Below are positions 1-64,000 of a stretch of DNA of 64,000 nucleotides, in pieces. The notes beneath the pieces were generated by a model. It saw only the letters and a program-made list of their open reading frames with translations. It was not told the origin of the DNA and searched no databases. Positions within the stretch are counted from its first letter, which is position 1, and each line of letters starts with the position of its first letter. The stretch covers positions 124,001 to 188,000 of the forward strand of contig NZ_VAJM01000004.1 in the NCBI RefSeq assembly GCF_005771675.1. Reading direction: 5' to 3'. The position numbers were made by a program, and so were the translations under genes. The DNA is from Hymenobacter jeollabukensis (GTDB lineage Bacteria; Bacteroidota; Bacteroidia; Cytophagales; Hymenobacteraceae).

Positions 1-1661
1 GGGCCGGCGGCCTGGGCCGTGAAGCCGAGCAGCGTGACGGGCAGCGGGGCCGCGGAGCTGCCGAGGGTGAGCACGCCCAGGTCGGTGAGGCCGGCGCGGC
101 TGACGGTGCGGGCGCCGGGGTCGACGGTGGCATCGGGCAGGGGCTGCCAGGGGCTGCTGCCGTTGGCGGAGCGGTACAGGACGAGGTTGCTGGTCGGAAT
201 GCCGTTCAGCTCGGCGTCGCGGTAGGGGAAGACGATGTCGTAGTTGAGGCCGGTGCTGGTGGGGGCGGTGAGCTGGTACTGGCGCAGGATGCTGGCGTTG
301 CCCTCGGCGCCGGTAACGGCGGTGCCGGTGGTGCGCAGGGCGGTGACGACGCCGGGCAGGGGCGCGGCCTGGGGCGTGAGCTGCAGGCCGTCGGGGAAGG
401 TGTAGGCGGTGCCGGCCTGGGCCAGGTCGCGGCTCATCTGCAGGCGGCCGAGCAGGTAGCTGGTGGCGGTTTCGGTGAGCGTGGCGTTGCCGAGCAAGGT
501 GAAGGTGTTGCTGCCCGTGTTCAGAATGCCGCTCATGAAAATCAGGTTCTGGCTCGACGAGGCCGAAAGCAGCAGGGTTTTGGTGCCGGTGCCGGCAATA
601 GTCAGGTAGTCGAAGGCCAGGCTGCTGCCGCCGATGGTCTGGGAGCCGTTGCCGGTGAAGCGGACGGCGCGGCCGTTGGGCTGAAAGCTGTTGAAGTTGA
701 AGAAATTTCCGTTCACGTTCAGGTCGCCGCCGATGACGGAGGAGAGGCGCAGGGTGCCGCTGGGGCTCACCGTCACGTTTTGGGCCGTGACGGGCGTGCT
801 GCTGCTGCCAAAATCGAGGGTGCCGGCCGACACGACCAGGGTGCCGCCGATGGTCCAGCCCGCGCCCCCGCCGCTGCTGCGCGTGATGCCGCCGCCGGGC
901 GTGGTCAGGTTGAAGTCGAACACGGAGATGCCGCCGAAGCCCGTCACGGTGCCGCCGGGGAAGGTGTAGCTGCTGCGGCTAAAGGGGTTGGTGGTGCCGG
1001 TGCTGGCCGTGCTGCTGACGGTGTAGTAGTAGGTGAAGGCGGGGTTGTTGCCGTTGACGCCCGAGGGGTTGGTGCCGGGCATCTGGTCGTAGATGAAGTA
1101 GGGCTGGGATTCGCTGGCTTCGTAGCCAAACCAGTTGAAGGCGGCGGGGCGGGCGCTCAGGCCGGGCAGGGCCGCCCAGCGCAGGCGCAGCTCGCGGGTG
1201 GTGCCGCCCGAGGTGCCGGCGCTGATGTCGGCGGCGGTGGTGCTGTTGGCCGACCAGCCGCCGCTGCCGTTGGTGCTGCTGAAGGCCAAGTAGTTGCTGC
1301 CCGGCTGCCAGTACACGCGCACGTCGGCGCGGAAGGGCAGGGTGGGGGTGGTGCTGTACTCGGAAGTGCCGGTGATGCTGCCGAAGCTGGCGTTGATGAC
1401 GTTGGCCGGCAGGTTGGGGTTCACGTCGAGGTAGAGGAACACCGGCTCGTTGGGGGCGCCGCCGGTTTTGGCGACGTAGAGGTAGGTATCGTCCCAGGCC
1501 ATGGCCCAGGCGCCGCCCTGGGCCGGGTATTCGCCGCTGTTGATGACGCCGTCCTGCACGGGCGCGGTGCTGACAAACTGGGCGCGGGCCGCGAGGGCAG
1601 CCCATAGGAAACACGCCAGGGCCAGGGCGCCACGGCGAAAGAGTGAGTAAGAGTGGGGCAT
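1..1661 (-). CDS. Secreted protein with T9SS-type C-terminal region, cut by left window edge
   Basis: The frame is open from the ATG at 1661 down to base 3, about 553 codons, with no stop in the window, so the 3' end is missing. The N-terminus is a signal peptide (MPHSYSLFRRGALALACFLW, then AALAARAQ). The body is rich in Gly, Ser, Thr and Asn with repeated beta-strand-like stretches (YTFPGGTVTGFGG, FTGNGSQTIGGSSL, LLSASSSQNLIFMSG), as in parallel beta-helix surface proteins. The last visible part, APLPVTLLGFTAQA, matches the segment that usually precedes the T9SS type A sorting domain in Bacteroidota. Inference: exported through the Sec and type IX systems to the cell surface or medium. Substrate unknown. 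It is transcribed divergently from the kelch gene at 1946. Confidence 0.75.
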   Translation of the reverse strand, partial: MPHSYSLFRRGALALACFLWAALAARAQFVSTAPVQDGVINSGEYPAQGGAWAMAWDDTYLYVAKTGGAPNEPVFLYLDVNPNLPANVINASFGSITGTSEYSTTPTLPFRADVRVYWQPGSNYLAFSSTNGSGGWSANSTTAADISAGTSGGTTRELRLRWAALPGLSARPAAFNWFGYEASESQPYFIYDQMPGTNPSGVNGNNPAFTYYYTVSSTASTGTTNPFSRSSYTFPGGTVTGFGGISVFDFNLTTPGGGITRSSGGGAGWTIGGTLVVSAGTLDFGSSSTPVTAQNVTVSPSGTLRLSSVIGGDLNVNGNFFNFNSFQPNGRAVRFTGNGSQTIGGSSLAFDYLTIAGTGTKTLLLSASSSQNLIFMSGILNTGSNTFTLLGNATLTETATSYLLGRLQMSRDLAQAGTAYTFPDGLQLTPQAAPLPGVVTALRTTGTAVTGAEGNASILRQYQLTAPTSTGLNYDIVFPYRDAELNGIPTSNLVLYRSANGSSPWQPLPDATVDPGARTVSRAGLTDLGVLTLGSSAAPLPVTLLGFTAQAAG

Positions 1662-1945
1662 GAACGGGTGGTAATATGAGCCTCTAAAATTGCATAGTTT
1701 TTATGGTTTTCGGATGAGGTGATAAGCTTTTAAGGGTGCTGCTGGTGCTGCCCGGCGGTGGTGCCGCTGCCGGGGGTGGTGTTGCGCGAGGCGGCACCGG
1801 TGATGTTGGGGCCGTCGGTGGGGCTGGGGAAAGGCTTGGGGCGCGGCAACGAGGGGCCAGGGCCGCCGGGCAGGCGGCAGGGGCTATATTTGGAGGAAGC
1901 TATGTCACATCGGGCTGCCACTGGCCCGACGCGTGGCTTCGATTC

Positions 1946-3232
1946 ATGCTGATGAAGACCACTGTCTACGCCGCGGTGCTGCTGGCCGGCCTGCTGAGCA
2001 GCGGCCACCTGGGGGCGCAAACCCTCGACCCCACGCTAAGCCCGCCCAGCGCAACGGCCGGCGCCGCCCCAGCCGCAACGGCCCCGCCCGCCGCCCGCAC
2101 CACGGCGGCCTGGACGACCCTGGCCTCTATGAGCACGGCCCGGGCCCAGCCGGGGGTGGTGGCGCATCCCAATGGCAACATCTACGTGTTCGGGGGCTAC
2201 AACGGCAGCACCACCTTCAGCTCGACGGAGGCCTATAACGTGGCCACCGATACCTGGACGAGCCGGGCGGCTATGCCACAGGCCCGGCAGGGCATGGCCT
2301 GCGCGGTGGGCCGCGACGGTAATATCTACACCTTCGCGAGCCGCGCCCAGGGTATCGGCTACCGCTCGGAGTGCTACCGCTATAATCCGGCGGCCGATAC
2401 CTGGACGGCCATTGCCTCGATGCCGGTGGCGCGCTGGCAGGCCCGGGCAGTAACGGCCCCCAGCGGCCTGATTTACGTGTTTGGGGGCTGGAATGCCGAC
2501 CAGTCGACCTTGGCCGGCGCTGAGGTGCAGATCTACGACCCGGCCGCCAACAGTTGGACCCTGGGCACGCCCATGCCCGCGCGGGTGATGGGCATGGGGG
2601 CGGCCTTGGACGTGACGGGACGGGTACACCTCTACGGGGGCATGAGTGATACTAATCCGTACCCGCCGTTGACGAGCCACTACATCTACAACCTGGCCAC
2701 CAACAGCTGGACCACCGGCCCGGACCTGCCCGCGCCGGCCCGGGGCTACACCACCGGGGCCGCCGGCGCCGACGGCAACCTCTACATCCTCGGCGGCGAC
2801 TCGGACATCGCGCAGAACATGGGGACGATGTACAGCAACGTGGACACCTTCAGCCCGCTGACCAATGCCTGGAGCGCCGGCACCGCCCTGCCGGTAGCCC
2901 TGACCGAGCTGGGGGCGGTGGCCATGGGCGACTACGTGTACGTGCTGGGCGGGCTGACGGGGAGCAACGCCCCCAGCGCCGCCGTGTACCGCACGAGTAC
3001 GCCGCTCGTCACTACTACCTGGACGGGTGGTGTGTCGACCGATTGGTACACGGCGGGGAACTGGTCTAACGGCGTACCCGACGTGACGAAGTACGCGGTG
3101 GTGCCCGGCGGCCGGTCGCGCTACCCCGTCATCGGCAGCGGCACGGCCACCGCCCGCAAGATGACGCTGAACGCCGGTGCCCGGCTGAACCTCAACGGGG
3201 GGCGGCTGGACCTGGTGGATGCCGCTAACTAG
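1946..3232 (+). CDS. Secreted kelch-repeat beta-propeller protein
   Basis: 428 aa from ATG 1946 (ATG 1952 is equally possible); the frame stays open 70 codons upstream, but that part is low-complexity and precedes a clear signal peptide, MKTTVYAAVLLAGLLSSG. From about residue 60 to 365 there are five to six kelch blades, each with an IYVFGG-like strand and a YNxxTxxW motif (NIYVFGGYNG, EAYNVATDTWTSRAAMP, IYVFGGWNADQ, YNLATNSWTTGP, NLYILGG, YVYVLGG). Kelch blades fold into a beta-propeller used for binding. The C-terminal 70 residues (TWTGGVSTDWYTAGNWSNGV) resemble a module often seen between a propeller and a sorting domain in Bacteroidota, but no T9SS domain follows: it stops at DLVDAAN, so it may be shortened. 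Ligand unknown. Confidence 0.8.
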   Translation: MLMKTTVYAAVLLAGLLSSGHLGAQTLDPTLSPPSATAGAAPAATAPPAARTTAAWTTLASMSTARAQPGVVAHPNGNIYVFGGYNGSTTFSSTEAYNVATDTWTSRAAMPQARQGMACAVGRDGNIYTFASRAQGIGYRSECYRYNPAADTWTAIASMPVARWQARAVTAPSGLIYVFGGWNADQSTLAGAEVQIYDPAANSWTLGTPMPARVMGMGAALDVTGRVHLYGGMSDTNPYPPLTSHYIYNLATNSWTTGPDLPAPARGYTTGAAGADGNLYILGGDSDIAQNMGTMYSNVDTFSPLTNAWSAGTALPVALTELGAVAMGDYVYVLGGLTGSNAPSAAVYRTSTPLVTTTWTGGVSTDWYTAGNWSNGVPDVTKYAVVPGGRSRYPVIGSGTATARKMTLNAGARLNLNGGRLDLVDAAN

Positions 3233-3371
3233 CGCTGGGAGGAGTAACCCGAGAAGTCGTTCTGATACTTCACGGGCCGGCCAGGCTTGTTGAAGCATGC
3301 GGGCCGGTTTGCCCGTTGCGCACACCCCTGTGGGCGGGCGCGGCAGGAGCGGTATCGGCCAGGCCGGCAGG

Positions 3372-3581
3372 CCGGTCGAAAGCGGTAAAACGCGTGTCGG
3401 AAGGAGGATAAGTCGTTTCGACAGCAGTCAATACCGCGTCGAAAGCGGTGACGAGCGTGTCGGAAGCAGTTAGGAGCGTGTCGAAAGCAGTAAGAGGGGT
3501 GTCGAAAGCGGTAAAAACGGTTTCGAAAGCAGTGGAGAGCGTGTCGAAAGCAGTCAACACCGTGTCGAAAATTATTGGCGG
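3372..3581. repeat. 21-bp phased tandem repeat array 1 (10 units)
   Basis: The TCG core (TTCG in some units) recurs at 3376, 3397, 3418, 3439, 3460, 3481, 3502, 3523, 3544 and 3565, exactly 21 bp each time with no indel. A typical unit reads TCGAAAGCAGT, then about six variable bases, then GYGTG-like. The last unit runs into AATTATTGGCGG (3570-3581). Several frames on both strands are open because 21 is a multiple of 3; read in the phase of the core, units encode heptads of the form SKAVxxV. There is no spacer diversity of CRISPR type. A homologous array lies at 30312-30559. Confidence 0.9.
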
Positions 3582-3661
3582 GGCGGCGGACGCGGGGCGT
3601 TGGAAATGCGCGGGGCAATGGGTAGCATTAAGCCTGTTATTCACCCTCATTCCCTTCTATC

Positions 3662-4354
3662 ATGCCAGATCGAGTAGTGCCGTTGTTTAATTGCCGCGCC
3701 GAGGAAGTGGCGCCGCTGGCCCGCCTGCTGCGGGCGCATTACCAGGAAGACGCCGCCGATTTCGTGGAGCTGCTGCCCGAGGAGTATGGCAAGCACTTTC
3801 TAACCGATTACGACGCCCGCCTGCAGGCCGCCGAGGCCGCGGACAGTCAGCGCAGCGCGGCGGGCCGCAGCCAGCAGCTGGGCCAACAGGTGCTGGCCAC
3901 CATGGAGCAGCTGCCGCTGCGGCTGAACCGCCTGGAGGCGCGCCTGCGCCGGGCCGAGGGCCTGACGGTGCCGCTGAAGGCCTTTGGCCTGAAGCCGGTG
4001 CGCGACGCCCGCGAGGCCAACGACCCGGAGCGGCTGGAGCTGGCGCTGAAAACCCTGCTGCAGAACCTGGATGCCAACGCCGCCGCGCTGCAGGCCAAGG
4101 GCCACAAAGCCGAGGAAACCGAGCAGCTGCGCGCCCTGCGCCAGGAGCTGGCCGCCGGCAGCACCGCCCAGGACGTGGCCCAGACCCGGCAGCAGGGCGT
4201 GACGCAGGAGGCCACGCAGGTGCTCAACGAGCTGTTTCGGCTGATGCAGGAGCTGATGGCCGACGGCAAGAGCCTGTACCGCGGCGTGGACAAGGCCAAG
4301 GTGAAGAACTACACGCTGACGCAGCTGCTGAAGCGGGTGCGGCGGGAGGCGTAG
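3662..4354 (+). CDS. Uncharacterised all-helical protein next to 21-bp array
   Basis: 230 aa with no signal peptide or membrane segment, so probably cytoplasmic. It looks almost entirely alpha-helical: Ala, Leu, Glu, Gln and Arg dominate and heptad-like stretches occur at about residues 55-110 and 125-175. The C-terminus carries a distinctive block, LFRLMQELMADGKSLYRGVD followed by KAKVKNYTLTQLLKRVRR. From general memory this pattern (LYxxxDxxKxxxYT, then LxKRVRR) belongs to a widespread Bacteroidota family of unknown function; no search was possible. It starts 80 bp after the end of repeat array 1 and is followed by a terminator, so it is probably monocistronic. The protein at 29132-30121 has a similar LMQxL...LYRxxxD block and also lies beside a 21-bp array. 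No function is proposed. Confidence 0.75.
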   Translation: MPDRVVPLFNCRAEEVAPLARLLRAHYQEDAADFVELLPEEYGKHFLTDYDARLQAAEAADSQRSAAGRSQQLGQQVLATMEQLPLRLNRLEARLRRAEGLTVPLKAFGLKPVRDAREANDPERLELALKTLLQNLDANAAALQAKGHKAEETEQLRALRQELAAGSTAQDVAQTRQQGVTQEATQVLNELFRLMQELMADGKSLYRGVDKAKVKNYTLTQLLKRVRREA

Positions 4355-4356
4355 AC

Positions 4357-4392
4357 CTCACCCCCCGGCCCCCTCTCCTTAGGGAGAGGGGG
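4357..4392. repeat. Solo GC-rich palindrome (CTCACCCCCCGG family)
   Basis: CTCACCCCCCGGCCCC at 4357 leads into CCCCTCTCC, then TTAG, then GGAGAGGGG to 4392. The same sequence, complete and in inverted pairs, forms the element at 7139-7352. Here only one arm is present, directly after the stop codon of the upstream gene. Confidence 0.8.
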
Positions 4393-4409
4393 TGCGTTCA
4401 ACGAGTTTT

Positions 4410-4445
4410 AGCAGGGCATTCCGGTTGGGGTGCCCTGCTTTTTTG
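4410..4445 (+). terminator. Intrinsic terminator after the helical protein gene
   Basis: AGCAGGGCA (4410-4418) pairs with TGCCCTGCT (4431-4439) and is followed by a T run to 4445. It ends the transcript of the 3662-4354 gene. Confidence 0.8.
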
Positions 4446-4665
4446 TGGGTTCTGGATTGCTGCTGGGGCGGCAGGAATGGCACAGCTTCCGGGTCATGGC
4501 TTGGCGCGAGTTAAGCGCAGCCTCGTGCCTTTTGGGTTGGTAGGAATGTTCAGTGCTAGCACTGATGTGTGTGGTATAAAGTGCAATTAATTTGGTTGAA
4601 AAATCAACCGGGTAAACTCAGTCTGATACTATGATTGAGTAGGAATTCTTTAATTTTTGAAGCAC

Positions 4666-5646
4666 ATGAAAAACACACTGCTGCTTATCGGCCTTGCTTT
4701 GGTAGCTCATATGAGCTACGGGCAAATTCAGGGACAAACCGCGAGCAAATCAACGATAGAGGAGGCGTCTGTTCACGCGACTAGAACGGCCAACGATGAT
4801 ACTCGCATTATCCAATGGAATATCAAGCTAACTCCTGATGGGGATGTGAAGAAAGTATTGGATGGGGAGAAAATAACTCCGGTTAATGGCTCCTTGGGAT
4901 TCTCAGCGGAACGCTATATCACATATGTAGCTCCAGAAAAAGATGAGGAGGTTAGAGTATATGCTGGCAGTATTAACTTTTTGGTAAATCTGGCTTCCAC
5001 TGTAGATACTTTGCGGGCGTTATTCGATGCTAATGGCAACATCACCAATAGAAAGTTGTTCGGCACCACACTTCTGCTGCCTACACCTGGAGGTCGTTTT
5101 GGCAAAGCAATACTACTCAATTTTGATTATTTGCCTTTCCATGATTCTCATGCAAAGGCGAACGAAGGCTTAAGGAGTGCCTTTTTTAGAGAACTTGCTA
5201 TCAGTGGTTATTTCAATGCCTCTAGCACACAGTGGCAACTGAGTGATAAGAATGTAAAAGATACAAGGATTATGGCTGGTGCTCTATATGCACAATGGGA
5301 TATTATTACAACGTATATGAGTATATTTAATACGAATCAAACACCCAAGAATACTTTTAGATTTTCTCCATTCATAGGATATACGTTCAGGCATATTGGT
5401 GGTGATATACAGCTTGATAAGCCATTAAGGACCGCAGTACTTGGAACAGATAAAAATTTCTTTTCAGGAATAGATGCTGGGTGTTCTATATTTGTTAATA
5501 ACCTAAGGGTTTCGGTTTCATTTCCTTATTTTAGAAAACAAAATATAGAAGGATTTGGCAAATCACAATTTGTTACTTCTTTCGGAATAAGTGCTAATTT
5601 GAATCTAGACACAATTGAAAAGATGAAGACAACTAAATTAAACTGA
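4666..5646 (+). CDS. AT-rich secreted or outer-membrane barrel-like protein, probably acquired
   Basis: 326 aa from ATG 4666; an in-frame TTG at 4657 would add three residues before the signal peptide and is less likely. The signal peptide is MKNTLLLIGLALVAHMSYGQ. The C-terminal half alternates aromatic and polar residues as in beta-barrels (FRFSPFIGYTFRHIGGDIQ, NNLRVSVSFPYF, FVTSFGISANLNL), so an outer-membrane location is plausible. The gene is clearly AT-rich with codons such as AAA, ATA, TTA and AGA, unlike the GC-rich genes around it, and the AT-rich stretch begins about 100 bp upstream. This suggests recent transfer from a low-GC Bacteroidota. No domain recognised; function unknown. Confidence 0.8.
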   Translation: MKNTLLLIGLALVAHMSYGQIQGQTASKSTIEEASVHATRTANDDTRIIQWNIKLTPDGDVKKVLDGEKITPVNGSLGFSAERYITYVAPEKDEEVRVYAGSINFLVNLASTVDTLRALFDANGNITNRKLFGTTLLLPTPGGRFGKAILLNFDYLPFHDSHAKANEGLRSAFFRELAISGYFNASSTQWQLSDKNVKDTRIMAGALYAQWDIITTYMSIFNTNQTPKNTFRFSPFIGYTFRHIGGDIQLDKPLRTAVLGTDKNFFSGIDAGCSIFVNNLRVSVSFPYFRKQNIEGFGKSQFVTSFGISANLNLDTIEKMKTTKLN

Positions 5647-5653
5647 AGCCAAA

Positions 5654-5687
5654 AAGAAGAGCCCCGCAGTTTTGCGAGGCTCTTCTT
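5654..5687. terminator. Bidirectional terminator between convergent genes
   Basis: AAGAAGAGCC (5654-5663) pairs perfectly with GGCTCTTCTT (5678-5687) around a 14-base loop. It lies between the stop of the AT-rich gene and the stop of icd, so it can serve both strands. Confidence 0.8.
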
Positions 5688-5707
5688 GTGTGGCCTAAGC
5701 CAAGGTA

Positions 5708-6973
<1,266 letters not shown>

Positions 6974-7138
6974 ATGATGCGTTGTCAGGAAATGACGCGG
7001 GGGTTAGTGGGTTGTGGTTGGGTCGAAACAGCCATTTCGGGCGGGCGGTGGGACGTACCCGGGGCGAAATAGGATGCAAAGCACCGACTAAAAACGGGGG
7101 GAAACAAGTGTTTGGAAAAAATGTCGTATATGCGGGCC

Positions 7139-7352
7139 TCACCCCCCGGCCCCCTCTCCCGTGGAGAGGGGGAGCCTGGCGTCAGCAACGGGGCGGAGCT
7201 GCTCCGCTCGCGCTGCGCAGCCCCGCCGGGGACAATTCCTCTTCTTGTAGGGCGTAAAAAAGCGGGACCAATGAGCCTGAGCTCATTGGTCCCGCTTTCG
7301 TTGCTGATGTCAGGCTCCCCCTCTCCCCTAGGAGAGGGGGCCGGGGGGTGAG
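7139..7352. mobile_element. Nested inverted-repeat element (CTCACCCCCCGG family), gene-less
   Basis: The left arm, about 52 bp from 7139 (CTCACCCCCCGGCCCC ... GAGAGGGGG ... GTCAGCAACG), is repeated in inverse orientation at the right end (7299-7352), with differences mainly at the tip of the small CCCCCTCTCC/GGAGAGGGGG hairpin inside each arm. Between the arms is about 110 bp that includes the hairpin at 7260-7297. No ORF of interest lies inside. It resembles a MITE-like unit lying between icd and the M16 peptidase gene. Confidence 0.8.
7260..7297 (-). terminator. Strong hairpin, probable terminator of the M16 peptidase gene
   Basis: A 17-bp perfect stem (7260-7276 with 7281-7297, loop CTGA) is flanked on the left by an A run, which reads as a U run on the minus strand. 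It lies 60 bp beyond the stop codon of the M16 gene, inside the 7139-7352 element. Confidence 0.65.
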
Positions 7353-7356
7353 GCTC

Positions 7357-10300
7357 CTAATACCCGAAGATTTCCTTCAGGGTCAGCTGCTTGACTTCGC
7401 CGTATTTGGCCAGCTCTTTGAAGTTGAGGCGGTCTTTGGAGCCGATGACGAGGACGGTTTGGGGGCGGCCTTTCACGCGGGCTTCCTGGAACTTCTTGAG
7501 GTCCGCGAGGCTCATGTTGGCGGTCTGCTCGTACACGTCGCGGCGCAGGTCGTAGTCGAGGCCGAGGCGCTTGGCCCGCTCGTAGGCGAAGAGCACGTCG
7601 GACTTGGTGATGCGCTCGGTGGCAATGCTGTTGCGGATGCTCTGGCGGGCGATGTTGAGGTTGGCCTCGGCCATGGGCATGTCATTGAGCAGGGTCTCCA
7701 TGCCGGCCATGGCCTCGGGCAGCTTATCGGCCTGGGTGCCGATGTAGCTGAGCTGGTAGTTGGAGCGGCCCACTTTGTCGGCGTTGGCGTAGCGGGAGGT
7801 GGCGGAGTAGGCCAGGGCCTTGGACTCGCGCAGCTCCTGGAACACGATGCTGCCCATGTTGCCGCCGAAGTATTCGTTGTAGAGGCTCACCGTGGGCACC
7901 AGGGCCTTGTCGTAGGCGTCGCCGCGCGAGAGGAACAGGATTTCGGCCTGCACCATGTTGAAGTCGGTCCAGTACACCTTGCGGTCCTTCAGCGGCAGCT
8001 CGGCGAAGTCCTTGGCGGGCGGGGTGGGCGTGAGCTGGGCGGGCGTGTGGTGCAGCTTGAGCAGAACTCCTTCCGCTTCCTGAACTGTGCCTACTTGGAA
8101 AGTCCTTTGTGCCTTGGGCTTCTTGGTCAGAGGATCAATTTCACGAGCAGGTATCGGGCTTGCTACTGCAGCAAATTCCCGCGGCCCGTAGTACAGTACG
8201 CGGTGCTGGTAGGTTTCCAGCTGCTTGATGCGGCTGATCAGCTCCTGGGGCTTGAGCGACTTCAGCTCCTGGGCGCTGACGATGTTGGTGAAGGGGTTCT
8301 TGGGGCCGAACTTGACGTAGTTCAACATGGCCTGGCTGAGGATGACGCCCTTGTTGAGCTTGGCGTCCTGGCGGTTTTTGAGGATGCCGGCCACCATGTC
8401 CTTGAGCGCCTGCGGATCGGGCGTGGGGTTGTTGAGCAGCTGCTCAAACAGCTGCAGGGCCGGCTCCATATTCTTGTCGAGGCCGCTGAGGCTGACGAAC
8501 ACCCGGTCGGGGCTGCTGCTCACGTCGAAGGAGCAGCCGAGCTTGTAGAACTCCTGCTGAAGCTGGGCGGCCGAGTACTTGCCGGTGCCCAGGTACTTGA
8601 GGTAATCGGCGGCCAGGCCCAGCTTAGGGTCGTTGTTGGTGCCCATATCGAGCACGTAGAACAGGGAGAATAGGTTGTTCTCCGAGTTGCGGGTGTAGAA
8701 CAGCGGCAGGCCGGGCTTAAGCTCGGTTTGCTGGATGTCCTTCTTGTAGTCGAGGAAGACGGGCTGCAGTTCGGGCGCCTGCAGGGCCACCACCTGCTTG
8801 TAGTACTCGGAGCTGGCGTCGCGGTTCACCGGCACCGGCGTAATGGCCGGCTTGATGACCTTGGGCGTGCTGGTGTCCTTGCCGGTGCGCTTGTAGATGA
8901 GCGCGTAACCGGGGCCGTAGTACTCATTGGCCACGCGCATCACGTCGGCCTTGGTGATTTTGCCGAACTGCTCGAATTGCTGCAGGTAGTCTTTCCAGTC
9001 TTCGCGGGCCACGAAGGCCGACACGAAGGCGCCCGCGCGGGCCTCGTTGCTTTCGTAGCTCTTGGTACGCTGCAGCTGCTCGTTGTTGATGATGGCCGGA
9101 ATCAGCCACTCGGGGAAGTCGCCCTTTTTTACCTTGTCGAGCTGGGCCAGCATCAGGGCTTTTACCTGGTCGAGCGACTGGCCCTGGCGCGGGGTGCCGT
9201 AGAGCACGTGGGTGCTGTAGTCGTTGTTGAAGTCGGCGAAGCTCTGGGCTTCGAGCACGGCCTGCTTCTGGTTCAGGTTCAGGTCGATGAGGCCGGCCTG
9301 CCCGTTGGTCAGGATCTTGTCGATCATGCGCAGCACCAAGGCGTCGGGCGTGGCCGTGCCGGGGAAGCGGAAGCCAATCATCACGTTCTCGGCCTGCGGG
9401 CCTTTCACTTCCGTCACGATGGGAGCGGTGATGGGCGCTTCCTGGGCGGGCGTGAAGGCCGGTACCGGCTTGTTCTTCAGTTTGCCGAAGTACTGGTCGA
9501 TGGTGCGAATGGTCTGGTCGAAGTCCAGGTCACCGCTCATGGCAATGGCCATGTTGTTGGGCACGTAGTACCGGTCAAAATACGCCTTGATGGCCGTAAT
9601 CGAGGGGTTCTGCAGGTGCTCGATGGTGCCGATAGTGGTCTGGGTGCCGTACTCGTGCTTCTGGAACAACGAGCGGTTCAGCGCCTCAAACTCCTTGCTG
9701 AAGTCGTTGTCGAGCCCGCGGTTTTTCTCCTCGTACACGGCTTCCAGCTCGGTGTGAAACAGGCGCGGCACCAGCTCCCCGAACCGCTCGGCCTGCACCG
9801 AAGCCCACTGCTCCACGCGGTTGGAGGGAATGTCTTCCTGGTACACCGTCTGCTCCACCGAAGTGTAGGCGTTGGAGCCCTTGGCCCCGATGGCGCCCAT
9901 CAGCTTGTCGTACTCGTTGGCTACCGCGTACTTGGCCGCCACGCCCGATACGGAGTCAATCTGGTGGTAGTATTTCTTGCGCAGCGCCGCGTCGCGAGTG
10001 CCGCGGTACTGCTCGTATAGCGCCTCAATCTTTGCCAGCTCGGCCTTCTCGGCGGCGAAATCCTGGGCGCCCAGCCGCGAAGTGCCCTTGAACACCATGT
10101 GCTCCAGGTAGTGCGCGAGGCCGGTGGCGTCGTGCGGGTCGTTCTTGGAGCCGGCGCGCACCGCCACGTAGGTCTGAATGCGCGGCGCGTCGTCGTAGTC
10201 GGAGAGGTACACCGTCAGGCCGTTATCCAGCGTGTAGATGCGCGTCTTGAGCGGGTCCCCCTCGACGGTGGTGTACTTGTATTCCTTGGGCTTGGGCGCC

Positions 10301-10425
10301 TCCGGGGCGGCGGGCGTCTGGGTAGTCGGCGCGGTGGCCGTAGCCGCCGGCTTGCTCGACTGGCATTGGGTCAGGAGCCCCAGCGCGGCCACGGCGGGCA
10401 GCAGGAGCAGGGAAGGGTTTTTCAC
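7357..10425 (-). CDS. Large M16 family zinc metallopeptidase, predicted lipoprotein
   Basis: 1022 aa when started at GTG 10425. An ATG at 10482 is in frame, but a promoter box at 10457-10464 lies downstream of that ATG, so the shorter form, which begins with a clean hydrophobic signal (KNPSLLLLPAVAALGLLTQC, lipidation Cys about 21), is preferred. M16 peptidases cut peptides in a clam-shaped chamber built from paired domains. The inverted zinc motif HYLEH is at residues 105-109, and the distal glutamate lies in ELEAVYEEKNRG about 75 residues on. The second half repeats the M16 fold without the zinc motif, as usual. Probably periplasm-facing and involved in peptide turnover. Codon use changes sharply at 8061-8190 (see findings). 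Alternative: a processing protease; the substrate cannot be read from sequence. Confidence 0.9.
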   Translation of the reverse strand: MKNPSLLLLPAVAALGLLTQCQSSKPAATATAPTTQTPAAPEAPKPKEYKYTTVEGDPLKTRIYTLDNGLTVYLSDYDDAPRIQTYVAVRAGSKNDPHDATGLAHYLEHMVFKGTSRLGAQDFAAEKAELAKIEALYEQYRGTRDAALRKKYYHQIDSVSGVAAKYAVANEYDKLMGAIGAKGSNAYTSVEQTVYQEDIPSNRVEQWASVQAERFGELVPRLFHTELEAVYEEKNRGLDNDFSKEFEALNRSLFQKHEYGTQTTIGTIEHLQNPSITAIKAYFDRYYVPNNMAIAMSGDLDFDQTIRTIDQYFGKLKNKPVPAFTPAQEAPITAPIVTEVKGPQAENVMIGFRFPGTATPDALVLRMIDKILTNGQAGLIDLNLNQKQAVLEAQSFADFNNDYSTHVLYGTPRQGQSLDQVKALMLAQLDKVKKGDFPEWLIPAIINNEQLQRTKSYESNEARAGAFVSAFVAREDWKDYLQQFEQFGKITKADVMRVANEYYGPGYALIYKRTGKDTSTPKVIKPAITPVPVNRDASSEYYKQVVALQAPELQPVFLDYKKDIQQTELKPGLPLFYTRNSENNLFSLFYVLDMGTNNDPKLGLAADYLKYLGTGKYSAAQLQQEFYKLGCSFDVSSSPDRVFVSLSGLDKNMEPALQLFEQLLNNPTPDPQALKDMVAGILKNRQDAKLNKGVILSQAMLNYVKFGPKNPFTNIVSAQELKSLKPQELISRIKQLETYQHRVLYYGPREFAAVASPIPAREIDPLTKKPKAQRTFQVGTVQEAEGVLLKLHHTPAQLTPTPPAKDFAELPLKDRKVYWTDFNMVQAEILFLSRGDAYDKALVPTVSLYNEYFGGNMGSIVFQELRESKALAYSATSRYANADKVGRSNYQLSYIGTQADKLPEAMAGMETLLNDMPMAEANLNIARQSIRNSIATERITKSDVLFAYERAKRLGLDYDLRRDVYEQTANMSLADLKKFQEARVKGRPQTVLVIGSKDRLNFKELAKYGEVKQLTLKEIFGY

Positions 10426-10456
10426 GGATAGCAGCGGGATGGAGTAGGAGGGAGGC

Positions 10457-10464
10457 CAAAGGTA
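10457..10464 (-). promoter_or_regulatory. Bacteroidota -7 box (TACCTTTG) of the M16 gene
   Basis: CAAAGGTA on the plus strand reads TACCTTTG on the minus strand, matching the TAnnTTTG consensus. It is 31 bases before GTG 10425 and downstream of the alternative ATG 10482, so it argues against that ATG. Confidence 0.6.
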
Positions 10465-10498
10465 GGTAGGGCCGCAGAACAAGAGAACTGGCGGAAAG

Positions 10499-11235
10499 CT
10501 CCCCTCCTTTTTGAAGGAGGGGACGCCGCCGCTTTAGCGGCGGCTGGGGTGGTTGCGTCGTTGCTGACGTTGTTTGGCTGGGTCCAAGGTGGTTGCGTCG
10601 TTGCTGACGTTGGGGGAGAAGTGGCGGGGCTTGTGGGTAATCGTAGAAAAATGAATGTTACTACCTGCCATCAGCAACGACGCAACCACCCCAGTCAACG
10701 CTAAAGCGTTGACATCCCCTCCTTCAACTAAAGGAGGGGAGTTGTGGCGGCGCCACACTCTTATTTATGCACTTATGCCCAATACCTTCCGCCACAATCG
10801 ACAAGAGCTGAAACCTAACCGCCGGGAGTTACGCCGTAACCTCACACCTGCCGAGGCCACGCTGTGGAAGGCCTTGCAGGGTGGGCAACTGGCCGGCCGC
10901 AAATTCCGGCGCCAGCACAGTGTGGGGCCGTATATTCTGGATTTCTACTGCCCGAGTGAGAGGCTAGTGGTGGAGCTAGACGGGGCCGGGCACTACAACG
11001 TCATCGGCGCAGCGCATGATGCCGTCCGTACGGCTTACCTGAATGGCGTCGGTATCCAGGTGCTGCGGTTCGAAAATAAGCTGGTTTTCGGGCAGCTAGA
11101 ATGGGTTCTGGCCGCTATTCTAGTTGCTTTCCGGGATGAGGATGGCGGGCAATCATCGTCCTAATGGCGCGGACGACGCAACCACCCCAGCCGTTGCTGA
11201 CGCAACGGCGTCCCCTCCTTCAAAAAGGAGGGGAG
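10499..11235. mobile_element. Palindromic repeat arms framing a DUF559 nuclease gene
   Basis: Three related arms are present. L (10499-10572) runs CTCCCCTCC...GGAGGGGACGCC...GGGGTGGTTGCG...CGTTGCTGACGTTG. Part of its tail is repeated at 10588-10612. M (10669-10741) is the inverse of L, so L and M form a complete 243-bp palindromic unit. R (11174-11235) is in the same orientation as M and lies just after the DUF559 stop; it matches the inverse of L over about 60 bp. The DUF559 gene (10775-11164) is therefore enclosed by inverted arms L and R. The arm tip CGTTGCTGACG is shared with the 7139-7352 element. Confidence 0.75.
10775..11164 (+). CDS. DUF559 endonuclease-domain protein (Vsr-like fold)
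   Basis: 129 aa from ATG 10775; the frame is open 40 codons further upstream, but that part translates the palindromic repeat and is not expected to be protein. DUF559 proteins carry a PD-(D/E)XK-type nuclease fold related to very-short-patch repair endonucleases. Seen here: RELRRNLTPAEATLWKALQG at the N-terminus, then FRRQHSVGPYILDFYCP (residues 44-60, Asp 56) and LVVELDGAGHY (Glu 67, Asp 69), the expected catalytic strand pair, then VLRFENKLV. It is bracketed by repeat arms (see 10499-11235) and is convergent with dnaX. The biological role of the family is not established; association with the repeats suggests a mobility or repair role, which is inference. Confidence 0.85.
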   Translation: MPNTFRHNRQELKPNRRELRRNLTPAEATLWKALQGGQLAGRKFRRQHSVGPYILDFYCPSERLVVELDGAGHYNVIGAAHDAVRTAYLNGVGIQVLRFENKLVFGQLEWVLAAILVAFRDEDGGQSSS

Positions 11236-11242
11236 TACGTCC

Positions 11243-13339
11243 TTAAAAATCCGTGTCCAGGCCCAGCTTCTGCTTCATTTCCAGCAGCACCGGGAATTTC
11301 TGGGCCAGGTACTCGAAGCGGTCCGAGGAGGTGTACAGACGCATGGCGTTATTCTCCTGGTGCGTCACCTCGGTCTGGATGCTGAGGCTGCGGTAGCCGG
11401 TGCGCTGGCGCAAAGCCATGATGAACTCCGGCTTGAAGGCGTTGAACTGGTCGAGCTGCACCGTGTTTTCCAGCTGTAGCCGCACGACGTGCTGCTCATC
11501 GGCCTGCACGGGGCGGTTGAGGATGGTAAACTCGCTCATGCTGATCTGCTTGCGCCTTTCGGCCAGCTCCCGCCACACCTGCTGCAGCCGCTGCTGGTCG
11601 ATGCTGCCGGTGACGGGCGCGGCGGCTTCTTCTTCGAGCACGGCGGCCTGGGTATCCTGGCGCTGCTGGGTGGCCTGATTTTTCAGCGCCTGCAGGTTCA
11701 TCTTCGGAATGGCCAGCGGCTTGGCCGCCGGCCGGGCGCTGCCGGGCGCCGTCGATACCGGATCGGGGTTGGCTACCAGCGGGCGGCTGCCGGGCTCGTG
11801 TCCGGCCACGCTGGGGCGGCCGGCATCTACGTGCGGCAGCGTATCCACCAGCTGACGGTGCGTGGCGGGCCGCTCCTCCTGCTCGTTCTCGATGCTGGGC
11901 GTCGGGTGCATTTCCTCCACCCCGCTCTGCACCGGCACGATGGGCTCGGGCGCGGCCGGCGCGTGGGCCAGGTGGTGGTTGGTTGCTGGTTGGCTGGCGC
12001 CTGCCTGCGGGAGCTGGTTGTTGGCCAGCCGCTGGGCCATACGAGGACCTGGGGCAGCCGGCGCCGCATGGCCGTTCGGGGCCGCTCCGTTGGTGGCACT
12101 TTGGCCGTTGGCCGCGTAGCCGTTGCCGTTCGTTGCGGCCGGAGCGGCAACGGGCGTTGGCGCGGCGGCCGGGGCTATACCGTCAGTTTTTTTTTTAGCC
12201 TCGCCGTTGCTGGCCGAGGCTATCATTTCCTGGGTGAGCTGCACGGCCTGGCGCAGGTAGGCCAGCTTCATGAGCATCAGCTCCACGTGCAGGCGCTGGT
12301 TTTTGGCGGCTTTGAAGTCCCGGTCGCACTGGCTGAGCAGGTTCAGGCCGGTCACCAGGAAGCTGAGCGGGGCCTGCCTTGCTTGATCTGCGTACCGCTG
12401 GCGCAGGCCCTCCGACACTTCCAGCAGCTGCACCGTCTGCGGGTCCTTGCACACCAGCAGCCCGCGCAGGTGCTCGGCCGCGCCGATGACAAACTGGTGC
12501 AGGTCGAAGCCGTTCTGCACCACCTCGTCGAGCAGCAGCAGCGTCTGGCTCAAATCCTGGCGCAGGCAGTAGTCGGTGAGGCGGAAGTAGTACTCGTAGT
12601 CGAGGATGTGCAGGTTCTGCACCACCGCCCGGTAGCTCAGCTGATGGCCCGAGAAGGTCACCATCTGGTCGAAGATGCTCAGCGCGTCGCGCAGACCGCC
12701 GTCGGCTTTCTGGGCAATGAGGTGCAGCGCGTCCTCTTCGGCCGTCACCTGCTCCTGGCCCGAAATGTAATTCAGGTGCCCGACGATGTCGTCGAGCTTG
12801 ATGCGGTTGAAGTCGAAGATCTGGCAGCGCGACAGAATCGTCGGAATGATCTTGTGCCGCTCGGTGGTGGCCAGGATGAAGATGGCGTAGCCCGGCGGCT
12901 CCTCCAGCGTCTTCAGAAAGGCGTTGAAGGCCGCATTCGAGAGCATGTGCACCTCGTCGATGATGTACACCTTGTAGCGGCCCTGCTGCGGGGCGTAGCG
13001 CACCTGCTCCACCAGGCTGCGGATGTCCTCGACGCTGTTATTCGAGGCCGCGTCCAGCTCGTGCACGTTGAACGAGGCGCTCTGGTTGAAGGCGCGGCAG
13101 GAGTCGCAGGTGTCGCAGGCCTCGGCTTCCTGGGTGAGGTTGGTGCAGTTGATGGTTTTGGCCAGGATACGGGCGCAGGTGGTCTTGCCCACCCCACGCG
13201 GGCCGCAGAACAGAAACGCCTGGGCCAAATGACCCGTCACGATGGCGTTCTGCAGCGTGGTGGTTACGTGCTGCTGCCCAACCACGCTGCGGAACGTGGC
13301 GGGACGGTATTTGCGGGCCGAAACGACAAAATTCTCCAT
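11243..13339 (-). CDS. dnaX: DNA polymerase III subunits gamma/tau
   Basis: 698 aa (full-length tau form). It is the clamp-loader ATPase that couples polymerase and helicase at the replication fork. Start: ATG 13339 gives MENFVVSARKYRP; an ATG five codons upstream overlaps the promoter box at 13352 and is rejected. Motifs: Walker A GPRGVGKTT (46-54); zinc cysteines at 65, 75, 78 and 81 (ACDTCDSC); Walker B IIDEVHML (DEVH 128-131); and the arginine-finger region LSRCQIFDFNRI. After the third domain (about residue 380) comes an Ala/Pro/Asn-rich linker to about 600 and a C-terminal domain V-like segment. At codons 382-385 there is a run of ten A that could slip to make a short gamma form (see 12187-12196). 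Confidence 0.96.
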   Translation of the reverse strand: MENFVVSARKYRPATFRSVVGQQHVTTTLQNAIVTGHLAQAFLFCGPRGVGKTTCARILAKTINCTNLTQEAEACDTCDSCRAFNQSASFNVHELDAASNNSVEDIRSLVEQVRYAPQQGRYKVYIIDEVHMLSNAAFNAFLKTLEEPPGYAIFILATTERHKIIPTILSRCQIFDFNRIKLDDIVGHLNYISGQEQVTAEEDALHLIAQKADGGLRDALSIFDQMVTFSGHQLSYRAVVQNLHILDYEYYFRLTDYCLRQDLSQTLLLLDEVVQNGFDLHQFVIGAAEHLRGLLVCKDPQTVQLLEVSEGLRQRYADQARQAPLSFLVTGLNLLSQCDRDFKAAKNQRLHVELMLMKLAYLRQAVQLTQEMIASASNGEAKKKTDGIAPAAAPTPVAAPAATNGNGYAANGQSATNGAAPNGHAAPAAPGPRMAQRLANNQLPQAGASQPATNHHLAHAPAAPEPIVPVQSGVEEMHPTPSIENEQEERPATHRQLVDTLPHVDAGRPSVAGHEPGSRPLVANPDPVSTAPGSARPAAKPLAIPKMNLQALKNQATQQRQDTQAAVLEEEAAAPVTGSIDQQRLQQVWRELAERRKQISMSEFTILNRPVQADEQHVVRLQLENTVQLDQFNAFKPEFIMALRQRTGYRSLSIQTEVTHQENNAMRLYTSSDRFEYLAQKFPVLLEMKQKLGLDTDF
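12187..12196 (-). other. A10 slippery run in dnaX, candidate gamma-form frameshift site
   Basis: Ten consecutive A on the coding strand span codons 382-385 (AAA AAA AAA A). A change of one base in either direction ends translation almost at once: an extra A gives Lys-Lys-Lys-Asn then TGA (385 aa), one A fewer gives Lys-Lys-Lys-Leu-Thr-Val then TAG (387 aa). The site is just after ATPase domain III, where gamma ends in other bacteria. Thermus dnaX uses A9 transcriptional slippage and E. coli an A AAA AAG ribosomal frameshift for this purpose. Confidence 0.6.
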
Positions 13340-13351
13340 AACTCCTAGCCA

Positions 13352-13359
13352 CAAAGATA
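13352..13359 (-). promoter_or_regulatory. Bacteroidota -7 box (TATCTTTG) of dnaX
   Basis: CAAAGATA on plus, TATCTTTG on minus, 12 bases before ATG 13339. The expected transcript start would leave only a few bases of leader. The position excludes the in-frame ATG at 13354. Confidence 0.65.
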
Positions 13360-13801
13360 CCCCTAAAAGGCGGGCCGGGAAAGGAAAGTTCGGCCGGCGG
13401 CGGTGCCCGCCGGTGCTGCTAGCACCAGGGCGCAGGCCCAGGTTGGTGTTCCGCTTTTATGGCCCAGGCGTGCGGGCTATTCTGGCTGGCAGCACGGCGT
13501 TGGGTGTCCGGCGCCCAGCTTATGATGCTGAAGTTGCGCCGCTGGGTCTCAGGTGGAGTTGTGCATTACCTGCGTCTGAATGCTAAATGCTGACCACCAG
13601 GCACCCCTAGCGCGTTTCGTGGCGGACTTTCATAGCGTTGAGAGCTTTTGATAGCTGGAAACTCAACGCCGAATGTCAAATGTTATAATTTTATCAATTA
13701 TTACTTGTATTATAATATTGATTAAGCTATATTATACCTGGATAGTCAGCCCGTCTGCCGTGGCGGCAGGCAGCTGATGCCGGAACCCTAACCATTTCAC
13801 G
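13360..13801. other. Intergenic region without a recognisable gene
   Basis: About 440 bp between the dnaX promoter and the next gene. The right third (about 13680-13740) is strongly AT-rich. An 8-bp inverted repeat, GCGTTGAG...CTCAACGC, lies around 13636-13672. No convincing ORF or RNA was recognised; the AT-rich part may hold the promoter of the 13802 gene. Confidence 0.5.
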
Positions 13802-14320
13802 ATGAACCCAACCTATACCCTTTCCCGCGGGCTGTTGCTGGCCTACGTCCTGCTCACGTTTTACTGCCTGGGGTCCGCCATTTTCACTGAGTGGGCCGAG
13901 CTGCGCAGTGCCGCCGACGTTAGCTCCTACCTAAGCGCGGCCGATATGGCGGCCTGGCAAATGGCCGGCACCGACAACACCGCCCTAATCCTCACCATTC
14001 TATCAGGCGTGCAGACGGCGGCGCTGCTGGCCCTCGTCTGGCTGCTGCCGGCCTCGGTGCCGCGGGGCGTGCTGTGGGCCGCGCTGGCCTGTCACGTGGT
14101 GGTGTGGGGCCTCGGGCTACTGGCCCGCCTGCCCGTCGGCAGCTTCGGCAGCGCCGACCCCGGCCTCGTCGACCTGCTGGTGCGCAGCGGCTGGGGCCGC
14201 AAGATGGTGCTGCTGATCGAGGCTCCGCTGGCCGCTTACATGGCCTTCCGGGCCTTCTGGCCGGCCCAGGCAGGCAGCCGCCCAGCCGTCGTGTCCGGCA
14301 AGGCGCCGGTGCTAGGCTAA
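13802..14320 (+). CDS. Small integral membrane protein, unknown function
   Basis: 172 aa with about four predicted membrane segments: residues 8-28 (LLLAYVLLTFYCLGSAIF), about 60-80 (LILTILSGVQTAALLALVWL), about 88-108 (VLWAALACHVVVWGLGLLA) and about 137-155 (MVLLIEAPLAAYMAFRAFW). The ATG at 13802 directly follows CCATTTCACG. No domain was recognised. It is upstream of, and in the same direction as, the tmRNA gene, but the tmRNA has its own promoter box. Location is probably the inner membrane. Confidence 0.8.
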   Translation: MNPTYTLSRGLLLAYVLLTFYCLGSAIFTEWAELRSAADVSSYLSAADMAAWQMAGTDNTALILTILSGVQTAALLALVWLLPASVPRGVLWAALACHVVVWGLGLLARLPVGSFGSADPGLVDLLVRSGWGRKMVLLIEAPLAAYMAFRAFWPAQAGSRPAVVSGKAPVLG

Positions 14321-14424
14321 GGTCGGCAAGGTACAATGTTTCCCGGAGCGGGTGGCAGGCTAGTCCTACGGCCCGCTCCGGGAAACTTTTTACCCCGTTT
14401 TCACCGTTATTAACCAGGTTGCGC

Positions 14425-14432
14425 TACCTTCG
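14425..14432 (+). promoter_or_regulatory. Probable tmRNA promoter box (TACCTTCG)
   Basis: TACCTTCG fits TAnnTTTG with one change and lies 41 bases before the predicted mature 5' end of tmRNA. No clear -33 TTTG is seen at the usual distance, so this is tentative. Confidence 0.4.
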
Positions 14433-14473
14433 CAGCCCGCTCCGCTGGTCGGGGCATCGTTCTTACACATTTG

Positions 14474-14840
14474 GGGCTGACCGGAATTGACAGCTCGTGC
14501 AAGTCACGAGTAAGCGTGTCGGGAGTTGGACGAATCTCCCGCTAAAAAATCATCCGAAAAATACCTGGCGACTACTCGTACGCCATGGCTGCCTAGTCTA
14601 GGTACTAAGCATTAGCCATCATCCCGCATCCGTCTTCCTTTTCACGGGTGAGTTCGGGGTGTCGAAAGCATTAGGATAGTTTGGGTGGCGCTGCGACGCC
14701 CAGGCGAAACTCTAGTAGATAAGGGTAACCTATAGGCCTGATGTGCGCCTCGGTTGCTTCGAAAATTCAAGCATAGATACACACGTAGAAAGCTCGTCGT
14801 CTTCCTTGTCTGGACCAGGGTTCGACTCCCTGCAGCTCCA
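14474..14840 (+). ncRNA. ssrA: Transfer-messenger RNA, tag GDYSYAMAA
   Basis: The 5' end GGGGCTGACC and the 3' end GGTTCGACTCCCTGCAGCTC + CA form a tRNA-like domain: GGGGCTG pairs with CAGCTCC (7 bp, one G-U), followed by discriminator A14840; CCA is not encoded. The T-loop sequence GGTTCGACTCC is intact. The tag frame starts at the resume codon GGC 14567 and reads Gly-Asp-Tyr-Ser-Tyr-Ala-Met-Ala-Ala, then TAG 14594-14596. Bacteroidota tags typically end YA(M/L)AA. About 367 nt, one-piece. It rescues stalled ribosomes and tags the nascent chain for degradation. A terminator follows at 14844. Confidence 0.95.
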
Positions 14841-14843
14841 CTG

Positions 14844-14879
14844 AAAACCCGCTTTGCATTGCGCAGGGCGGGTTTTTTT
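14844..14879 (+). terminator. tmRNA terminator
   Basis: AAAACCCGC (14844-14852) pairs with GCGGGTTTT (14868-14876), ending in a seven-T run (14873-14879), directly after the tmRNA 3' end. Confidence 0.85.
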
Positions 14880-15059
14880 GTTTCTCAAGGCATTACCGTT
14901 TGGCTGGTTGTATATCAGCACACCTTTGTTAATGGTACAGCTGCCTTTTTTGCCCTACCGGGCAAAAGGCTGCCGTGTTGGTCTGGCATCAGCAGCATTG
15001 TGTAAGTAAGGAGGCTGATGACCCAAACGAACGTTCGGGTCCGGGTTGGGGCAATTTTC

Positions 15060-15067
15060 TACCTTCG
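15060..15067 (+). promoter_or_regulatory. Promoter box (TACCTTCG) of the Cys/Met PLP enzyme gene
   Basis: TACCTTCG lies 28 bases before ATG 15096. Just upstream, at about 15028-15037, is the palindrome CGAACGTTCG, a possible operator. Confidence 0.5.
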
Positions 15068-15095
15068 TAGACTGCCACTTCCCCATCCCACCCCC

Positions 15096-16409
15096 ATGAA
15101 AGTAAAAAATCTGCGCAAGCAAGCGGAGCTCAACGGGCGCACCCTGAAGCCCGAGAGCCTGATGATGAGCTACGGCTTCAACCCCGAGTGGAGCGAAAAC
15201 GCCATCAAGTGCCCCATCTTCCAGACGTCGACGTTTGTTTTCAGCAAGGCCGAGGAAGGCAAGGCCTTTTTCGAGCTGGCCTACGGCCTGCGGCAGGCCG
15301 AGCCCGGCGAGGAAATGGGCCTGATCTACTCGCGCCTGAACAACCCCTCGCTGGAAATCCTGGAGGACCGCCTTACACTCTGGGACGGCGCCGAGGACGC
15401 CGCCGCTTTTGCCTCGGGCATGGCCGCCATCAGCACCTCGCTGCTGGCCCTGCTCAAACCCGGCGACGTGGTGCTGCACGCTGAGCCGGTGTACGGCGGC
15501 ACCGACTTCTTCCTGAAAAACGTGCTGCCGCGTTTCGGTATCACCGCCGAAAGCTTCTCGCCCACGCTGCCGGCCGACGAGCTGCTGGCCCGCGCCGAAG
15601 CCCTGGGCGAGCGGCTGGCCGTGCTCTACGTGGAAACGCCCGCCAACCCCACCAACCACCTCGTCGACCTCGACGCCTGCGTGGCCGCCGCCCGTCGGGC
15701 CGGCTCGGCCGAGCGCCCCTGCCGCGTGGTGGTCGACAACACCTTCCTGGGCCCGGTGTTTCAGCACCCGCTCAAGCACGGCGCCGACCTGGTTATCTAC
15801 TCCGCCACGAAGTTTTTGGGCGGCCACTCCGACCTGATTGCCGGCGCGGCCCTGGGTTCGAAGGCGCTGATGAAGGAAGTGCGGGCCATGCGCACCTTCA
15901 TGGGTACCATGTGCGACCCGAACACCGGCTGGATGCTCATGCGCAGCCTCGAAACGCTGAAGCTGCGCATGGAGCGCGCCGCCCAATCGGCCCAGATTAT
16001 TGCCGACTGGCTGCGCGAGCATCCGCAGGTCACGCGCACCTACTACCTCGGCCACCTGGAGCACGACGCGGCCCAGCAGGACATCTACCGCCGCCAGTGC
16101 CTCTCGCCCGGCTCCATGATTTCCTTCGACATTCGCGGCGGCGAGGCCGAAGCCTTTGCCTTCCTTAATAGCCTGCAGCTCATCAAGCTGGCCGTGAGCC
16201 TGGGCGGCACCGAAAGCCTGGCCGAGCACCCGGCCACCATGACCCACTCCGACATCGAGCCGGCCACCCAGCGCGAAATGGGCATCACCAGCAGCATGGT
16301 GCGCCTGAGCATCGGCGTGGAAGATCCGGCAGACCTCATGGCCGACCTCGCCCAGGCCTTTGCCAGCGTGGAAGTTCCCGCCGAAGCGCAGTACGACGCG
16401 GTGATTTAA
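15096..16409 (+). CDS. Cys/Met metabolism PLP-dependent enzyme (cystathionine gamma-synthase / Met gamma-lyase family)
   Basis: 437 aa from ATG 15096; the 26 codons upstream in frame are excluded by the promoter box at 15060. The fold is that of the cystathionine gamma-synthase family, which performs beta/gamma elimination or replacement on sulfur amino acids. Seen: IYSRLNNPSLEILEDRL (substrate/PLP region), FASGMAAISTSLLALLKPGD, YGGTDFFL, YVETPANPTNHLVDL, VVDNTFLGPV and the PLP-binding YSATKFLGGHSDLIAG (Lys 239), then SLGGTESLAEHPATMTH near the C-terminus. The unusually long form (437 aa) and the EDAAAFASGMAAI segment fit the subgroup often labelled cystathionine gamma-synthase family protein. 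Whether it acts as a synthase or a lyase cannot be read. A CBS-like enzyme at 45899 could act in the same pathway. Confidence 0.93.
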   Translation: MKVKNLRKQAELNGRTLKPESLMMSYGFNPEWSENAIKCPIFQTSTFVFSKAEEGKAFFELAYGLRQAEPGEEMGLIYSRLNNPSLEILEDRLTLWDGAEDAAAFASGMAAISTSLLALLKPGDVVLHAEPVYGGTDFFLKNVLPRFGITAESFSPTLPADELLARAEALGERLAVLYVETPANPTNHLVDLDACVAAARRAGSAERPCRVVVDNTFLGPVFQHPLKHGADLVIYSATKFLGGHSDLIAGAALGSKALMKEVRAMRTFMGTMCDPNTGWMLMRSLETLKLRMERAAQSAQIIADWLREHPQVTRTYYLGHLEHDAAQQDIYRRQCLSPGSMISFDIRGGEAEAFAFLNSLQLIKLAVSLGGTESLAEHPATMTHSDIEPATQREMGITSSMVRLSIGVEDPADLMADLAQAFASVEVPAEAQYDAVI

Positions 16410-16463
16410 CCGCGCTGACGGCTAGACAGCTTGGTAAGTGAAGGAAGCAGCGGCTCACTGGCC

Positions 16464-16663
16464 GTCATTGCGAGCGAAGCGAAGCAACCGTAGGAAGACG
16501 TAGCCAATCCTTCCTCTAGTAGCACCGCCGATAGAATTCCTACTGTCCGAAAACGGCACCGCCCGAAACTGGTATCTGCAGTTTCGGGCGGTGCTGTTTT
16601 GGTTGTGCCAGTTGGGCCGTTGGTACCGCGAGAGGAAAGATTACTCTCTTTGCTCGCAATGAC
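16464..16663. mobile_element. Dispersed inverted-repeat element, GTCATTGCGAGC type, gene-less
   Basis: It begins GTCATTGCGAGCGAAGCGAA (16464) and ends GCTCGCAATGAC (16663). Inside is a 21-bp imperfect stem (16551-16571 with 16579-16599, one mismatch) carrying CACCGCCCG/CGGGCGGTG. The left arm also contains CCTTCCTCTAGTAGCAC, shared with the copies at 59171 and, in variant form, 21874 and 56132. It lies between convergent genes. Confidence 0.8.
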
Positions 16664-16687
16664 TACTAGCGGCACCGTTTGCGCGGC

Positions 16688-17050
16688 TTAGCGGCCGTTG
16701 TTGTCGGTTTCCAGCTCGCCGCCGATGCGCAGCAGCAGGGTGCTGAGCTGGGAAAGGCCGAGCTTCCGGTCTTCGGGGGCGTGGGGCAGGATGTCGCTGA
16801 TCTGGGCGCCGAGCATGCCCAGGGAACGGCCGAGGGCGGGGCCATCGAGGGGCTGGCTGGTGAGCAGGGACTGGAAGTTGCCGATTTCGCGGGCTATGTC
16901 CTGCAGCTCGGGAATGCCGCTTTGCAGGAATTGCTGCTGCCAGGCCTCGGTAGTGTCCATGGCTTGGCTGATGGGCAGGGACGTGAGGCCGCTTTGCAGG
17001 GCGTGGATGGTGTCGGCGAGCAGGTCGGCGGTAACGGAAGAAGAGGCCAT
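16688..17050 (-). CDS. Small helical protein of unknown function
   Basis: 120 aa from ATG 17050 (MASSSVTADLLADTIHALQS). The frame is open further upstream, but that part overlaps uvsE in another frame and is compositionally unlike protein. It is predicted mostly helical, with regular Leu/Ile spacing through residues 8-30 and 60-110 (LGRSLGMLGAQISDIL, LSQLSTLLLRIGGEL). No signal peptide. It starts 16 bp after the uvsE stop in the same direction, so the two are probably co-transcribed. No family recognised. Confidence 0.75.
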   Translation of the reverse strand: MASSSVTADLLADTIHALQSGLTSLPISQAMDTTEAWQQQFLQSGIPELQDIAREIGNFQSLLTSQPLDGPALGRSLGMLGAQISDILPHAPEDRKLGLSQLSTLLLRIGGELETDNNGR

Positions 17051-17066
17051 AGGGGTTGGGAGTAGC

Positions 17067-17981
17067 TCAGAAGGCGGGAGTAGAAACGGGGGCCAAACGG
17101 CCCAAATCGGTGAGGATGGCGCAGGCGCGGTGGGCGCTGGCCTCTTTGTCTTTGATTTCGAGCATGATGTCGGCGTCGATGCCGCGCAAGTCTTCGAGGA
17201 AGCCGCGGAACAGGTCTTCCTGCATGGTGTTGGTGTGCTTGCCCTTCCGCTCACCTACGGCCTGCGAGCTGTAGTCAATCATCAGCGGGCCGTCCTGGGT
17301 GGGGTGCCAGGTGGCGGCGGCCAGCTGCACGGCCATGCTCATCGGCTCGCCGCTGTTCAGGCATTCGTGGTGGAAGTTATCGAAGAGCACGGGCACGCCT
17401 ACCGCATCGAACAAGCGCAGGCAGTCCTGCAGCGAATACAGCCGGTCGTCGTTTTCGACGACAAGGCGGCGCTTCACCGCGTCGGGCAGGGTTTTGTAGG
17501 TGGCAATCCAGCGGGCGAGGGCGGCTTCCCGGTCGCCGTAGAGGCCCCCGGCGTGAATCTGCAGCTTGGCCGTGCCGTCGAGGCCCATCAAATCCAGCAT
17601 CGAGCCCTGGTACACCAGCTCCTGAATGCTGCGCTGCACGATGCCGGCGTCGGGCGAGTTGAGCACAACAAACTGGTCGGGGTGAAACGACACGCGCATG
17701 TCGTGGACCTTGATGTAGTCGCCAATGGCCCGGAACTCGGCCGCGAAGCGCGTCTGCCAGGGAAAAGTGTTGATGGGGTGGGAGCCGAAGGGCACGAGGT
17801 TCGAGCCGATGCGGAAAAAGCGCAGGTTGTGCTGCACGTTGTACACCAGAATGCGCTGCAGGCAGGCCAGGTTGTTGGCCGTAGTCTGTTCCACCCGCTC
17901 GTCGGAATACGACGCCAGGCGGAACGTGCTGGCCGTGGTGCAGTCGAGCGACTCGTTGACGCAGGGATACCCAATTCTCAT
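17067..17981 (-). CDS. uvsE: UV damage endonuclease UvsE (UvdE family)
   Basis: 304 aa, usual for bacterial UvsE. The enzyme nicks DNA 5' of UV photoproducts and starts an alternative excision-repair route; it is a TIM-barrel nuclease with metal-binding His, Glu and Asp. Seen: MRIGYPCVNESL at the start, NLRFFRIGSNLVPFGSHP, VSFHPDQFVVLNSP, LQIHAGGLYGDREAAL, LVVENDD, VLFDNFHHECLN, IDYSSQAVGERKGKH and ADIMLEIKDKEASA, which together give the expected metal ligands. The ATG at 17981 gives the canonical N-terminus. The 120-aa gene at 16688 follows 16 bp later. It fits a sun- and desiccation-exposed lifestyle. Confidence 0.95.
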   Translation of the reverse strand: MRIGYPCVNESLDCTTASTFRLASYSDERVEQTTANNLACLQRILVYNVQHNLRFFRIGSNLVPFGSHPINTFPWQTRFAAEFRAIGDYIKVHDMRVSFHPDQFVVLNSPDAGIVQRSIQELVYQGSMLDLMGLDGTAKLQIHAGGLYGDREAALARWIATYKTLPDAVKRRLVVENDDRLYSLQDCLRLFDAVGVPVLFDNFHHECLNSGEPMSMAVQLAAATWHPTQDGPLMIDYSSQAVGERKGKHTNTMQEDLFRGFLEDLRGIDADIMLEIKDKEASAHRACAILTDLGRLAPVSTPAF

Positions 17982-18051
17982 AACAGGCCTTACGCCGCCG
18001 GGCCGTGGCGGGTTAGGAATATCCGGACGTAGTGGATTTCGCCGGCCCGGC

Positions 18052-18846
18052 TTACGGCTTCGGCGCCAGGGCGCCGGCGGGCGGCTGCACGGGCTGCACC
18101 GGCACCGAGGGCTGCGACGAGGGCAGCTGCCACGGCGCCGTAACGGGCCGGCGGGTAGAGTCCTGCTTTACCTCGTAGCCCTTGTTGATGCGGAAATAGC
18201 GGTTGTAGGCGCGGCGGCGGGCAATTTCGGCTTCGATGCGCTTCTCCTCCTGGATTTCCTCCAGCTTGCGCCGCTGGGCGCCTTCGCGCGAAAACTGGTC
18301 GTAGAGCAGGCTGATAGGGTTCTGCAGCGTGGCCACCGGGACCTTGGGCGCGGTCGAGTCGACGGGGAACAGCGGCTGGGGGCGCGGGGCGCGCTTCACG
18401 GCGTTGGGCGGCGGGGCCTGCCGGCGCACGTTGCGCAGGGCCCGGCTGATGGTCTGGTCGTCGGGACGGCCCTCACGGATGGTCACGCCGGTGAGCTGCA
18501 CGCTGGCGCGCTCCAGCTTCACCTGCACGATGAGCTGCGAGAGGCCGGTGTTGCCCATGGGCATGCGGTAGGCCTGAAAGCCCACGGCCCGGAACTCCAG
18601 CGTGTCGGTGCTATTGACCCGGATGTCGAAGTCGCCCTGCTCGTCGGCCACCACGCCGCGGCGGGTGCTCAGGTTGATGATGGTGGCGCCGGGCACGGGC
18701 TTGCGCGTCTGCCGCTCGCTCACCGAGCCGGTGACGCGCACCAGGCGTTTCTGGGCGGCGGCGGGCAGGGCCAGCCCCAGGCTCAGCAGCAACAGCGCCG
18801 CGACGCGGCCCCAAGTAGGTTTCAAGCAGATCAAACGGGCAATCAT
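18052..18846 (-). CDS. Secreted carboxypeptidase-regulatory-like (CarboxypepD_reg-like) domain protein
   Basis: 264 aa. A hydrophobic signal (VAALLLLSLGLALPAAAQ) follows a basic N-terminus. Residues about 37-120 form the beta-sandwich domain that in Bacteroidota sits at the N-terminus of TonB-dependent receptors and many cell-envelope proteins: VTGSVSERQTRKPVPGATI, then RRGVVADEQGDFDIRV and DTLEFRAVGFQAY. No TonB receptor barrel follows; instead there is a charged helical stretch (RRKLEEIQEEKRIEAEIARR) and a Pro-rich tail. Such stand-alone proteins are common in this phylum; exact function unknown. It may be exported to the periplasm or the outer membrane. Confidence 0.8.
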   Translation of the reverse strand: MIARLICLKPTWGRVAALLLLSLGLALPAAAQKRLVRVTGSVSERQTRKPVPGATIINLSTRRGVVADEQGDFDIRVNSTDTLEFRAVGFQAYRMPMGNTGLSQLIVQVKLERASVQLTGVTIREGRPDDQTISRALRNVRRQAPPPNAVKRAPRPQPLFPVDSTAPKVPVATLQNPISLLYDQFSREGAQRRKLEEIQEEKRIEAEIARRRAYNRYFRINKGYEVKQDSTRRPVTAPWQLPSSQPSVPVQPVQPPAGALAPKP

Positions 18847-18903
18847 TCAGCGCAACAACACCAAAACCGGTCACAAAGTAGGCAAGGTCTGGTGCAAGGA
18901 GCC

Positions 18904-18940
18904 AAAAAAACGCCGCTCCGTTGCGAACGAAGCGGCGTTT
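18904..18940 (-). terminator. Terminator of the Thr-rich lipoprotein gene
   Basis: AAACGCCGCT (18908-18917) pairs with AGCGGCGTTT (18931-18940). The A run at 18904-18910 is a U run on the minus strand. It follows the stop of the 18966-19634 gene. Confidence 0.75.
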
Positions 18941-18965
18941 GCGGAAAGAAAATCGACCAACGGGC

Positions 18966-19634
18966 CTACATCTTCGATTTGTCGCCGTCAGCGGTTTTGG
19001 TTTTCACCTTGCCGTTGTCTTTTACCTTCAGCTTGTTGCCCTCAGCGTCCTTGGCCTTCATCTTATCGATGGCCATGCCGCTACCCGAGCCCATGTCCGA
19101 GGTCGTGGTTTCCTCGGTGGTCGTCGTGGTGGTGGTGCTCATTTCCGAGCCGTCCGACATCGTAGTGCCGTCCGACATGGTGTTGGGCGTGGTGCTCATG
19201 TAGCGGTCCTCCAGGTACTCATCACGGCTGGTTTCGTAGGCCGAGTACTGGGCCGGGTCGGTAAACACGGACTTCATTTCCGTGTCGGTGTCCGAGTACA
19301 CGTCGCGCATGGCGGCGGCCATGCCGGTGGTATCGGTGGCGTATTTATCGTGCAGCTCCCCGAGGCGCTTCGAGCGGTTGTAGTAAGCCGTACGCACCTT
19401 GGCGCGGGTGGCCTCGTCGAGCTTCATTTTGGTAGCCATGTCGCCCGAAATCCGGTCGGCGCGGCTGTTGTAGTCGGCATCGGAGTAGCCGCCCATGGCC
19501 GCGCTGCCCGTGGCATCGGTCGTGGTCGTGGTGGTGGTGTCGGTGGTCGTGGCCGTATCGGCCGATTTATCCTGCGAGCAAGATGCCATCGTGAGCATAC
19601 CGGCGCACGAGAGCAGCATGAGGTACTTTTTCAT
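18966..19634 (-). CDS. Thr-rich lipoprotein of unknown function
   Basis: 222 aa. The N-terminus MKKYLMLLSCAGMLTMASCS has a lipobox (MASC, Cys 19). A low-complexity Thr/Asp stretch (residues 25-45) links it to a helical domain (about 50-140: SDADYNSRADRISGDMATKM, VRTAYYNRSKRLGELHDKY) with the pattern of small periplasmic stress or Spy-like helical proteins, but the match is weak. A second Thr-rich linker and a Lys-rich tail (KLKVKDNGKVKTKTADGDK) follow. Probably anchored in a membrane, facing the periplasm. It has its own terminator, so it is likely monocistronic. Confidence 0.8.
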   Translation of the reverse strand: MKKYLMLLSCAGMLTMASCSQDKSADTATTTDTTTTTTTDATGSAAMGGYSDADYNSRADRISGDMATKMKLDEATRAKVRTAYYNRSKRLGELHDKYATDTTGMAAAMRDVYSDTDTEMKSVFTDPAQYSAYETSRDEYLEDRYMSTTPNTMSDGTTMSDGSEMSTTTTTTTEETTTSDMGSGSGMAIDKMKAKDAEGNKLKVKDNGKVKTKTADGDKSKM

Positions 19635-19749
19635 GGGAATTGAAAGGTGTCTTGGGAGAAGTCAGAAACAGAACAGGACAAAACCCGGAGGAATTGTCCT
19701 GTCGCCTTGTACGCCGCGGTACCGGAATCGTTACATTCTCCCGTGATTA

Positions 19750-20997
19750 TCAAGCGCGTCGCAGCTCAAACACGGTAATTTCGGGCAGGAAGCCCACCCG
19801 GCCGGGGTAGCCGATGAAGCCCAGGCCGGTGTTGACGTAGAGGTACTGCTGCCCACGCTGGTAGAGGCCCGCCCACTGCCGGTACACGTACTGCACCGGG
19901 CTCCACTTCATCCACGGCAGGTTCACGCCGAATTGCATACCGTGGGTGTGCCCGCTCAGCGTCAGGTCGATGTCGGGGTACTCGTGCACCTGCCCGTCCC
20001 AGTGCGAGGGGTCGTGCGAGAGCAGAATCTTGAAGGGCGCGGTGGGGTCGGCCGCAGCGTGGGTTTTGGCCAGGTCGCCGTACTGGGCAAAGCCCCGGGC
20101 GCCCCAGTTCTGCACCCCCAGGATGCTGATTTTCTCGCCGCCCCGCTCGATGACGCGGGCTTCGTCGAGCAGCAGCTGCCAGCCGATTTTGGCGTGGTTC
20201 TGCTTGATGCGCGCCAGGTTGGCCGCTTTGGCCTCGCGGCCGCCCAGCTCGTCCCAGTTCACATAGTCGGCGTAGTCGTGGTTGCCGAGGATGGAGTAGA
20301 TGGGCAGCTGGGACTTGATGCCGGCCAGCGTGTCGATGTGCTCCTCCACCTCGTGGGCGAAGTTGTTGACCAGGTCGCCGGTCATGAACACCAAATCGGC
20401 GCCCTGCTTGTTGATCAGGTCCACGGCGCGCTGCAACGGCTCTTTCGACTGAAACGAGCCGGTGTGCAGGTCCGAAATCTGCAGCAGCTTGAAGCCGTCG
20501 AAGGCCACGGGCAGGTTGGGGAAACGCAGCACCACGCGCTTGACGGTGTAATCGGTGCCCCCCTTCACCATGCCCCAGAGCAAGGACACGAAGGGCACCG
20601 CGCCGGCCACTAGGGCGGCTTTGCTCAGAAACTCCGAGCGCGAAATGGCCCGGCCGCCGGTGCTTTGGTTGGCCGGCGACATCAGCTGAAAGGCCCAGCG
20701 GCCCAGGCGCGTCACGTCTTCGAGCAGCAGCGGAATGACCACGACCAGCTTGGCGGCCACCATGGCCAGCAGCAGGCCGCCGAAGTAGGCTTTGTAGGAG
20801 GCGTGCTCGCGCCGCGAATTCATGGCCCAGATGCCCAGGCCCCAGATAACGACCGTCAGTACCCAGTACAGGGCGGTGACGAGGCGGCGCGTGGCGGGTT
20901 CGGCGTGCTGCACCAGGGTGCGGACGGCCTGAAAGCCGTACCATTCGCCGAATACGACAAACGCCAGAAAGAGGAACGGAAACAGACTTCTTGACAT
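19750..20997 (-). CDS. Membrane-anchored metallophosphoesterase
   Basis: 415 aa. The N-terminal 150 residues hold four hydrophobic segments (SLFPFLFLAFVVFGEWYGF, VTALYWVLTVVIWGLGIWAM, YFGGLLLAMVAAKLVVVIPL, AALVAGAVPFVSLLWGMV). The rest is a calcineurin-like phosphoesterase with all metal motifs: ISDLHTGSF, FMTGDLVN, ILGNHDYAD, LLSHDPSHWD and LSGHTHGMQFG. This architecture matches the YkuE/YaeI-type group, several members of which act on lipid-linked substrates such as UDP-diacylglucosamine-like molecules; the real substrate is not known. The catalytic domain should face the cytoplasm or the periplasm depending on topology. It diverges from radC with about 115 bp between starts. Confidence 0.93.
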   Translation of the reverse strand: MSRSLFPFLFLAFVVFGEWYGFQAVRTLVQHAEPATRRLVTALYWVLTVVIWGLGIWAMNSRREHASYKAYFGGLLLAMVAAKLVVVIPLLLEDVTRLGRWAFQLMSPANQSTGGRAISRSEFLSKAALVAGAVPFVSLLWGMVKGGTDYTVKRVVLRFPNLPVAFDGFKLLQISDLHTGSFQSKEPLQRAVDLINKQGADLVFMTGDLVNNFAHEVEEHIDTLAGIKSQLPIYSILGNHDYADYVNWDELGGREAKAANLARIKQNHAKIGWQLLLDEARVIERGGEKISILGVQNWGARGFAQYGDLAKTHAAADPTAPFKILLSHDPSHWDGQVHEYPDIDLTLSGHTHGMQFGVNLPWMKWSPVQYVYRQWAGLYQRGQQYLYVNTGLGFIGYPGRVGFLPEITVFELRRA

Positions 20998-21111
20998 AGA
21001 CAGGGGGCAAACCGGCCGACCGGCATTAAGGTTCGGCCGGCGAACTGCGCGGGTAGACGTACGAGCCGGATTTTTACTTTACTTGAAAGGCCATAACAAT
21101 TCCAGTGCCCT

Positions 21112-21855
21112 ATGAATTCGGTTGACATCCTGGCGGAAGAAGAAACCCCGCGCAGCGCCTACCCGACGCCCCAAAGCTTCAGCATCAAGAGCTGGGCCGA
21201 GGAGGACCGCCCCCGCGAAAAGCTGCTGCTGAAAGGCCGCGCCGCCCTGTCCGACGCCGAGCTGATGGCCATTCTGCTTGGTTCGGGCACCACCAAACTC
21301 TCGGCCGTCGACGTGGCCAAGCTCATCCTGGCCAGCACCGGCAACGACCTCAACGAGCTGGCCAAGCTCTCGGTAAAAGAGCTGATGCGCCACAAGGGCA
21401 TCGGCGAGGCCAAGGCCATAACGATAGTGGCCGCGCTGGAGCTGGGCCGGCGCCGCAAGGAAACGGCCGCCTCGGAGCGCGTCACCATCACCTGCTCCAC
21501 CGACATCTACAACCTGATCCGGCCCAACCTGCAGGACCTCCCGCACGAGGAGTTCTGGGTGATTATGCTCAACCGCGCCAACGTGGTGATGCGCCAGGAG
21601 AAAATCAGCAGCGGCGGCGTGGCCGGCACCGTGGCCGACCCGAAGATGATTTTCAAGCAGGCCCTGGAAAAGCTGGCCAGCAGCATTATCCTCGTCCACA
21701 ACCACCCCAGCGGCAACCGCCAGCCCTCCGCCGCCGACATTATGCTCACCAAGAAGCTCAAGGAAGCCGGCAACTTCCTCGACCTGCCCGTGCTCGACCA
21801 CTTGATCTATACCGACCGCGGCTACTACAGCTTCGCGGATGAGGGCATTTTGTAA
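21112..21855 (+). CDS. radC: RadC family DNA repair protein (JAB domain)
   Basis: 247 aa. N-terminal UPF0758 region (SIKSWAEEDRPREKLLLKG), a helix-hairpin-helix segment (LMRHKGIGEAKAITIVAALE, residues 91-110) and a C-terminal JAB/MPN domain with the metalloprotease-like signature HNHPSG (196-201) and Asp 209, plus Glu in LPHEEFWV. The family is named for a historical radiation phenotype, but its role in recombination or repair is not settled. The ATG at 21112 gives the standard length. A GTCATTGCGAGC element begins 18 bp after the stop. Confidence 0.95.
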   Translation: MNSVDILAEEETPRSAYPTPQSFSIKSWAEEDRPREKLLLKGRAALSDAELMAILLGSGTTKLSAVDVAKLILASTGNDLNELAKLSVKELMRHKGIGEAKAITIVAALELGRRRKETAASERVTITCSTDIYNLIRPNLQDLPHEEFWVIMLNRANVVMRQEKISSGGVAGTVADPKMIFKQALEKLASSIILVHNHPSGNRQPSAADIMLTKKLKEAGNFLDLPVLDHLIYTDRGYYSFADEGIL

Positions 21856-21873
21856 GCGGCGGTAGCACTGGCA

Positions 21874-22372
21874 GTCATTGCGAGCAACGCGAAGCAATCT
21901 TTCCTCTCGTGGCACAACGTTACAAAACGCACCAACCGAAAATCGGCGGCAATGATGGTGGCGCCGGTGACCGTGGGCACAACGTCCCAACTGGCATAAA
22001 CCGAAAACCATGCACCATTACTACGTTTACATCCTCACAAACCAGAACAGCACCGTGCTCTACGTCGGCGTGACCAACGACCTGATACGCCGCGTGGCCG
22101 AGCATCGGGAAGGCCAGCACAAAGGCTTTACCAAGCGCTACAACCTCAATAAGCTGGTCTACTTCGAGGAGTATCCCGATGCAAAAGCCGCTATTGCGCG
22201 GGAAAAGCAACTCAAGCCTGGCAATAGGCAGAAGAAGCTGGACGCAGTAAATGCGGTGAATCCTAATTGGGCGGAGCTATTGCCGGAATAGGGGAGGTGC
22301 CGTTTTCGGTTGCTGCTAGGTGGGACGCTTGTGCCACGAGAGGAACGATTGCCGCGCTTCGCTCGCAATGAC
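21874..22372. mobile_element. GTCATTGCGAGC inverted-repeat element enclosing a GIY-YIG gene
   Basis: The left arm (about 21874-21943) and the right arm (about 22303-22372) are inverted copies of each other over about 70 bp: both read GTCATTGCGAGC, then a CAATC.TTCCTCTCGTGGCA core, then end ACCGAAAA. The whole unit is 499 bp and its only gene is the GIY-YIG gene at 22010-22291. Gene-less copies with the same arms lie at 16464, 56132 and 59171. Confidence 0.8.
22010..22291 (+). CDS. GIY-YIG nuclease domain protein (UPF0213/YhbQ-like)
   Basis: 93 aa, a single GIY-YIG domain. The GIY motif is YVYIL (residues 5-9), the YIG motif YVG (18-20), the conserved arginine is in NDLIRR (27/28) and the catalytic glutamate is in IAREKQLK (Glu 65). 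KRYNLNKLVYFEEY is typical of the short YhbQ-like group. GIY-YIG domains cut DNA in homing endonucleases, repair enzymes and restriction enzymes; the role of the stand-alone short form is not known. The gene lies exactly inside the inverted arms of a dispersed repeat, in the same way as DUF559 at 10775, which suggests a role in repeat mobility or maintenance (inference). Confidence 0.92.
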   Translation: MHHYYVYILTNQNSTVLYVGVTNDLIRRVAEHREGQHKGFTKRYNLNKLVYFEEYPDAKAAIAREKQLKPGNRQKKLDAVNAVNPNWAELLPE

Positions 22373-22419
22373 TGCGGGTGCTACCGTCGGCAGCGGCCCG
22401 CTGCCACCCGCGCCGCCGC

Positions 22420-22427
22420 TACCTTTG
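22420..22427 (+). promoter_or_regulatory. Promoter box (TACCTTTG), nearly leaderless start
   Basis: A perfect TAnnTTTG box ends only four bases before ATG 22432, so the transcript should begin at or within a base or two of the start codon. Confidence 0.65.
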
Positions 22428-22431
22428 CCGC

Positions 22432-23055
22432 ATGGCTTCACTTTCCGCCCCCAAAGTTCTGCTCGGCTTAGGTCTGGTATTCGTCATCGGCTACGTGGCC
22501 GCCGACCTCGTGTTCAGCGACGACCAGTACCTGCTCAAGCTCAAGCAGGAGCGGAAGCAGAAAAACGAGCAGTTCCGGGGCCACCGCACCTCCCCGCTGC
22601 CCGAGGAGCTGCACGAAAACTTCGACAGCCTGCGCTATTACGCCCCCCAGGCCATCTGGCGCATCAGTGCCGAGTTGCAGCGCCTGCCCCCGGGCGACAC
22701 CATCAGCCTGCCGCTCACTCAGGGCGGAGCCGATAAGTACACCCGCTACGCCCGCGTCACTTTCGACTGGCAGAGCCACAAGCAGACTCTCACGCTGCTC
22801 CGGCGCGTGAGCAAAACCGACCCCACGCTGTTCGTCCCCTTCACCGACCACACCAACGGCCACGGCAGCTACGGCGGCGGCCGCTACCTCGACGTGGAAA
22901 TGCCCAGCGAGAATGACCGCCAAATCATCCTCGACTTCAACCGCACCTACAATCCCTACTGCGCATACGGCGGCAATTTCTCCTGCCCCATGCCGCCCAA
23001 GGAAAACTGGCTGACCATCGACGTGCCGGCCGGCGAAAAGAGCTATAAGGAATAG
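22432..23055 (+). CDS. DUF1684 family protein with N-terminal membrane anchor
   Basis: 207 aa from ATG 22432, fixed by the promoter box just upstream. One hydrophobic N-terminal segment (VLLGLGLVFVIGYVAADLVF) acts as an uncleaved anchor or signal. The C-terminal half has the DUF1684 hallmarks: GSYGGGRYLDVEMP, DFNRTYNPYCAYGGNFSCPM and PKENWLTIDVPAGEKSYK. The family is widespread in Bacteroidota and actinobacteria and its biochemical role is unknown. It is followed by a 12-bp hairpin and then pheT, which has its own promoter box. Confidence 0.88.
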   Translation: MASLSAPKVLLGLGLVFVIGYVAADLVFSDDQYLLKLKQERKQKNEQFRGHRTSPLPEELHENFDSLRYYAPQAIWRISAELQRLPPGDTISLPLTQGGADKYTRYARVTFDWQSHKQTLTLLRRVSKTDPTLFVPFTDHTNGHGSYGGGRYLDVEMPSENDRQIILDFNRTYNPYCAYGGNFSCPMPPKENWLTIDVPAGEKSYKE

Positions 23056-23063
23056 CGCGCGGT

Positions 23064-23090
23064 GGTAGTACGACTCAAAGTCGTACTACC
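23064..23090. terminator. Perfect 12-bp hairpin after the DUF1684 gene
   Basis: GGTAGTACGACT (23064-23075), loop CAA, AGTCGTACTACC (23079-23090). There is no T run, so it may be a weak terminator or an mRNA 3'-end stabiliser. Confidence 0.5.
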
Positions 23091-23208
23091 ATATCATAGA
23101 ACGAAGCCGGCAGAACGGCCTCTGCGCCCTCCGCGGAAACATCTGCGCCGTCAGCGGGCTAAAAACGATGTTGTCACCCAGGAAAAGCATCATAGCCCCG
23201 CCGTGGTC

Positions 23209-23216
23209 TATCTTTG
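23209..23216 (+). promoter_or_regulatory. pheT promoter box (TATCTTTG)
   Basis: A perfect TAnnTTTG match 58 bases before ATG 23275. The in-frame ATG at 23062 lies upstream of it and is therefore not the start. Confidence 0.65.
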
Positions 23217-23274
23217 CCTTTCCGCTGTCGTTGCCGGCCCTGGTCTGACAACTGACAACCGACCACTGACAACT

Positions 23275-25713
23275 ATGAAGATTTCCCTCGACTGGCTCCG
23301 CACGCTTTTCCCCACCGATAAAACGCCCGCCGAAATTTCGGCCCTGCTCACCAGCTCCGGCCTCGAAGTAGAAGGTCTGGAGGAGCTGGAAAGCGTGCCC
23401 GGCGGCCTGCAGGGCGTGGTGCTGGGCACGGTGCTCACCCGCGAGAAGCACCCCGACGCCGACAAGCTCAGCGTCACCACCGTGGACGTGGGCGACGACA
23501 CCATCCGCAACATCGTGTGCGGCGCCCCCAACGTGGCCGCCGGCCAGCGCGTGGTGGTGGCCCTGGAAGGTGCCACGCTGCACCCCAGCAGCGGGGAGCC
23601 GTTCAAGATCAAGAAGTCGAAAATACGCGGCGCCGCCTCCGAGGGCATGCTCTGCGCCGAGGACGAAATCGGCCTTGGGGCCTCGCACGCCGGCATCCTG
23701 GTGCTCGACACCGACCTGCCCAACGGCACCCCCGCCGCTGAGTATTTCGGCCTCAGCTCCGACCACATCATCGAAATCGGCCTGACGCCCAACCGCGCCG
23801 ACGCTGCCTCGCACTTCGGCGTGGCCCGCGACCTGCGCGCCCTGCTACGCCAGCCCGTGCAGCTGCCCGACGTGAGCCAGTTCCACGCGCCGACCGAGGT
23901 GCCCGCGGGTAATATCACCGTCGAAATCGAGGACACGGAGGGCTGCCCGCGCTACGCCGGCCTGCTGCTGGAAGGCGTGCAGGTGGGCCCCTCGCCGGAG
24001 TGGCTGCAGCGCCGCCTGCGCAGCATCGGCCTCGCGCCCATCAACAACGTGGTGGACGTGACCAACTTCGTGCTGCACGAGCTGGGCCAGCCCCTGCACG
24101 CCTTCGACGCCGACCAAATTGGCGGCAACGGCATCCGCGTGCGTCGCGCCGGGGCGGGGGAGAAGCTCACCACCCTCGACGGCACCGACCGCACGCTCAA
24201 AGCCGAAGACCTCGTCATTGCCGACGCTTCCGGCACCGCGCTGGCCCTGGCCGGCGTGTTCGGCGGCAAGTCGTCGGGCGTGACGGAGGCCAGTACCCGC
24301 GTGTTCCTGGAAAGCGCCTACTTCGAGCCCGCCGTGGCCCGCAAAACCGCCCAGAACCACCAGCTCAAAACCGACGCCTCCTTCCGCTTCGAGCGCGGCA
24401 CCGACCCGCACATGGTGCCGCTGGCCCTGAAGCGCGCCGCTCTGCTGCTGCAGGAGGTGGCCGGCGCCCGCGTGGCCGCCCCGGTGGTCGACGTGTACCC
24501 GCGCCACATCGAGCACACCGCGGTGCGCCTGCTGCTGCCCCGGGTGGAGAAGCTCATCGGCCACTACATCGCGCCGGAGCGCATCCGCCAGATTCTCACC
24601 GACCTCGACATCCTCATCACCGAGGAAGGTACCACCGAAACCGGCGCCGCCGAGTGGCTGGTATCCGTGCCGCCCTACCGCGTCGACGTGACCCGCGAAG
24701 CCGACGTGGTGGAGGAAATCCTGCGCATCTACGGCTACGACCACGTGCCGCTGCGCCCCTTCAACGCCGCCGCGTTCCTGGCCAAGTTCCCCTCGCCCGA
24801 CCCCGAAGTGCTGCGCCGCGACGTGAGCCAGCTGCTCAGCGGCCAGGGCTACTCGGAAATCCTCACGAACTCGCTGGTCAACTCCCGCTACTTCGAGACG
24901 CCCGAGCAGCCCGCCGCCGACCTGGTGCGCGTGCTCAATTACAACTCGGCCGACCTCGACGTGATGCGCCCCTCGCTGCTGCACTCGGGCCTGGAAATCA
25001 TCCGCTACAACGTCAACCGCCGGCAGCGCGACCTGAAGCTCTACGAGTTCGGCCGCAGCTACCACCGCCAGGACGACGGCAGCTACAAGGAAAAGCCCAC
25101 GCTGGCCATCTACCTCACCGGCAACGTACAGGCCGAAAGCTGGCAGCAGAAAGACGAGAAAACCGCCTACCACCACCTGGCCGGCGCGGTGCTGCAGGTG
25201 CTGCGCAGCCTGGGCTTCACGCCCTCGGGCCAGCAGCCGGTGCAGCACGCTTATTTGAACGGCGGCCTGACGCTGCTCCTAAACAATCAGCCCGTCGTGC
25301 AACTCGGCTCGGTGTCGCCCAAAGTGCTCAAGCAGCTCGACGTGACTCAGCCCGTGTGGTACGCCGAGCTGGACTGGCAATGGCTGCTGCGCAAATACCG
25401 CGGCGCCCTCACGGCCCAGGAGCTGCCCAAGTTCCCGGAAGTTCGCCGCGACCTGTCCTTGGTGGTCGACCAGACCGTGACCTTCGACCAGCTCCGCCAG
25501 ATTGCCGGCAAAGCCGAGCGGAAGCTGCTGCGCGAGGTGAACGTGTTCGACGTGTACCAGGGCGAAAACCTGGGCGCGGGCAAGAAGTCCTACTCGCTGA
25601 GCTTCCTGCTCCAGGACCCCACCCAGACGCTCACCGACCAGGCCATCGACCAGGTGATGCAGAAGCTCATGGCCCAGTTCGAGCAGCAGGCCGGCGCGGT
25701 GATTCGCAAATAG
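23275..25713 (+). CDS. pheT: Phenylalanine--tRNA ligase beta subunit
   Basis: 812 aa, standard for PheT. With PheS (not in this window) it forms the alpha2beta2 enzyme that charges tRNA-Phe. Domains in order: N-terminal MKISLDWLRTLFP; a tRNA-binding EMAP-II-like domain (about 40-155: VVLGTVLTREKHPDADKLSV, IVCGAPNVAAGQ, IRGAASEGMLCAEDEIGLG); B3/B4 editing domain (about 210-400, INNVVDVTNFVLHELGQPLH); B5 (about 410-480); the catalytic-like core; and a C-terminal anticodon-binding FDX-ACB domain (FPEVRRDLSLVVDQTVTFDQ to KSYSLSFLLQDPTQTLTD). Start at MKISLDW, the family's standard N-terminus. Confidence 0.97.
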   Translation: MKISLDWLRTLFPTDKTPAEISALLTSSGLEVEGLEELESVPGGLQGVVLGTVLTREKHPDADKLSVTTVDVGDDTIRNIVCGAPNVAAGQRVVVALEGATLHPSSGEPFKIKKSKIRGAASEGMLCAEDEIGLGASHAGILVLDTDLPNGTPAAEYFGLSSDHIIEIGLTPNRADAASHFGVARDLRALLRQPVQLPDVSQFHAPTEVPAGNITVEIEDTEGCPRYAGLLLEGVQVGPSPEWLQRRLRSIGLAPINNVVDVTNFVLHELGQPLHAFDADQIGGNGIRVRRAGAGEKLTTLDGTDRTLKAEDLVIADASGTALALAGVFGGKSSGVTEASTRVFLESAYFEPAVARKTAQNHQLKTDASFRFERGTDPHMVPLALKRAALLLQEVAGARVAAPVVDVYPRHIEHTAVRLLLPRVEKLIGHYIAPERIRQILTDLDILITEEGTTETGAAEWLVSVPPYRVDVTREADVVEEILRIYGYDHVPLRPFNAAAFLAKFPSPDPEVLRRDVSQLLSGQGYSEILTNSLVNSRYFETPEQPAADLVRVLNYNSADLDVMRPSLLHSGLEIIRYNVNRRQRDLKLYEFGRSYHRQDDGSYKEKPTLAIYLTGNVQAESWQQKDEKTAYHHLAGAVLQVLRSLGFTPSGQQPVQHAYLNGGLTLLLNNQPVVQLGSVSPKVLKQLDVTQPVWYAELDWQWLLRKYRGALTAQELPKFPEVRRDLSLVVDQTVTFDQLRQIAGKAERKLLREVNVFDVYQGENLGAGKKSYSLSFLLQDPTQTLTDQAIDQVMQKLMAQFEQQAGAVIRK

Positions 25714-25840
25714 TGCGTTGGTTTTTCGTTATTGGTTTTTCGTTTTTCGGCCCGGCCGCCTTCCCGCACGAATAACCTGAACCGAGCCCCCGAATCGTCC
25801 GCCGCGAAAAACGAAAAACAAACAACGAAAAACCACCCCA

Positions 25841-26137
25841 ATGGCCTCATCCCAGCAGCTTGCTCAACTGGACCGCATGGAGCGGCAGGTTACCACGTTA
25901 GTGGCTGCCTATCAGCAGGTGCGCGAGGAGCTGGCCGATGCCCACACCACCATTCAGCAGCTGCAGGCCGAAGTGCGCGACCGGGACCGGCAGCTGCGGG
26001 AGCACCAGAACCAGGAAAATATTGTTAAACTTGCTAATACCATAGCCGCCGAACCGGCTACCGCAACCGAGCTGAAACAACGTCTCAACGAATACATCCG
26101 CGAACTAGATAAGTGCCTTGCCTATTTGAGGGAATAA
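25841..26137 (+). CDS. Small coiled-coil protein upstream of zapA
   Basis: 98 aa, almost entirely one coiled coil in residues 5-65 (MERQVTTLVAAYQQVREEL, ADAHTTIQQLQAEVRDRD), with a short helical tail (ELKQRLNEYIRELDKCLAYL). No signal peptide. It is 46 bp before zapA in the same direction and downstream of pheT. Position and shape suggest a cell-division coiled-coil partner, similar in style to ZapB, but there is no sequence proof; call it a probable division-associated protein. In other Bacteroidota a short coiled-coil gene in this position is common (from memory). Confidence 0.75.
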   Translation: MASSQQLAQLDRMERQVTTLVAAYQQVREELADAHTTIQQLQAEVRDRDRQLREHQNQENIVKLANTIAAEPATATELKQRLNEYIRELDKCLAYLRE

Positions 26138-26183
26138 CCTGCACCACCCCGCCGACCCCACCCGAAACGCCTCTCGCCCGACC

Positions 26184-26474
26184 GTGACCGAACTCTCCAT
26201 CAAAATCCGCATTGCCGACCGCGACTACCCCCTGCGGGTGTCGCCGCAGGAAGAGGAACGCCTCCGCCTGGCGGGCCGCCTCCTGAACGAGCGGATCAAG
26301 GAATTTCGCGAGCAATACGGCATCCAGGACAAACAGGACCTGCTGGCCATGATTGCGTTGACCACCTTGGCCGACCGCATGAAAGCCTCAAAGGAAAAGG
26401 ACGGTACCGACGCCGCGCTGACCGAACGCCTCGAACGCCTCGATCAGCTGCTCTCGTCGGTGGTACTTGCCTGA
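26184..26474 (+). CDS. zapA: Cell division protein ZapA
   Basis: 96 aa from GTG 26184. ZapA binds FtsZ and bundles filaments at the division site. The N-terminal beta hairpin MTELSIKIRIADRDYPLRVS leads to EEERLRLAGRLLNERIKEFR and the helix KQDLLAMIALTTLADRM, the usual ZapA pattern, followed by a C-terminal coiled coil (LTERLERLDQLLSSV). It forms a likely operon with the coiled-coil gene 46 bp upstream. Downstream, before rny, is a structured non-coding stretch that may be 6S RNA, a neighbour of zapA in many proteobacteria. Confidence 0.9.
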   Translation: MTELSIKIRIADRDYPLRVSPQEEERLRLAGRLLNERIKEFREQYGIQDKQDLLAMIALTTLADRMKASKEKDGTDAALTERLERLDQLLSSVVLA

Positions 26475-26485
26475 TAATAGCATAG

Positions 26486-26640
26486 GTACTTGGCCGTCAG
26501 TGCCGAGCAGTCACGATTTGGGCCCGCGCCCCAGGCCAATAACCCTTCTGGCCGTCTGACTGCCTCGCCGCTCTCGGCTGACTAACCCGAAAGGACCCTT
26601 GGGCAGACGGCCCGGTCCGGAAACCTGCCGTTGCGGCAGC
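26486..26640 (+). ncRNA. Candidate structured RNA between zapA and rny, possibly 6S RNA
   Basis: There is no ORF in the 219 bp between zapA and rny. GGCCGTCTG (26550-26558) pairs perfectly with CAGACGGCC (26604-26612), enclosing a terminal region with CCGAAAGG. CTGCCG/CGGCAG (about 26625-26639) forms a further small hairpin near the 3' side. A long hairpin with an open middle, placed directly after zapA, is what 6S RNA looks like elsewhere. The primary sequence was not recognised as a known 6S, so identity and ends are uncertain. Confidence 0.4.
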
Positions 26641-26693
26641 CCATTCGACGCAGGCTATGGTGCTTGTTCCATCCTCCCCAACATCACCATACC

Positions 26694-28358
26694 ATGCCCG
26701 AAATAATATACATCGTGCTGGCCGCGGTAGTCGCCCTCGTCGTGGGCTTCTTCCTGGGCCGGCAGATGGCCGGAAAAGCCCGGCAGGACGTAGAAGCGCA
26801 GGCTCAGGGCCGCGCCGCTGAGCTCTTGCAAGAGGCCGAGGCCAAGGCCAACCGCCTCCGCGAGGAGCGCATTCAGCAGGCCAAAGACAAGGCCCGCCAG
26901 GTGCGGAACGAGTCCGAGCAGGAAATCCGCCGCCTCCGCCAGGAGGCCGACCAGGACCTGGCCCAGCGCCGCGAAGTCGTGGTGCAGCAGGAAGCCAGCG
27001 TGAAGCAGCTCACCCAGGCCTCGCAGCGCCAGCTGGAGCAGGTGCAGCGCAAGGAAAAAGAGCTGGACGTGCTGCGCGAGAAGGTGTCCAACGAGGCCCA
27101 GCGCCAGCAGGAGAAATTCGAAGCGCAGGAAGAAAAGCGCCGCTTGCACCACGAGCAGCTGGCCGCCCAGCTGCAGGAAGACCAGGAAGCCGCCGACGCC
27201 CTGCGCCACCAGCTGCAGCAGCAGCTCGAAACCATTGCCGGCCTCACCGCCGCCGAAGCCCGCGAGCAGCTGGTGGAGTCGCTGAAGAACGAAGCCCAGA
27301 TTCAGGCCTCGTCGTTCATCAAGGACACCGTGGCCCAGGCCCGCCTCACGGCCACCAAGGACGCCAAGAAAGTGGTGCTCGAAACCATTCAGCGCACCGC
27401 CGCCGAACACGCCATCGAAAACTGCGTGTCGGTGTTCAATATTGAATCGGACGACGTGAAGGGCAAGATTATTGGCCGCGAGGGGCGCAACATCCGCGCC
27501 CTGGAAGCCGCTACCGGCGTTGAAATCATTGTCGACGACACGCCCGAGGCCATCATCATCTCGGGCTTCGACCCGGTGCGCCGCGAAATTGCCCGCCTCT
27601 CCCTGCACCTGCTGGTGAAGGACGGCCGCATTCACCCGGCCCGCATCGAGGAAATCGTGGCCAAGACGCGCAAGAACATCGAGGAGGAAATCGTCGAAAT
27701 CGGCGAGCGGACCATTGTCGACCTGGGCATCCACGGCCTGCACCCCGAGCTGATCAAGATGGTGGGCCGCATGCGCTTCCGCTCCTCCTACGGGCAGAAT
27801 CTGCTGCAGCACAGCCGTGAAGTAGCCAACCTCTGCGCCACCATGGCCGCCGAGCTGGGCCTGAACGTGAAGCACGCCAAGCGCGCCGGCCTGCTGCACG
27901 ACATCGGCAAGGTTAGCGCCGAGGAGCCCGAGCTGCCCCACGCCATTCTGGGCATGGAGCTGGCCAAGAAGTACAAGGAGCACCCCGACGTGGTCAACGC
28001 CATCGGCGCCCACCACGACGAGATGGAGATGACAGCCCTGATTTCGCCCATCATCCAGGCCTGCGACGCCATCAGCGGCTCGCGCCCCGGCGCCCGCCGC
28101 GAGATGATGGAAAGCTACATCAAGCGCCTCAAGCAGCTGGAAGAAACCGCCAACGCCTTCAAGGGCGTCAACCAGTGCTACGCCATCCAGGCCGGCCGCG
28201 AGCTGCGCGTCATCGTGGATGCCGAAAACGTGACCGACGACCGCGCCCAGGAGCTGTCCAGCGAGATTTCGCAGAAAATCGAGAAGGAAATGCAGTACCC
28301 CGGCCAGATCAAAGTCACGGTTATCCGCGAAATGCGCGCCGTGGCCTACGCCAAGTAG
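26694..28358 (+). CDS. rny: Ribonuclease Y
   Basis: 554 aa from ATG 26694. It is a membrane-bound endoribonuclease that starts mRNA decay. N-terminal membrane helix ([19 protein letters not shown], residues 3-21); a long coiled coil (about 25-225) rich in Glu, Gln and Arg; KH domain (about 235-300: [37 protein letters not shown]); and HD domain (about 365-460) with LLHDIGKV and the AHHDEME metal residues; C-terminal [16 protein letters not shown]. Start chosen because the upstream in-frame part is unlike protein and lies in the candidate RNA. It ends in front of a double hairpin. Confidence 0.97.
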
Positions 28359-28362
28359 AACG

Positions 28363-28403
28363 AGTGGTCCTACGAATTCCGCGAAGCGGTTCGTAGGACC
28401 ACT
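28363..28403. terminator. Hairpin after rny
   Basis: AGTGGTCCTACGAA (28363-28376) pairs with TTCGTAGGACCACT (28390-28403); the loop itself contains CCGC/GCGG. It lies immediately after the rny stop. Confidence 0.65.
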
Positions 28404-28418
28404 ATCGTTGAACAACCT

Positions 28419-28476
28419 GCCCGAACGATGCCGGCCCGCCGCAACAGCTGTTGCGGCGGGCCGGCATCGTTCGGGC
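28419..28476. terminator. 58-nt perfect palindrome between convergent genes
   Basis: Bases 28419-28447 are the exact reverse complement of 28448-28476, with no spacer (centre CAGCTG). It separates rny from the convergent gene ending at 28489 and may act as a two-way terminator, although there is no T run. Confidence 0.6.
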
Positions 28477-28488
28477 GGTGCTGTGCAA

Positions 28489-29031
28489 TCAAGGCCCGAG
28501 TACAGCATCCTCCAACCCTTTGTAGCTTACCACGCCATTCATGTCAACGGAGTATTTCAGCAGCCAGCCGTGGTCTGAAAACGGGTAACCCACGAAAGTA
28601 GAAAAGACCAGTAGGCGCTTCTGCTCGTCTATGCGCTCCAGGCTGGTACTACCGAACCCAATCTTCGGCCACTCTTGCTGACCGGCAAAACGACGGTTGA
28701 ACATGGCCTTCCTGACGATGATTTCCTGGGTTTTAGCGCCGGAAATCAACTGGATTTTTACGCGCTGCTCCTGCGAATGATACACAACCGGCAACTGCGC
28801 CGACCCCAGGGAATCGGTTGCGGCTTGAACAGTATCTGCCTCAGAAAACGGGCCAGCACAAAAAACGCCGTACCGGACGGTGTAAGGCTGACCTGCCAGT
28901 TGAAACCGGCGGCTCGTAAGCTTCCCGTCAAAGCTGCATGGCACTTTCTCGTGGTGGTAAGCGGGCTTTGATTGGGCATTGATGGTGAAGCTGAGCATCA
29001 ATGCGGGCAGCAGCATGCTATAGCGTGGCAT
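28489..29031 (-). CDS. Secreted protein of unknown function
   Basis: 180 aa from ATG 29031, chosen because it starts the signal peptide MPRYSMLLPALMLSFTINAQ; an ATG 14 codons upstream adds a sequence unlike a signal. The mature part has no recognised domain; it is mixed beta/polar with VPCSFDGKLTSRRFQLAGQP and FSTFVGYPFSDHGWLLKYSV. Base composition is a little lower in GC than its neighbours. It is transcribed towards the 58-nt palindrome. Probably periplasmic. Confidence 0.75.
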   Translation of the reverse strand: MPRYSMLLPALMLSFTINAQSKPAYHHEKVPCSFDGKLTSRRFQLAGQPYTVRYGVFCAGPFSEADTVQAATDSLGSAQLPVVYHSQEQRVKIQLISGAKTQEIIVRKAMFNRRFAGQQEWPKIGFGSTSLERIDEQKRLLVFSTFVGYPFSDHGWLLKYSVDMNGVVSYKGLEDAVLGP

Positions 29032-29078
29032 ATAAAGGAGTAAGGATTGAACCGGGCAACAGACCAAGCGCAAGCAAC

Positions 29079-29111
29079 AAAAAAAGCAGGCGAAGTCCCA
29101 GCCCCGCCTGC
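29079..29111 (-). terminator. Terminator of the array-2-linked helical gene
   Basis: GCAGGCG (29086-29092) pairs with CGCCTGC (29105-29111); the A run at 29079-29085 reads as U7 on the minus strand. It follows the stop of the 29132-30121 gene. Confidence 0.75.
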
Positions 29112-29131
29112 CTCTTCCATTTCTAGAAAAG

Positions 29132-30121
29132 CTACGCCCCCCGCCGCACCACCACCTTCACCTCCCCGCCGGCCCCGGATTCAAACCGCCCCGTCAGGTA
29201 GCGCGCCGTGTCCGGCCCCAGCGCCGCCCGCGGCACCGTCGTCACCTTCCCGGCCGGGAAGGTCTGCGGCGTCGTCACCGCGCCGTCGGCCTGGGCCATC
29301 CAGAGCAGGAAAGCCGAACCAGACTGGTTTTCCACCGTCACCGTCGCGTCGAGGGGGTAGTTGGTGCGGGCCAGGCGCACCGGCTGCGCATCCTGCCGGT
29401 GCAGGTGCAGGGTGCGCAGCAGCGCCGGGGTGGCGGCGCGGCTACCCGCAAGTCCCTTCGCCCCGGCAGCGGCCCGCGTCTTGTTGGCATCGGTAAAGGC
29501 CCGGTACAGCTCCTCCCAGCGCGGGTCCGGCTCGGTGCGCATCCCCGCAATCAGCCGCTGCATCAGCTCCAGCTGCGCCCGCAGCCGCTTCAGCAGCTCC
29601 GGCAGGGCCAGCGTGGCCAGGCGCGTGCCGGTCTTGGCCGTCGTCTGCGTTTCGTGGGCCTGCTCGTAGGCGTCGGCGGCGCTGGCCGGGGCCTGAATCA
29701 GCGCCGGCGTCAGGCGGAAGCGCGTGCGCACCGCCTCCGGCAGCTCCCGCACCCGCGTCACCAGGGCGCGCACGTGCAGCAGGTCCTCCGCCGCGTCGCC
29801 GTAGCGCACCTCGTTGTAGCTCAGCGTCAGCGCCCGTTTCAGGCCCAGGTCGCCGATGCTCAGCGCGTAGGCCACCGCCCGGTTCGAGAGCGTGTCGGTG
29901 TGCCGCGCCAGCAGCTCCCGCGCCTGCTCCTTGCTCAGCACCGCGTCCGAGGTGTCCTGTCCCTGCTGGTCGGCCCGGGCTCCAATGGCCGCCACCAGCT
30001 CCGCCCGTGCCGTGTCGGCCTCCTGCAGCGGCGCGAAGCCCTCAATTTCGGTGATAAACGAGGCCGTGGTCAGTCCCACGCGCCGGCCGCGCTCCAGCAC
30101 GGCTAATTCTGCGGTTCTCAT
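29132..30121 (-). CDS. Uncharacterised helical protein next to 21-bp array 2
   Basis: 329 aa from ATG 30121 (MRTAELAVLERGRRVGLTTA); 40 further codons are open upstream but read through repeat-flank sequence. No signal peptide. Residues 20-230 look all-helical (DLLHVRALVTRVRELPEAVR, LPELLKRLRAQLELMQRLIA), and the last about 90 residues look like a small beta-sandwich (LDATVTVENQSGSAFLLWMA, FPAGKVTTVPRAAL, GEVKVVVRRGA). The block LELMQRLIAG...ELYRAFTDANKTR recalls the LMQELMADGKSLYRGVDKAK block of the 230-aa protein at 3662; both genes lie next to 21-bp arrays. No function proposed. Confidence 0.75.
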   Translation of the reverse strand: MRTAELAVLERGRRVGLTTASFITEIEGFAPLQEADTARAELVAAIGARADQQGQDTSDAVLSKEQARELLARHTDTLSNRAVAYALSIGDLGLKRALTLSYNEVRYGDAAEDLLHVRALVTRVRELPEAVRTRFRLTPALIQAPASAADAYEQAHETQTTAKTGTRLATLALPELLKRLRAQLELMQRLIAGMRTEPDPRWEELYRAFTDANKTRAAAGAKGLAGSRAATPALLRTLHLHRQDAQPVRLARTNYPLDATVTVENQSGSAFLLWMAQADGAVTTPQTFPAGKVTTVPRAALGPDTARYLTGRFESGAGGEVKVVVRRGA

Positions 30122-30311
30122 AATAGAATTGAAGAAATGATGGAAATTATGCCGGGTAATATATGGGAAAATGCTATTAAGATACCCCCGCGCTGTTGAG
30201 TAGTCCGATACCGTTAGCCGGCCGGCACTGCCCCCGCCCAATCCGTCCCGCTGTCACAGCTGATGGGGTCAACCGCGTCACTGCCGCCCACACCCGGCCC
30301 GCAAGCCCGTT

Positions 30312-30559
30312 TCCGCCCCCGATTACCAGTGCTCCGCGGCATTTAAGAGGGCTTCCGCACCAATTTCGAGGTACTCCGCATCGACTTAGATGCCTTCCGC
30401 GACATCTAAGCGGTGCTCCGCGGCATTTAAGAGGTATTCCGCGGCTCCTAAGAGCTGTTCCGCAAGGCCTAACGGGTCTTCCACCGGCGCTAAGCACACG
30501 TCCGGAGGTGCTAAGCCGGCTTCCGGGGCAGCTAAGAGCTGTTCCGCAATTGTTGGCGG
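30312..30559. repeat. 21-bp phased tandem repeat array 2 (12 units)
   Basis: The TCC core recurs at 30312, 30333, 30354, 30375 (TCCG), 30396, 30417, 30438, 30459, 30480, 30501, 30522 and 30543, exactly 21 bp apart with no indel. (At 30354 and nearby the core is TTCCG or TTTCG-like.) A typical unit reads TCCGCGGCATTTAAGAG plus four bases. The last unit runs into AATTGTTGGCGG (30548-30559), five bases after the core T, the same register and nearly the same sequence as the end of array 1. In the core phase, units encode heptads of the form SAAxKxx. Confidence 0.85.
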
Positions 30560-30919
30560 CTCTACCGCGCCACCGAGGCGCGGAGCCGCAGTACTGCCAG
30601 ATGTTACAGTGTGCCGGTTGCCAGCATCTAACCCGCCTGCTGGAGCCAACGGCTCTTCCAAGCACCGGACCCCAGCCGCTCCCGCAGCGGCTGCCCCGTC
30701 TATTTGCTCATCCTGGTCGAAATAATAACCGCCCAATTCCCTTCATTTCAAAATAGACAGTGTCAGGTATGAGTGGTTAAAAAATGCGAATGGAAAGCCA
30801 AGGGGTAATTTTCCCAGATATATCTACCTGTGCATAAAGTCTGATAACCCTAACGCATCGGTTGAACCAACCCGCCAGCCTCCCGATGTTTGTCCCGTCC
30901 TCTAACCCCACCACCACCG
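30560..30919. other. Intergenic region with no recognisable gene
   Basis: 360 bp between array 2 and the next lipoprotein gene. The right half (about 30720-30850) is AT-richer and may hold the promoter. No convincing ORF, RNA or operator was seen. The 190 bp on the other side of the array (30122-30311) is also empty. Confidence 0.45.
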
Positions 30920-31705
30920 ATGAAGCGTTTTCTATTCCCGTTTAGCTGCGCCCTGGGCCTGCTGGCCGCCCTGCTCACCAGCTGCTCCGTCTACGCCCCC
31001 ATGCAGCCCACCACGTCCACCATCCGGCACCGGGGCGAAACCGAGCTGAGCGCCAGCATCCAGCCCAACGGCCGGCTGGAGGCCGGGGTAGTGCACTCGC
31101 CGATGGCCAACGTGCTCGTTTCCGGCGCCGCCACGTTTCGGCCCAAGACCAACGATTCCAGCTCGCTGAACACCCGGCAGTGGGAGCTGGGCCTGGGCAC
31201 CTACCGCGCCCTCGGCACCCACTGGCTGCTCACCGGCCTGGCCGGCGGCGGCTACGCCACCACCCACAAGTCCATCATGACCAAGGAGCTGGATATTTTC
31301 CCGCTGGGCGTCCACAACGAGCTGTACCAGTACGACGCGCGCTACGCCAAGCTATTCGGCCAGTTCAACGCCTCTTACGCCTTCCGCGGCGGCGAAGTAG
31401 GCGCCGCCTACCGCCTCACCTACCTGCATTTCCGCGACCTAAACTGGCAGTACAACGGCTACTCGGCACCGATTCCAGTCAAAAGCATGCTCCGCCACGA
31501 GCCCCAGCTGTTCTGCCGCATCAACCTGGACCGCCAGCAACCGGCCCGCTGGCAGGCCCAGGCGGCCATCGGCATGTCGCTGGCGCAAAACCGCAAAGCC
31601 GAAGTGGAAACCTGGACCTCCACCGAAGCCCACCGCACCCGCCTGCCCATGCCCACCGCCAGCCTGGGCGTGGTGTTCCGGCCGGGCCGAAGAATCGGCA
31701 AGTAA
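30920..31705 (+). CDS. Lipoprotein, small outer-membrane barrel-like family (member 1)
   Basis: 261 aa from ATG 30920. The N-terminus MKRFLFPFSCALGLLAALLT + SC is a lipoprotein signal, with Cys followed by SVYAPMQPTT. The rest alternates polar and hydrophobic residues with many Gly/Tyr (WELGLGTYRALGTHWLLTGL, GAAYRLTYLHFRDLNWQY), like a small beta-barrel, and ends TASLGVVFRPGR. The same plan, C-x-x-Y-x-P-x-x-P then an E-containing strand about 15 residues later, is found at 36080, 36919 and 42731, so these are paralogues. Unknown function; outer membrane expected. It is separated from the convergent 31855 gene by an 18-bp terminator. Confidence 0.78.
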   Translation: MKRFLFPFSCALGLLAALLTSCSVYAPMQPTTSTIRHRGETELSASIQPNGRLEAGVVHSPMANVLVSGAATFRPKTNDSSSLNTRQWELGLGTYRALGTHWLLTGLAGGGYATTHKSIMTKELDIFPLGVHNELYQYDARYAKLFGQFNASYAFRGGEVGAAYRLTYLHFRDLNWQYNGYSAPIPVKSMLRHEPQLFCRINLDRQQPARWQAQAAIGMSLAQNRKAEVETWTSTEAHRTRLPMPTASLGVVFRPGRRIGK

Positions 31706-31793
31706 GGCACTGCAATACCAGAACCGCCTTTATCCACCAGACCTACTATCGATTACAGAAGAGTCTTTACCGAGAGTGACCGAGTGAATGAGT

Positions 31794-31842
31794 AGCCCGA
31801 AGGGCCCGCCGTTACTGCAAGTAGCGGCGGGCCCTTCGGGCT
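31794..31842. terminator. Bidirectional terminator between convergent genes
   Basis: An 18-bp perfect stem, 31794-31811 with 31825-31842, loop of 13 bases. The core is GGGCCCGCCG/CGGCGGGCCC. Confidence 0.75.
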
Positions 31843-31854
31843 GCGTAGCGGCGG

Positions 31855-32355
31855 CTACCACCGCCACCCCAGCAGCACCCGCCCCGAGGCGTACCACCGC
31901 GTCGAAAAATCCCAGGGGTCGTAGGACGGCGGGTCGATGAAGAGCACCGGCGTCAGGCCCGCGCCCGCGTACCACCGCCCCTGCGGCGGCTGGTAGCGGT
32001 AGCCCGCCAGCGGCGTCAGGTACAGCACCTTGTCGGTATCGGCGCGGCGGTAGTGGCGCACGGCCGGCGTCAGCCCCAGGCCGAATTCAGTGTGGTGCGC
32101 CCCGGACCCCGTCAGCAGCCCCAGGCCCAGCGGCCCCGACAGCTCATCCCCCGTCAGCCCCAGCCCGGCGCTGAGCAGATACGTGGCGCGGGGCCGCCGC
32201 CACACGGCCCACTCGTAGCCCACGGCGTAGTACGGACTCCGGCCGCCCCCCTCCAGGTACAGGGCGTTGCGGCGCCCGGCCGCAGGGGCGCCGTCCTGGG
32301 CCCAACAGGGCCGCCCGGCCAGCACCAGCAGAAACGGCAGCAGCAAGCGTCGCAT
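31855..32355 (-). CDS. Small secreted barrel-like protein
   Basis: 166 aa with signal peptide MRRLLLPFLLVLAGRPCWAQ. The mature part has amphipathic strands typical of small outer-membrane barrels (YYAVGYEWAVWRRPRATYLL, SAGLGLTGDELSGPLGLGLL, VLYLTPLAGYRYQ, FSTRWYASGRVLLGWRW), ending in an aromatic residue as barrel proteins do. No named family recognised. It is 90 bp downstream of glpK in the same direction; a shared transcript is possible but there is no functional link. Confidence 0.75.
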   Translation of the reverse strand: MRRLLLPFLLVLAGRPCWAQDGAPAAGRRNALYLEGGGRSPYYAVGYEWAVWRRPRATYLLSAGLGLTGDELSGPLGLGLLTGSGAHHTEFGLGLTPAVRHYRRADTDKVLYLTPLAGYRYQPPQGRWYAGAGLTPVLFIDPPSYDPWDFSTRWYASGRVLLGWRW

Positions 32356-32445
32356 GGCCCAATATGCCCAAAAGCAGCCGGTGTAGCCTCACGGCATCGG
32401 CGGCTTTTCGATGATGCCAACCCCAGGGTACTTAGCGGCGGCTTC

Positions 32446-33966
32446 TTACGCCGGTGCCGCAGTCGGCGGTACGTCCTGCGCCCAGTGCTGCGCGGCCCGC
32501 ACGGCGCGGTGCCACTGCGCCACGCCCGCGTCGATGACGGCGCGGTCGGCCTGCGGCGCGAAGGTGGTATCGGCCGGGTTCAGCGCCCGTAATTCGTCCA
32601 GCCCGCCCCAGTAGCCCACGGCCAGGCCGGCCAGGTAGGCCGCGCCCAGGGCGGTGGTTTCGAGCAGGCGCGGGCGCAGCACCCGGGCGCCCAGCACGTC
32701 GGCCTGAAACTGCATCAGCAGCTCGTTGGCCGCCGCCCCGCCATCCACGCGCAGCTCCCGGATGGGCAGGTCCGCATCGGCCTGCATGGCCCGCAGCACG
32801 TCCAAGGTCTGGAAGGCAATGGCCTCCACCGCCGCCCGCGCAATGTGGGCCGCCGTGCTGGCCCGCGTCAGGCCGAAGAGGGTGCCGCGGGCGTGCGGGT
32901 TCCAGTGCGGGGCGCCCAGGCCCGCAAACGCCGGCACGAAGCACACGCCGCCGCTGTCGGGCACCTGCCGGGCCAGCGCCTCCACCTCGGCCGCCGTGCG
33001 GATGATGCCCAGCTGGTCGCGCAGCCACTGCACCACGGCCCCGGCCATGAAAATGCTGCCCTCCAGCGCGTACTGCGTCTGGTTGCCAATCTGCCAGGCC
33101 ACCGTCGTCAGCAGGTTGTGCCGCGAGGCCCGCGGCTTTTCGCCGATGTTCATCAGCATAAAACAGCCCGTGCCGTAGGTGTTCTTGACCATGCCCGGCC
33201 CGGTGCATTGCTGCCCAAACAGGGCCGCCTGCTGGTCGCCGGCAATGCCCGCCAGCGGGATTTTGGAGGCAAACACGGTGGTTTTCGTCTCGCCGTACAC
33301 CTCGCTGGAGGCGCGCACCACCGGCAGCATCGAGCGCGGAATGTCGAACAAGGCCAGCAGCTCCTCGTCCCACTGCAGCGAGTGAATGTTCAGCAGCATA
33401 GTGCGCGAGGCGTTGGTCACGTCGGTCACGTGCAGCCCGCCCTGGGTGAAGTTCCAGATCAGCCAGCTGTCGACGGTGCCGAAGGCCAGCTCCCCGGCCT
33501 CCGCCTGCCGCCGGGCTCCGGGGACGTTATCGAGAATCCAGCGCACCTTGCTGGCCGAAAAGTAAGCGTCGAGCACCAGCCCGGTCTTCTGCCGGATCAG
33601 CTCCTCGTGCCCGTCGACGCGTAGCTGCTCGCAGAACGCGGCCGTGCGGCGGTCCTGCCACACGATGGCGTTGTAGACGGGCCGGCCGGTCTGGCGGTGC
33701 CACACAATGGTGGTTTCGCGCTGGTTGGTGATACCGATGGCGGCAATGCTGCGGCCGTTCTGCCCGGCCTTCACCGTAGCCTCGGCCGCCACGCCCGCCT
33801 GCGTCGCCCAGATTTCCAGCGGGTCGTGCTCCACCCAGCCCGGCCGCGGAAAAATCTGGGTGAATTCCTTCTGCGCCTGCGCCACGATGTGGCCCTGCCG
33901 GTCAAACAGAATAGCGCGGGAGCTGGTCGTGCCCTGGTCGAGGGCCAGGATGTATTGCTGGGGCAT
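32446..33966 (-). CDS. glpK: Glycerol kinase
   Basis: 506 aa. It phosphorylates glycerol to sn-glycerol 3-phosphate with ATP in the cytoplasm. FGGY-family motifs: [18 protein letters not shown] (phosphate 1), [24 protein letters not shown], the substrate pocket [80 protein letters not shown] and the adenosine motif [19 protein letters not shown]. Product is oxidised by GlpD (34237). The two genes run in the same direction but are separated by a 210-bp inverted-repeat element; no glycerol facilitator gene is nearby. Confidence 0.97.
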
Positions 33967-34026
33967 GGCGGGAGGGGATGAAAAGCGGCTAGAGTCGGTA
34001 AAGAAAGCCGTCTATCGTCAAACCGG

Positions 34027-34236
34027 AACGTCATCCTGAGCGCAGCGAAGGACCTTCCTCGCACCCTGCACCAACCGATAAGAGCAGCCATTGACGCCTT
34101 CACCCGAATCGGTGAAGCAATGCGACATTTTTCCAGACGATTGGGCGTTGGTGGCTGCTCTTATCGGTTGGTGCAGGGTGCGAGGAAGGTCCTTGACTAC
34201 GTCGACCTTTGGTTCGCTAAGGCTCAGGATGACGTT
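34027..34236. mobile_element. Dispersed inverted-repeat element, GTCATCCTGAGC type
   Basis: It starts AACGTCATCCTGAGCGCAGC (34027) and ends GCTCAGGATGACGTT (34236). The arms share GGACCTTCCTCGCACCCTGC and GATAAGAGCAGCCA in inverse orientation; the right arm has about 27 extra bases near its tip. The right end touches the glpD stop codon (34237-34239). Confidence 0.8.
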
Positions 34237-35847
34237 CTATGTTGTCGTCTGGCTGTCTAGCCGATAATGCCGCGCCAACTCCGCAAACGCGGCCACCTGC
34301 TGCCGCTGCCAGGCTTCGTCGTGGCCCAGCTCGGCGGCCAGCAGCGCCGCCACGGCGGGCGCGGCGCGCACCGCCGCCGCCGCGTCGAGGAACAGCAGGC
34401 GCACGCGGCGGGCCAGCACGTCCTCCACGGTGCGGGCCAGCTCGTAGCGCGCCGCCCACACTACTTCGGCCCGCACAAACTCGGCCTCCGGTACCAGTCG
34501 CTGGCGCAGCTCCGGCCGCTCCCGCATCAGCTGCTGCAGGGCCGGCAGGTCGCGGCCGTACACGTATAGGTGGCTGCCGCGGTCGGCCTCGGTGGTGGGC
34601 CGGGCGCCGTGAATGGGCAGGCTGGCCGTCTGGCTGGGCTGCGGCGGCAGCTTGCCCAGGCGGATGGCTTGGTCCACGGTGTCCTCGCCCATGCGGCGGT
34701 AGGTGGTCCACTTGCCGCCGGTGATGGTGATGAGCCCCGCCGCCGACACCAGGATTTTGTGGCTGCGCGAAATTTCCTTGGTCTGGGACTGGCCGTTTTG
34801 CGGGGCCGCCAGGGGCCGCAGCCCGGCGAAGATGCTCAGCGCATCACTGCGCCGGGGCGTGTGGGCCAGGTAGCGGCCCGCCGTGCGCAGAATGAATTCG
34901 ATTTCCGCGTCCAGGGCCTGTGGCTCCGCGCTGGCCGTATCCAGCGGCGTATCGGTAGTGCCGAGTACCACGCGCCCGTGCCAGGGCACGGCAAACAGCA
35001 CACGGCCGTCGTCGGTGCTGGGAATCATCAGCGCGTCGTCGCCGGGCAGAAAGCGGCGGTCGACCACGATGTGCACGCCCTGGCTGGGCCGCACCAGCTT
35101 CGGGGCAGCGGGCTGGTCCATGCGCAGCACCTCGTCGACGAAGATGCCGGTGGCGTTGACCACGACTTTGGCTGCTAGCTCGTAGCTGCGGCCGGTTTCC
35201 GCGTCGGTGGCCCGCACGCCGCTGACTTGGCCCTGGGCATCCTTCAGCAGCCCCTGCACCGCGAAGTGGTTCAGCGCCGTGCCGCCGTGGTCGAGAATGG
35301 TCTGGGCTAGGTTCACGGCCAGGCGGGCGTCGTCGAACTGCCCGTCGTGGTAGAGCACGCCGCCGCGCAGGCCTGCCGGGCGCAGGTTGCCCAGGCGGCG
35401 CAGCGCTTCTTCGCGGCCGATGTGCACCGAAGCTCCTAAGCTGAGGCGGCCGGCCAGCAGGTCGTACAGCTTCAGCCCGAGGGTGTAGAACGGGCCGCCC
35501 CACCAGTTGTAATTCGGGATGATGAAAGCCTGGTTGCGGACCAGGTGTGGGGCATTTCGCAGGAGCAGGCCACGCTCGTGCAGGGCCTCGCGCACCAGGC
35601 CCACGTCGCCCTGGGCCAGGTAGCGCACCCCGCCGTGCACCAGCTTGGTGCTGCGGCTGCTGGTGCCCTTGGCGAAGTCGTCGCGCTCCAGCAGCAGCGT
35701 GCGGAAGCCCCGGCTCAGGCCATCGAGGGCCACGCCCAGCCCCGTAGCCCCGCCGCCGATGACGATAAGGTCCCAGCCGGGCTGGGCGGTGAGCTGCCCT
35801 AGCAGCGTGTCCCGCTGAAAGGCGGCAGGGGTGAGGGAAGGCGTCAT
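34237..35847 (-). CDS. glpD: Glycerol-3-phosphate dehydrogenase (FAD)
   Basis: 536 aa. The aerobic enzyme oxidises glycerol 3-phosphate to dihydroxyacetone phosphate at the membrane, passing electrons to quinone. FAD-binding motif DLIVIGGGATGLGVALDGLS (about 26-45) followed by the GlpD signature TSSRSTKLVHGGVRYLAQGD; VVNATGIFVDEVL; PWHGRVVLGTTDTP; and AGLITITGGKWTTYRRMGED near residue 395; then the C-terminal cap domain with the helical ARYELARTVEDVLARR. Standard length. It works with GlpK. The stop codon is one base from a GTCATCCTGAGC element, suggesting that the element inserted at the gene's 3' edge. Confidence 0.96.
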   Translation of the reverse strand: MTPSLTPAAFQRDTLLGQLTAQPGWDLIVIGGGATGLGVALDGLSRGFRTLLLERDDFAKGTSSRSTKLVHGGVRYLAQGDVGLVREALHERGLLLRNAPHLVRNQAFIIPNYNWWGGPFYTLGLKLYDLLAGRLSLGASVHIGREEALRRLGNLRPAGLRGGVLYHDGQFDDARLAVNLAQTILDHGGTALNHFAVQGLLKDAQGQVSGVRATDAETGRSYELAAKVVVNATGIFVDEVLRMDQPAAPKLVRPSQGVHIVVDRRFLPGDDALMIPSTDDGRVLFAVPWHGRVVLGTTDTPLDTASAEPQALDAEIEFILRTAGRYLAHTPRRSDALSIFAGLRPLAAPQNGQSQTKEISRSHKILVSAAGLITITGGKWTTYRRMGEDTVDQAIRLGKLPPQPSQTASLPIHGARPTTEADRGSHLYVYGRDLPALQQLMRERPELRQRLVPEAEFVRAEVVWAARYELARTVEDVLARRVRLLFLDAAAAVRAAPAVAALLAAELGHDEAWQRQQVAAFAELARHYRLDSQTTT

Positions 35848-35944
35848 AGGGGCGGCGAAATCGAACGTCAGGCCCTACAACGGTAAAATCGGTGCCGTGG
35901 CTGCCGCAAAAGAACCCGTACTAGGCAACAGGGCCACTGAACCA

Positions 35945-36017
35945 GGCATAGGCGGGGGCGCAGCGGCATGGTGAAAATTCAGATTGCGGGAATGATTATG
36001 GCATAGGCGGGGGCGCA
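35945..36017. repeat. Short direct repeat upstream of a lipoprotein gene
   Basis: GGCATAGGCGGGGGCGCA (18 bp) occurs at 35945-35962 and again at 36000-36017, 55 bp apart. It lies between glpD and the divergent lipoprotein gene at 36080 and could be an operator or a remnant of a duplication. Confidence 0.55.
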
Positions 36018-36079
36018 AGGTTGTATGTTCGTCGTATCTAGGTGCCCACTGCCGCCCATGCGGTCCAATTCCATCGTTT

Positions 36080-36823
36080 ATGAAGTCAATTCGTTACGGC
36101 TGGGCCGCGAGCCTGGCGGCCCTCACGTCGGGCTGCGCCGTGTACGCCCCGCTGATTCCGGCCACGCCGCTGCTGGAGCACGCCGGCGAAGTGGAACTGC
36201 AGGCCGGCGTGCACACGCCCTCGGCCGTGACGGGCAGCGTGAGCTACTCGCCGCTGCCGCACCTGCTGCTCACGGCCACCGGCGCCACCAACCTGAACCG
36301 CGGCGACACCACCTACTTCCGCTACCGGCACGCCGAAGTGGGCGCGGGCTACTACACCGTGCTGGGCAGCCGCACCTACCTGGGGCTGCTGGGCGGCTAC
36401 GGGCGCACCCACAGCAGCCGCGGCTACCTGGAGCTGGGCTCGGGCTTTCTGTTTTTTCCGGCAAGAAACCCGCTGCACTACGAAGCCCGCTACCACCGCT
36501 ATTTCGCCCAGGCCTACCTGGCCTCAATGGGCAACGAGGTGGTGAGCTGGGGCGGCACCCTGCGCGCTACTGCCGTCGACTTCAGCCGCCTGACCCGTAA
36601 CGATGAGCCCGTAACCCAGGCGGCCCGCGTGTACCTCGAGCCCAGCGCGTTTGTACGCATTGGCCGGTCGACTTCGCCCTGGCAGGGCTTCACGGCCATG
36701 GGCTGGTCGGTGCCGCTGCGCACCCAGCGCCTCGGCAGCGACCCTACCCTCTCGCTGCACGCCCTGCTGCTGAGCGGCGGCGTGGTGCTGCGCCCGAAGT
36801 GGCTGGGCCAGGGCAATGAATAA
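36080..36823 (+). CDS. Lipoprotein, small barrel-like family (member 2)
   Basis: 247 aa. N-terminus MKSIRYGWAASLAALTSGCA with lipidation Cys 19, then VYAPLIPATPLLEHAGEVEL, which matches member 1 (C-x-VYAP-x-x-P...GE-E). The strand SYSPLPHLLLTATGATNL is closely repeated in member 3 (YSPLPHVLLRAAAGGNPL). Barrel-like strands continue to the end (LHALLLSGGVVLRPKWLG). The tandem neighbour at 36919 runs in the same direction. Location: outer membrane or periplasm. Function unknown. Confidence 0.78.
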   Translation: MKSIRYGWAASLAALTSGCAVYAPLIPATPLLEHAGEVELQAGVHTPSAVTGSVSYSPLPHLLLTATGATNLNRGDTTYFRYRHAEVGAGYYTVLGSRTYLGLLGGYGRTHSSRGYLELGSGFLFFPARNPLHYEARYHRYFAQAYLASMGNEVVSWGGTLRATAVDFSRLTRNDEPVTQAARVYLEPSAFVRIGRSTSPWQGFTAMGWSVPLRTQRLGSDPTLSLHALLLSGGVVLRPKWLGQGNE

Positions 36824-36918
36824 TAGTTGCTTGTATTGTTACTATTCGACCTGGTTATACAACCAACGCATTAGTCAACGACTCCGGTAAGTAGCGCTGA
36901 TTTATCCAAACCCCGCCG

Positions 36919-37713
36919 ATGCAGCTACTACTACGCTTATCCGGTCTCACGCTGCTGACGCTGCCCGTGGGCTGCACCATTTATACCCCGTTGCAGCCAC
37001 CCGCGCCGGTTATTCAGCGGCAGCACGAAGCCGAAATCAGCGGCGGCATGCGGCTATCGGGCCACGTTGAAGCGGCGGTGGCTTACTCGCCGCTGCCGCA
37101 CGTATTGCTGCGGGCCGCTGCCGGTGGCAATCCTCTCGTGCACATGAGCCCCGACACCGTACGGTTTCGGGTACGTCAGCGCGAGGTGGCCGCCGGTACA
37201 TATTGGCTGGTGAATCCGCAGTGGCTGGTGGGTGGACTAGGCGGCGTGGGCTGGGGTGAAGGAACGCATTGGTACACCCGCCACAGCGCGCCGGGCTTGC
37301 TCAATTTTCGGCCCGATTCGCTGTGGTCTTACCGCTACGAGGCCCGGTACCGTCGAACCTTTGGGGAGGTGTACGTACACCGGCTGGGAGGGGAGTTGTT
37401 CAGCTTTGGCGGCGCTTACCGGCTGAATGCCGTGCGGTTTACCCGGTTCACGAACGACGGCGTAGCCACCGGTTTTCAGCGGACGTGGCGCCACGAGCCG
37501 CAAATATTCGTGCGCTACGGCGGCCAGCGCCGCGAGCGGGGCGGGTGGCTGGCATTTCAGCTCTCCTCGGGGCTGTCGTGGGATGCCCGCTACCGAAAAC
37601 CAGCCGGCCGCGCCGGCAACCGCGACGCCGTGGAGCCCCGGCAGGGCGGGCTTTACACCACCTTCAGCGTGATTCTGCGGCCGCATTACTTCTGGCTGCG
37701 CCAGCGCGACTAA
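36919..37713 (+). CDS. Lipoprotein, small barrel-like family (member 3)
   Basis: 264 aa. The N-terminus MQLLLRLSGLTLLTLPVGCT has a weaker lipobox (PVGC) but is followed by IYTPLQPPAPVIQRQHEAEI, the family signature, and then AYSPLPHVLLRAAAGG as in member 2. Strands WSYRYEARYRRTFGEVYVHR and YTTFSVILRPHYFWL end it; the last matches VVLRPKW in member 2. It is a tandem paralogue of the 36080 gene, probably from a local duplication. Unknown function. Confidence 0.76.
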   Translation: MQLLLRLSGLTLLTLPVGCTIYTPLQPPAPVIQRQHEAEISGGMRLSGHVEAAVAYSPLPHVLLRAAAGGNPLVHMSPDTVRFRVRQREVAAGTYWLVNPQWLVGGLGGVGWGEGTHWYTRHSAPGLLNFRPDSLWSYRYEARYRRTFGEVYVHRLGGELFSFGGAYRLNAVRFTRFTNDGVATGFQRTWRHEPQIFVRYGGQRRERGGWLAFQLSSGLSWDARYRKPAGRAGNRDAVEPRQGGLYTTFSVILRPHYFWLRQRD

Positions 37714-37722
37714 GCCGCGCCC

Positions 37723-38496
37723 TCAGCGCCCCAGCGCCAGCCCGATGCGCAGGTTCAGGCGCAGCCGAAACGCCAGCTGTTCGAGGCTGGCCGTGGGGTC
37801 GGGGGTGAGCAGGAAGGGAATGCCGAGGTTGAAATCGACGAAGCCGTAGGGGCCCAGGCGGCGCTGCAGGCCGTACTGCAGCATGGCCGTGGCCCGCGCC
37901 ACCTGCCCCGACTCGTAGTAGTTGTAGAACGGCGAAAGGTTGGAGAAGCGGCCCAAACCCGCGCCCAGGCCCACGGCCACGTAGTTGGCCGAGAAATTAC
38001 TGGCACTTTTACCCTTGCGGATGCGCTGGTTCAGGTTGTAGTAATAACGGCCGGCCACCTGCACCCGGGCCGTCAGCACGGTGCGCATCCGCTGGTCGAG
38101 CGAGTCGCGGTAGTAGCGGAACACGTCGGGGCTCACCTCGCCCAGCACCGACCACTCCGTGCCGATTTTCCGCTCGTAGGCCAGGTGCGCGCCGTAGCGC
38201 ACCCGGAAATAGGAGCCCTGGTTGTCGAATCCGAACCCGAAATTGTTCAGCCCTAGCTTCCACAGCTGCCGTTCTTCCACCTGCAGGCGCGTGAGGCGGG
38301 TGTAGGCGTTTTGGGGTGACTTGCCCACGGGCGGACCCAGTGGGGCCGGCATGGTTTCCTCGTCGTAGCTGATGCGCGAGGAGTCGGCGGCGGGCTTGGT
38401 CTGGGCCCGGGCCGCCGCGCTGCCCAGCAGCAGAAGCAACAGCAGCCAGGTAGCGCCGTACCAGGGGCGAAAGGCAGAGCGTAAGCAAGTCAGCAT
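37723..38496 (-). CDS. Outer-membrane barrel-like protein, last gene of the sigma-factor operon
   Basis: 257 aa with a strong signal peptide (ATWLLLLLLLGSAAARAQ). The mature part has regular amphipathic strands (NNFGFGFDNQGSYFRVRYGA, LAYERKIGTEWSVLGEVSPD, VQVAGRYYYNLNQRI, ANYVAVGLGAGLGRFSNLSP, FVDFNLGIPFLLTPD) and ends LRLNLRIGLALGR, as in outer-membrane barrels. It is 15 bp downstream of the 38512 gene in the same direction and so closes the sigma/regulator operon. It may be the target or effector of that regulon (inference). Confidence 0.78.
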   Translation of the reverse strand: MLTCLRSAFRPWYGATWLLLLLLLGSAAARAQTKPAADSSRISYDEETMPAPLGPPVGKSPQNAYTRLTRLQVEERQLWKLGLNNFGFGFDNQGSYFRVRYGAHLAYERKIGTEWSVLGEVSPDVFRYYRDSLDQRMRTVLTARVQVAGRYYYNLNQRIRKGKSASNFSANYVAVGLGAGLGRFSNLSPFYNYYESGQVARATAMLQYGLQRRLGPYGFVDFNLGIPFLLTPDPTASLEQLAFRLRLNLRIGLALGR

Positions 38497-38511
38497 AGCG
38501 CAGAAGCGGAG

Positions 38512-39453
38512 TCATCGTTTGATGATGAGCGGAGGGGCCTGGAGCGTAACCGGGGCCAGGGACGTCACGGCCCGGATTAGTGGTAAGCGGCCATTCGAGC
38601 TGGTGCGCAGCGTCTGCTGGTTGCCCTGCCGGCGCACCTGCCCGCTCAGGGCGGGCGGCACCGTGAGGGTGCTGCGGCTGGTGCTCAGCACGTAGTCGAA
38701 CTGGTCGGGGTGGGCCACGGTCAGCTTCACCTCGGTACGTTCCGCGTCGATGGTGGCCGAGCGCAGCTCCGCGGTGGGCTCCAAGGTCACGCTGCCGAAG
38801 CGGTTACGGATGGCGTAGCTGCCGCCGGCGGCCTGCAGGTTCACGGCCGAGCGGTCGGCGTTGCAGCTCAGGGCCAGGTTGGTGTTCGTGCCGTTGATAT
38901 CGGCCAAACGGACGTTGACGAGCAGGCTGCCGCGCAGGTCCTGCAGGGTTACCTGCCCGAAATCCTGCTCCAGCTGCTGCCGGCCCGTCAGGCCCGTCAG
39001 CGTGGTGTGGCCGTAGGCATTGACCACTTCCAGGGCGTTGTCGGCGGGCATGAGCACGGTGTACTCGGCGCGCAGGTCGCTCTGCACGGCCGGCGCGCCG
39101 GGCGTCACGGCGAAGTAGTTCACCAGCTCGATGAGCGTGCCCGTCTTCTCAATCTGGTAGCGGGCCACCGGCAGGTCTTTTTCGGCCACGTCGCGCTCGG
39201 GGTGGCGCGACACGAGGCGCAGCACCACCCGCAGCGTGGGCTTGTCCCAGGCCTGCACCCGCAGCGTGGCTTTTTCGGCCCGGATGCGCACCAGCGTACT
39301 CACCGGGCAGGCCAGCGTCTGCTCCACGGTGCGCGCCACCACCTGCACTTTCACCTGGGCGCGGGCACCGCCGGCCAGCCCGGCCAGCAGGTACAGCGTC
39401 AGCAGCCAGGCCCCGAGCCCGGCGCCGCGCCCTGCCCGTAGCAAGTTCCTCAT
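38512..39453 (-). CDS. Secreted beta-helix-like protein (DUF4097-type), in sigma-factor operon
   Basis: 313 aa from ATG 39453, whose ATGA overlaps the stop of the upstream gene, so translation is likely coupled. After MRNLLRAGRGAGLG the signal AWLLTLYLLAGLAGGARAQ is clear. The mature protein repeats short strands with G-x-[VL]-x-[LV] spacing (ALEVVNAYGHTTLTGLTG, DFGQVTLQDLRGSLLVNVR, NRFGSVTLEPTAEL, IDAERTEVKLTV), the pattern of DUF4097/DUF2807 putative adhesins, which commonly accompany sigma/anti-sigma pairs in Bacteroidota. Probably periplasmic or surface. Exact role unknown. Confidence 0.78.
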   Translation of the reverse strand: MRNLLRAGRGAGLGAWLLTLYLLAGLAGGARAQVKVQVVARTVEQTLACPVSTLVRIRAEKATLRVQAWDKPTLRVVLRLVSRHPERDVAEKDLPVARYQIEKTGTLIELVNYFAVTPGAPAVQSDLRAEYTVLMPADNALEVVNAYGHTTLTGLTGRQQLEQDFGQVTLQDLRGSLLVNVRLADINGTNTNLALSCNADRSAVNLQAAGGSYAIRNRFGSVTLEPTAELRSATIDAERTEVKLTVAHPDQFDYVLSTSRSTLTVPPALSGQVRRQGNQQTLRTSSNGRLPLIRAVTSLAPVTLQAPPLIIKR

Positions 39454-40277
39454 GAGATAAGCAGCTGAATCAGCTCGCGGGTGACGGTGGCCTTCTGCGT
39501 GGTCACGCGGGCCTGGTTCTGCTCCAGCTCGGGTGAAGTGCCGAAGCGCTTCGCATCCTTTTGCAGGCGCTGCTCCTCGGCTTCCAGCTCGGCCAGCTCG
39601 GTGCGCAGCTCCTGAAACTCCGTCGTCTGGCACACGGTGGGCAGCGAGGTGCAGTGCGCGTCAATGAAGGCCACGCCCTGAGCCTGCAGCGGGTCGAAGG
39701 CCGTGCCGACGAAGGTGGCCGTGGCAGCCTGATCGGTGGGCAGCACTTCCTCGCCGTAGCTGATGGTTTCGGTAGCGGCGGCGGGTTCGGGCGCGGCGGT
39801 GCTCACGCGGGCCACGGCGGCCGGGGCGGCCACGGGCAGCGGGCGCTGCCACCACACCACGGCCAGCACCAGCACCGCCGCGGCGGCCGTGGTGGCCCAG
39901 TGCCAGGGCTGCGTCAGCCAGCGGTGCGTCACGCCGGGCTGCTGCAGCGGTGCCGCCGGTTCGGCTGGCATTTCGGCGGCCGGCGCTGCGTGCAGCGGCA
40001 CGATGTCGGCTTCGGCTTCCGCGGCCGGATGGAGGCTAAACGGGGCCGGGGCGGCGGCTTCGTGGTCGAGGCGGCCTACGATGACGGCCCACAGGTCGTC
40101 GTCGGGCTCGTGGGCGGGCAGTTCGGGCAGGGCGCGGCTCACCGCCGCGTCGGTATCGATGTGGGCGCTGATGCGCGTCCAGAGCGCGTCGTCGGGCTCG
40201 TGCTGGGGCATGCTGTGCAGAGCCCGCCGCAGGTGCTCCTGGCCGGGTTCGGCGGGCAGGTCGGGGAAGTGGCTCAT
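39450..40277 (-). CDS. Single-pass membrane protein, probable anti-sigma-type regulator
   Basis: 275 aa from ATG 40277, overlapping the sigma-factor stop by ATGA. The N-terminal half is cytoplasmic-like and carries two copies of a motif (PQHEPDDALWTRISAHID and PAHEPDDDLWAVIVGRLD, about residues 24-70). One membrane segment follows (ATTAAAAVLVLAVVWW, about 120-137), then a periplasmic-like region (ETISYGEEVLPTD) with a C-terminal coiled coil (FQELRTELAELEAEEQRL). Gene order sigma then membrane protein, with coupled translation, is classic for sigma/anti-sigma pairs. No zinc-binding HxxxCxxC motif is present, so it is not a typical ZAS anti-sigma factor. Assignment rests mainly on context. Confidence 0.7.
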   Translation of the reverse strand: MSHFPDLPAEPGQEHLRRALHSMPQHEPDDALWTRISAHIDTDAAVSRALPELPAHEPDDDLWAVIVGRLDHEAAAPAPFSLHPAAEAEADIVPLHAAPAAEMPAEPAAPLQQPGVTHRWLTQPWHWATTAAAAVLVLAVVWWQRPLPVAAPAAVARVSTAAPEPAAATETISYGEEVLPTDQAATATFVGTAFDPLQAQGVAFIDAHCTSLPTVCQTTEFQELRTELAELEAEEQRLQKDAKRFGTSPELEQNQARVTTQKATVTRELIQLLIS

Positions 40278-40822
40278 GCGTACAAATGGTGGAGTTTGAC
40301 TTGCAGCATCTTCTTGGCGTGGAAGAGCTGCGACTTGCTGGTGCCCTCCGAAATGCCGAGCAGCTCGGCCACTTCGCGGTGCATGTAGCCCTCGACTTCG
40401 ATCAGGCAGAACACCGCCCGGTAGCCAGCCGGCAGCTCGCCAATGGCTTTTTCGAGGGCTTCGCCCGTAAGGTTGTCGTGCCAAGCCACCAGCGGCTCGG
40501 GGTGGCGCTCCTGGTCGTATACTTCCATGCGCTGCTCGCGCCGGAGCACGCGCAGGGCGCTGCGCACCACGATGGTCTTGATCCAGGCGCCCAAGGCCGA
40601 TTCGCCCCGAAAGCTCTCAATCTGCCGAAACACGTCGACAAAGGCCTCCTGCAGCGCGTCCTGGGCCAGGTCCCGGTCGCGCAGGATGCGCAGGGCCGAG
40701 GAAAACATGGCCGATTTGTAGCGCTGGTAGAGGCGGTACTGCGAGGCGCGGTCCTGCGCCCGGCAGCCGGCCAGCAGCAGTTGTTCTTCGGTAGGGGCGT
40801 CGGAGGCGGGCAAGGGAATCAC
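40274..40822 (-). CDS. ECF-type RNA polymerase sigma factor
   Basis: 182 aa, typical length. Region 2 (residues 25-95): LYQRYKSAMFSSALRILRD, LAQDALQEAFVDVFRQIESF and ALGAWIKTIVVRSALRVLRR. Region 4 (about 125-180): LPAGYRAVFCLIEVEGYMHR then EVAELLGISEGTSKSQLFHA + KKML, the helix-turn-helix that binds the -35 element. First gene of a run of four translationally linked or closely spaced genes (sigma, membrane regulator, secreted beta-helix, barrel). A box-like AACCTTTG on the minus strand lies at 40861-40868. Likely responds to an envelope signal. Confidence 0.93.
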   Translation of the reverse strand: MIPLPASDAPTEEQLLLAGCRAQDRASQYRLYQRYKSAMFSSALRILRDRDLAQDALQEAFVDVFRQIESFRGESALGAWIKTIVVRSALRVLRREQRMEVYDQERHPEPLVAWHDNLTGEALEKAIGELPAGYRAVFCLIEVEGYMHREVAELLGISEGTSKSQLFHAKKMLQVKLHHLYA

Positions 40823-40921
40823 GGCAGACGGGCTTTGGCTGAATGTGACGTCCGGCCGGGCAAAGGTTGGCTGCCGGTGGAAAAATTACTATCACATCAT
40901 CGGGGGAGCAGTGCATCAGAC

Positions 40922-41200
40922 GGTCATCCTGAGCGCAGCGAAGGACCTTCCTCCCACCCCGCACCGCCGCTGCTGACGAAGTGCAAACACTTTTTTTAGG
41001 GTGTATGGATGGCAAGTAAAGAGGGCGTCAGTACATCATTTTTCGGTTACCGTCCACAGATGCTGGTAAAGCAAAAGCGCCGTCACCAACGTCAGGGCGT
41101 CGGTGACGGCGCTTCGTCGTTCTGCTGATTAGCGTCCGGACATTGGCATCAGCGGCGGTGCAGGGCTTGAGGAAGGTCCTTCGCTGCGCTCAGGATGACC
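40922..41200. mobile_element. Dispersed inverted-repeat element, GTCATCCTGAGC type
   Basis: It starts GGTCATCCTGAGCGCAGCGA (40922) and ends GCTCAGGATGACC (41200); both arms share AAGGACCTTCCTC in inverse orientation, and both contain CACCGCCGCTG/CAGCGGCGGTG. An inner hairpin, AAGCGCCGTCACC (41075-41087) with GGTGACGGCGCTT (41102-41114), lies in the middle. It ends 12 bp from the stop of the next gene. Confidence 0.78.
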
Positions 41201-41212
41201 GTTCTTTAGCGT

Positions 41213-42619
41213 CTACGTCTTCGGCTTCTGCAGCTTGGCAAAAACATTATTCAGCGCCTCGGCCCAGGTGGGGTGGGCCAGCACCATGTTCTGCAGCTGC
41301 TGGTACTTCAGCCGCCCGGCCATGGCAATCTGCAGCATACTCATGATTTCGCCGCCTTGCTCGCTGAGCACGGCCGCGCCCAGCAGCCGGTCATCTTCGC
41401 CGACGAGCACCTTCAGAAAGCCGGCCGGGGCCTCCGTTTCGCGGGCCCGCCCGATGTGGTACACCGGCAGCTTGCCCACGCGGTAGGTCACGCCCTGCGC
41501 CGCGGCGTCCTTTTCGGAGAGGCCCACGCGCCCCAGCTGCGGCTCCGTAAATACCACGTAGGGCAGCGGCCGCGCGGTCGTGCGCCGCCGCCGGCCGTGC
41601 AGCAGCCGGTCGCGCACGATGCGGTAGTCGTCGTAGCTGATGTGGGTGAACTGCGGGCCGCCCTTCACGTCGCCCAGCGCGTACACGCCGCGCACGCCGG
41701 TGCGCAGCTCGTCGTCGGCCCGGATGTAGCCGTGCTCGTCGGTGTCGATGCCGGCCAGGTCCAGGCCCAGCGACTCGGTATTGGGCTGCCGGCCCACGGC
41801 CACCAGCAGGTGGGAGCCGCGCAGGCGCCGCTCGCCCTGCCGCGTATCGGCCGTGAGCGTAAGCGTGCCATCGGCCCCGCGCGACACCCGCCGGGCCCGG
41901 GCGCCGAGCACGAACTCGATGCCCTCGGCTTCCAGCAGCCGCTGCAATTCCAGCTGCACGTCCTCGTCCTCGCGGCTCATGATGCGGGTTTCGGTGTCGA
42001 CAATGGTCACGCGCGCGCCGAAGCGGCGGTACATCTGCCCGAACTCCACCCCGATGTAGCTGCCGCCGAGAATGATCAGATGCTCGGGCAGCTCGGGTAG
42101 GTCCAGCAGCGTTTCGTTGGTCAGCGCGCCCACCTCGCGGATACCCTCAATATCGGGCCAGGCCGCCACCGTGCCGGTGTTGATGAAGATGAGCGGGGCC
42201 GTGAGCCGTCGGGCCTCGATTTCGCGGTTGGGCGCCAGCAGCAGCGTGCGCGGCCCCACAAACGCGGCGTGGCCGTGCAGCACCGTAATGCCCGGGTGCT
42301 CCAGCGTCAGGTTTTTGCGAATACCCTCGCGGTGCAGCTCCACCAGGCGGTTTTTGCGGCCGATGACGGCGGGCATGTCCACCTCCGGCGCGGGCACGCG
42401 CAGGCCCAGCGCCCCGGCCGTGCGGATGGCGTGGGCGCGGTGCGCGGCCGCCAGCAGGGCCTTGGTGGGCGAGCAGCCGTAGTTGATGCAGGAGCCGCCG
42501 AGGTAGCGGCTTTCGATGAGGGCCACGCGGCGGCCGGCGTCGGCCAGGGCGTAAGCCAGCGGGTTGCCGGCCTGGCCCGAGCCGATGATGATAGCGTCGA
42601 AACGCTCGGATTCCGTCAT
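41213..42619 (-). CDS. FAD/NAD-dependent disulfide oxidoreductase (mercuric reductase-like)
   Basis: 468 aa from ATG 42619; the 20 codons upstream are unlike protein. Class I pyridine nucleotide-disulfide oxidoreductase: FAD motif DAIIIGSGQAGNPLAYALAD, redox-active cysteines in GGSCINYGCSPTKALL (CxxxxC), NAD motif LIILGGSYIGVEFGQMYRRF, second FAD motif VYALGDVKGGPQFTH, and the C-terminal dimer domain with HPTWAEALN carrying the catalytic-type His. The NYGC variant in place of NVGC and the missing N-terminal metal-binding domain fit the mercuric reductase-like group found in many bacteria without mercury genes. Real substrate unknown. Confidence 0.92.
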   Translation of the reverse strand: MTESERFDAIIIGSGQAGNPLAYALADAGRRVALIESRYLGGSCINYGCSPTKALLAAAHRAHAIRTAGALGLRVPAPEVDMPAVIGRKNRLVELHREGIRKNLTLEHPGITVLHGHAAFVGPRTLLLAPNREIEARRLTAPLIFINTGTVAAWPDIEGIREVGALTNETLLDLPELPEHLIILGGSYIGVEFGQMYRRFGARVTIVDTETRIMSREDEDVQLELQRLLEAEGIEFVLGARARRVSRGADGTLTLTADTRQGERRLRGSHLLVAVGRQPNTESLGLDLAGIDTDEHGYIRADDELRTGVRGVYALGDVKGGPQFTHISYDDYRIVRDRLLHGRRRRTTARPLPYVVFTEPQLGRVGLSEKDAAAQGVTYRVGKLPVYHIGRARETEAPAGFLKVLVGEDDRLLGAAVLSEQGGEIMSMLQIAMAGRLKYQQLQNMVLAHPTWAEALNNVFAKLQKPKT

Positions 42620-42730
42620 ATTGGGGTGTGGTTGGGCCGAGGTTACCCCGCGGGGCGCTTGCGGCCCCCGGCCCTGCATACAACGAAACGCCGCTTCGGG
42701 CGTTGCTTACCCTTCACATCCGCAGTTTTC

Positions 42731-43465
42731 ATGGCCCTCCGACGCTACCTGCCCCTGGGGGCGCTGCCGCTGCTCAGCAGCTGCGCGTCCATCTATTTCC
42801 CGCCGCCCGCCGCCGCGCCCATGCTCACCCAGAAGGGCGAATTCAGCGGCGGCCTGCACACCAACTGGAAGGCCAACGTGTCGGCCCAGGGTGCCTACGC
42901 CGTCGGGGAGCATATCGGGCTGATCGGCACGGCCTCGTTTCTGCACAACAACGGCAAGCGCAAGCTTTACGAGCAGGATTTCGGGGAGCTGGGCGTGGGC
43001 TACCACACGCGTTTTGGGGTAGATCAGAGCCGCATACTGGAAGTGTACGCCGGCGCGGGTTTCGGCCACGGCAAGCGCGTGGAGCGCAACCGCACCGCCG
43101 ACGTGACGCAAACCGTGGAGGCGCGCATGGAGAAGTACTTCGCGCAGGTGAACTACACCAAGAAGAAACGCGAGCAGTTCGACTTCCTGGGCCGCACCTG
43201 GCAGTTCCGCTACGGCGCGGCCCTGCGCCTGAGCTACCTCAACACGCCCGAGCTTATTCTGAACGGGCAGCGCATTCCCGGCGAAGACAACATCTTTTTC
43301 GAGCCCGTCAGCTACACTCGCATCGGCCTGATCGGCCCGCTGAAGTTTCAGGCCATGAGCGGCTGGAACTTCGGCCTGAAAAACCGCAAGTACCTCACCG
43401 CCGGCAACTCCGTGTTCAGCATGGGCCTGATCATCAACGTGGGCGGCGACGGGAAGGGGGAGTAG
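42731..43465 (+). CDS. Lipoprotein, small barrel-like family (member 4)
   Basis: 244 aa. MALRRYLPLGALPLLSSC is a lipoprotein signal with lipobox LSSC (Cys 18), followed by ASIYFPPPAAAPMLTQKGEF, the family plan seen in the other three members (C-x-x-Y-x-P...P...GE). The rest is barrel-like (GELGVGYHTRFGVDQSRILE, FRYGAALRLSYLNT, NSVFSMGLIINVG). It sits alone, divergent from the flavoprotein gene at 41213 and convergent with 43470. Function unknown. Confidence 0.78.
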   Translation: MALRRYLPLGALPLLSSCASIYFPPPAAAPMLTQKGEFSGGLHTNWKANVSAQGAYAVGEHIGLIGTASFLHNNGKRKLYEQDFGELGVGYHTRFGVDQSRILEVYAGAGFGHGKRVERNRTADVTQTVEARMEKYFAQVNYTKKKREQFDFLGRTWQFRYGAALRLSYLNTPELILNGQRIPGEDNIFFEPVSYTRIGLIGPLKFQAMSGWNFGLKNRKYLTAGNSVFSMGLIINVGGDGKGE

Positions 43466-43469
43466 CCGC

Positions 43470-44555
43470 TTACAGCTCTTCCACTTCCAGCACCAACTCG
43501 TAGTTGGACGTCGAGTAGATTGCGTCGGGAAGGCGCTTGCGCAGTTCCGCGTGGCTGGCCTGCTGACTTTGCCAGCGCTTGGCCTGATAAAGCCAGCTGT
43601 GGCCGCTGGCTTCGTCGGGGGCCGTGCGCTGCGCCACGGCGGGGTAATCGTCCAGGTTCACCAGGTGCGACTGGGCCGCGCCTTCGGGCTTTACCTCCAC
43701 GTACAGGTTGACGCGGGTCGACGTTTGGCTTTTGTGGTCATAATCCGGGGCCGTTTCCGGGTTGCGGCGCTGGTACTGCAGGGTCCGCAGGCGCGGCGCC
43801 GTTTCGGTGTCGGTATCGGTGAGGCCGGTGGCTACCACAAACACGCCGGCGGCCGGCAATAGCAGCGGCGCGTCGGTGGGCACGGCCAGCTGCAGCCAGC
43901 CATCCTGATGCGCTGCCGATTGGGCCGGGGTGATAACCCAGGCGGGGGCCAGCGACTGGCTGACCGGGGCACCTTCGGGGCCGGGCAGGCTCAGGCACAC
44001 GCGCAGCCGGCCGGCCACGAAGTGGCGGCGCTGGCCGAACGCCTCGCCGAAGCTGTTGGGCGCGCGGTGGCCCAGGCGCACCCGTACGGCCCGGATGCGG
44101 TACTGACGGGTGCTGTCGGCCGGGCGGTAAAACACGGCCACCTGCTCACCCGGCATCAGGCTGCGGGCAAAGGCATCGTGCGGCCAGCGCGACTTGCCCG
44201 CGTAGCGCCACACCACTGCCCCCGGCTGGGCCCGCACGCGCACGTTCGGCAGGGCCACGGCCTGCGGGGTGAGCCAGAGCGTGTCGGCGGCCGGGGCGGG
44301 CTGCCACTGCCGCGGCTGGTAGCCCACGTGGCTGAGCTGCAGCTGCGCCGGCCGGGCTGGTAGTTCGAATCGACCGGATTCGTCGGTGCGCAGGGTGCGG
44401 CCGTCGGCCTGCACGGTGGCGGCGGGCAGGGCGGCGCGGGTGCGGGCATCGGCCACCACGCAGCGGTAGGTGGGCGTTTGGGCCGTGGCGGGCCGGGCAG
44501 CGGCCAGCAGAAGCAGCACCCCGCAGGCCGTCGGGAAATGGTGGGAGCAATCCAT
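43470..44555 (-). CDS. Secreted CarboxypepD_reg-like domain protein
   Basis: 361 aa from ATG 44555 (MDCSHHFPTACGVLLLLAAA); a further 30 codons are open upstream but precede the signal. Signal peptide ends at about ATAQ. Residues about 28-100 form the carboxypeptidase-regulatory-like beta sandwich (YRCVVADARTRAALPAATVQ, LRTDESGRFELPARPAQLQL, HVGYQPRQW). The rest has beta-rich segments (TRQYRIRAVRVRLGHRAPN) and a C-terminal part without recognised family. Similar stand-alone proteins, including 18052 here, are typical of Bacteroidota envelopes. The gene is convergent with the lipoprotein gene at 42731, with only four bases between stops. Confidence 0.8.
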   Translation of the reverse strand: MDCSHHFPTACGVLLLLAAARPATAQTPTYRCVVADARTRAALPAATVQADGRTLRTDESGRFELPARPAQLQLSHVGYQPRQWQPAPAADTLWLTPQAVALPNVRVRAQPGAVVWRYAGKSRWPHDAFARSLMPGEQVAVFYRPADSTRQYRIRAVRVRLGHRAPNSFGEAFGQRRHFVAGRLRVCLSLPGPEGAPVSQSLAPAWVITPAQSAAHQDGWLQLAVPTDAPLLLPAAGVFVVATGLTDTDTETAPRLRTLQYQRRNPETAPDYDHKSQTSTRVNLYVEVKPEGAAQSHLVNLDDYPAVAQRTAPDEASGHSWLYQAKRWQSQQASHAELRKRLPDAIYSTSNYELVLEVEEL

Positions 44556-44645
44556 AAAAAAGCAATGGTAATGATCGGGCACGGCGGCTAAGCCAGAATG
44601 CGCAGCTAAATAACTAAATCTGAATATTGAAGCCGCATAAGGCAC

Positions 44646-44678
44646 AAAAAAGCCCCGACCTTTTGCAAGTCGGGGCTT
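44646..44678 (-). terminator. Terminator of sucD
   Basis: AAGCCCCGAC (44650-44659) pairs with GTCGGGGCTT (44669-44678); A run 44646-44651 gives U on the minus strand. It lies 25 bp after the sucD stop. Confidence 0.8.
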
Positions 44679-44702
44679 CTGGTAGCTGAGCCAGCAGGAT
44701 GC

Positions 44703-45596
44703 TTATGCCTCTACTTTCTCGCCTTTCAGCACGCGCAGCATCGTGTCGCCGATTTCGGCCGGCGAATCCACTACGTGGATGCCGCACTCGCGCATGATGG
44801 CCATTTTGGCAGCGGCCGTGTCGTCGGCACCGCCGACGATGGCACCGGCGTGGCCCATGCGGCGGCCGGGAGGCGCCGTCTGGCCGGCGATGAAGCCGAC
44901 GACGGGTTTCTTGTTGCCGGTTTCCTTGATCCAGCGGGCGGCTTCGGCTTCCATGCCGCCGCCGATTTCGCCGATCATCACGATGCCCTCGGTTTCGGGG
45001 TCGTTCATGAGCAGCTCCACGGCTTCCTTGGTGGTGGTGCCGATGATGGGGTCACCGCCGATGCCGATGGCCGTGGTCTGGCCCAGGCCGGCCTTGGTCA
45101 GCTGGTCCACCGCCTCGTAGGTCAGCGTGCCCGACTTCGACACGATGCCGATTTTGCCTTTCGAGAAGATAAAGCCGGGCATGATGCCCACTTTGCACTC
45201 CCCGGCCGTCATTACGCCGGGGCAGTTCGGGCCGATCATGCGCAGGCCGTCGCGGCCTTTCAGGTATTCCTTCACCGCAATCATGTCCTTGGTCGGAATG
45301 CCTTCGGTGATGGTGACGATAACCTTGATGCCGGCGTCGGCGGCCTCCATGATGGCGTCGGCGGCAAAAGCCGGGGGCACGAAGATGATGGAGGTATCGG
45401 CCGCGGTGTCGCGCACGGCGTCGGCCACGGTGTTGAATACGGGCCGGCCCAAGTGGGTCTGGCCGCCTTTGCCCGGCGTCACGCCGCCAACGACGTTGGT
45501 GCCGTAGTCAATCATCTGCTGGGCGTGGAACGAGCCTTCGGAGCCCGTAAAACCCTGCACAATCACTTTCGAGTCCTTATTGACCAGTACGCTCAT
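44703..45596 (-). CDS. sucD: Succinate--CoA ligase alpha subunit
   Basis: 297 aa. With SucC it converts succinyl-CoA to succinate with formation of ATP or GTP (TCA cycle, cytoplasm). CoA-binding Rossmann domain: [37 protein letters not shown]. Ligase domain: [61 protein letters not shown] and the phospho-histidine loop [20 protein letters not shown]. No sucC lies next to it, as is common in this phylum where the two are separate. Promoter box at 45653, about 56 bases upstream of ATG. Confidence 0.97.
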
Positions 45597-45652
45597 GTGG
45601 GAAGTGAGTGAAGATATTTCGGTGGGATGACCCGCCTACGGCGAGCCGGCGG

Positions 45653-45660
45653 CAAAGGTA
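45653..45660 (-). promoter_or_regulatory. sucD promoter box (TACCTTTG)
   Basis: CAAAGGTA on plus, reading TACCTTTG towards sucD; 56 bases before the ATG. Confidence 0.55.
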
Positions 45661-45692
45661 GGCTTTTCGGCGGGCGGGGAAATGGTGCGCTG

Positions 45693-45863
45693 GTGAAATT
45701 GTGAAATTGTGAGTGTCGTCCGGGAGACTTGTGTAGTCTAGGCCAGGAGCTGTCCGGCGCTGGCGCGAATCAGGGTGACCGTATTGGGCGGGTTGCTTAT
45801 AAAGAGTCCGTAAGCGGCAAGGTGAACGGTAAACTCACCATTTCACCACCTCACCATTTCACC
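45693..45863. repeat. Short sequence repeats of the TCACC/GGTGA type in an intergenic region
   Basis: GTGAAATT is tandemly repeated at 45693-45708, and a 16-bp unit CTCACCATTTCACCAC is repeated (45834-45849, 45850-45863) just before the promoter of the next gene. The two sets are roughly inverse to each other. A related 8-bp repeat lies at 55250. Confidence 0.6.
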
Positions 45864-45869
45864 TTTCCG

Positions 45870-45877
45870 TACCTTTG
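45870..45877 (+). promoter_or_regulatory. Promoter box (TACCTTTG) of the CBS-like gene
   Basis: Perfect TAnnTTTG, 21 bases before ATG 45899; directly preceded by the CTCACCATTTCAC repeats. Confidence 0.65.
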
Positions 45878-45898
45878 CGGCTTCCCAATCTCCCTCCC

Positions 45899-46879
45899 AT
45901 GTACCTCAACAACATCGTTGAAGCCATCGGCAACACGCCGCTGGTGAAGCTCAACAGCGTAACCAAAGGCATTCCCGGCACCATCCTGGCCAAAGTGGAG
46001 TACTTCAACCCCGGCAACTCGGTGAAGGACCGCATGGCCATCCGTATGGTGGAGGACGCCGAAAAGGCGGGCCTGCTCAAGCCCGGCGGCACCATCATCG
46101 AGGGCACCAGCGGCAACACCGGCATGGGCCTGGCGCTGGCCGCCATTGCCAAGGGCTACAAGACCATCTTCGTGATGTCGGACAAGCAGAGCAAGGAAAA
46201 GCAGGACATCCTGCGGGCCGTGGGCGCCCAGGTGGTCGTTTGCCCCGTCGACGTGGCCCCGGACGACCCCCGCTCGTACTACTCGGTGGCGCGCCGCCTC
46301 AACCAGGAAACGCCCAACTCCTTTTACCCCAACCAGTACGACAACCTCTCGAACGCCGCCGCGCACTACGAAACCACCGGGCCGGAGGTGTGGCAGCAAA
46401 CCGAGGGCCGCATCACGCACTTCGCGGCCGGCGTGGGTACGGGCGGTACCATCTGCGGGGTGAGCAAGTACCTGAAGGAGCAAAACCCCGACGTGTACAC
46501 CCTGGGCCTGGATACCTACGGCTCGGTCTTCAAGAAATATAAGGAAACCGGTATTTTCGACGTCAACGAAATCTATCCTTATAAGACCGAAGGCATCGGC
46601 GAAGACATTCTGCCGAAGAACGTGAACTTCGACCTCATCGACCAGTTTATCAAAGTGGGCGACAAGGAAGCGGCTCTGATGACGCGCCGCCTGGCCAAGG
46701 AAGAAGGCCTGTTCGTGGGCTGGTCGTGCGGCTCGGCCGTGCACGGCGCCCTGGAATACGCCAAGGAAAATCTGAAAGCCGACGACACGATGGTCATCCT
46801 GCTGCCCGACCACGGCACGCGCTACTTGGGCAAAGTCTACAACGACGAGTGGATGCGCGCGCAGGGCTGGTTGGACTAA
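45899..46879 (+). CDS. Cystathionine beta-synthase-type / cysteine synthase family PLP enzyme
   Basis: 326 aa from ATG 45899. PLP enzyme of fold type II: NNIVEAIGNTPLVKLNSVTK, PLP lysine in NPGNSVKDRMA (Lys 43), TSGNTGMG (70-77), AAGVGTGGTICGVSKYLKEQ. The C-terminal segment (GLFVGWSCGSAVHGALEYAK and PDHGTRYLGKVYNDEWMRAQ) is the one found in cystathionine beta-synthases rather than O-acetylserine sulfhydrylases. No C-terminal CBS-domain pair is present, so it would be constitutively active. Likely makes cystathionine (or cysteine) and could pair with the gamma-family enzyme at 15096 in transsulfuration; the substrate choice is inference. Confidence 0.92.
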   Translation: MYLNNIVEAIGNTPLVKLNSVTKGIPGTILAKVEYFNPGNSVKDRMAIRMVEDAEKAGLLKPGGTIIEGTSGNTGMGLALAAIAKGYKTIFVMSDKQSKEKQDILRAVGAQVVVCPVDVAPDDPRSYYSVARRLNQETPNSFYPNQYDNLSNAAAHYETTGPEVWQQTEGRITHFAAGVGTGGTICGVSKYLKEQNPDVYTLGLDTYGSVFKKYKETGIFDVNEIYPYKTEGIGEDILPKNVNFDLIDQFIKVGDKEAALMTRRLAKEEGLFVGWSCGSAVHGALEYAKENLKADDTMVILLPDHGTRYLGKVYNDEWMRAQGWLD

Positions 46880-46949
46880 ATTTAGTAACTTAGTAGTCCC
46901 GACTGCACAGCGTGGCCGGAATTCCTGTTCACTTAACCAGGCCAATTTC

Positions 46950-47366
46950 ATGTCTCGCAAGCTGAACCAAGTCGTCCTGATTGACGACAACGAAACAACG
47001 AGTTTCCTGAACAACCGGCTATTGCAGCGGCTGGACCTGGCCGAGCACATTCTCTCGTTCACCAACGCCGAGCAGGCCTTTTACCAGCTCTGGAGCCCCC
47101 AGGCCATTGCCGAGGAGCAGGTGCCCGAGCTGGTGTTCGTCGACCTGAAGATGCCCGGCATGGACGGCTTCGAGTTTCTGAACCAGTACAGCCGTCTCTC
47201 GCCGGAAGTGCGCGAAAAGACCGTTATGGCCGTGCTCACCACCTCCATGCACTCGGCCGACACCTCGCGCGTGGCCCAGTACGAAGGGGTGGAGTACCTG
47301 GCCAAGCCGCTCACCGAAGAGAAAATGCAGCGCCTGTTCGACAAGCGCTTCTCGATGGCCAACTAA
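46950..47366 (+). CDS. Single-domain response regulator
   Basis: 138 aa. A receiver domain only: VVLIDDNETTSFLNNRLLQR (acidic pair Asp 12/13), phospho-acceptor Asp 65 in VFVDLKMPGMDGFEFL, VLTTSM (Thr 97), and the conserved lysine in EYLAKPLTEE (Lys 119). No output domain. Such stand-alone receivers in Bacteroidota (Rcp1/CheY-like) relay phosphate from hybrid kinases; no kinase gene is nearby. A 19-bp terminator hairpin follows. Confidence 0.95.
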   Translation: MSRKLNQVVLIDDNETTSFLNNRLLQRLDLAEHILSFTNAEQAFYQLWSPQAIAEEQVPELVFVDLKMPGMDGFEFLNQYSRLSPEVREKTVMAVLTTSMHSADTSRVAQYEGVEYLAKPLTEEKMQRLFDKRFSMAN

Positions 47367-47380
47367 GCCACGACTACTGC

Positions 47381-47424
47381 CAACGAAAAGGGCCGCCCGA
47401 CATACCGGGCGGCCCTTTTCGTTG
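47381..47424. terminator. 19-bp perfect hairpin terminator
   Basis: 47381-47399 pairs with 47406-47424 (loop ACATAC). The right side ends CCCTTTTCG and the left mirrors it, so it can work on both strands. Confidence 0.8.
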
Positions 47425-47431
47425 ACTTCAA

Positions 47432-47556
47432 CCAGAACGTCATGTCGAGCGCAGCCGAGACATCTCGCTGGATAGTAATTTCTTCGTTGAACAAGCAGAT
47501 TACTTGTGGCAGTTAGCACGCGAGATGTCTCGGCTGCGCTCGACATGACGTTCTGG
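47432..47556. mobile_element. Dispersed inverted-repeat element, GTCATGTCGAGC type
   Basis: CCAGAACGTCATGTCGAGCG at the left and its inverse at the right (to 47556); arms continue through CAGCCGAGACATCTCG. It lies between the terminator of the response regulator gene and the end of ade. Confidence 0.8.
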
Positions 47557-47581
47557 GTTGGCTCGGCGCCCGGGCCGGGTC

Positions 47582-49246
47582 TTACGCCAGCACCGATACA
47601 AACTCGAACTTCTCGCCGTCGAACAAGCCTTTGTCGCTGAGCTTGAGGGCCGGAATGACCAGCAGGGCCATAAACGACAAGGTCATGAACGGGGCGCCGA
47701 GCGGGCTGCCGAGCTGCTTGGCCAGCTTATCCACGGCGGTGTAGGCCTCGGCCACGGCGTAGCCTTCCCCGGCCGACATCAGGCCCGCCACCGGCAGCGG
47801 CAGCAGCAGCTCTTCGCCGTCGTCGCCCACGGCCGCCAGCCCGCCTTTGGCTTCGATGACCAGGTTGACGGCGCGGGCCAGGGCTTCGTCGGAGCAGCCC
47901 ACGGCGGTGATGTTGTGTGAGTCGTGGCCCACGCTGCTGGCCAGGGCGCCGCGCTTGACGCCAAAGCCGCGGATGAAGCCCACGGCGGGCGCGGCGCCGG
48001 CTTCGTAGCGGTTCACCACGGTCAGCTTCAGCACGTCGTTGGCCACGTCGGGCACCAGCTGACCGTGCTGCACGGGCACGGCGGCCGGGTCGGCGGCGGT
48101 GATGAGCTGGCCGTCGTAGCAGCGGATGGCGCGCACGGTGGCGGCCGTAGCGGCGTCGTCGGGGGCGGGCAGGGCGAAGTCCCGGGGCTGCACCGGGCGG
48201 GCGTGGAAGTTGTTGGGCGCCTGGTGCGCGGCGGTGGGCAGCAGGGTGCGGCCGTTTTCGGCCACCAGCGCGCCGCGCAGGTAAGTTTGCTGCACCCGGA
48301 AGTCCCGCAGGTTATCAACCACGATGAAGTCGGCCGCGTCGCCCGGGCGCAGCTGGCCCACGCCGAGGCGGTAGTGGGATACGGGGTTCAGGCAGGCGGC
48401 GCGCAGCACTTTCCACACGTCGATGCCGCGGGCCACGGCCCGGCGCACCAGGGCGTCGATGTGGCCGAGCAGCAGGGAGTCGGGGTGCTTGTCGTCGGAG
48501 CAGAACATGATCTGCGCCGAATGCTCCGGCAGCAGATCCACCAGCGCCTCGAAGTTGCGGGCGGCTGAGCCTTCGCGAATGAGGATGTGCATGCCAGCGG
48601 CCAGCTTGTCGAGGGCCTCGTCGGCGGTGAAGCACTCGTGGTCGGTGCTCAGGCCGGCGGCGGCATAGCGGCGGGCGTCGTCGCCGCGCAGGCCGGGGGC
48701 GTGGCCATCGGCGGGGCGGTTGTACTGCCGGGCCAGCGCGATTTTGCGCAGCACGTCCGCGTCGCCGTGCAGCACGCCGGGCCAGTTCATCATTTCGGCC
48801 AGGTAGCCGATTTCGGGCCGCTGAAACAGCTGCTCGATGTCGTCGGCGGTGATGGTGGCGCCGGCGGTTTCGAAAATGGTGGCCGGCACGCACGACGGGG
48901 CGCCGAAGCAGAAGTGAAACGGCGACTGGCGGGCGTTGTCGAGCATGAACTCCACGCCGGCCACGCCCAGCACGTTGCCGATTTCGTGCGGGTCCGACAC
49001 GGTAGCCACCGTGCCGTGCACCACCGCCAGGCGGGCAAACTCGGCCGGTACCAGCAGGGAGCTTTCCACGTGCACGTGGGCATCGACGAAGCCCGGCAGG
49101 GAGTAGGGCAGGGCCGAGTCGGCCTCGGTGGCACCCTCGTAGTCGATGGCGGCTACGCGGCCGGCGGCCACGCGAATGGTGGCGGGGCGCGCCGTTTGGG
49201 CGGGAATGTCGACGACGTTGGCGCGCAGGGAAAAATCAGCGGACAT
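47582..49246 (-). CDS. ade: Adenine deaminase
   Basis: 554 aa, as in the AdeC family. It deaminates adenine to hypoxanthine in purine salvage (cytoplasm, Mn/Fe enzyme of the amidohydrolase superfamily). Motifs: SLPGFVDAHVHVESSLLVPA (metal His pair), TVSDPHEIGNVLGVAGVEFM, CFGAPSCVPATIFETAGATI, DGHAPGLRGDDARRYAAAGL, STDHECFTADEAL, FCSDDKHPDSLL; and the C-terminal domain with VGHDSHNITAVG and GGLAAV. ATG 49246 gives the normal N-terminus. Monocistronic; the small lipoprotein gene at 49336 diverges from it. Confidence 0.96.
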   Translation of the reverse strand: MSADFSLRANVVDIPAQTARPATIRVAAGRVAAIDYEGATEADSALPYSLPGFVDAHVHVESSLLVPAEFARLAVVHGTVATVSDPHEIGNVLGVAGVEFMLDNARQSPFHFCFGAPSCVPATIFETAGATITADDIEQLFQRPEIGYLAEMMNWPGVLHGDADVLRKIALARQYNRPADGHAPGLRGDDARRYAAAGLSTDHECFTADEALDKLAAGMHILIREGSAARNFEALVDLLPEHSAQIMFCSDDKHPDSLLLGHIDALVRRAVARGIDVWKVLRAACLNPVSHYRLGVGQLRPGDAADFIVVDNLRDFRVQQTYLRGALVAENGRTLLPTAAHQAPNNFHARPVQPRDFALPAPDDAATAATVRAIRCYDGQLITAADPAAVPVQHGQLVPDVANDVLKLTVVNRYEAGAAPAVGFIRGFGVKRGALASSVGHDSHNITAVGCSDEALARAVNLVIEAKGGLAAVGDDGEELLLPLPVAGLMSAGEGYAVAEAYTAVDKLAKQLGSPLGAPFMTLSFMALLVIPALKLSDKGLFDGEKFEFVSVLA

Positions 49247-49308
49247 AAAGCGGGAATGGGGAGCTAAAAGCAGGGGCGGCGGCGTTAGAGCAGCCGGGCA
49301 AAGAAGGT

Positions 49309-49316
49309 TATCTTTG
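49309..49316 (+). promoter_or_regulatory. Promoter box (TATCTTTG) of the small lipoprotein gene
   Basis: Perfect TAnnTTTG, 19 bases before GTG 49336; it supports the reality of the 53-codon gene. Confidence 0.6.
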
Positions 49317-49335
49317 GCTGAAAATCCAGTTATCG

Positions 49336-49497
49336 GTGAAAAAGACGCTGACCCTGCTGCTCACGGTGCTCACGCTGGCCGCCTCGGTGCCCAGCCTTAC
49401 CAGCTGCGCCCGGCGCACGCCCCAGCAGAAAAAAACCGCTTCCTTCAAGCGCAAAGCCCGCGGCGGCCACGTGCCCTGTCCCTGCGACAGTCACTAG
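49336..49497 (+). CDS. 53-aa lipoprotein-like small protein with C-terminal CPC motif
   Basis: Starts with GTG 49336 and stops at TAG 49495. The N-terminal 24 residues are a lipoprotein signal (KKTLTLLLTVLTLAASVPSL then TSC, lipobox LTSC, Cys 24). The mature part is only about 30 residues, basic (QQKKTASFKRKARGG) and ends HVPCPCDSH. A promoter box lies 19 bases upstream and a GTG with a hydrophobic signal is hard to get by chance, so it is likely real although short. Small lipoproteins ending CPCxxH may bind metal (inference). Divergent from ade. Confidence 0.65.
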   Translation: MKKTLTLLLTVLTLAASVPSLTSCARRTPQQKKTASFKRKARGGHVPCPCDSH

Positions 49498-49692
49498 CCC
49501 AGCTGTTCAGTCGGGCCAGGCCAAGCGTCCCGGCAGCGCATCGGCAATGAGTAGGCGCGGATTATGAAAACCTGCCGCACCTGTTATAAATTGCGGGGAG
49601 CTAGCGGTCAGAGTAAGCTGCCTGACGCGCGTTTATCGAGTGTTAAAGCCTTTAGGACTCTTTCTAGCTGATTTTCCCCATTCCTTTTTCAC

Positions 49693-50352
49693 ATGCGTCA
49701 ATTACTACGCCCCGCTTTTTCGGTTCTGCTGGTGCTGGGCCTGAGCACCGCCAGCCACGCCCAGGTGGGCCTTATTATGGCTGCTGCCCGCCTCGGCGTG
49801 GCCGCCGCCACCCTGGCCAACGCCGATATGCAGTACACCTGCAAAGGCCCCGGCAGCTACCAGCTGAACAGCGCCGACTGGCAGCCGGCCCCCATCGTGC
49901 TGACCAACGGCAACCTGACCGCCGGCAAAGGCAAGGAGGCCAAGCAGTTCGGGCTGGAAGAAGTTCGGCAGGTAGTCGTGCGCACCGATACGTTCGTGGT
50001 GGTGCGCAACGTGAAGTTTCCCGGCGCCAACGCCATTTCGGCCGCGCCCACGCTGGGCCGGCGCACCTGGCGCCACGCGCAGGTCGAGCTGTTCAACTAC
50101 TACGCCGCCGCCGGTGCGCTGCCCATGCTCCGCTTCCCCGACGGCAAGGTGCTGGTGCTGCCCATCAAGCCCAAGGAATACCGCGCCGCCATGCTCAAGC
50201 TCGTCGGCGACCAGCCCAAGCTGGCCGAGCAGCTGCGCGGCAACGAGCTGGAGCCCGTGCACACCCGCCTGATTCTCGATACCTACCTGCGCTGGAAGCC
50301 CACCGGTTTCGACACCACGGCCAGCTTCGCCAACGAGCAGCCCGGCAATTAA
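49693..50352 (+). CDS. Secreted protein of unknown function (tandem paralogue A)
   Basis: 219 aa with signal peptide (RPAFSVLLVLGLSTASHAQ). The mature part carries EVRQVVVRTDTFVVVRNVKF in the middle and ELEPVHTRLILDTYLRWKPT at the end. The next gene (50361), 8 bp downstream, has equivalent segments (LRRFVIKADTFGIIDGYGPA and KLGPQHVKRMMATYAQWRRS), so the two are tandem paralogues in an operon. No known domain; probably periplasmic. Confidence 0.8.
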   Translation: MRQLLRPAFSVLLVLGLSTASHAQVGLIMAAARLGVAAATLANADMQYTCKGPGSYQLNSADWQPAPIVLTNGNLTAGKGKEAKQFGLEEVRQVVVRTDTFVVVRNVKFPGANAISAAPTLGRRTWRHAQVELFNYYAAAGALPMLRFPDGKVLVLPIKPKEYRAAMLKLVGDQPKLAEQLRGNELEPVHTRLILDTYLRWKPTGFDTTASFANEQPGN

Positions 50353-50360
50353 TTTCTCCC

Positions 50361-50975
50361 ATGCCCATGCTGATACGTAGCCTGACAATGGCCGCTGCCG
50401 CCGGGCTGCTGAGCCTCCCGGCCCTGGCGCAGGGCCCGGGGATGATGACCTCCACCATGCCCCGGCTCCACCTGGTCCGCAACCACCGGCCCGGCAGCTT
50501 TCAGCTCGCCGACGGCCGCTGGCAGATCGGCGAGCTGTACTACGAGGGCGGCGAGTGGATGAGCGTGCGACAGCCGGGCGTCGACGGGCGACGCGAGTAC
50601 CTGCCCCAGGACCTTCGGCGCTTCGTCATCAAGGCCGATACCTTCGGCATCATCGACGGCTACGGCCCGGCCGACCGGCAGGGCAGTACCGGCGTCTTCG
50701 GCCAGGAGCTGTACCGCACGCCCTACCACACCCTGTTCAGTTACCGCGAGGCGGAGGGAGACAACATCAGCATGACCCTGCTGCAGCCGGTGGGTAGCGC
50801 GGCGGTGAGCATTCCGCAGGGTCGTAAGGCCTTCACCACGGCCATGCTGCGCGTTTTCGGCGACTGTCCGGCCTTGGCCGACGGCATTCAACGCGGCAAG
50901 CTGGGGCCCCAGCACGTCAAGCGCATGATGGCCACGTACGCGCAGTGGCGACGCAGCGGCGGGACGGCCGGGTAG
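50361..50975 (+). CDS. Secreted protein of unknown function (tandem paralogue B)
   Basis: 204 aa with signal peptide (LIRSLTMAAAAGLLSLPALA + Q). Shares with 49693 the DTF motif in the middle (RFVIKADTFGIID) and the C-terminal helix (GPQHVKRMMATYAQW), as well as overall length. GSFQLADGRWQIGELYYEGG suggests a beta-rich N-terminal part. It starts 8 bp after paralogue A and so is co-transcribed. Function unknown. Confidence 0.8.
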   Translation: MPMLIRSLTMAAAAGLLSLPALAQGPGMMTSTMPRLHLVRNHRPGSFQLADGRWQIGELYYEGGEWMSVRQPGVDGRREYLPQDLRRFVIKADTFGIIDGYGPADRQGSTGVFGQELYRTPYHTLFSYREAEGDNISMTLLQPVGSAAVSIPQGRKAFTTAMLRVFGDCPALADGIQRGKLGPQHVKRMMATYAQWRRSGGTAG

Positions 50976-51035
50976 GCCCATTTGCGCCTCCTGTGCTACC
51001 TTGGGCATTGCGGCCACCCAACTTCCGCTTTTTCT

Positions 51036-51428
51036 ATGTCCGACGAAAACCCCTTAGCCCACCTGCGCCAAGCCGCCGAAGCCGTGCGGCAGCAGCTGCC
51101 CGCTGATGACTTCAACGAAGCCGGCGTGCAGCGCCTGACGGCCTTTATTGAAGAGCAGCGCCCCCTGCTCACCCGCGACAACGTGCAGGGCGTGGTGCTG
51201 GCCCTCGGCGCCTTTCTGGGGGAGTGCCTGGTGCGGAGCTACCAGGGCGAGTGGGCCTCCGGGCCCGACGGCACCACCGGCGTCGGCTTTCAGGGCACGC
51301 GCTTCTACAACCCCTTCTACCGCGTGATGCTGCAGTTCGACAACGGCCTCAAGGAATCCGTCGCCGATTTCTACGCTTCCATCCCGCAACGGCTGGCCGA
51401 GCCGCTGCCCAAGCGCGGCTGGATCTGA
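51036..51428 (+). CDS. Small conserved-looking protein (tandem paralogue C)
   Basis: 130 aa from ATG 51036. Segments LRQAAEAVRQQLPADDFNEA, VQRLTAFIEEQRPLLTRDNV, VVLALGAFLGECLVRSYQGE and FDNGLKESVADFYASIPQRL recur in the gene at 51616 (LRAAAEAVRQQLNVPAFDEA, ALGCFLGECIIRSFGGSWEA, LTHGLTESVVGFYQSVPERL), so the two are clear paralogues. No signal peptide; cytoplasmic. From memory it resembles short immunity- or SUKH-like proteins in layout, but the match is too weak to claim. Confidence 0.8.
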   Translation: MSDENPLAHLRQAAEAVRQQLPADDFNEAGVQRLTAFIEEQRPLLTRDNVQGVVLALGAFLGECLVRSYQGEWASGPDGTTGVGFQGTRFYNPFYRVMLQFDNGLKESVADFYASIPQRLAEPLPKRGWI

Positions 51429-51487
51429 AGGAACCGCGCAAGATTGAAATTGGACTTTCTTAAAAATATCTTATTGGATTCTCATAA

Positions 51488-51510
51488 AAAACCTCGAAAG
51501 AGGTTTTTTT
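51488..51510 (+). terminator. Intrinsic terminator after paralogue C
   Basis: AAAACCTC (51488-51495), GAAA loop, GAGGTTTTTTT (51500-51510): a short stem with a seven-T tail, the textbook form. Confidence 0.9.
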
Positions 51511-51615
51511 ATTGCCTGTTCTGAAGCATTTGGTCGAAAATTTTGTAACTACGTTATCAGCCCACCGCGGGTTGATGATTCTTTCGTTCCTTCAATTTCT
51601 CCACCACCTACTGCC

Positions 51616-52041
51616 ATGGAAGAGCTGCGAGCCGCTGCCGAAGCCGTGCGGCAACAACTGAACGTACCCGCCTTTGACGAAGCCGCCGTGCGGGTCCTGA
51701 TGGATTTTATTGAAACCCAGCGTGAAGCTCTGGGTACTGTCGATAGGCCCAACGTAGTCAACGCGTTAGGCTGCTTTTTGGGGGAGTGCATCATTCGCTC
51801 CTTCGGCGGCAGCTGGGAAGCCAATACGGCCGGGGTGATGGGTATCCAGCTCGGAGGTCATACCTTTGTGCGGCCGTTTGAGCATGTGGACCGCCAATTG
51901 ACGCACGGACTCACCGAATCGGTGGTCGGGTTTTACCAGTCGGTACCCGAGCGCCTGGCTTCGGCCCCGCCCGCGCGTCGGTTGACGTGGATTCCGCTGC
52001 CGCTTCCCGCGACGACGGCCCGCCGACCGCTCCCTAGATGA
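51616..52041 (+). CDS. Small conserved-looking protein (tandem paralogue D)
   Basis: 141 aa. Paralogue of the 51036 gene over nearly its whole length (AAEAVRQQL, FLGECIIRSF, GLTESVVGFYQSVPERL), with a longer Pro/Arg-rich C-terminus (PPARRLTWIPLPLPATTARR). The last codons overlap the ATG of cmk (ATGA at 52038-52041), so the two are translationally coupled. Lower GC at its 5' end than in cmk. Function unknown; cytoplasmic. Confidence 0.8.
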   Translation: MEELRAAAEAVRQQLNVPAFDEAAVRVLMDFIETQREALGTVDRPNVVNALGCFLGECIIRSFGGSWEANTAGVMGIQLGGHTFVRPFEHVDRQLTHGLTESVVGFYQSVPERLASAPPARRLTWIPLPLPATTARRPLPR

Positions 52042-52742
52042 AAAATATCGTCATAGCCATCGACGGCTACTCTTCCTGCGGCAAAAGCACCACGGCGAAG
52101 GCCGTTGCCGCCGAACTTGGCTATGCGTACATCGACACCGGGGCCATGTACCGCGGCGTCACCCTGTATCTGCTCGAACACGGCATCGGGTTTGAGGACC
52201 TGCCCCGCGTGGAAGAAGCCCTGCACCAGATGCAGATCAGCTTCAAGCGCAACCGCCGCACCGGCCGCAACGAATTGTGCCTCGACGGGGCCATCCGCGA
52301 GGATGAAATCCGGCAGATGCGCATTTCCAACGCCGTGAGCGAGGTGTCGGGCATCGTGGCCGTGCGCCACGCCATGGTGCGGCAGCAGCAGCGCATGGCC
52401 CGCAAGCGCGGCGTGGTGATGGACGGGCGCGACATCGGCACCACCGTGTTTCCGGACGCGGAGGTGAAAATCTTCATGACCGCCGACGTGCACACCCGCG
52501 CCATGCGCCGGCAGGTGGAGCTGGCCGACAAGGGCGAGCAGGTGCCGCTGGACGACATCGTGCAGAACCTGCAGAAGCGCGACTACCTCGACTCGACCCG
52601 CACCGAAAGCCCGTTGCGCCGCGCCCCCGACGCGGTGCTGCTCGATACCTCGCACATCACCCTCGATGAGCAGGTGGATTTCGTGCTGGAGCGGGTGTCG
52701 TCGGTGCTGGTGGACGGGCTGCGCGCGGCCGAAAACGGCTAA
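52038..52742 (+). CDS. cmk: Cytidylate kinase
   Basis: 234 aa. Phosphorylates CMP and dCMP with ATP (pyrimidine metabolism, cytoplasm). P-loop AIDGYSSCGKSTTAK (residues 7-21), YAYIDTGAMYRGVTLYLLEH (NMP-binding), SNAVSEVSGIVAVRHAMVRQ, DGRDIGTTVFPDAEVKIFMT, and the lid-region RRQVELADKGE with LDSTRTESPL. ATG 52038 overlaps the upstream stop. Next to ispH (53569) with one gene between; cmk and ispH are frequent neighbours in Bacteroidota. Confidence 0.96.
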   Translation: MKNIVIAIDGYSSCGKSTTAKAVAAELGYAYIDTGAMYRGVTLYLLEHGIGFEDLPRVEEALHQMQISFKRNRRTGRNELCLDGAIREDEIRQMRISNAVSEVSGIVAVRHAMVRQQQRMARKRGVVMDGRDIGTTVFPDAEVKIFMTADVHTRAMRRQVELADKGEQVPLDDIVQNLQKRDYLDSTRTESPLRRAPDAVLLDTSHITLDEQVDFVLERVSSVLVDGLRAAENG

Positions 52743-52751
52743 TACGGGCGT

Positions 52752-53522
52752 ATGTGGGCCTGGCTGACCCGGTGGCTGCGGCCCGCGGTGCCGTCAAGGC
52801 CGCCGGTTCAGCCCGTGACTTTTGTTGATCCTGCGGTTTACGATAAATGGCGCGAGGCCAACCGTCGGCCGCTGTGGCTGCCCGTTACGCAGGCAGGGCA
52901 GCTTCCGGGCTCCGCCAGCCGTTTCGGGGGCGTGCCGGATTTGGCGGCGGATGAGCTGTGGCCCCGGTGCCCGCACTGCCGGGCCACCATGCCCCTGTTT
53001 CTGCAGTTGGATGTAGCCTCCCTGCCCGCTGGGGCGCCGATGCAGGTGGAAGTAGGAGGGGGGCTGGTGCAACTGTTCGGCTGTACCAACTGCGGGGCGC
53101 TGTCCGAGGACGGCTCGGCCGTGGCGCGCCTGCTGCCGCCCGCGGCCCGGCAACCCGCAGTAATGGACCACGATACCAACCTGCTGACCCCGCGCAGCAT
53201 CGTGGGCTGGCAGCGCTACGAGCAGCTGCCCACCGGGAGCGAATGGGACGGCGACGACCTGCCCGACGACGAGCCCGAGGAGGCGCAAGCGCCCTGGGAA
53301 GACCACCACGGCTACGGCCGCGACAAGCTCGGCGGCTGGCCCAGCTGGGTGCAGTACGCCGAGTATCCGGCGTGCCCGACCTGCCAGCGGCCGCAGCGGC
53401 TGCTATTTCAAATTGCCTCGGAGGAAGGCCTGGATTTTATGTTCGGCGACGTGGGAACTGCGTATCTGCTGTATTGTTCTCATCACGCTGATCAGCTGGC
53501 CTTCAGCTGGCAGTGTACTTGA
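52752..53522 (+). CDS. DUF1963-like protein with cysteine pairs
   Basis: 256 aa, 9 bp downstream of cmk. Middle part SRFGGVPDLAADELWPRCPH, MPLFLQLDVASLPAGAP and the end PTCQRPQRLLFQIASEEGLD + FMFGDVGTAYLLYCSHHADQ fit the DUF1963 (YwqG-like) pattern, in which one GGxP and a C-terminal FGDxGxxYL block are usual. Two CxxC pairs (CPHC, about residue 75, and CPTC, about 220) may bind zinc. Function of the family unknown. The upstream neighbour cmk and downstream ispH suggest only shared transcription, not shared function. Confidence 0.85.
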   Translation: MWAWLTRWLRPAVPSRPPVQPVTFVDPAVYDKWREANRRPLWLPVTQAGQLPGSASRFGGVPDLAADELWPRCPHCRATMPLFLQLDVASLPAGAPMQVEVGGGLVQLFGCTNCGALSEDGSAVARLLPPAARQPAVMDHDTNLLTPRSIVGWQRYEQLPTGSEWDGDDLPDDEPEEAQAPWEDHHGYGRDKLGGWPSWVQYAEYPACPTCQRPQRLLFQIASEEGLDFMFGDVGTAYLLYCSHHADQLAFSWQCT

Positions 53523-53568
53523 GCTGCCACGGCGGTTGCTAACGGTCTTTTCCCGAACTTTGCAGGAC

Positions 53569-54456
53569 ATGAACGTCACCATCGATAAGAACTCCGGGTA
53601 CTGTTTTGGCGTCGAGTACGCTATCCAGATGGCCGAGGACGAGTTGCAGGACTCCCGGGAACTGTACTGCCTGGGCGACATCGTGCACAACCGCATGGAA
53701 GTGGAGCGCCTGCACCAGCGGGGCCTGCGCATCATCGACCGGGAACAGCTGGCGCAGCTGCACGACTGCAAGGTGCTCATCCGGGCCCACGGCGAGCCGC
53801 CGGAAACCTACCAGCTGGCCCTGCAAAACAACATCGAGCTGATCGACGCCTCCTGCCCGGTGGTGCTCAAGCTGCAGAACCGCGTCAAGCACGCTTTCGA
53901 CGCCACCACGCGCCAGGACGGGCAAATCGTTATCTACGGGCAGCCCGGCCATGCCGAGGTGGCGGGCCTCGCGGGCCAGACCGGCAACCGCGCCCTCATC
54001 GTGATGACCGAGCAGGACCTGGACCAGATTGACTTCCGGCGGCCGGTGACCCTGTTCAGCCAGACCACCAAGAGCACCGCGGGCTTTTACCGCATGAAGC
54101 AGCTCATCGAGGAGCGCATCGTGGCGGCGGGCGGCGAGCTGGAAAGCTTCGACGCCAACGACTCCATCTGCCGGCAGGTATCGAACCGGGAGCCGCAGCT
54201 GCGCAAGTTTGCCGTGGAGCACGACGTTATCGTGTTCGTGAGCGGGCGCAAGAGCTCCAACGGCAAGGCCCTGTTTCAGGTGGTGAACCAGACCAATCCG
54301 CGCAGCTACTTCGTGGAAAACGAGCAGGAGCTGCTGGACGAATGGTTTGAGGGCGCGGCCGCCGTGGGCATCTGCGGGGCCACCAGCACGCCCATGTGGC
54401 TGATGCAGCGCGTGGCCGACCGCATTGCCGAAATCGGGGAGGCCGTGGCGCTCTAA
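53569..54456 (+). CDS. ispH: 4-hydroxy-3-methylbut-2-enyl diphosphate reductase
   Basis: 295 aa from ATG 53569 (MNVTIDKNSGYCFGVEYAI). Last enzyme of the MEP isoprenoid pathway, an iron-sulfur protein giving IPP and DMAPP. The three cluster cysteines are present: Cys 12 (GYCFGV), Cys 96 (ASCPVV) and Cys 201 (DSICRQV); His 40 (DIVHN), His 74 (RAHGEP) and Glu/Thr/Asn residues of the active site (FSQTTKST, SGRKSSNGKALFQV) follow. A GAACTTTG box six bases before the ATG suggests a nearly leaderless transcript. In-frame ATG/GTG further upstream overlaps the DUF1963 gene and is rejected. Confidence 0.95.
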   Translation: MNVTIDKNSGYCFGVEYAIQMAEDELQDSRELYCLGDIVHNRMEVERLHQRGLRIIDREQLAQLHDCKVLIRAHGEPPETYQLALQNNIELIDASCPVVLKLQNRVKHAFDATTRQDGQIVIYGQPGHAEVAGLAGQTGNRALIVMTEQDLDQIDFRRPVTLFSQTTKSTAGFYRMKQLIEERIVAAGGELESFDANDSICRQVSNREPQLRKFAVEHDVIVFVSGRKSSNGKALFQVVNQTNPRSYFVENEQELLDEWFEGAAAVGICGATSTPMWLMQRVADRIAEIGEAVAL

Positions 54457-54519
54457 CACCGCTTTCTGATTCCGACTACCTTGCGCCTGGCTTCGGCCGG
54501 GCGTTTTTGCTTGCTGCTT

Positions 54520-55062
54520 ATGATCAAAAAAATACTCGGCTACTTTCTGCGCGGGCTGCTGATTCTGGCCCCCATCGCGCTGACGGTTTACATCCTCTTC
54601 GCCTTTTTTCACTGGCTCGACGCCATTTTCGACATCAACGGCATTCCAGGCCTGGGTTTGGCCGTGATGGTGGTGATGCTGACGGTGCTCGGCTTTATCG
54701 GCTCGCAGGTGCGGCCGTTTATCGTGCTGGGCGAAAGGATTCTGAACCGCCTGCCCGTCATCAACATCCTTTACAGCAGCATCAAGGACATCTTCGACGC
54801 CTTGCTGGGCGAGGAGCAGAAGTTCAACTGCCCGGTGCTGGTGAAGGTGTTTGCCCAGACGGAGTGCTACAAGCTGGGCTTCGTGACCCAGGACACCATG
54901 CAGGCCATGAACCGCCCCGACCTGACGGCCGTGTACTTCCCCGACTCCTACAACTTCAGCGGCGAGCTGCTGCTGGTGCCCCGCGAAAACGTGACCTTCA
55001 TCGACCTGCCCAGCTCCCAGGTGATGAAGTTCGTGGTGTCGGGCGGCGTGGCCAAGCTGTAG
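54520..55062 (+). CDS. DUF502 family membrane protein
   Basis: 180 aa from ATG 54520. Two membrane segments (GYFLRGLLILAPIALTVYIL and GLGLAVMVVMLTVLGFIGS) followed by a soluble domain; ILNRLPVINILYSSIKDIFD and SYNFSGELLLVPRENVTFID match the DUF502 pattern, and the end is DLPSSQVMKFVVSGGVAKL. Family function unknown; inner membrane. It lies 64 bp downstream of ispH in the same direction and is followed by a GTCATTCCGAGC element. Confidence 0.9.
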   Translation: MIKKILGYFLRGLLILAPIALTVYILFAFFHWLDAIFDINGIPGLGLAVMVVMLTVLGFIGSQVRPFIVLGERILNRLPVINILYSSIKDIFDALLGEEQKFNCPVLVKVFAQTECYKLGFVTQDTMQAMNRPDLTAVYFPDSYNFSGELLLVPRENVTFIDLPSSQVMKFVVSGGVAKL

Positions 55063-55090
55063 AAGGAGCTAGGCGAAAGGCCAACTTGGA

Positions 55091-55214
55091 ACGTCATTCC
55101 GAGCGAAGTCGAGGAATCTCGCGTGCTGACTTCAGATAGTATAATCTTCGTTCAACGAGGAATTTACTATCCAGGTAAACACGCGAGATTCCTCGACTTC
55201 GCTCGGAATGACGT
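55091..55214. mobile_element. Dispersed inverted-repeat element, GTCATTCCGAGC type
   Basis: ACGTCATTCCGAGCGAAGTC at the left (55091) is matched in inverse orientation at the right (to 55214); the arms are identical for about 35 bp, through GAGGAATCTCGCGTG. No gene inside. Confidence 0.85.
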
Positions 55215-55249
55215 GCTATTTATCCTTGTTTCACCCGACGCCGTAGGCA

Positions 55250-55289
55250 CCTCACCACCTCACCACCTCACCACCTCACCACCTCACCA
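55250..55289 (+). repeat. 8-bp tandem repeat (CCTCACCA x5) in the 5' leader of a hydrolase gene
   Basis: Five perfect copies of CCTCACCA run from 55250 to 55289, ending nine bases before ATG 55299. Copy number may vary by slippage and so change leader length. Confidence 0.85.
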
Positions 55290-55298
55290 CCCAAACCC

Positions 55299-56114
55299 AT
55301 GTTCGTCGAATCGGGCCGGACGCGGCTGCACTACCAGGTTTATGGCCGCGGGCCGCTGCCGGTGCTGGCGTTTCACGGCTACGGGCAGAACGAAAGCCAC
55401 TGGCGCCACGTGGCCGCGCTGCTGGGCGAGCGGGTGACGGTGTACGCCTTCGACCTGTTTTACCACGGCCGCAGCCGCTTGGCCAAAGCCGACGCGCCCA
55501 TCACCAAAAAGCGGCTGACGGAGCTGCTGACGCAGTTTCTGGCCGAGCAGGGCATTGAGTCGTTCGGGCTGCTGGCCTTCAGCATGGGCGCCAAGTTTGC
55601 CCTGACGCTGCTGGAAGCCCTGCCCGAGCGGGTGGCCCACCTCTGGCTGGTGGCGCCGGATGGCATCCGCACGCAGTTCTGGTACTCTCTGGCCACCTAC
55701 CCGCCCTGGATGCGTGGGGTGCTGGGCCGAGCCGTGCTGCGCCCCCAGCGCCTGCTGAACCTGATTGACGCCCTCGGGCAGCGCCGGCTGGTCGATTCGG
55801 GGCTGGTGCGCTTTGCCCAGTGGCAGCTCGACAGCCGCGAAAAGCGCCTGCGCGTGTACCGCAGCTGGACGGGCTTCCGCCACCTCACCTTCGATACCAA
55901 GCGGCTGGCCCGGCTGCTGAACCAGCGTCCGACGCCCGTCACCTTCTTCCTGGGCCGCTACGACCGGGTGATTCCGCACGCCGGGCTGCGCGAGTTCATC
56001 GGCGCCCTTACCGCCGCCCACACCGTGCTGCTCGACGCCGGCCACGGCGGCCTGCTCCACGACGTGGCCGGCTACCTGCGCCGCCACCCCGAAGAGCTGC
56101 GCGGCGCCGCCTGA
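55299..56114 (+). CDS. Alpha/beta hydrolase
   Basis: 271 aa, no signal peptide. Alpha/beta hydrolase fold: oxyanion segment PVLAFHGYGQNESHW (HG at about 26), nucleophile elbow in FGLLAFSMGAKFAL with Ser of FSMG, the acid in TFFLGRYDRVIP (Asp of DRV) and the catalytic His in LDAGHGGLLHD. The cap region is rich in basic and aromatic residues. Substrate unknown; close relatives are annotated simply as alpha/beta hydrolase. The leader carries the CCTCACCA repeats, so expression may be variable. Confidence 0.9.
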   Translation: MFVESGRTRLHYQVYGRGPLPVLAFHGYGQNESHWRHVAALLGERVTVYAFDLFYHGRSRLAKADAPITKKRLTELLTQFLAEQGIESFGLLAFSMGAKFALTLLEALPERVAHLWLVAPDGIRTQFWYSLATYPPWMRGVLGRAVLRPQRLLNLIDALGQRRLVDSGLVRFAQWQLDSREKRLRVYRSWTGFRHLTFDTKRLARLLNQRPTPVTFFLGRYDRVIPHAGLREFIGALTAAHTVLLDAGHGGLLHDVAGYLRRHPEELRGAA

Positions 56115-56131
56115 CGAAGGTTCGCCCCGCC

Positions 56132-56315
56132 GTCATTGCGAGCGAAGCGAAGCAATCTTTCCTCTCGTGGCATGACGCTACAACAAGCACGAACCGAAAA
56201 CATCACCGCCCGATACCAGCAGCTGCAGCTTCGGTCAGCATTGTTTTCGGTGAGCATGGATTGAATCGGCGGTGCTCCTGGAGGAAGGATTGCTTCGGCT
56301 GCGCCTCGCAATGAC
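56132..56315. mobile_element. Dispersed inverted-repeat element, GTCATTGCGAGC type, gene-less
   Basis: It starts GTCATTGCGAGCGAAGCGAA (56132) and ends CTCGCAATGAC (56315). The left arm (CAATCTTTCCTCTCGTGGCA, then ACCGAAAA) is the same as the arms of the GIY-YIG-bearing copy at 21874. 184 bp; only a degenerate hairpin inside. Confidence 0.8.
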
Positions 56316-56335
56316 GGCCAACCGAACCGCTTGCC

Positions 56336-56896
56336 CTATGCTTCCTCGCTTAGCTCCTGCTCATACAGCCGGTAGGTTTCTTCGTCGAAGGCGACCAAGA
56401 CCACGGTTTCGGGCTGGGCGTGGGTGGCCAGAAATGTGCGCACCGTTTGCACGGCAATGCGGGCCGCCTCGGCCTTGGGGTAGCCGTAGATGCCAGTGCT
56501 GATGCCGGGGAAGGCCACGCTGCCCAGCTGGTGCTCGGCGGCCAGCTGTAGGGAGTTGCGGTAGCAGTCGGCCAGCAGTTCCGGCTCGCGCTTGTGGCCG
56601 CCGTTCCACACCGGGCCCACGGTGTGGATGACGTAGCGCGCCGGCAGCCGCCCGCCGGTGGTGATGACGGCCTGGCCGGTGGGCAGGCCCTTGCCGTAGT
56701 GCCCGGCCCGCAGCCTGCGGCAGGCTTCCAGGATGTCGGGGCCGCCGGCGCGGTGAATGGCCCCGTCGACGCCCCCGCCGCCGAGCAGCGAGGAGTTGGC
56801 GGCGTTGACGATGGCGTCGGTATCGAGCTTGGTGATGTCGGCCTGGGCGAGCAGGATGCGGCCGAAGGCCTGGCGGGCGGCGTAGGGCAGGGGCAT
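56336..56896 (-). CDS. Macrodomain protein (O-acetyl-ADP-ribose deacetylase type)
   Basis: 186 aa. Macrodomains bind or remove ADP-ribose. Seen: [20 protein letters not shown] + [19 protein letters not shown] (ADP-ribose pocket, with the GGGVDGAIH catalytic loop of YmdB/MacroD-type enzymes), [20 protein letters not shown], and [16 protein letters not shown] (second loop), AVQTVRTFL. These are the motifs of hydrolases that release ADP-ribose from proteins or from O-acetyl-ADP-ribose. Start at [11 protein letters not shown]; an alternative later start is not needed. Cytoplasmic. No partner transferase nearby. Confidence 0.93.
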
Positions 56897-57019
56897 GGGC
56901 GTAGAATCAGGGGGTAAAGCGGGGCGAAGTCGTTGCGGTTCGTCGGCCTTTTTAGACGCTTCGGCCCCGCAAGGTTACCGTTTGGGCAAGGTTTTATTGG
57001 TGCGGGCGGCGGCCGTGGC

Positions 57020-57027
57020 TACGTTTG
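57020..57027 (+). promoter_or_regulatory. Promoter box (TACGTTTG) of the 2TM gene pair
   Basis: TACGTTTG fits TAnnTTTG and ends 24 bases before ATG 57052; the in-frame TTG/ATG-type starts upstream of it are therefore unlikely. Confidence 0.6.
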
Positions 57028-57051
57028 ACCCAACCTAACCGCCTGACCACC

Positions 57052-57345
57052 ATGGAAACGCCCGAAAACCTCGATTCCCAGCTGTGGCGCCTTGCCCGGA
57101 GCCGCGCCCACTTCAAAGCCCAGCTGCTGCGCTACGTGCTGGTGTGCGCGCTGCTGTGGACCATCTGGTACGTCACCGGCCACCACAACTACGGCGGTGG
57201 CCTGCCCTGGCCCGCCTGGGTGACGCTGTTCTGGGGCCTGGGTTTGGCCATCAAAGGTGCCACCTGCTACGGCCTGTGGGGCACCGCGTCGTGGACGGAG
57301 CGCGAGTACCAGGAGCTGCTGCGCGAGCAGCAGGCCCGGCAGTAG
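57052..57345 (+). CDS. 2TM domain protein (tandem copy 1)
   Basis: 97 aa. METPENLDSQLWRLARSRAH + FKAQLLRYVLVCALLWTIWY, then LPWPAWVTLFWGLGLAIKG and a C-terminal EREYQELLREQQ helix: two membrane helices flanked by charged helices, as in the 2TM (pfam13239-like) family, which often stands alone or at the C-terminus of histidine kinases in Bacteroidota. The copy at 57423 is a close paralogue (LWRIARARAKFKSHLVTYLL, WPTLFWGLGLAIQG). Inner membrane; function unknown. Confidence 0.85.
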   Translation: METPENLDSQLWRLARSRAHFKAQLLRYVLVCALLWTIWYVTGHHNYGGGLPWPAWVTLFWGLGLAIKGATCYGLWGTASWTEREYQELLREQQARQ

Positions 57346-57422
57346 CGGCGGGGCGCGCCCGCTGCGGCTTGACCAAGCATCAGCCCTTGCCTATATTTAA
57401 CGACACCTCAACGCCTTTCGCC

Positions 57423-57725
57423 ATGCAACCCCTCGACCGTGACCCCCACCTCTGGCGCATTGCCCGAGCCCGGGCCAAATTCAAGTCCCACCTGGTGACC
57501 TACCTGCTGGTCAACGCGCTGCTGTGGGCCATCTGGTACTTCACCGACGGCCTCTCCCACCACCGCCACGGCTTCGGGGTGCCCTGGCCGGTGTGGCCGA
57601 CGCTGTTCTGGGGCCTGGGCTTGGCCATTCAGGGCCTGAGCACCTACGGTTTCGTGAGCGAGCAAAGCTGGTCGGAGCGCGAGTACCAGCAGCTGCTGCG
57701 CGACCGGGAAGCCGGCCGCCTATAA
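57423..57725 (+). CDS. 2TM domain protein (tandem copy 2)
   Basis: 100 aa. Same layout and motifs as the 57052 gene: RARAKFKSHLVTYLLVNALL (first membrane helix), VPWPVWPTLFWGLGLAIQGL (second) and SEREYQQLLRDRE at the end. Copy 1 and copy 2 form a tandem pair in the same direction with 77 bp between. It may form a homo- or hetero-oligomeric membrane module (inference). The ATG is preceded by CCTTTCGCC. Confidence 0.85.
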   Translation: MQPLDRDPHLWRIARARAKFKSHLVTYLLVNALLWAIWYFTDGLSHHRHGFGVPWPVWPTLFWGLGLAIQGLSTYGFVSEQSWSEREYQQLLRDREAGRL

Positions 57726-57754
57726 GGCTTGCCGCGCCGGTAGCCGCTACCAGT

Positions 57755-57892
57755 ACGTCATTCAGAGCGCAGCGAAGAATCTCGCGTGCTGACGTTGAGC
57801 AACCACCATTGAACGTCATGCGGAGCGCAGCCGCAGCATCTCTACTGAACAACGAAGCGGTAGAGATGCTGTGGCTGCGCTCCGCATGACGT
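57755..57892. mobile_element. Composite of GTCAT-type repeats: one solo arm plus one full element
   Basis: A solo arm ACGTCATTCAGAGCGCAGCG...ATCTCGCGTG (57755 to about 57800) has no inverse partner. Adjacent is a complete small element (57813-57892) with ends ACGTCATGCGGAGCGCAGCC and its inverse. They belong to two subtypes that differ in the bases after GTCAT. Confidence 0.75.
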
Positions 57893-58008
57893 CACTATTT
57901 TGCGAGAGGCCCCGGCGGCGCTCGGCAGAATGGGCTGATTTTACTGCCTGATTGCCCCGCCGGCCCCGCCCCGCGCAACCTTCGCCGGGCTGCGGCAGTT
58001 GCAGCGGT

Positions 58009-59115
58009 ATGATGCGCCAACTTCTCCCTCTGCTGCTCCTGCTGCCGCTGGCCGGCTCGCGCCCGGCCGCGCCCGCCGACAACCTCGCCTCCATCAAGCT
58101 GCCGGCGGGCTTCCGCATCAGCTACTACGCCCAGCGCGTGGGCGGGGCCCGCTCCCTGGCCCTGGGCCCCGACGGCACTGTGTACGTGGGCACCCGCGGC
58201 GACAAGGTGTACGCCCTGCCCGACCGCAACAAGGACCACAAAGCCGACGAAATCATCACCGTGGCCGCGGGCCTGAACGAGCCCAACGGCGTGGCCGTGC
58301 GCAACGGCGCGCTGTACGTGGGCGAAATCAGCCGCATCCTGCGCTTCGACAACATTGCCACCACGCTGCGCCAGAAGCCCAAGCCGGCCGTGGTCTACGA
58401 CCAGCTGCCCGACAAGGAGCACCACGGCTGGAAGTACATCAGCTTCGGGCCCGACGGCAAGCTGTACGTGCCCGTGGGCGCGCCCTGCAACGTGTGCCTG
58501 CCCGAAGAGCCCATCTTCGCCACCATCAACCGCATGAACCCCGACGGCACCGGCCTCGAAACCGTGGCCTACGGCGTGCGCAACTCGGTGGGCTTCGACT
58601 GGAGCCCGCTGGACAAGGCCCTCTGGTTTACCGACAACGGCCGCGACATGCTCGGCGACGACCGGCCCGCCGACGAGCTGAACCGCGCCCCCACCGCCGG
58701 CCTGCACTTCGGCTTCCCGTACGTGTTCCAGGGCGACATCCTCGACCCGCAGTTCGGCAAGGGCAAGCAGACGAGCACCTACACCGCGCCCGCCCAGAAG
58801 CTGGGCCCCCACGTGGCCGCGCTGGGCATGAAGTTCTACACCGGCAAGATGTTCCCGGCCCAGTACCGCAACCAGATTTTCATCCCCGAGCACGGCTCCT
58901 GGAACCGCAGCAGCAAAATCGGCTACCGCATCACGCTGGTGACGGTGGATGCCTCCGGCAAGAAAGCCACCGGCTACCAGACCTTCGCCTCGGGCTGGCT
59001 GCAGGGCCAGCAGTCCTGGGGCCGGCCGGTGGCCCTGCTCGTCATGCCCGATGGCGCCCTGCTCGTGTCCGACGACCAGAACGACTGCGTGTACCGCATC
59101 AGCTACGGCGGGTAG
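58009..59115 (+). CDS. PQQ-dependent sugar dehydrogenase-type protein (secreted)
   Basis: 368 aa from ATG 58009 (or 58012). A signal peptide (QLLPLLLLLPLAGSRPAAPA) leads to a beta-propeller: LPAGFRISYYAQRVGGARSL, ALGPDGTVYVGTRGDKVYAL, FGPDGKLYVPVGAPCNVCLP, PDGTGLETVAYGVRNSVGFD, FTDNGRDMLGDDRPADELNR, FIPEHGSWNRSSKIGYRITL. This is the glucose/sorbosone dehydrogenase (GSDH) family pattern, periplasmic enzymes that use PQQ. The true substrate is not known; some relatives lack PQQ activity. Located in the periplasm. Confidence 0.9.
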   Translation: MMRQLLPLLLLLPLAGSRPAAPADNLASIKLPAGFRISYYAQRVGGARSLALGPDGTVYVGTRGDKVYALPDRNKDHKADEIITVAAGLNEPNGVAVRNGALYVGEISRILRFDNIATTLRQKPKPAVVYDQLPDKEHHGWKYISFGPDGKLYVPVGAPCNVCLPEEPIFATINRMNPDGTGLETVAYGVRNSVGFDWSPLDKALWFTDNGRDMLGDDRPADELNRAPTAGLHFGFPYVFQGDILDPQFGKGKQTSTYTAPAQKLGPHVAALGMKFYTGKMFPAQYRNQIFIPEHGSWNRSSKIGYRITLVTVDASGKKATGYQTFASGWLQGQQSWGRPVALLVMPDGALLVSDDQNDCVYRISYGG

Positions 59116-59170
59116 GGGGAAACGGCTTACCCCATCGTCATTGTGGGGATGCACAGCGGCCCAGCTGGCG

Positions 59171-59340
59171 GTCATTGCGAGCAACGCGAAGCAATCCTTC
59201 CTCTAGCAGCAGAAACGCCACAACCAGCACTACCCCAAAACAGCACCGCCCGACTCTGCAGACGCCGGTTTCGGGCGGTGCTGTTTTAGTGGTTAGCACG
59301 TTGTACAGGACCGATTGCTTCGGCTGCGCCTCGCAATGAC
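59171..59340. mobile_element. Dispersed inverted-repeat element, GTCATTGCGAGC type, gene-less
   Basis: GTCATTGCGAGCAACGCGAA (59171) to CTCGCAATGAC (59340), 170 bp. An inner perfect 17-bp stem (59237-59253 with 59271-59287) carries ACAGCACCGCCCG/CGGGCGGTGCTGT, the same as in the copy at 16464. No gene. Confidence 0.8.
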
Positions 59341-59432
59341 AGCGGGGATCCTGCCAGTGCCCGGCGTCCTTCGCCGAAAAAAAACCGCACGCGCTGCCGG
59401 GCCTCTGCCCGCCGTGCCCGTATTTTGCTCCC

Positions 59433-59912
59433 GTGAAAAAGGCCTCCTCCCGCCGTCCTCCCAAACGCATCGTCGGCCGCCGCGAGCTGGTCGACTTTCC
59501 GCAGTTTCAGCTGCGCGGCGTGGAGGCCAAAGTAGACACGGGCGCCTTCACCGGGGCCATTCACTGCTCCGACATTCACGTGACTACGCTGCCGGACGGG
59601 CGGCCCCTGCTGCGCGTGCTGCTGCTCGACGACGCCCACCCCGCCTTCGACGGCACCCCGCTGCAATTCACGGAGTTTTCCCTGCGCGACATTCGCTCGT
59701 CCAACGGCGAGGTGCAGGAGCGCTACGTCATTCGCACGGTCATCCGGCTGTTCGGGGAGGATTTCGACGCTGAATTCTCCCTTTCCGACCGCTCCGACAT
59801 GAAGTACCCCGTACTCATCGGGCGCGCCCTGCTGCGCCGCGCCCGGCTGGTGGTGGATGTGGCCCGCCGCAACGTGTCCTACAAAAGTCAGCACCGCCCG
59901 ATTCCGGACTGA
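59433..59912 (+). CDS. RimB-like retropepsin-type protease (ATP-dependent zinc protease family)
   Basis: 159 aa from GTG 59433. Retropepsin-like fold: [16 protein letters not shown] (Asp 35-Thr-Gly, the aspartyl protease signature), then a barrel of strands with [20 protein letters not shown] + [20 protein letters not shown], matching the family called ATP-dependent zinc protease or RimB. In Pseudomonas, RimB removes glutamate tails that RimK adds to ribosomal protein S6. Here the rimK gene lies 58 bp downstream in the same direction, so the two probably work together. Cytoplasmic. Confidence 0.88.
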
Positions 59913-59970
59913 GCGCCTCCGCGCGCCGGTCGCCCTATCTCCCTTCTCCCCGCATCTTCTCCCTGCCCAT

Positions 59971-60927
59971 ATGAAGCTGGCGATTCTCTCGCGTGAGCCC
60001 AAATTATATTCCACCCGACGCCTGGTGGAAGCCGCCGAGCTGCGCGGCCACCAGGTCGAGGTCATCGACCACCTGCTCTGCAACTTGGTGCTCGAAAAAA
60101 GCACGCCCGGCATCATTTACGAAGGCCGCCGCCTCGAAGACTTCGACGCGGTGATTCCGCGCATCGGGGCCTCCGTTACGTTCTACGGCACGGCCGTGGT
60201 GCGGCAGTTCGAGATGATGAAGGTGCGCACGGCCATCGAAAGCCAGGCCATAGTGCGCTCCAGGGACAAGCTGCGCTCCATGCAGATTCTGGCCCGGGCC
60301 GGCGTGGGCATGCCCAAAACGGCCTTCACCAACTACTCCGACGAGGTGCCCGAGATGATCCGGCAGGTGGGCGGGGCCCCGGTCATCATCAAGCTGCTGG
60401 AGGGCACCCAGGGCCTGGGCGTGGTGCTGGCCGAGACGGAAAAAGCCGCCCAGTCGGTTATCGAAGCCTTTCACAACCTCAAGGCCCGCATCATCGTGCA
60501 GGAGTTCATTGCCGAGAGCAAGGGGGCCGACCTGCGCGCCTTCGTGGTGAATGGCGAAGTGGTGGGCGCCATGAAGCGGCAGGGCAAGGAGGGCGAGTTT
60601 CGCTCCAACCTGCACCGCGGCGGCACCGGCATGCTGGTGAAGCTGAGCCGGGCCGAAAAAGCCGCCGCCCTGCTGGCCACCAAGGCCCTGGGCCTCGGCA
60701 TTGCCGGCGTCGACATGCTGCAGAGCAAGCGCGGGCCGCTGGTGCTGGAGGTGAATTCCTCGCCCGGCCTGGAGGGCATCGAAAAAGCCACCGGCCTCGA
60801 CATTGCCGGCAAAATCATCGAGTACACCGCCGAGCTGGCCTCCCGGAAGAAAACCAAGAAAAAGCCCAGCCTGAAATCGGCCGCCAAGGCCCTGCCCGAC
60901 ACGCAGTCGGACGAGCCGCGGGTGTAG
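59971..60927 (+). CDS. rimK: RimK-type alpha-L-glutamate ligase (ribosomal protein S6 modification)
   Basis: 318 aa from ATG 59971 ([20 protein letters not shown]). ATP-grasp enzyme that adds glutamate residues to the C-terminus of S6. Motifs: [60 protein letters not shown] (ATP lid), [31 protein letters not shown], and the metal site [19 protein letters not shown]. The Lys-rich tail ([18 protein letters not shown]) is an extension beyond the E. coli protein. Coupled by context to the protease at 59433 and the aspartoacylase-like enzyme at 61974. Confidence 0.95.
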
Positions 60928-61009
60928 CCGGGGGCTACCCACCCGCCGGCGGGTTACCGACGCCGGGCGGGCCGCATGAAGAGGCGTATCCCTTACCCAC
61001 CCGCCGCCC

Positions 61010-61870
61010 ATGAACCCTCGACTCCTTTCCGCCGTGCTGCTGGCCGCGCTGTGCAGCGGCTGCGGCCCCCTGGCCACGTTTGAGCCCTACACGCCCAAAC
61101 ACCCGCTGAACCTGGCCAAGGTGCTGGGGCCGCAGGTGGTGCTGCTAGGCCCCGATACGCTGCCCCTGACCATCTATTTCGACCCGGCCACCCGCCTCAA
61201 CCACGTGGTGGTGCGGGGCCGCACCGATACCATCGTGCGGGCCTGGGTGACGCGCCAACGCGGCCTGTATTACCTCACCTGCCCCAAAGCCCCCGACAGC
61301 TACTGGGTGCAGGCGGTGCGTATCCGGCGCGGGCGGGTGCAGGGCCTGATGCCCTTCGAGGCCGCCCGCCAGGCCGAAATCCTGGCCGGCGAAGTCACCC
61401 TGCCGTTGGTAGGCCGCTACCAGGAGCTGGTGGTGGCCCGCGACGACCAGCACGACCTGCTGCGCCTGCGCTTCGATGCCCGCGTATTGCGGCCCTTTTA
61501 CCAGTCGGTGCTCGACACGCTGCCCAAGTACCGCATCGTGCCGGCGGCGGAGTTCGATGCCGCGGTGGCGGCCAAGGCCCCGGCGGCCCCGGCCGCTAAA
61601 ACCCCGGCGGGGCCGCCCACGGCCGCCGCGCTCATCCAAAGCGTGTACCCCAACCCCGCCCGCGAGCAGGTGACCGTGGCCGGGGCCGATACCACGCCGC
61701 GCACCGTGCAGCTGCTGAGCCTGAGCGGGCAGGTGCTGCGCAGCCGGCGCAGTACTGCTAGCCGCACTACTCTGGACCTGACCGGCCTGCCCGCCGGCGG
61801 CTACGTGCTGCGCGTGCGCGACGAAACGGACGGCCGCACGGCCAGCCAGCGGCTGCTGGTGCAGCCCTGA
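61010..61870 (+). CDS. Secreted protein with T9SS C-terminal sorting domain and lipobox-like N-terminus
   Basis: 286 aa. N-terminus MNPRLLSAVLLAALCSGCGP has two Cys; CSGC is a weak lipobox. The middle part is unknown (VVLLGPDTLPLTIYFDPATR, GLYYLTCPKAPDSYWVQAVR). The Ala/Pro linker (about 190-210) leads to a textbook type A sorting domain: IQSVYPNPAREQVTVAG, TVQLLSLSGQVLR, LDLTGLPAGGYVLRVRDE, SQRLLVQP. That domain would send it across the outer membrane by T9SS, while a lipobox would anchor it; the combination is unusual. It sits between rimK and the M14-like gene in the same direction but has no evident link with them. Confidence 0.85.
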   Translation: MNPRLLSAVLLAALCSGCGPLATFEPYTPKHPLNLAKVLGPQVVLLGPDTLPLTIYFDPATRLNHVVVRGRTDTIVRAWVTRQRGLYYLTCPKAPDSYWVQAVRIRRGRVQGLMPFEAARQAEILAGEVTLPLVGRYQELVVARDDQHDLLRLRFDARVLRPFYQSVLDTLPKYRIVPAAEFDAAVAAKAPAAPAAKTPAGPPTAAALIQSVYPNPAREQVTVAGADTTPRTVQLLSLSGQVLRSRRSTASRTTLDLTGLPAGGYVLRVRDETDGRTASQRLLVQP

Positions 61871-61973
61871 GCCGGGCCAAAAACCGCCGAAGTCGGATTT
61901 TTTTGAAATCTTGGGAGCTGCCCGCGCATCTGCGCGGCTGACTTCCAGGATTTTTCCGTTTTCCCGCGCCGCA

Positions 61974-63008
61974 TTGTCCGACGAAACCACCCCGCCCGAA
62001 GCCGCCGCCCCCGACCCTGCCGCGCCGCCGGTGCCCGACGCGGCCACGCCTGGTGCCTTCCTCCTGAACGGTCTCACCATCCGGCCCGGCGAAACGGTGC
62101 TCACCCGCCTGATCATCTCCAAGCTGCCCTCCGGCACCGTTATCGACGTGCCGGTGCACGTGTTCCGGAGCGCCGAGCCCGGCCCCACGGTGCTGCTGAT
62201 GGCCGGCATGCACGGCGACGAGGTGAACGGCATCGAAACCATCCGGCGCATGATCCGGCGCGGGCAGCTGCAAAAGCCGCTGAAGGGCAGCATCATTGCT
62301 ATTCCCATCCTGAACATCTACGGCTTCCTGAACTTCTCGCGCGAGGTGCCCGACGGCAAGGACGTGAACCGCTCCTTTCCCGGCTCCCCGCGCGGCTCGG
62401 TGGCCAGCCGGGTGGCCCACCGCTTCATGCGCGAAATCATGCCCCTGGTCGACTACGGCATCGATTTCCATACCGGCGGGGCGGCCCGCTCCAACCACCC
62501 GCAGGTGCGCTGCCTGCTCGGCGTCGATGCCGAAACCGACGCGCTGGCAGCCGCCTTTGCCGCCCCCTTTACCCTGCACGCCGAGCTGCGGCCCGGCTCG
62601 CTGCGCGAGGCGGCCATGCGCCAGGGCCGCCGCATCATCGTGTACGAAACCGGGGAGTCCTTGCGGCTCGACGAGCACGGCATCGAGCTGGGCTCGGCCG
62701 GCACCTTCCGCTTTCTGCAGCACCTGGGCATGCTGGCCGAGGCGCCCGCACCTACCCAGGCCACCGTGGTGTGCCGCCGCCACACCTGGCTGCGGGCCAA
62801 GTACTCGGGCCTATTCCGCACCAGCCTCAAAACCGGGCAATACCTGGAGAAAGGCCAGGAATACGGCATCGTGGCCGACCCTTACGGCGAAATGGCCGTG
62901 CGCCTGGAGTCGCCCATCAGCGGCTACATCATCGGGCTGAACCACATGCCGGTGGTCAATCAGGGCGACGCGCTGCTGCACGTGGCGGTGGAGGTGACGC
63001 CGGGGTAG
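61974..63008 (+). CDS. Succinylglutamate desuccinylase/aspartoacylase family enzyme (M14-like)
   Basis: 344 aa from TTG 61974 (SDETTPPEAAAPDPAAPPVP follows); the 21 codons upstream look unlike protein. Zinc hydrolase of the AstE/AspA group: zinc motif AGMHGDEVNGIETIRRMI (HxxE), DGKDVNRSFPGSPRGSVASR, the second zinc His in GIDFHTGGAARSNHPQVR, and the catalytic Glu in IIVYETGESLRLDE. The C-terminal beta domain (SGLFRTSLKTGQYLEKGQEY, SPISGYIIGLNHMPVVNQGD) resembles a biotinyl-lipoyl-like fold. In many genomes such enzymes sit beside rimK; it may act on glutamate-tailed substrates (inference). Confidence 0.92.
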   Translation: MSDETTPPEAAAPDPAAPPVPDAATPGAFLLNGLTIRPGETVLTRLIISKLPSGTVIDVPVHVFRSAEPGPTVLLMAGMHGDEVNGIETIRRMIRRGQLQKPLKGSIIAIPILNIYGFLNFSREVPDGKDVNRSFPGSPRGSVASRVAHRFMREIMPLVDYGIDFHTGGAARSNHPQVRCLLGVDAETDALAAAFAAPFTLHAELRPGSLREAAMRQGRRIIVYETGESLRLDEHGIELGSAGTFRFLQHLGMLAEAPAPTQATVVCRRHTWLRAKYSGLFRTSLKTGQYLEKGQEYGIVADPYGEMAVRLESPISGYIIGLNHMPVVNQGDALLHVAVEVTPG

Positions 63009-63100
63009 GGGCGCGGGCCGGTAGCCCAGGCGGTTGGGAAGAGAAATAGGGCGGCCCCGGTGGTGTAGCTGCCTGGGCGGCGCTATTATTAGGGGACTAA

Positions 63101-63153
63101 AGGGCCGGCGCACCAAACGGCTTCGCTCATGTACCGCCGTTGGGCCCTCTTTT
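63101..63153 (+). terminator. Possible terminator after the M14-like gene
   Basis: AGGGCC (63101-63106) with GGCCCT (63143-63148) and an inner stem AACGGC (63116-63121) with GCCGTT (63136-63141), followed by a T-rich tract. The stem is interrupted, so it is only moderately convincing. Confidence 0.5.
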
Positions 63154-63182
63154 CAAATCAGAAATAGGTTAACCAACCCGTT

Positions 63183-64000
63183 ATGGTCAACGCTTACCGT
63201 TACGTTATTTCCCGCTCGCGTGCTGCCGGCTACTGCGGCTGAGTCCTGCTGAGCTTGTTGCTGTGGCTATTCGTGGCGGCCGCCCGGGCCCAGGCCCCGG
63301 CTATGCAGGTGGCGGCGGGCGGCGGTTATTCCCTAAGCCTGCACACCGACGGCACCCTGTGGACCTGGGGCAACAATACCCTCGGGCAATCGGGCAACGG
63401 GCAAGCGGGCGACTACCAGTTCAGCCCGGTGCAAACGGGCGTCGGGGCGGTCTGGCAGTCCGTCGGCGCGGGCCAGACGCATACGGTGGCTATTCGCCAG
63501 GACGGTACGCTCTGGGCCTGGAGCGCCAACAACATCGGCCAGCTCGGCGACGGCACCACCACCAACCGCTTGGCCCCGGTGCAGATCGGCACGGCTACCA
63601 CGTGGCAAAGCCTCAGTGCGGGCACCGGCTACACCGTGGCGGTGCGCACGGATGGTACGCTTTGGGCCTGGGGTAACAATGGCAGTGCCGGGAAACTGGG
63701 GTATCCCGATATATTCGAGCAGCCCCAGCAGGTGCTGCCGAACAGTACCCTGGCCACGGCGGCTGCGCGTTTGGCCGGCGCGCGTTTCATGGTGTACCCC
63801 ACGGTGCTGGCGGCCGGGCAGGTCTTGCACTACCAGCTACATTCCCGCACCGCCGCCGGGGCCGAGCTGGCCGTGTATTCGCTGGCCGGCCGGCTTCTGG
63901 CCACCCAGCGCCTCGCGGCCGGGGCCGGCACAGTGCCCGTAGGCGCCCTACCGGCCGGTTGGTACCTGGCCCGCGTGCGCACCGCCGACGGCAGCACGAC
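63183..64000 (+). pseudogene. RCC1-repeat T9SS protein with an in-frame TGA in the signal peptide, cut by right edge
   Basis: From ATG 63183 the frame reads MVNAYRYVISRSRAAGYCG, then TGA (63240-63242), then continues in the same frame as [17 protein letters not shown], a typical signal-peptide core. It then runs open to the window edge: three RCC1-like repeats ([60 protein letters not shown]) and a T9SS sorting domain start ([54 protein letters not shown]). Complete RCC1 propellers usually have seven blades, so it is also short. Either the TGA replaced a Trp codon (pseudogene), or it is a sequencing error, or translation starts after it at a TTG/CTG codon. Confidence 0.65.

Follow-up and report, generated by a model that had tools for sequence, protein, structure and literature searches.

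A short GIY-YIG nuclease gene within paired GTC-tagged REPs of Hymenobacter: a candidate counterpart of the REP/RAYT system

The closest described system is the REPtron, a RAYT enzyme of the Y1/HUH transposase class together with its GTAG REPs, in which a short tag plus hairpin repeat exists in many gene-less and few gene-bearing copies. According to the portions of the survey by Di Nocera et al. (2013, PMC3733652) drawn on here, GTAG REPs are moved by RAYTs. Two inverted REPs form the REPIN, a gene-less unit of mobile appearance, and REPINs have been described as partners of RAYTs. A second kind, the CGTC REP, is defined in the same portions of the survey by a CGTC or TGTC tag, a stem of 8-9 bp starting with AT, a loop of 4-5 and a tail CCA, with units arranged mainly in outward or head-to-head pairs; S. 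meliloti, A. lipoferum and Neisseria are among the hosts, and the CGTC-1 elements in Neisseriae are dRS3. In that text the CGTC REPs "apparently lack a dedicated transposase" and no RAYT was found flanked by them, so far as the portions used here extend, which leaves a widespread class of bacterial repeats with no enzyme assigned to its spread (PMC3733652). On the protein side, the nearest comparisons are UPF0213 (YhbQ/YazA), single GIY-YIG domains of about 90-100 aa, and Slx1, a GIY-YIG enzyme that cuts branched DNA.

The element described here lies in a stretch of 64,000 nucleotides from Hymenobacter jeollabukensis (the window), in a genome of 6.18 Mb in 27 contigs (G000). It is a 499-bp inverted-repeat element at 21874-22372, downstream of a radC-like gene, whose ends are GTCATTGCGAGC and its inverse and whose arms are REP-type repeats consisting of a GTC tag and a hairpin. 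The left REP (21874..21898, + strand) carries the GTC tag followed by an ATTGC...GCAAT hairpin, the right REP (22348..22372, - strand) is inverted with its tag outward, and between them a single intact reading frame (22010..22291, + strand, stop included) encodes a 93-aa single-domain GIY-YIG nuclease. The original prediction, that 70-bp arms are inverse copies of each other and enclose this gene only, is borne out: in a local alignment with the reverse complement the arms are 82% identical over 92 columns, spanning about 21857..21947 on the + strand and 22299..22389 on the - strand, and the arm score of 93 exceeds every control interval, the largest control reported being 42. The similarity extends 17 bp beyond the GTC ends (21857-21873 and 22373-22389), and a repeat reaching 17-40 bp past the tags was also seen in some other elements (L035, L036, L239), as if the unit had inserted into a hairpin or flanking DNA had been duplicated in inverted orientation.

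GIY-YIG is the only Pfam family found in the protein (E 1.8e-17), with no HUH or catalytic-tyrosine transposase domain, and a search of NCBIfam gave no match. In the structure model, built on a 15-row alignment with a mean pLDDT of 91.3, the best solved match is UPF0213 BH0048 (1zg2, E 1.2e-4), followed by Slx1 bound to Slx4 (E 0.013 and weaker); a sequence profile also finds 1zg2, together with 1ywl, the other of the two nearest solved relatives. Among the residues that do not vary across 16 diverse members are Y18, R28, H32, E65 and N84, which we take to correspond to the GIY-YIG active site. The kinship with UPF0213 is remote, and the label "YhbQ-like" of the original prediction has to be given up: on the tree, E. 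coli YhbQ stands far apart together with one protein from Radiobacillus and one from a Xanthomonas plasmid (yhbQ with L072 and L071 at distances of 1.7-2.2, all others at 4.3 or more), and none of these three sampled members has arms, E. coli YhbQ reaching an arm score of 16. Slx1, similar in fold, is in turn a larger repair enzyme with a RING domain and Slx4 as its partner. With respect to anti-phage defence, PADLOC returned 0 families for 2 proteins.

Three gene-less outward-facing REP pairs of the same ATTGC type, as had been predicted, are recognised by sequence and arm alignment at 16464..16663 and 56132..56315 and, by sequence and comparison with the relative G002, where only a partial REP remains, at 59171..59340. 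Their arm cores had been called the same as those of the gene-bearing element, which holds for one arm of each copy, aligning over 69-81 columns (56132: 61 of 69 identical), and fails for the other, which matches over the REP itself only (24-28 columns at 16464, 34-36 columns at 56315 and 59340). In the gene-less elements at 16464-16663 and 59171-59340 a strong internal palindrome (GCACCGCCCGA...TCGGGCGGTGC) stands at the place that the gene occupies in the gene-bearing element. Sister stem types add further gene-less outward pairs to those listed before, likewise read from sequence and alignment: an ATGTC pair at 47439..47549, of the type found around the other two GIY-YIG genes of the genome, an ATTCC pair at 55093..55212 and an ATGCG pair at 57815..57890, next to which a single ATTCA REP is located at 57757..57780 (+ strand).

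The genome-wide search for the arms that had been proposed yielded 96 copies of the exact 12-mer in 6.18 Mb, with none for the reversed control. A looser pattern, written for related stems that end in ATCTC, matched 351 times and its control once; the ATTGC stem is in none of the listed matches to the looser pattern. Within the window alone the 12-mer with 2 mismatches is weakly significant (13 matches against 7.6 expected, 4 of 100 shuffles being as high). The stem is maintained as a pairing, the complement of the 5-nt stem following in 43 of 66 arms, compared with 7.3 on average and at most 15 for shuffled stems. In the window and 240 kb of contig 1 (304 kb together), outward orientation was seen for 18 of 19 neighbouring REPs separated by less than 300 bp, and the gene-bearing element is the only outward pair 300-4000 bp apart, on which ground another transposon with the same ends was rejected for this part of the genome. 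These repeats are high-copy short palindromes with an unpaired tag, their units paired in opposite orientation, as is the case for REPs in general; a chance origin is ruled out by the reversed-pattern controls and the control intervals. No Rfam match, which would have indicated a structured RNA family, was obtained for window positions 15000-61000.

A protein search of the genome found exactly three genes of this GIY-YIG type, and all three are located inside inverted arms. The other two proteins are 54-57% identical to that of the window, and their arms, of the sister type GTCATGTCGAGC, measure 61 bp at 89% and 55 bp at 93% identity. An internal positive control is provided by the single Y1_Tnp (RAYT-like) gene detected in the genome (L331, G000:C3:154920-155255): it is enclosed by its own, unrelated inverted arms of 50 bp and GGTACTACGACT type (score 80), and its locus yielded no GTC REP. 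A RAYT as the mover of the GTC REPs in this genome was rejected accordingly, and two REP systems with different enzymes may share it.

Empty sites in relatives had been suggested as a check, and the element is indeed present or absent at orthologous sites. At the radC site it occurs in G000 and G006 and is absent in G002, G001, G003, G004 and G007, the site in G005 being cut by a contig end; in G002, whose radC is 95% identical, the flanks of the element align to within 7 bp of each other. The L042 site holds a gene element in G000, a gene-less ATGCT pair in G002, a gene-less ATCCT pair in G006 and nothing in G001, G003, G004 and G005. In G007 this site (L307, G007:C1 about 2613283-2613748) is occupied by a different small ORF between other, A+T-rich inverted arms; the ORF resembles, in our estimation, a four-helix-bundle protein of the 23S rRNA intervening-sequence type, and may represent a further small protein borne by a repeat element. 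The L034 site has the gene element in G000 and G005, gene-less pairs in G001 and G003, a single REP in G006, another palindrome in G002 and nothing in G004 and G007. Such sites look repeatedly used, and their polymorphism fits gain or loss alike. At these sites, the junctions of which are known only approximately, no target-site duplication was seen, nor was any movement observed; both points count against a REPtron-like reading. The arrangement had also been thought open to a reading as two unrelated insertions on either side of a fixed gene, which was discarded in view of the similar arm pairs at unrelated sites and the absence of the whole unit in G002.

The association of gene and arms extends well beyond this genome. 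In the genus, each of 8 genomes gave matches, 25 in total when fragments and hits at contig ends are counted, and 18 of these have inverted GTC arms; among the seven matches lacking them, two are located at the end of a contig and a third is a short fragment. In the family the gene is present in 87 of 100 genomes. After removal of duplicates, proteins below 75 aa, stops and short flanks, 114 loci were reduced to 100 genes, of which 73 have inverted arms at a threshold score of 35, compared with 0 of 2000 control intervals (random, of the same length, in the same loci); for the family, this answers in the affirmative the question, raised before, whether short GIY-YIG genes are flanked by arms more often than random. 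Since many of these loci are orthologous, they were grouped by their outer flanks into 54 sites; at 47 of these one or more members are flanked, and at 46 most members are. The largest family site, with arms in only 3 of 17 members, counts against a REPtron-like reading. A phylum sample of 148 genomes contains the gene in 91, in up to 20 copies, with arms at 10 of 29 usable loci versus 0 of 580 controls. A wide sample comprised the best 80 of at least 578 confirmed relatives, 76 of them with enough flank; here arms were found at 34 of 76 loci versus 3 of 1600 controls, and at 24 of 76 versus 0 of 1600 at the stricter score of 45, the 34 armed loci belonging, by record title, to about a dozen phyla.

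Real genes in the loci of the same best 80 of at least 578 relatives gave a similar result, arms enclosing 33 of 73 GIY-YIG genes compared with 14 of 375 other ORFs (small ORFs, 0 of 110). In plasmid loci 8 of 14 GIY-YIG genes score, and the 5 of 64 other ORFs that score there too (4 of 19 among small ORFs) count against the association. Outward REPs on both sides were present at 48 of 76 loci of the wide sample, again the best 80 of at least 578, against 79 of 2280 intervals; on the adverse side, inward-facing pairs are also frequent in it (26 of 76 against 77 of 2280), and the outward count drops to 9 of 76 when a stem of at least 6 bp is required, a strict hairpin scan that is too strict for these repeats. 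Genes without recognisable arms, likewise counted against, make up 27 of the 100 family genes, 19 of 29 in the phylum sample and 42 of 76 in the wide sample (best 80 of at least 578), where the presence of arms is scattered over the protein tree, with 43 changes compared with 40-58 in shuffles. That most such genes would lack arms had been named as the finding that would speak against the proposal; it does not apply to the family, and in the wider samples, judged by the threshold used for the family, fewer than half are armed (34 of 76 among the best 80 of at least 578, and 10 of 29), far above the controls.

Within the phylum, ATTGC-type REPs were detected in 46 of the 148 genomes (reversed control 0 in all listed), and the gene occurs in 39 of these 46 compared with 52 of the 102 others (Fisher one-sided p 5e-5, for the ATTGC stem type and uncorrected for kinship). 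Two results count against the association: at 10 or more REPs the difference is not significant (8 of 11 versus 83 of 137, p 0.32), and no gene was detected in 7 of the 46 REP-bearing genomes. One of these seven, G009, contains 430 REPs of the ATTGC type, and a GIY-YIG gene of this group was not detected in it. In the 400 kb of G009 that were scanned, about a tenth of the genome, a 431-aa ORF, which we take for an IS110-type transposase, lies inside one outward REP pair. Transposases of this type are known to insert into REPs.

A tree was calculated for the 100 family proteins, 70 of which could be labelled by the five bases following GTC; it requires 21 changes of label, as opposed to 43-52 in 300 shuffles, although it has few columns and many unresolved forks. 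Within the 15 genomes that hold at least two labelled genes (35 genes), 12 changes were counted, and 2000 within-genome shuffles never gave fewer than 14. Judged from the sequences, the stem type of the arm goes with the protein clade, within genomes as well. As gene and arms are physically linked, this congruence indicates that the unit travels together and not that the protein recognises its arm; it is compatible with arm recognition and no proof of it. Among 313 protein pairs at least 75% identical, 215 occupy sites without flank homology, 85 are homologous on both sides and 13 on one side, so that related units sit at many places.

Taken as a whole, the observation has been confirmed and is larger than the original prediction stated; its autonomous/non-autonomous pattern and its analogy to REP and RAYT are sustained by the three armed genes of this genome, the excess of arms in the family, the 46-47 of 54 flanked sites and the site polymorphism. 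The resemblance to the REPtron includes the tagged hairpin repeats with many gene-less and few gene-bearing copies, the presence of several repeat types in one genome, every type with an enzyme type of its own, and the gene flanked by the genome's own REP type, whereas the enzyme is a GIY-YIG nuclease instead of a Y1/HUH transposase and the tag is GTC instead of GTAG. The element would work like REP and RAYT; strictly it is no REPtron, because the enzyme class differs. The most probable reading, to which we assign a probability of roughly 0.65, is a REPtron-like REP system in which a GIY-YIG nuclease takes the place of the RAYT transposase. Its repeat unit is a REP in which an imperfect hairpin follows the GTC tag (often CGTC or TGTC); units form mainly outward-facing gene-less pairs, and a few pairs per genome enclose a single-domain GIY-YIG gene, each protein clade having its own arm stem. 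The nuclease would recognise the hairpin of its own REP type, folded from single-stranded DNA or extruded as a cruciform, and would cut near the tag, whereupon replication or repair could place a copy at a new intergenic site, for the benefit of the gene-bearing element and, in trans, of the gene-less pairs. GIY-YIG enzymes hydrolyse DNA without a covalent intermediate, and joining would therefore fall to host repair. A role of the protein in spreading the repeats, in the wording of the original prediction, is not supported as written. The sequences show the anatomy and copy number of the element, its association with arms across distant bacteria, the linkage of arm type and protein clade and the polymorphism of sites; mobilisation by the nuclease, with hairpin recognition, cutting at the tag, copying and action in trans, is what we infer.

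Several other explanations have to be weighed. The gene could be a free-standing homing endonuclease that invades REP pairs as its target, the REPs being spread by something else: it does lie between REPs, gene-less pairs far outnumber gene-bearing ones, some genomes have many REPs and no detected gene, and homing enzymes of the I-TevI type share the fold, if as a weak match. Homing should leave behind an identical REP pair lacking only the gene, and no such pair was found at L042 or L034, where the orthologous sites read hold gene-less pairs with other stems or nothing, while the radC site in G002 is empty; moreover, no other mover with these arms appeared in 304 kb, and the arms of the Y1 transposase are unrelated. 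This explanation is regarded as unlikely. REP palindromes are expected to impede replication, and Slx1 and UvrC are repair nucleases with this very fold, from which one might picture an enzyme, of the host or of the element, whose task in repair or silencing is to trim, resolve or police REP hairpins and which is kept nearby without moving the REPs. The location of the gene inside the repeat itself, its presence or absence between close relatives and the similar proteins at unrelated sites make such a function very improbable.

The gene might also be a passenger caught between REPs whose movement depends on a different enzyme, for instance a RAYT, and the genome does have one Y1_Tnp gene. We consider a passenger highly doubtful, given that the family recurs inside arms of this kind in about a dozen phyla (judged by record title, among the best 80 of at least 578 relatives) with its reading frame kept, and that the Y1_Tnp gene here has unrelated arms. 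RAYTs are known to move GTAG REPs, yet the portions of the 2013 survey used here report no RAYT flanked by CGTC REPs (PMC3733652).

The protein query matched 38 records of a plasmid collection, 14 of which were examined. Clear inverted arms were found at 8 of the 14, from Rhizobium, Shinella, Sinorhizobium meliloti, Azospirillum lipoferum, Aeromonas, Neisseria gonorrhoeae, Novosphingobium and Sphingobium, weak arms in the Planktothrix and Spirosoma records, and none at those of Photobacterium, Rhizobium tumorigenes, Xanthomonas and Radiobacillus. The arms consist of CGTC, a stem beginning with AT and a short loop, in most cases followed by a CCA tail, or of sequences that differ little from this scheme. 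Those of L063-L066, read directly, fit the CGTC REP definition, and a Micavibrio relative (L125, among the best 80 of at least 578) has CGTC-type arms as well. In the terms given by the cited portions of the survey (PMC3733652), the Aeromonas, Azospirillum and Neisseria arms fit a stem of 8, a loop of 4 and a tail CC(A), and those of S. meliloti a stem of 9, a loop of 5 and a tail CCA; the Neisseria arms would be dRS3, in line with the CGTC-1 statement in that source. On sequence grounds, the arms in Neisseria, rhizobia, Azospirillum and the Micavibrio relative thus fit the CGTC-tagged REPs as far as that source describes them. The Hymenobacter arms share the GTC tag, the AT start and the outward pairs, but their perfect stems, of about 5 bp, are shorter and their loops longer, and a gene lies inside where the cited text reports no dedicated transposase.

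The same pairing of enzyme and repeat in distant bacteria suggests that the enzyme may spread or maintain these repeats. We lean, with some reserve, towards the wider proposal that short GIY-YIG nucleases are the missing dedicated mobilisers of CGTC-type REPs across bacteria, from Neisseria dRS3 and the rhizobial repeats to Hymenobacter, and would represent an ancient transposition-like system parallel to RAYT and REPIN that relies on hydrolytic, hairpin-specific cutting and host repair and not on HUH strand transfer. If true, the GIY-YIG partner would answer how CGTC REPs spread, give a function to a common, unassigned family of small proteins and bring into REP mobility a second class of enzyme with a different chemistry; a single 93-aa protein and short hairpin oligonucleotides suffice for a direct test of the question. 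A literature search limited to open-licence PubMed Central papers returned no earlier report joining GIY-YIG to REPs, and a Moraxella paper does no more than list both genes in a table. Among the plasmid records, the REP-flanked GIY-YIG gene of A. lipoferum (L064, 3989-4282) is situated between sufB and sufC of the suf gene cluster.
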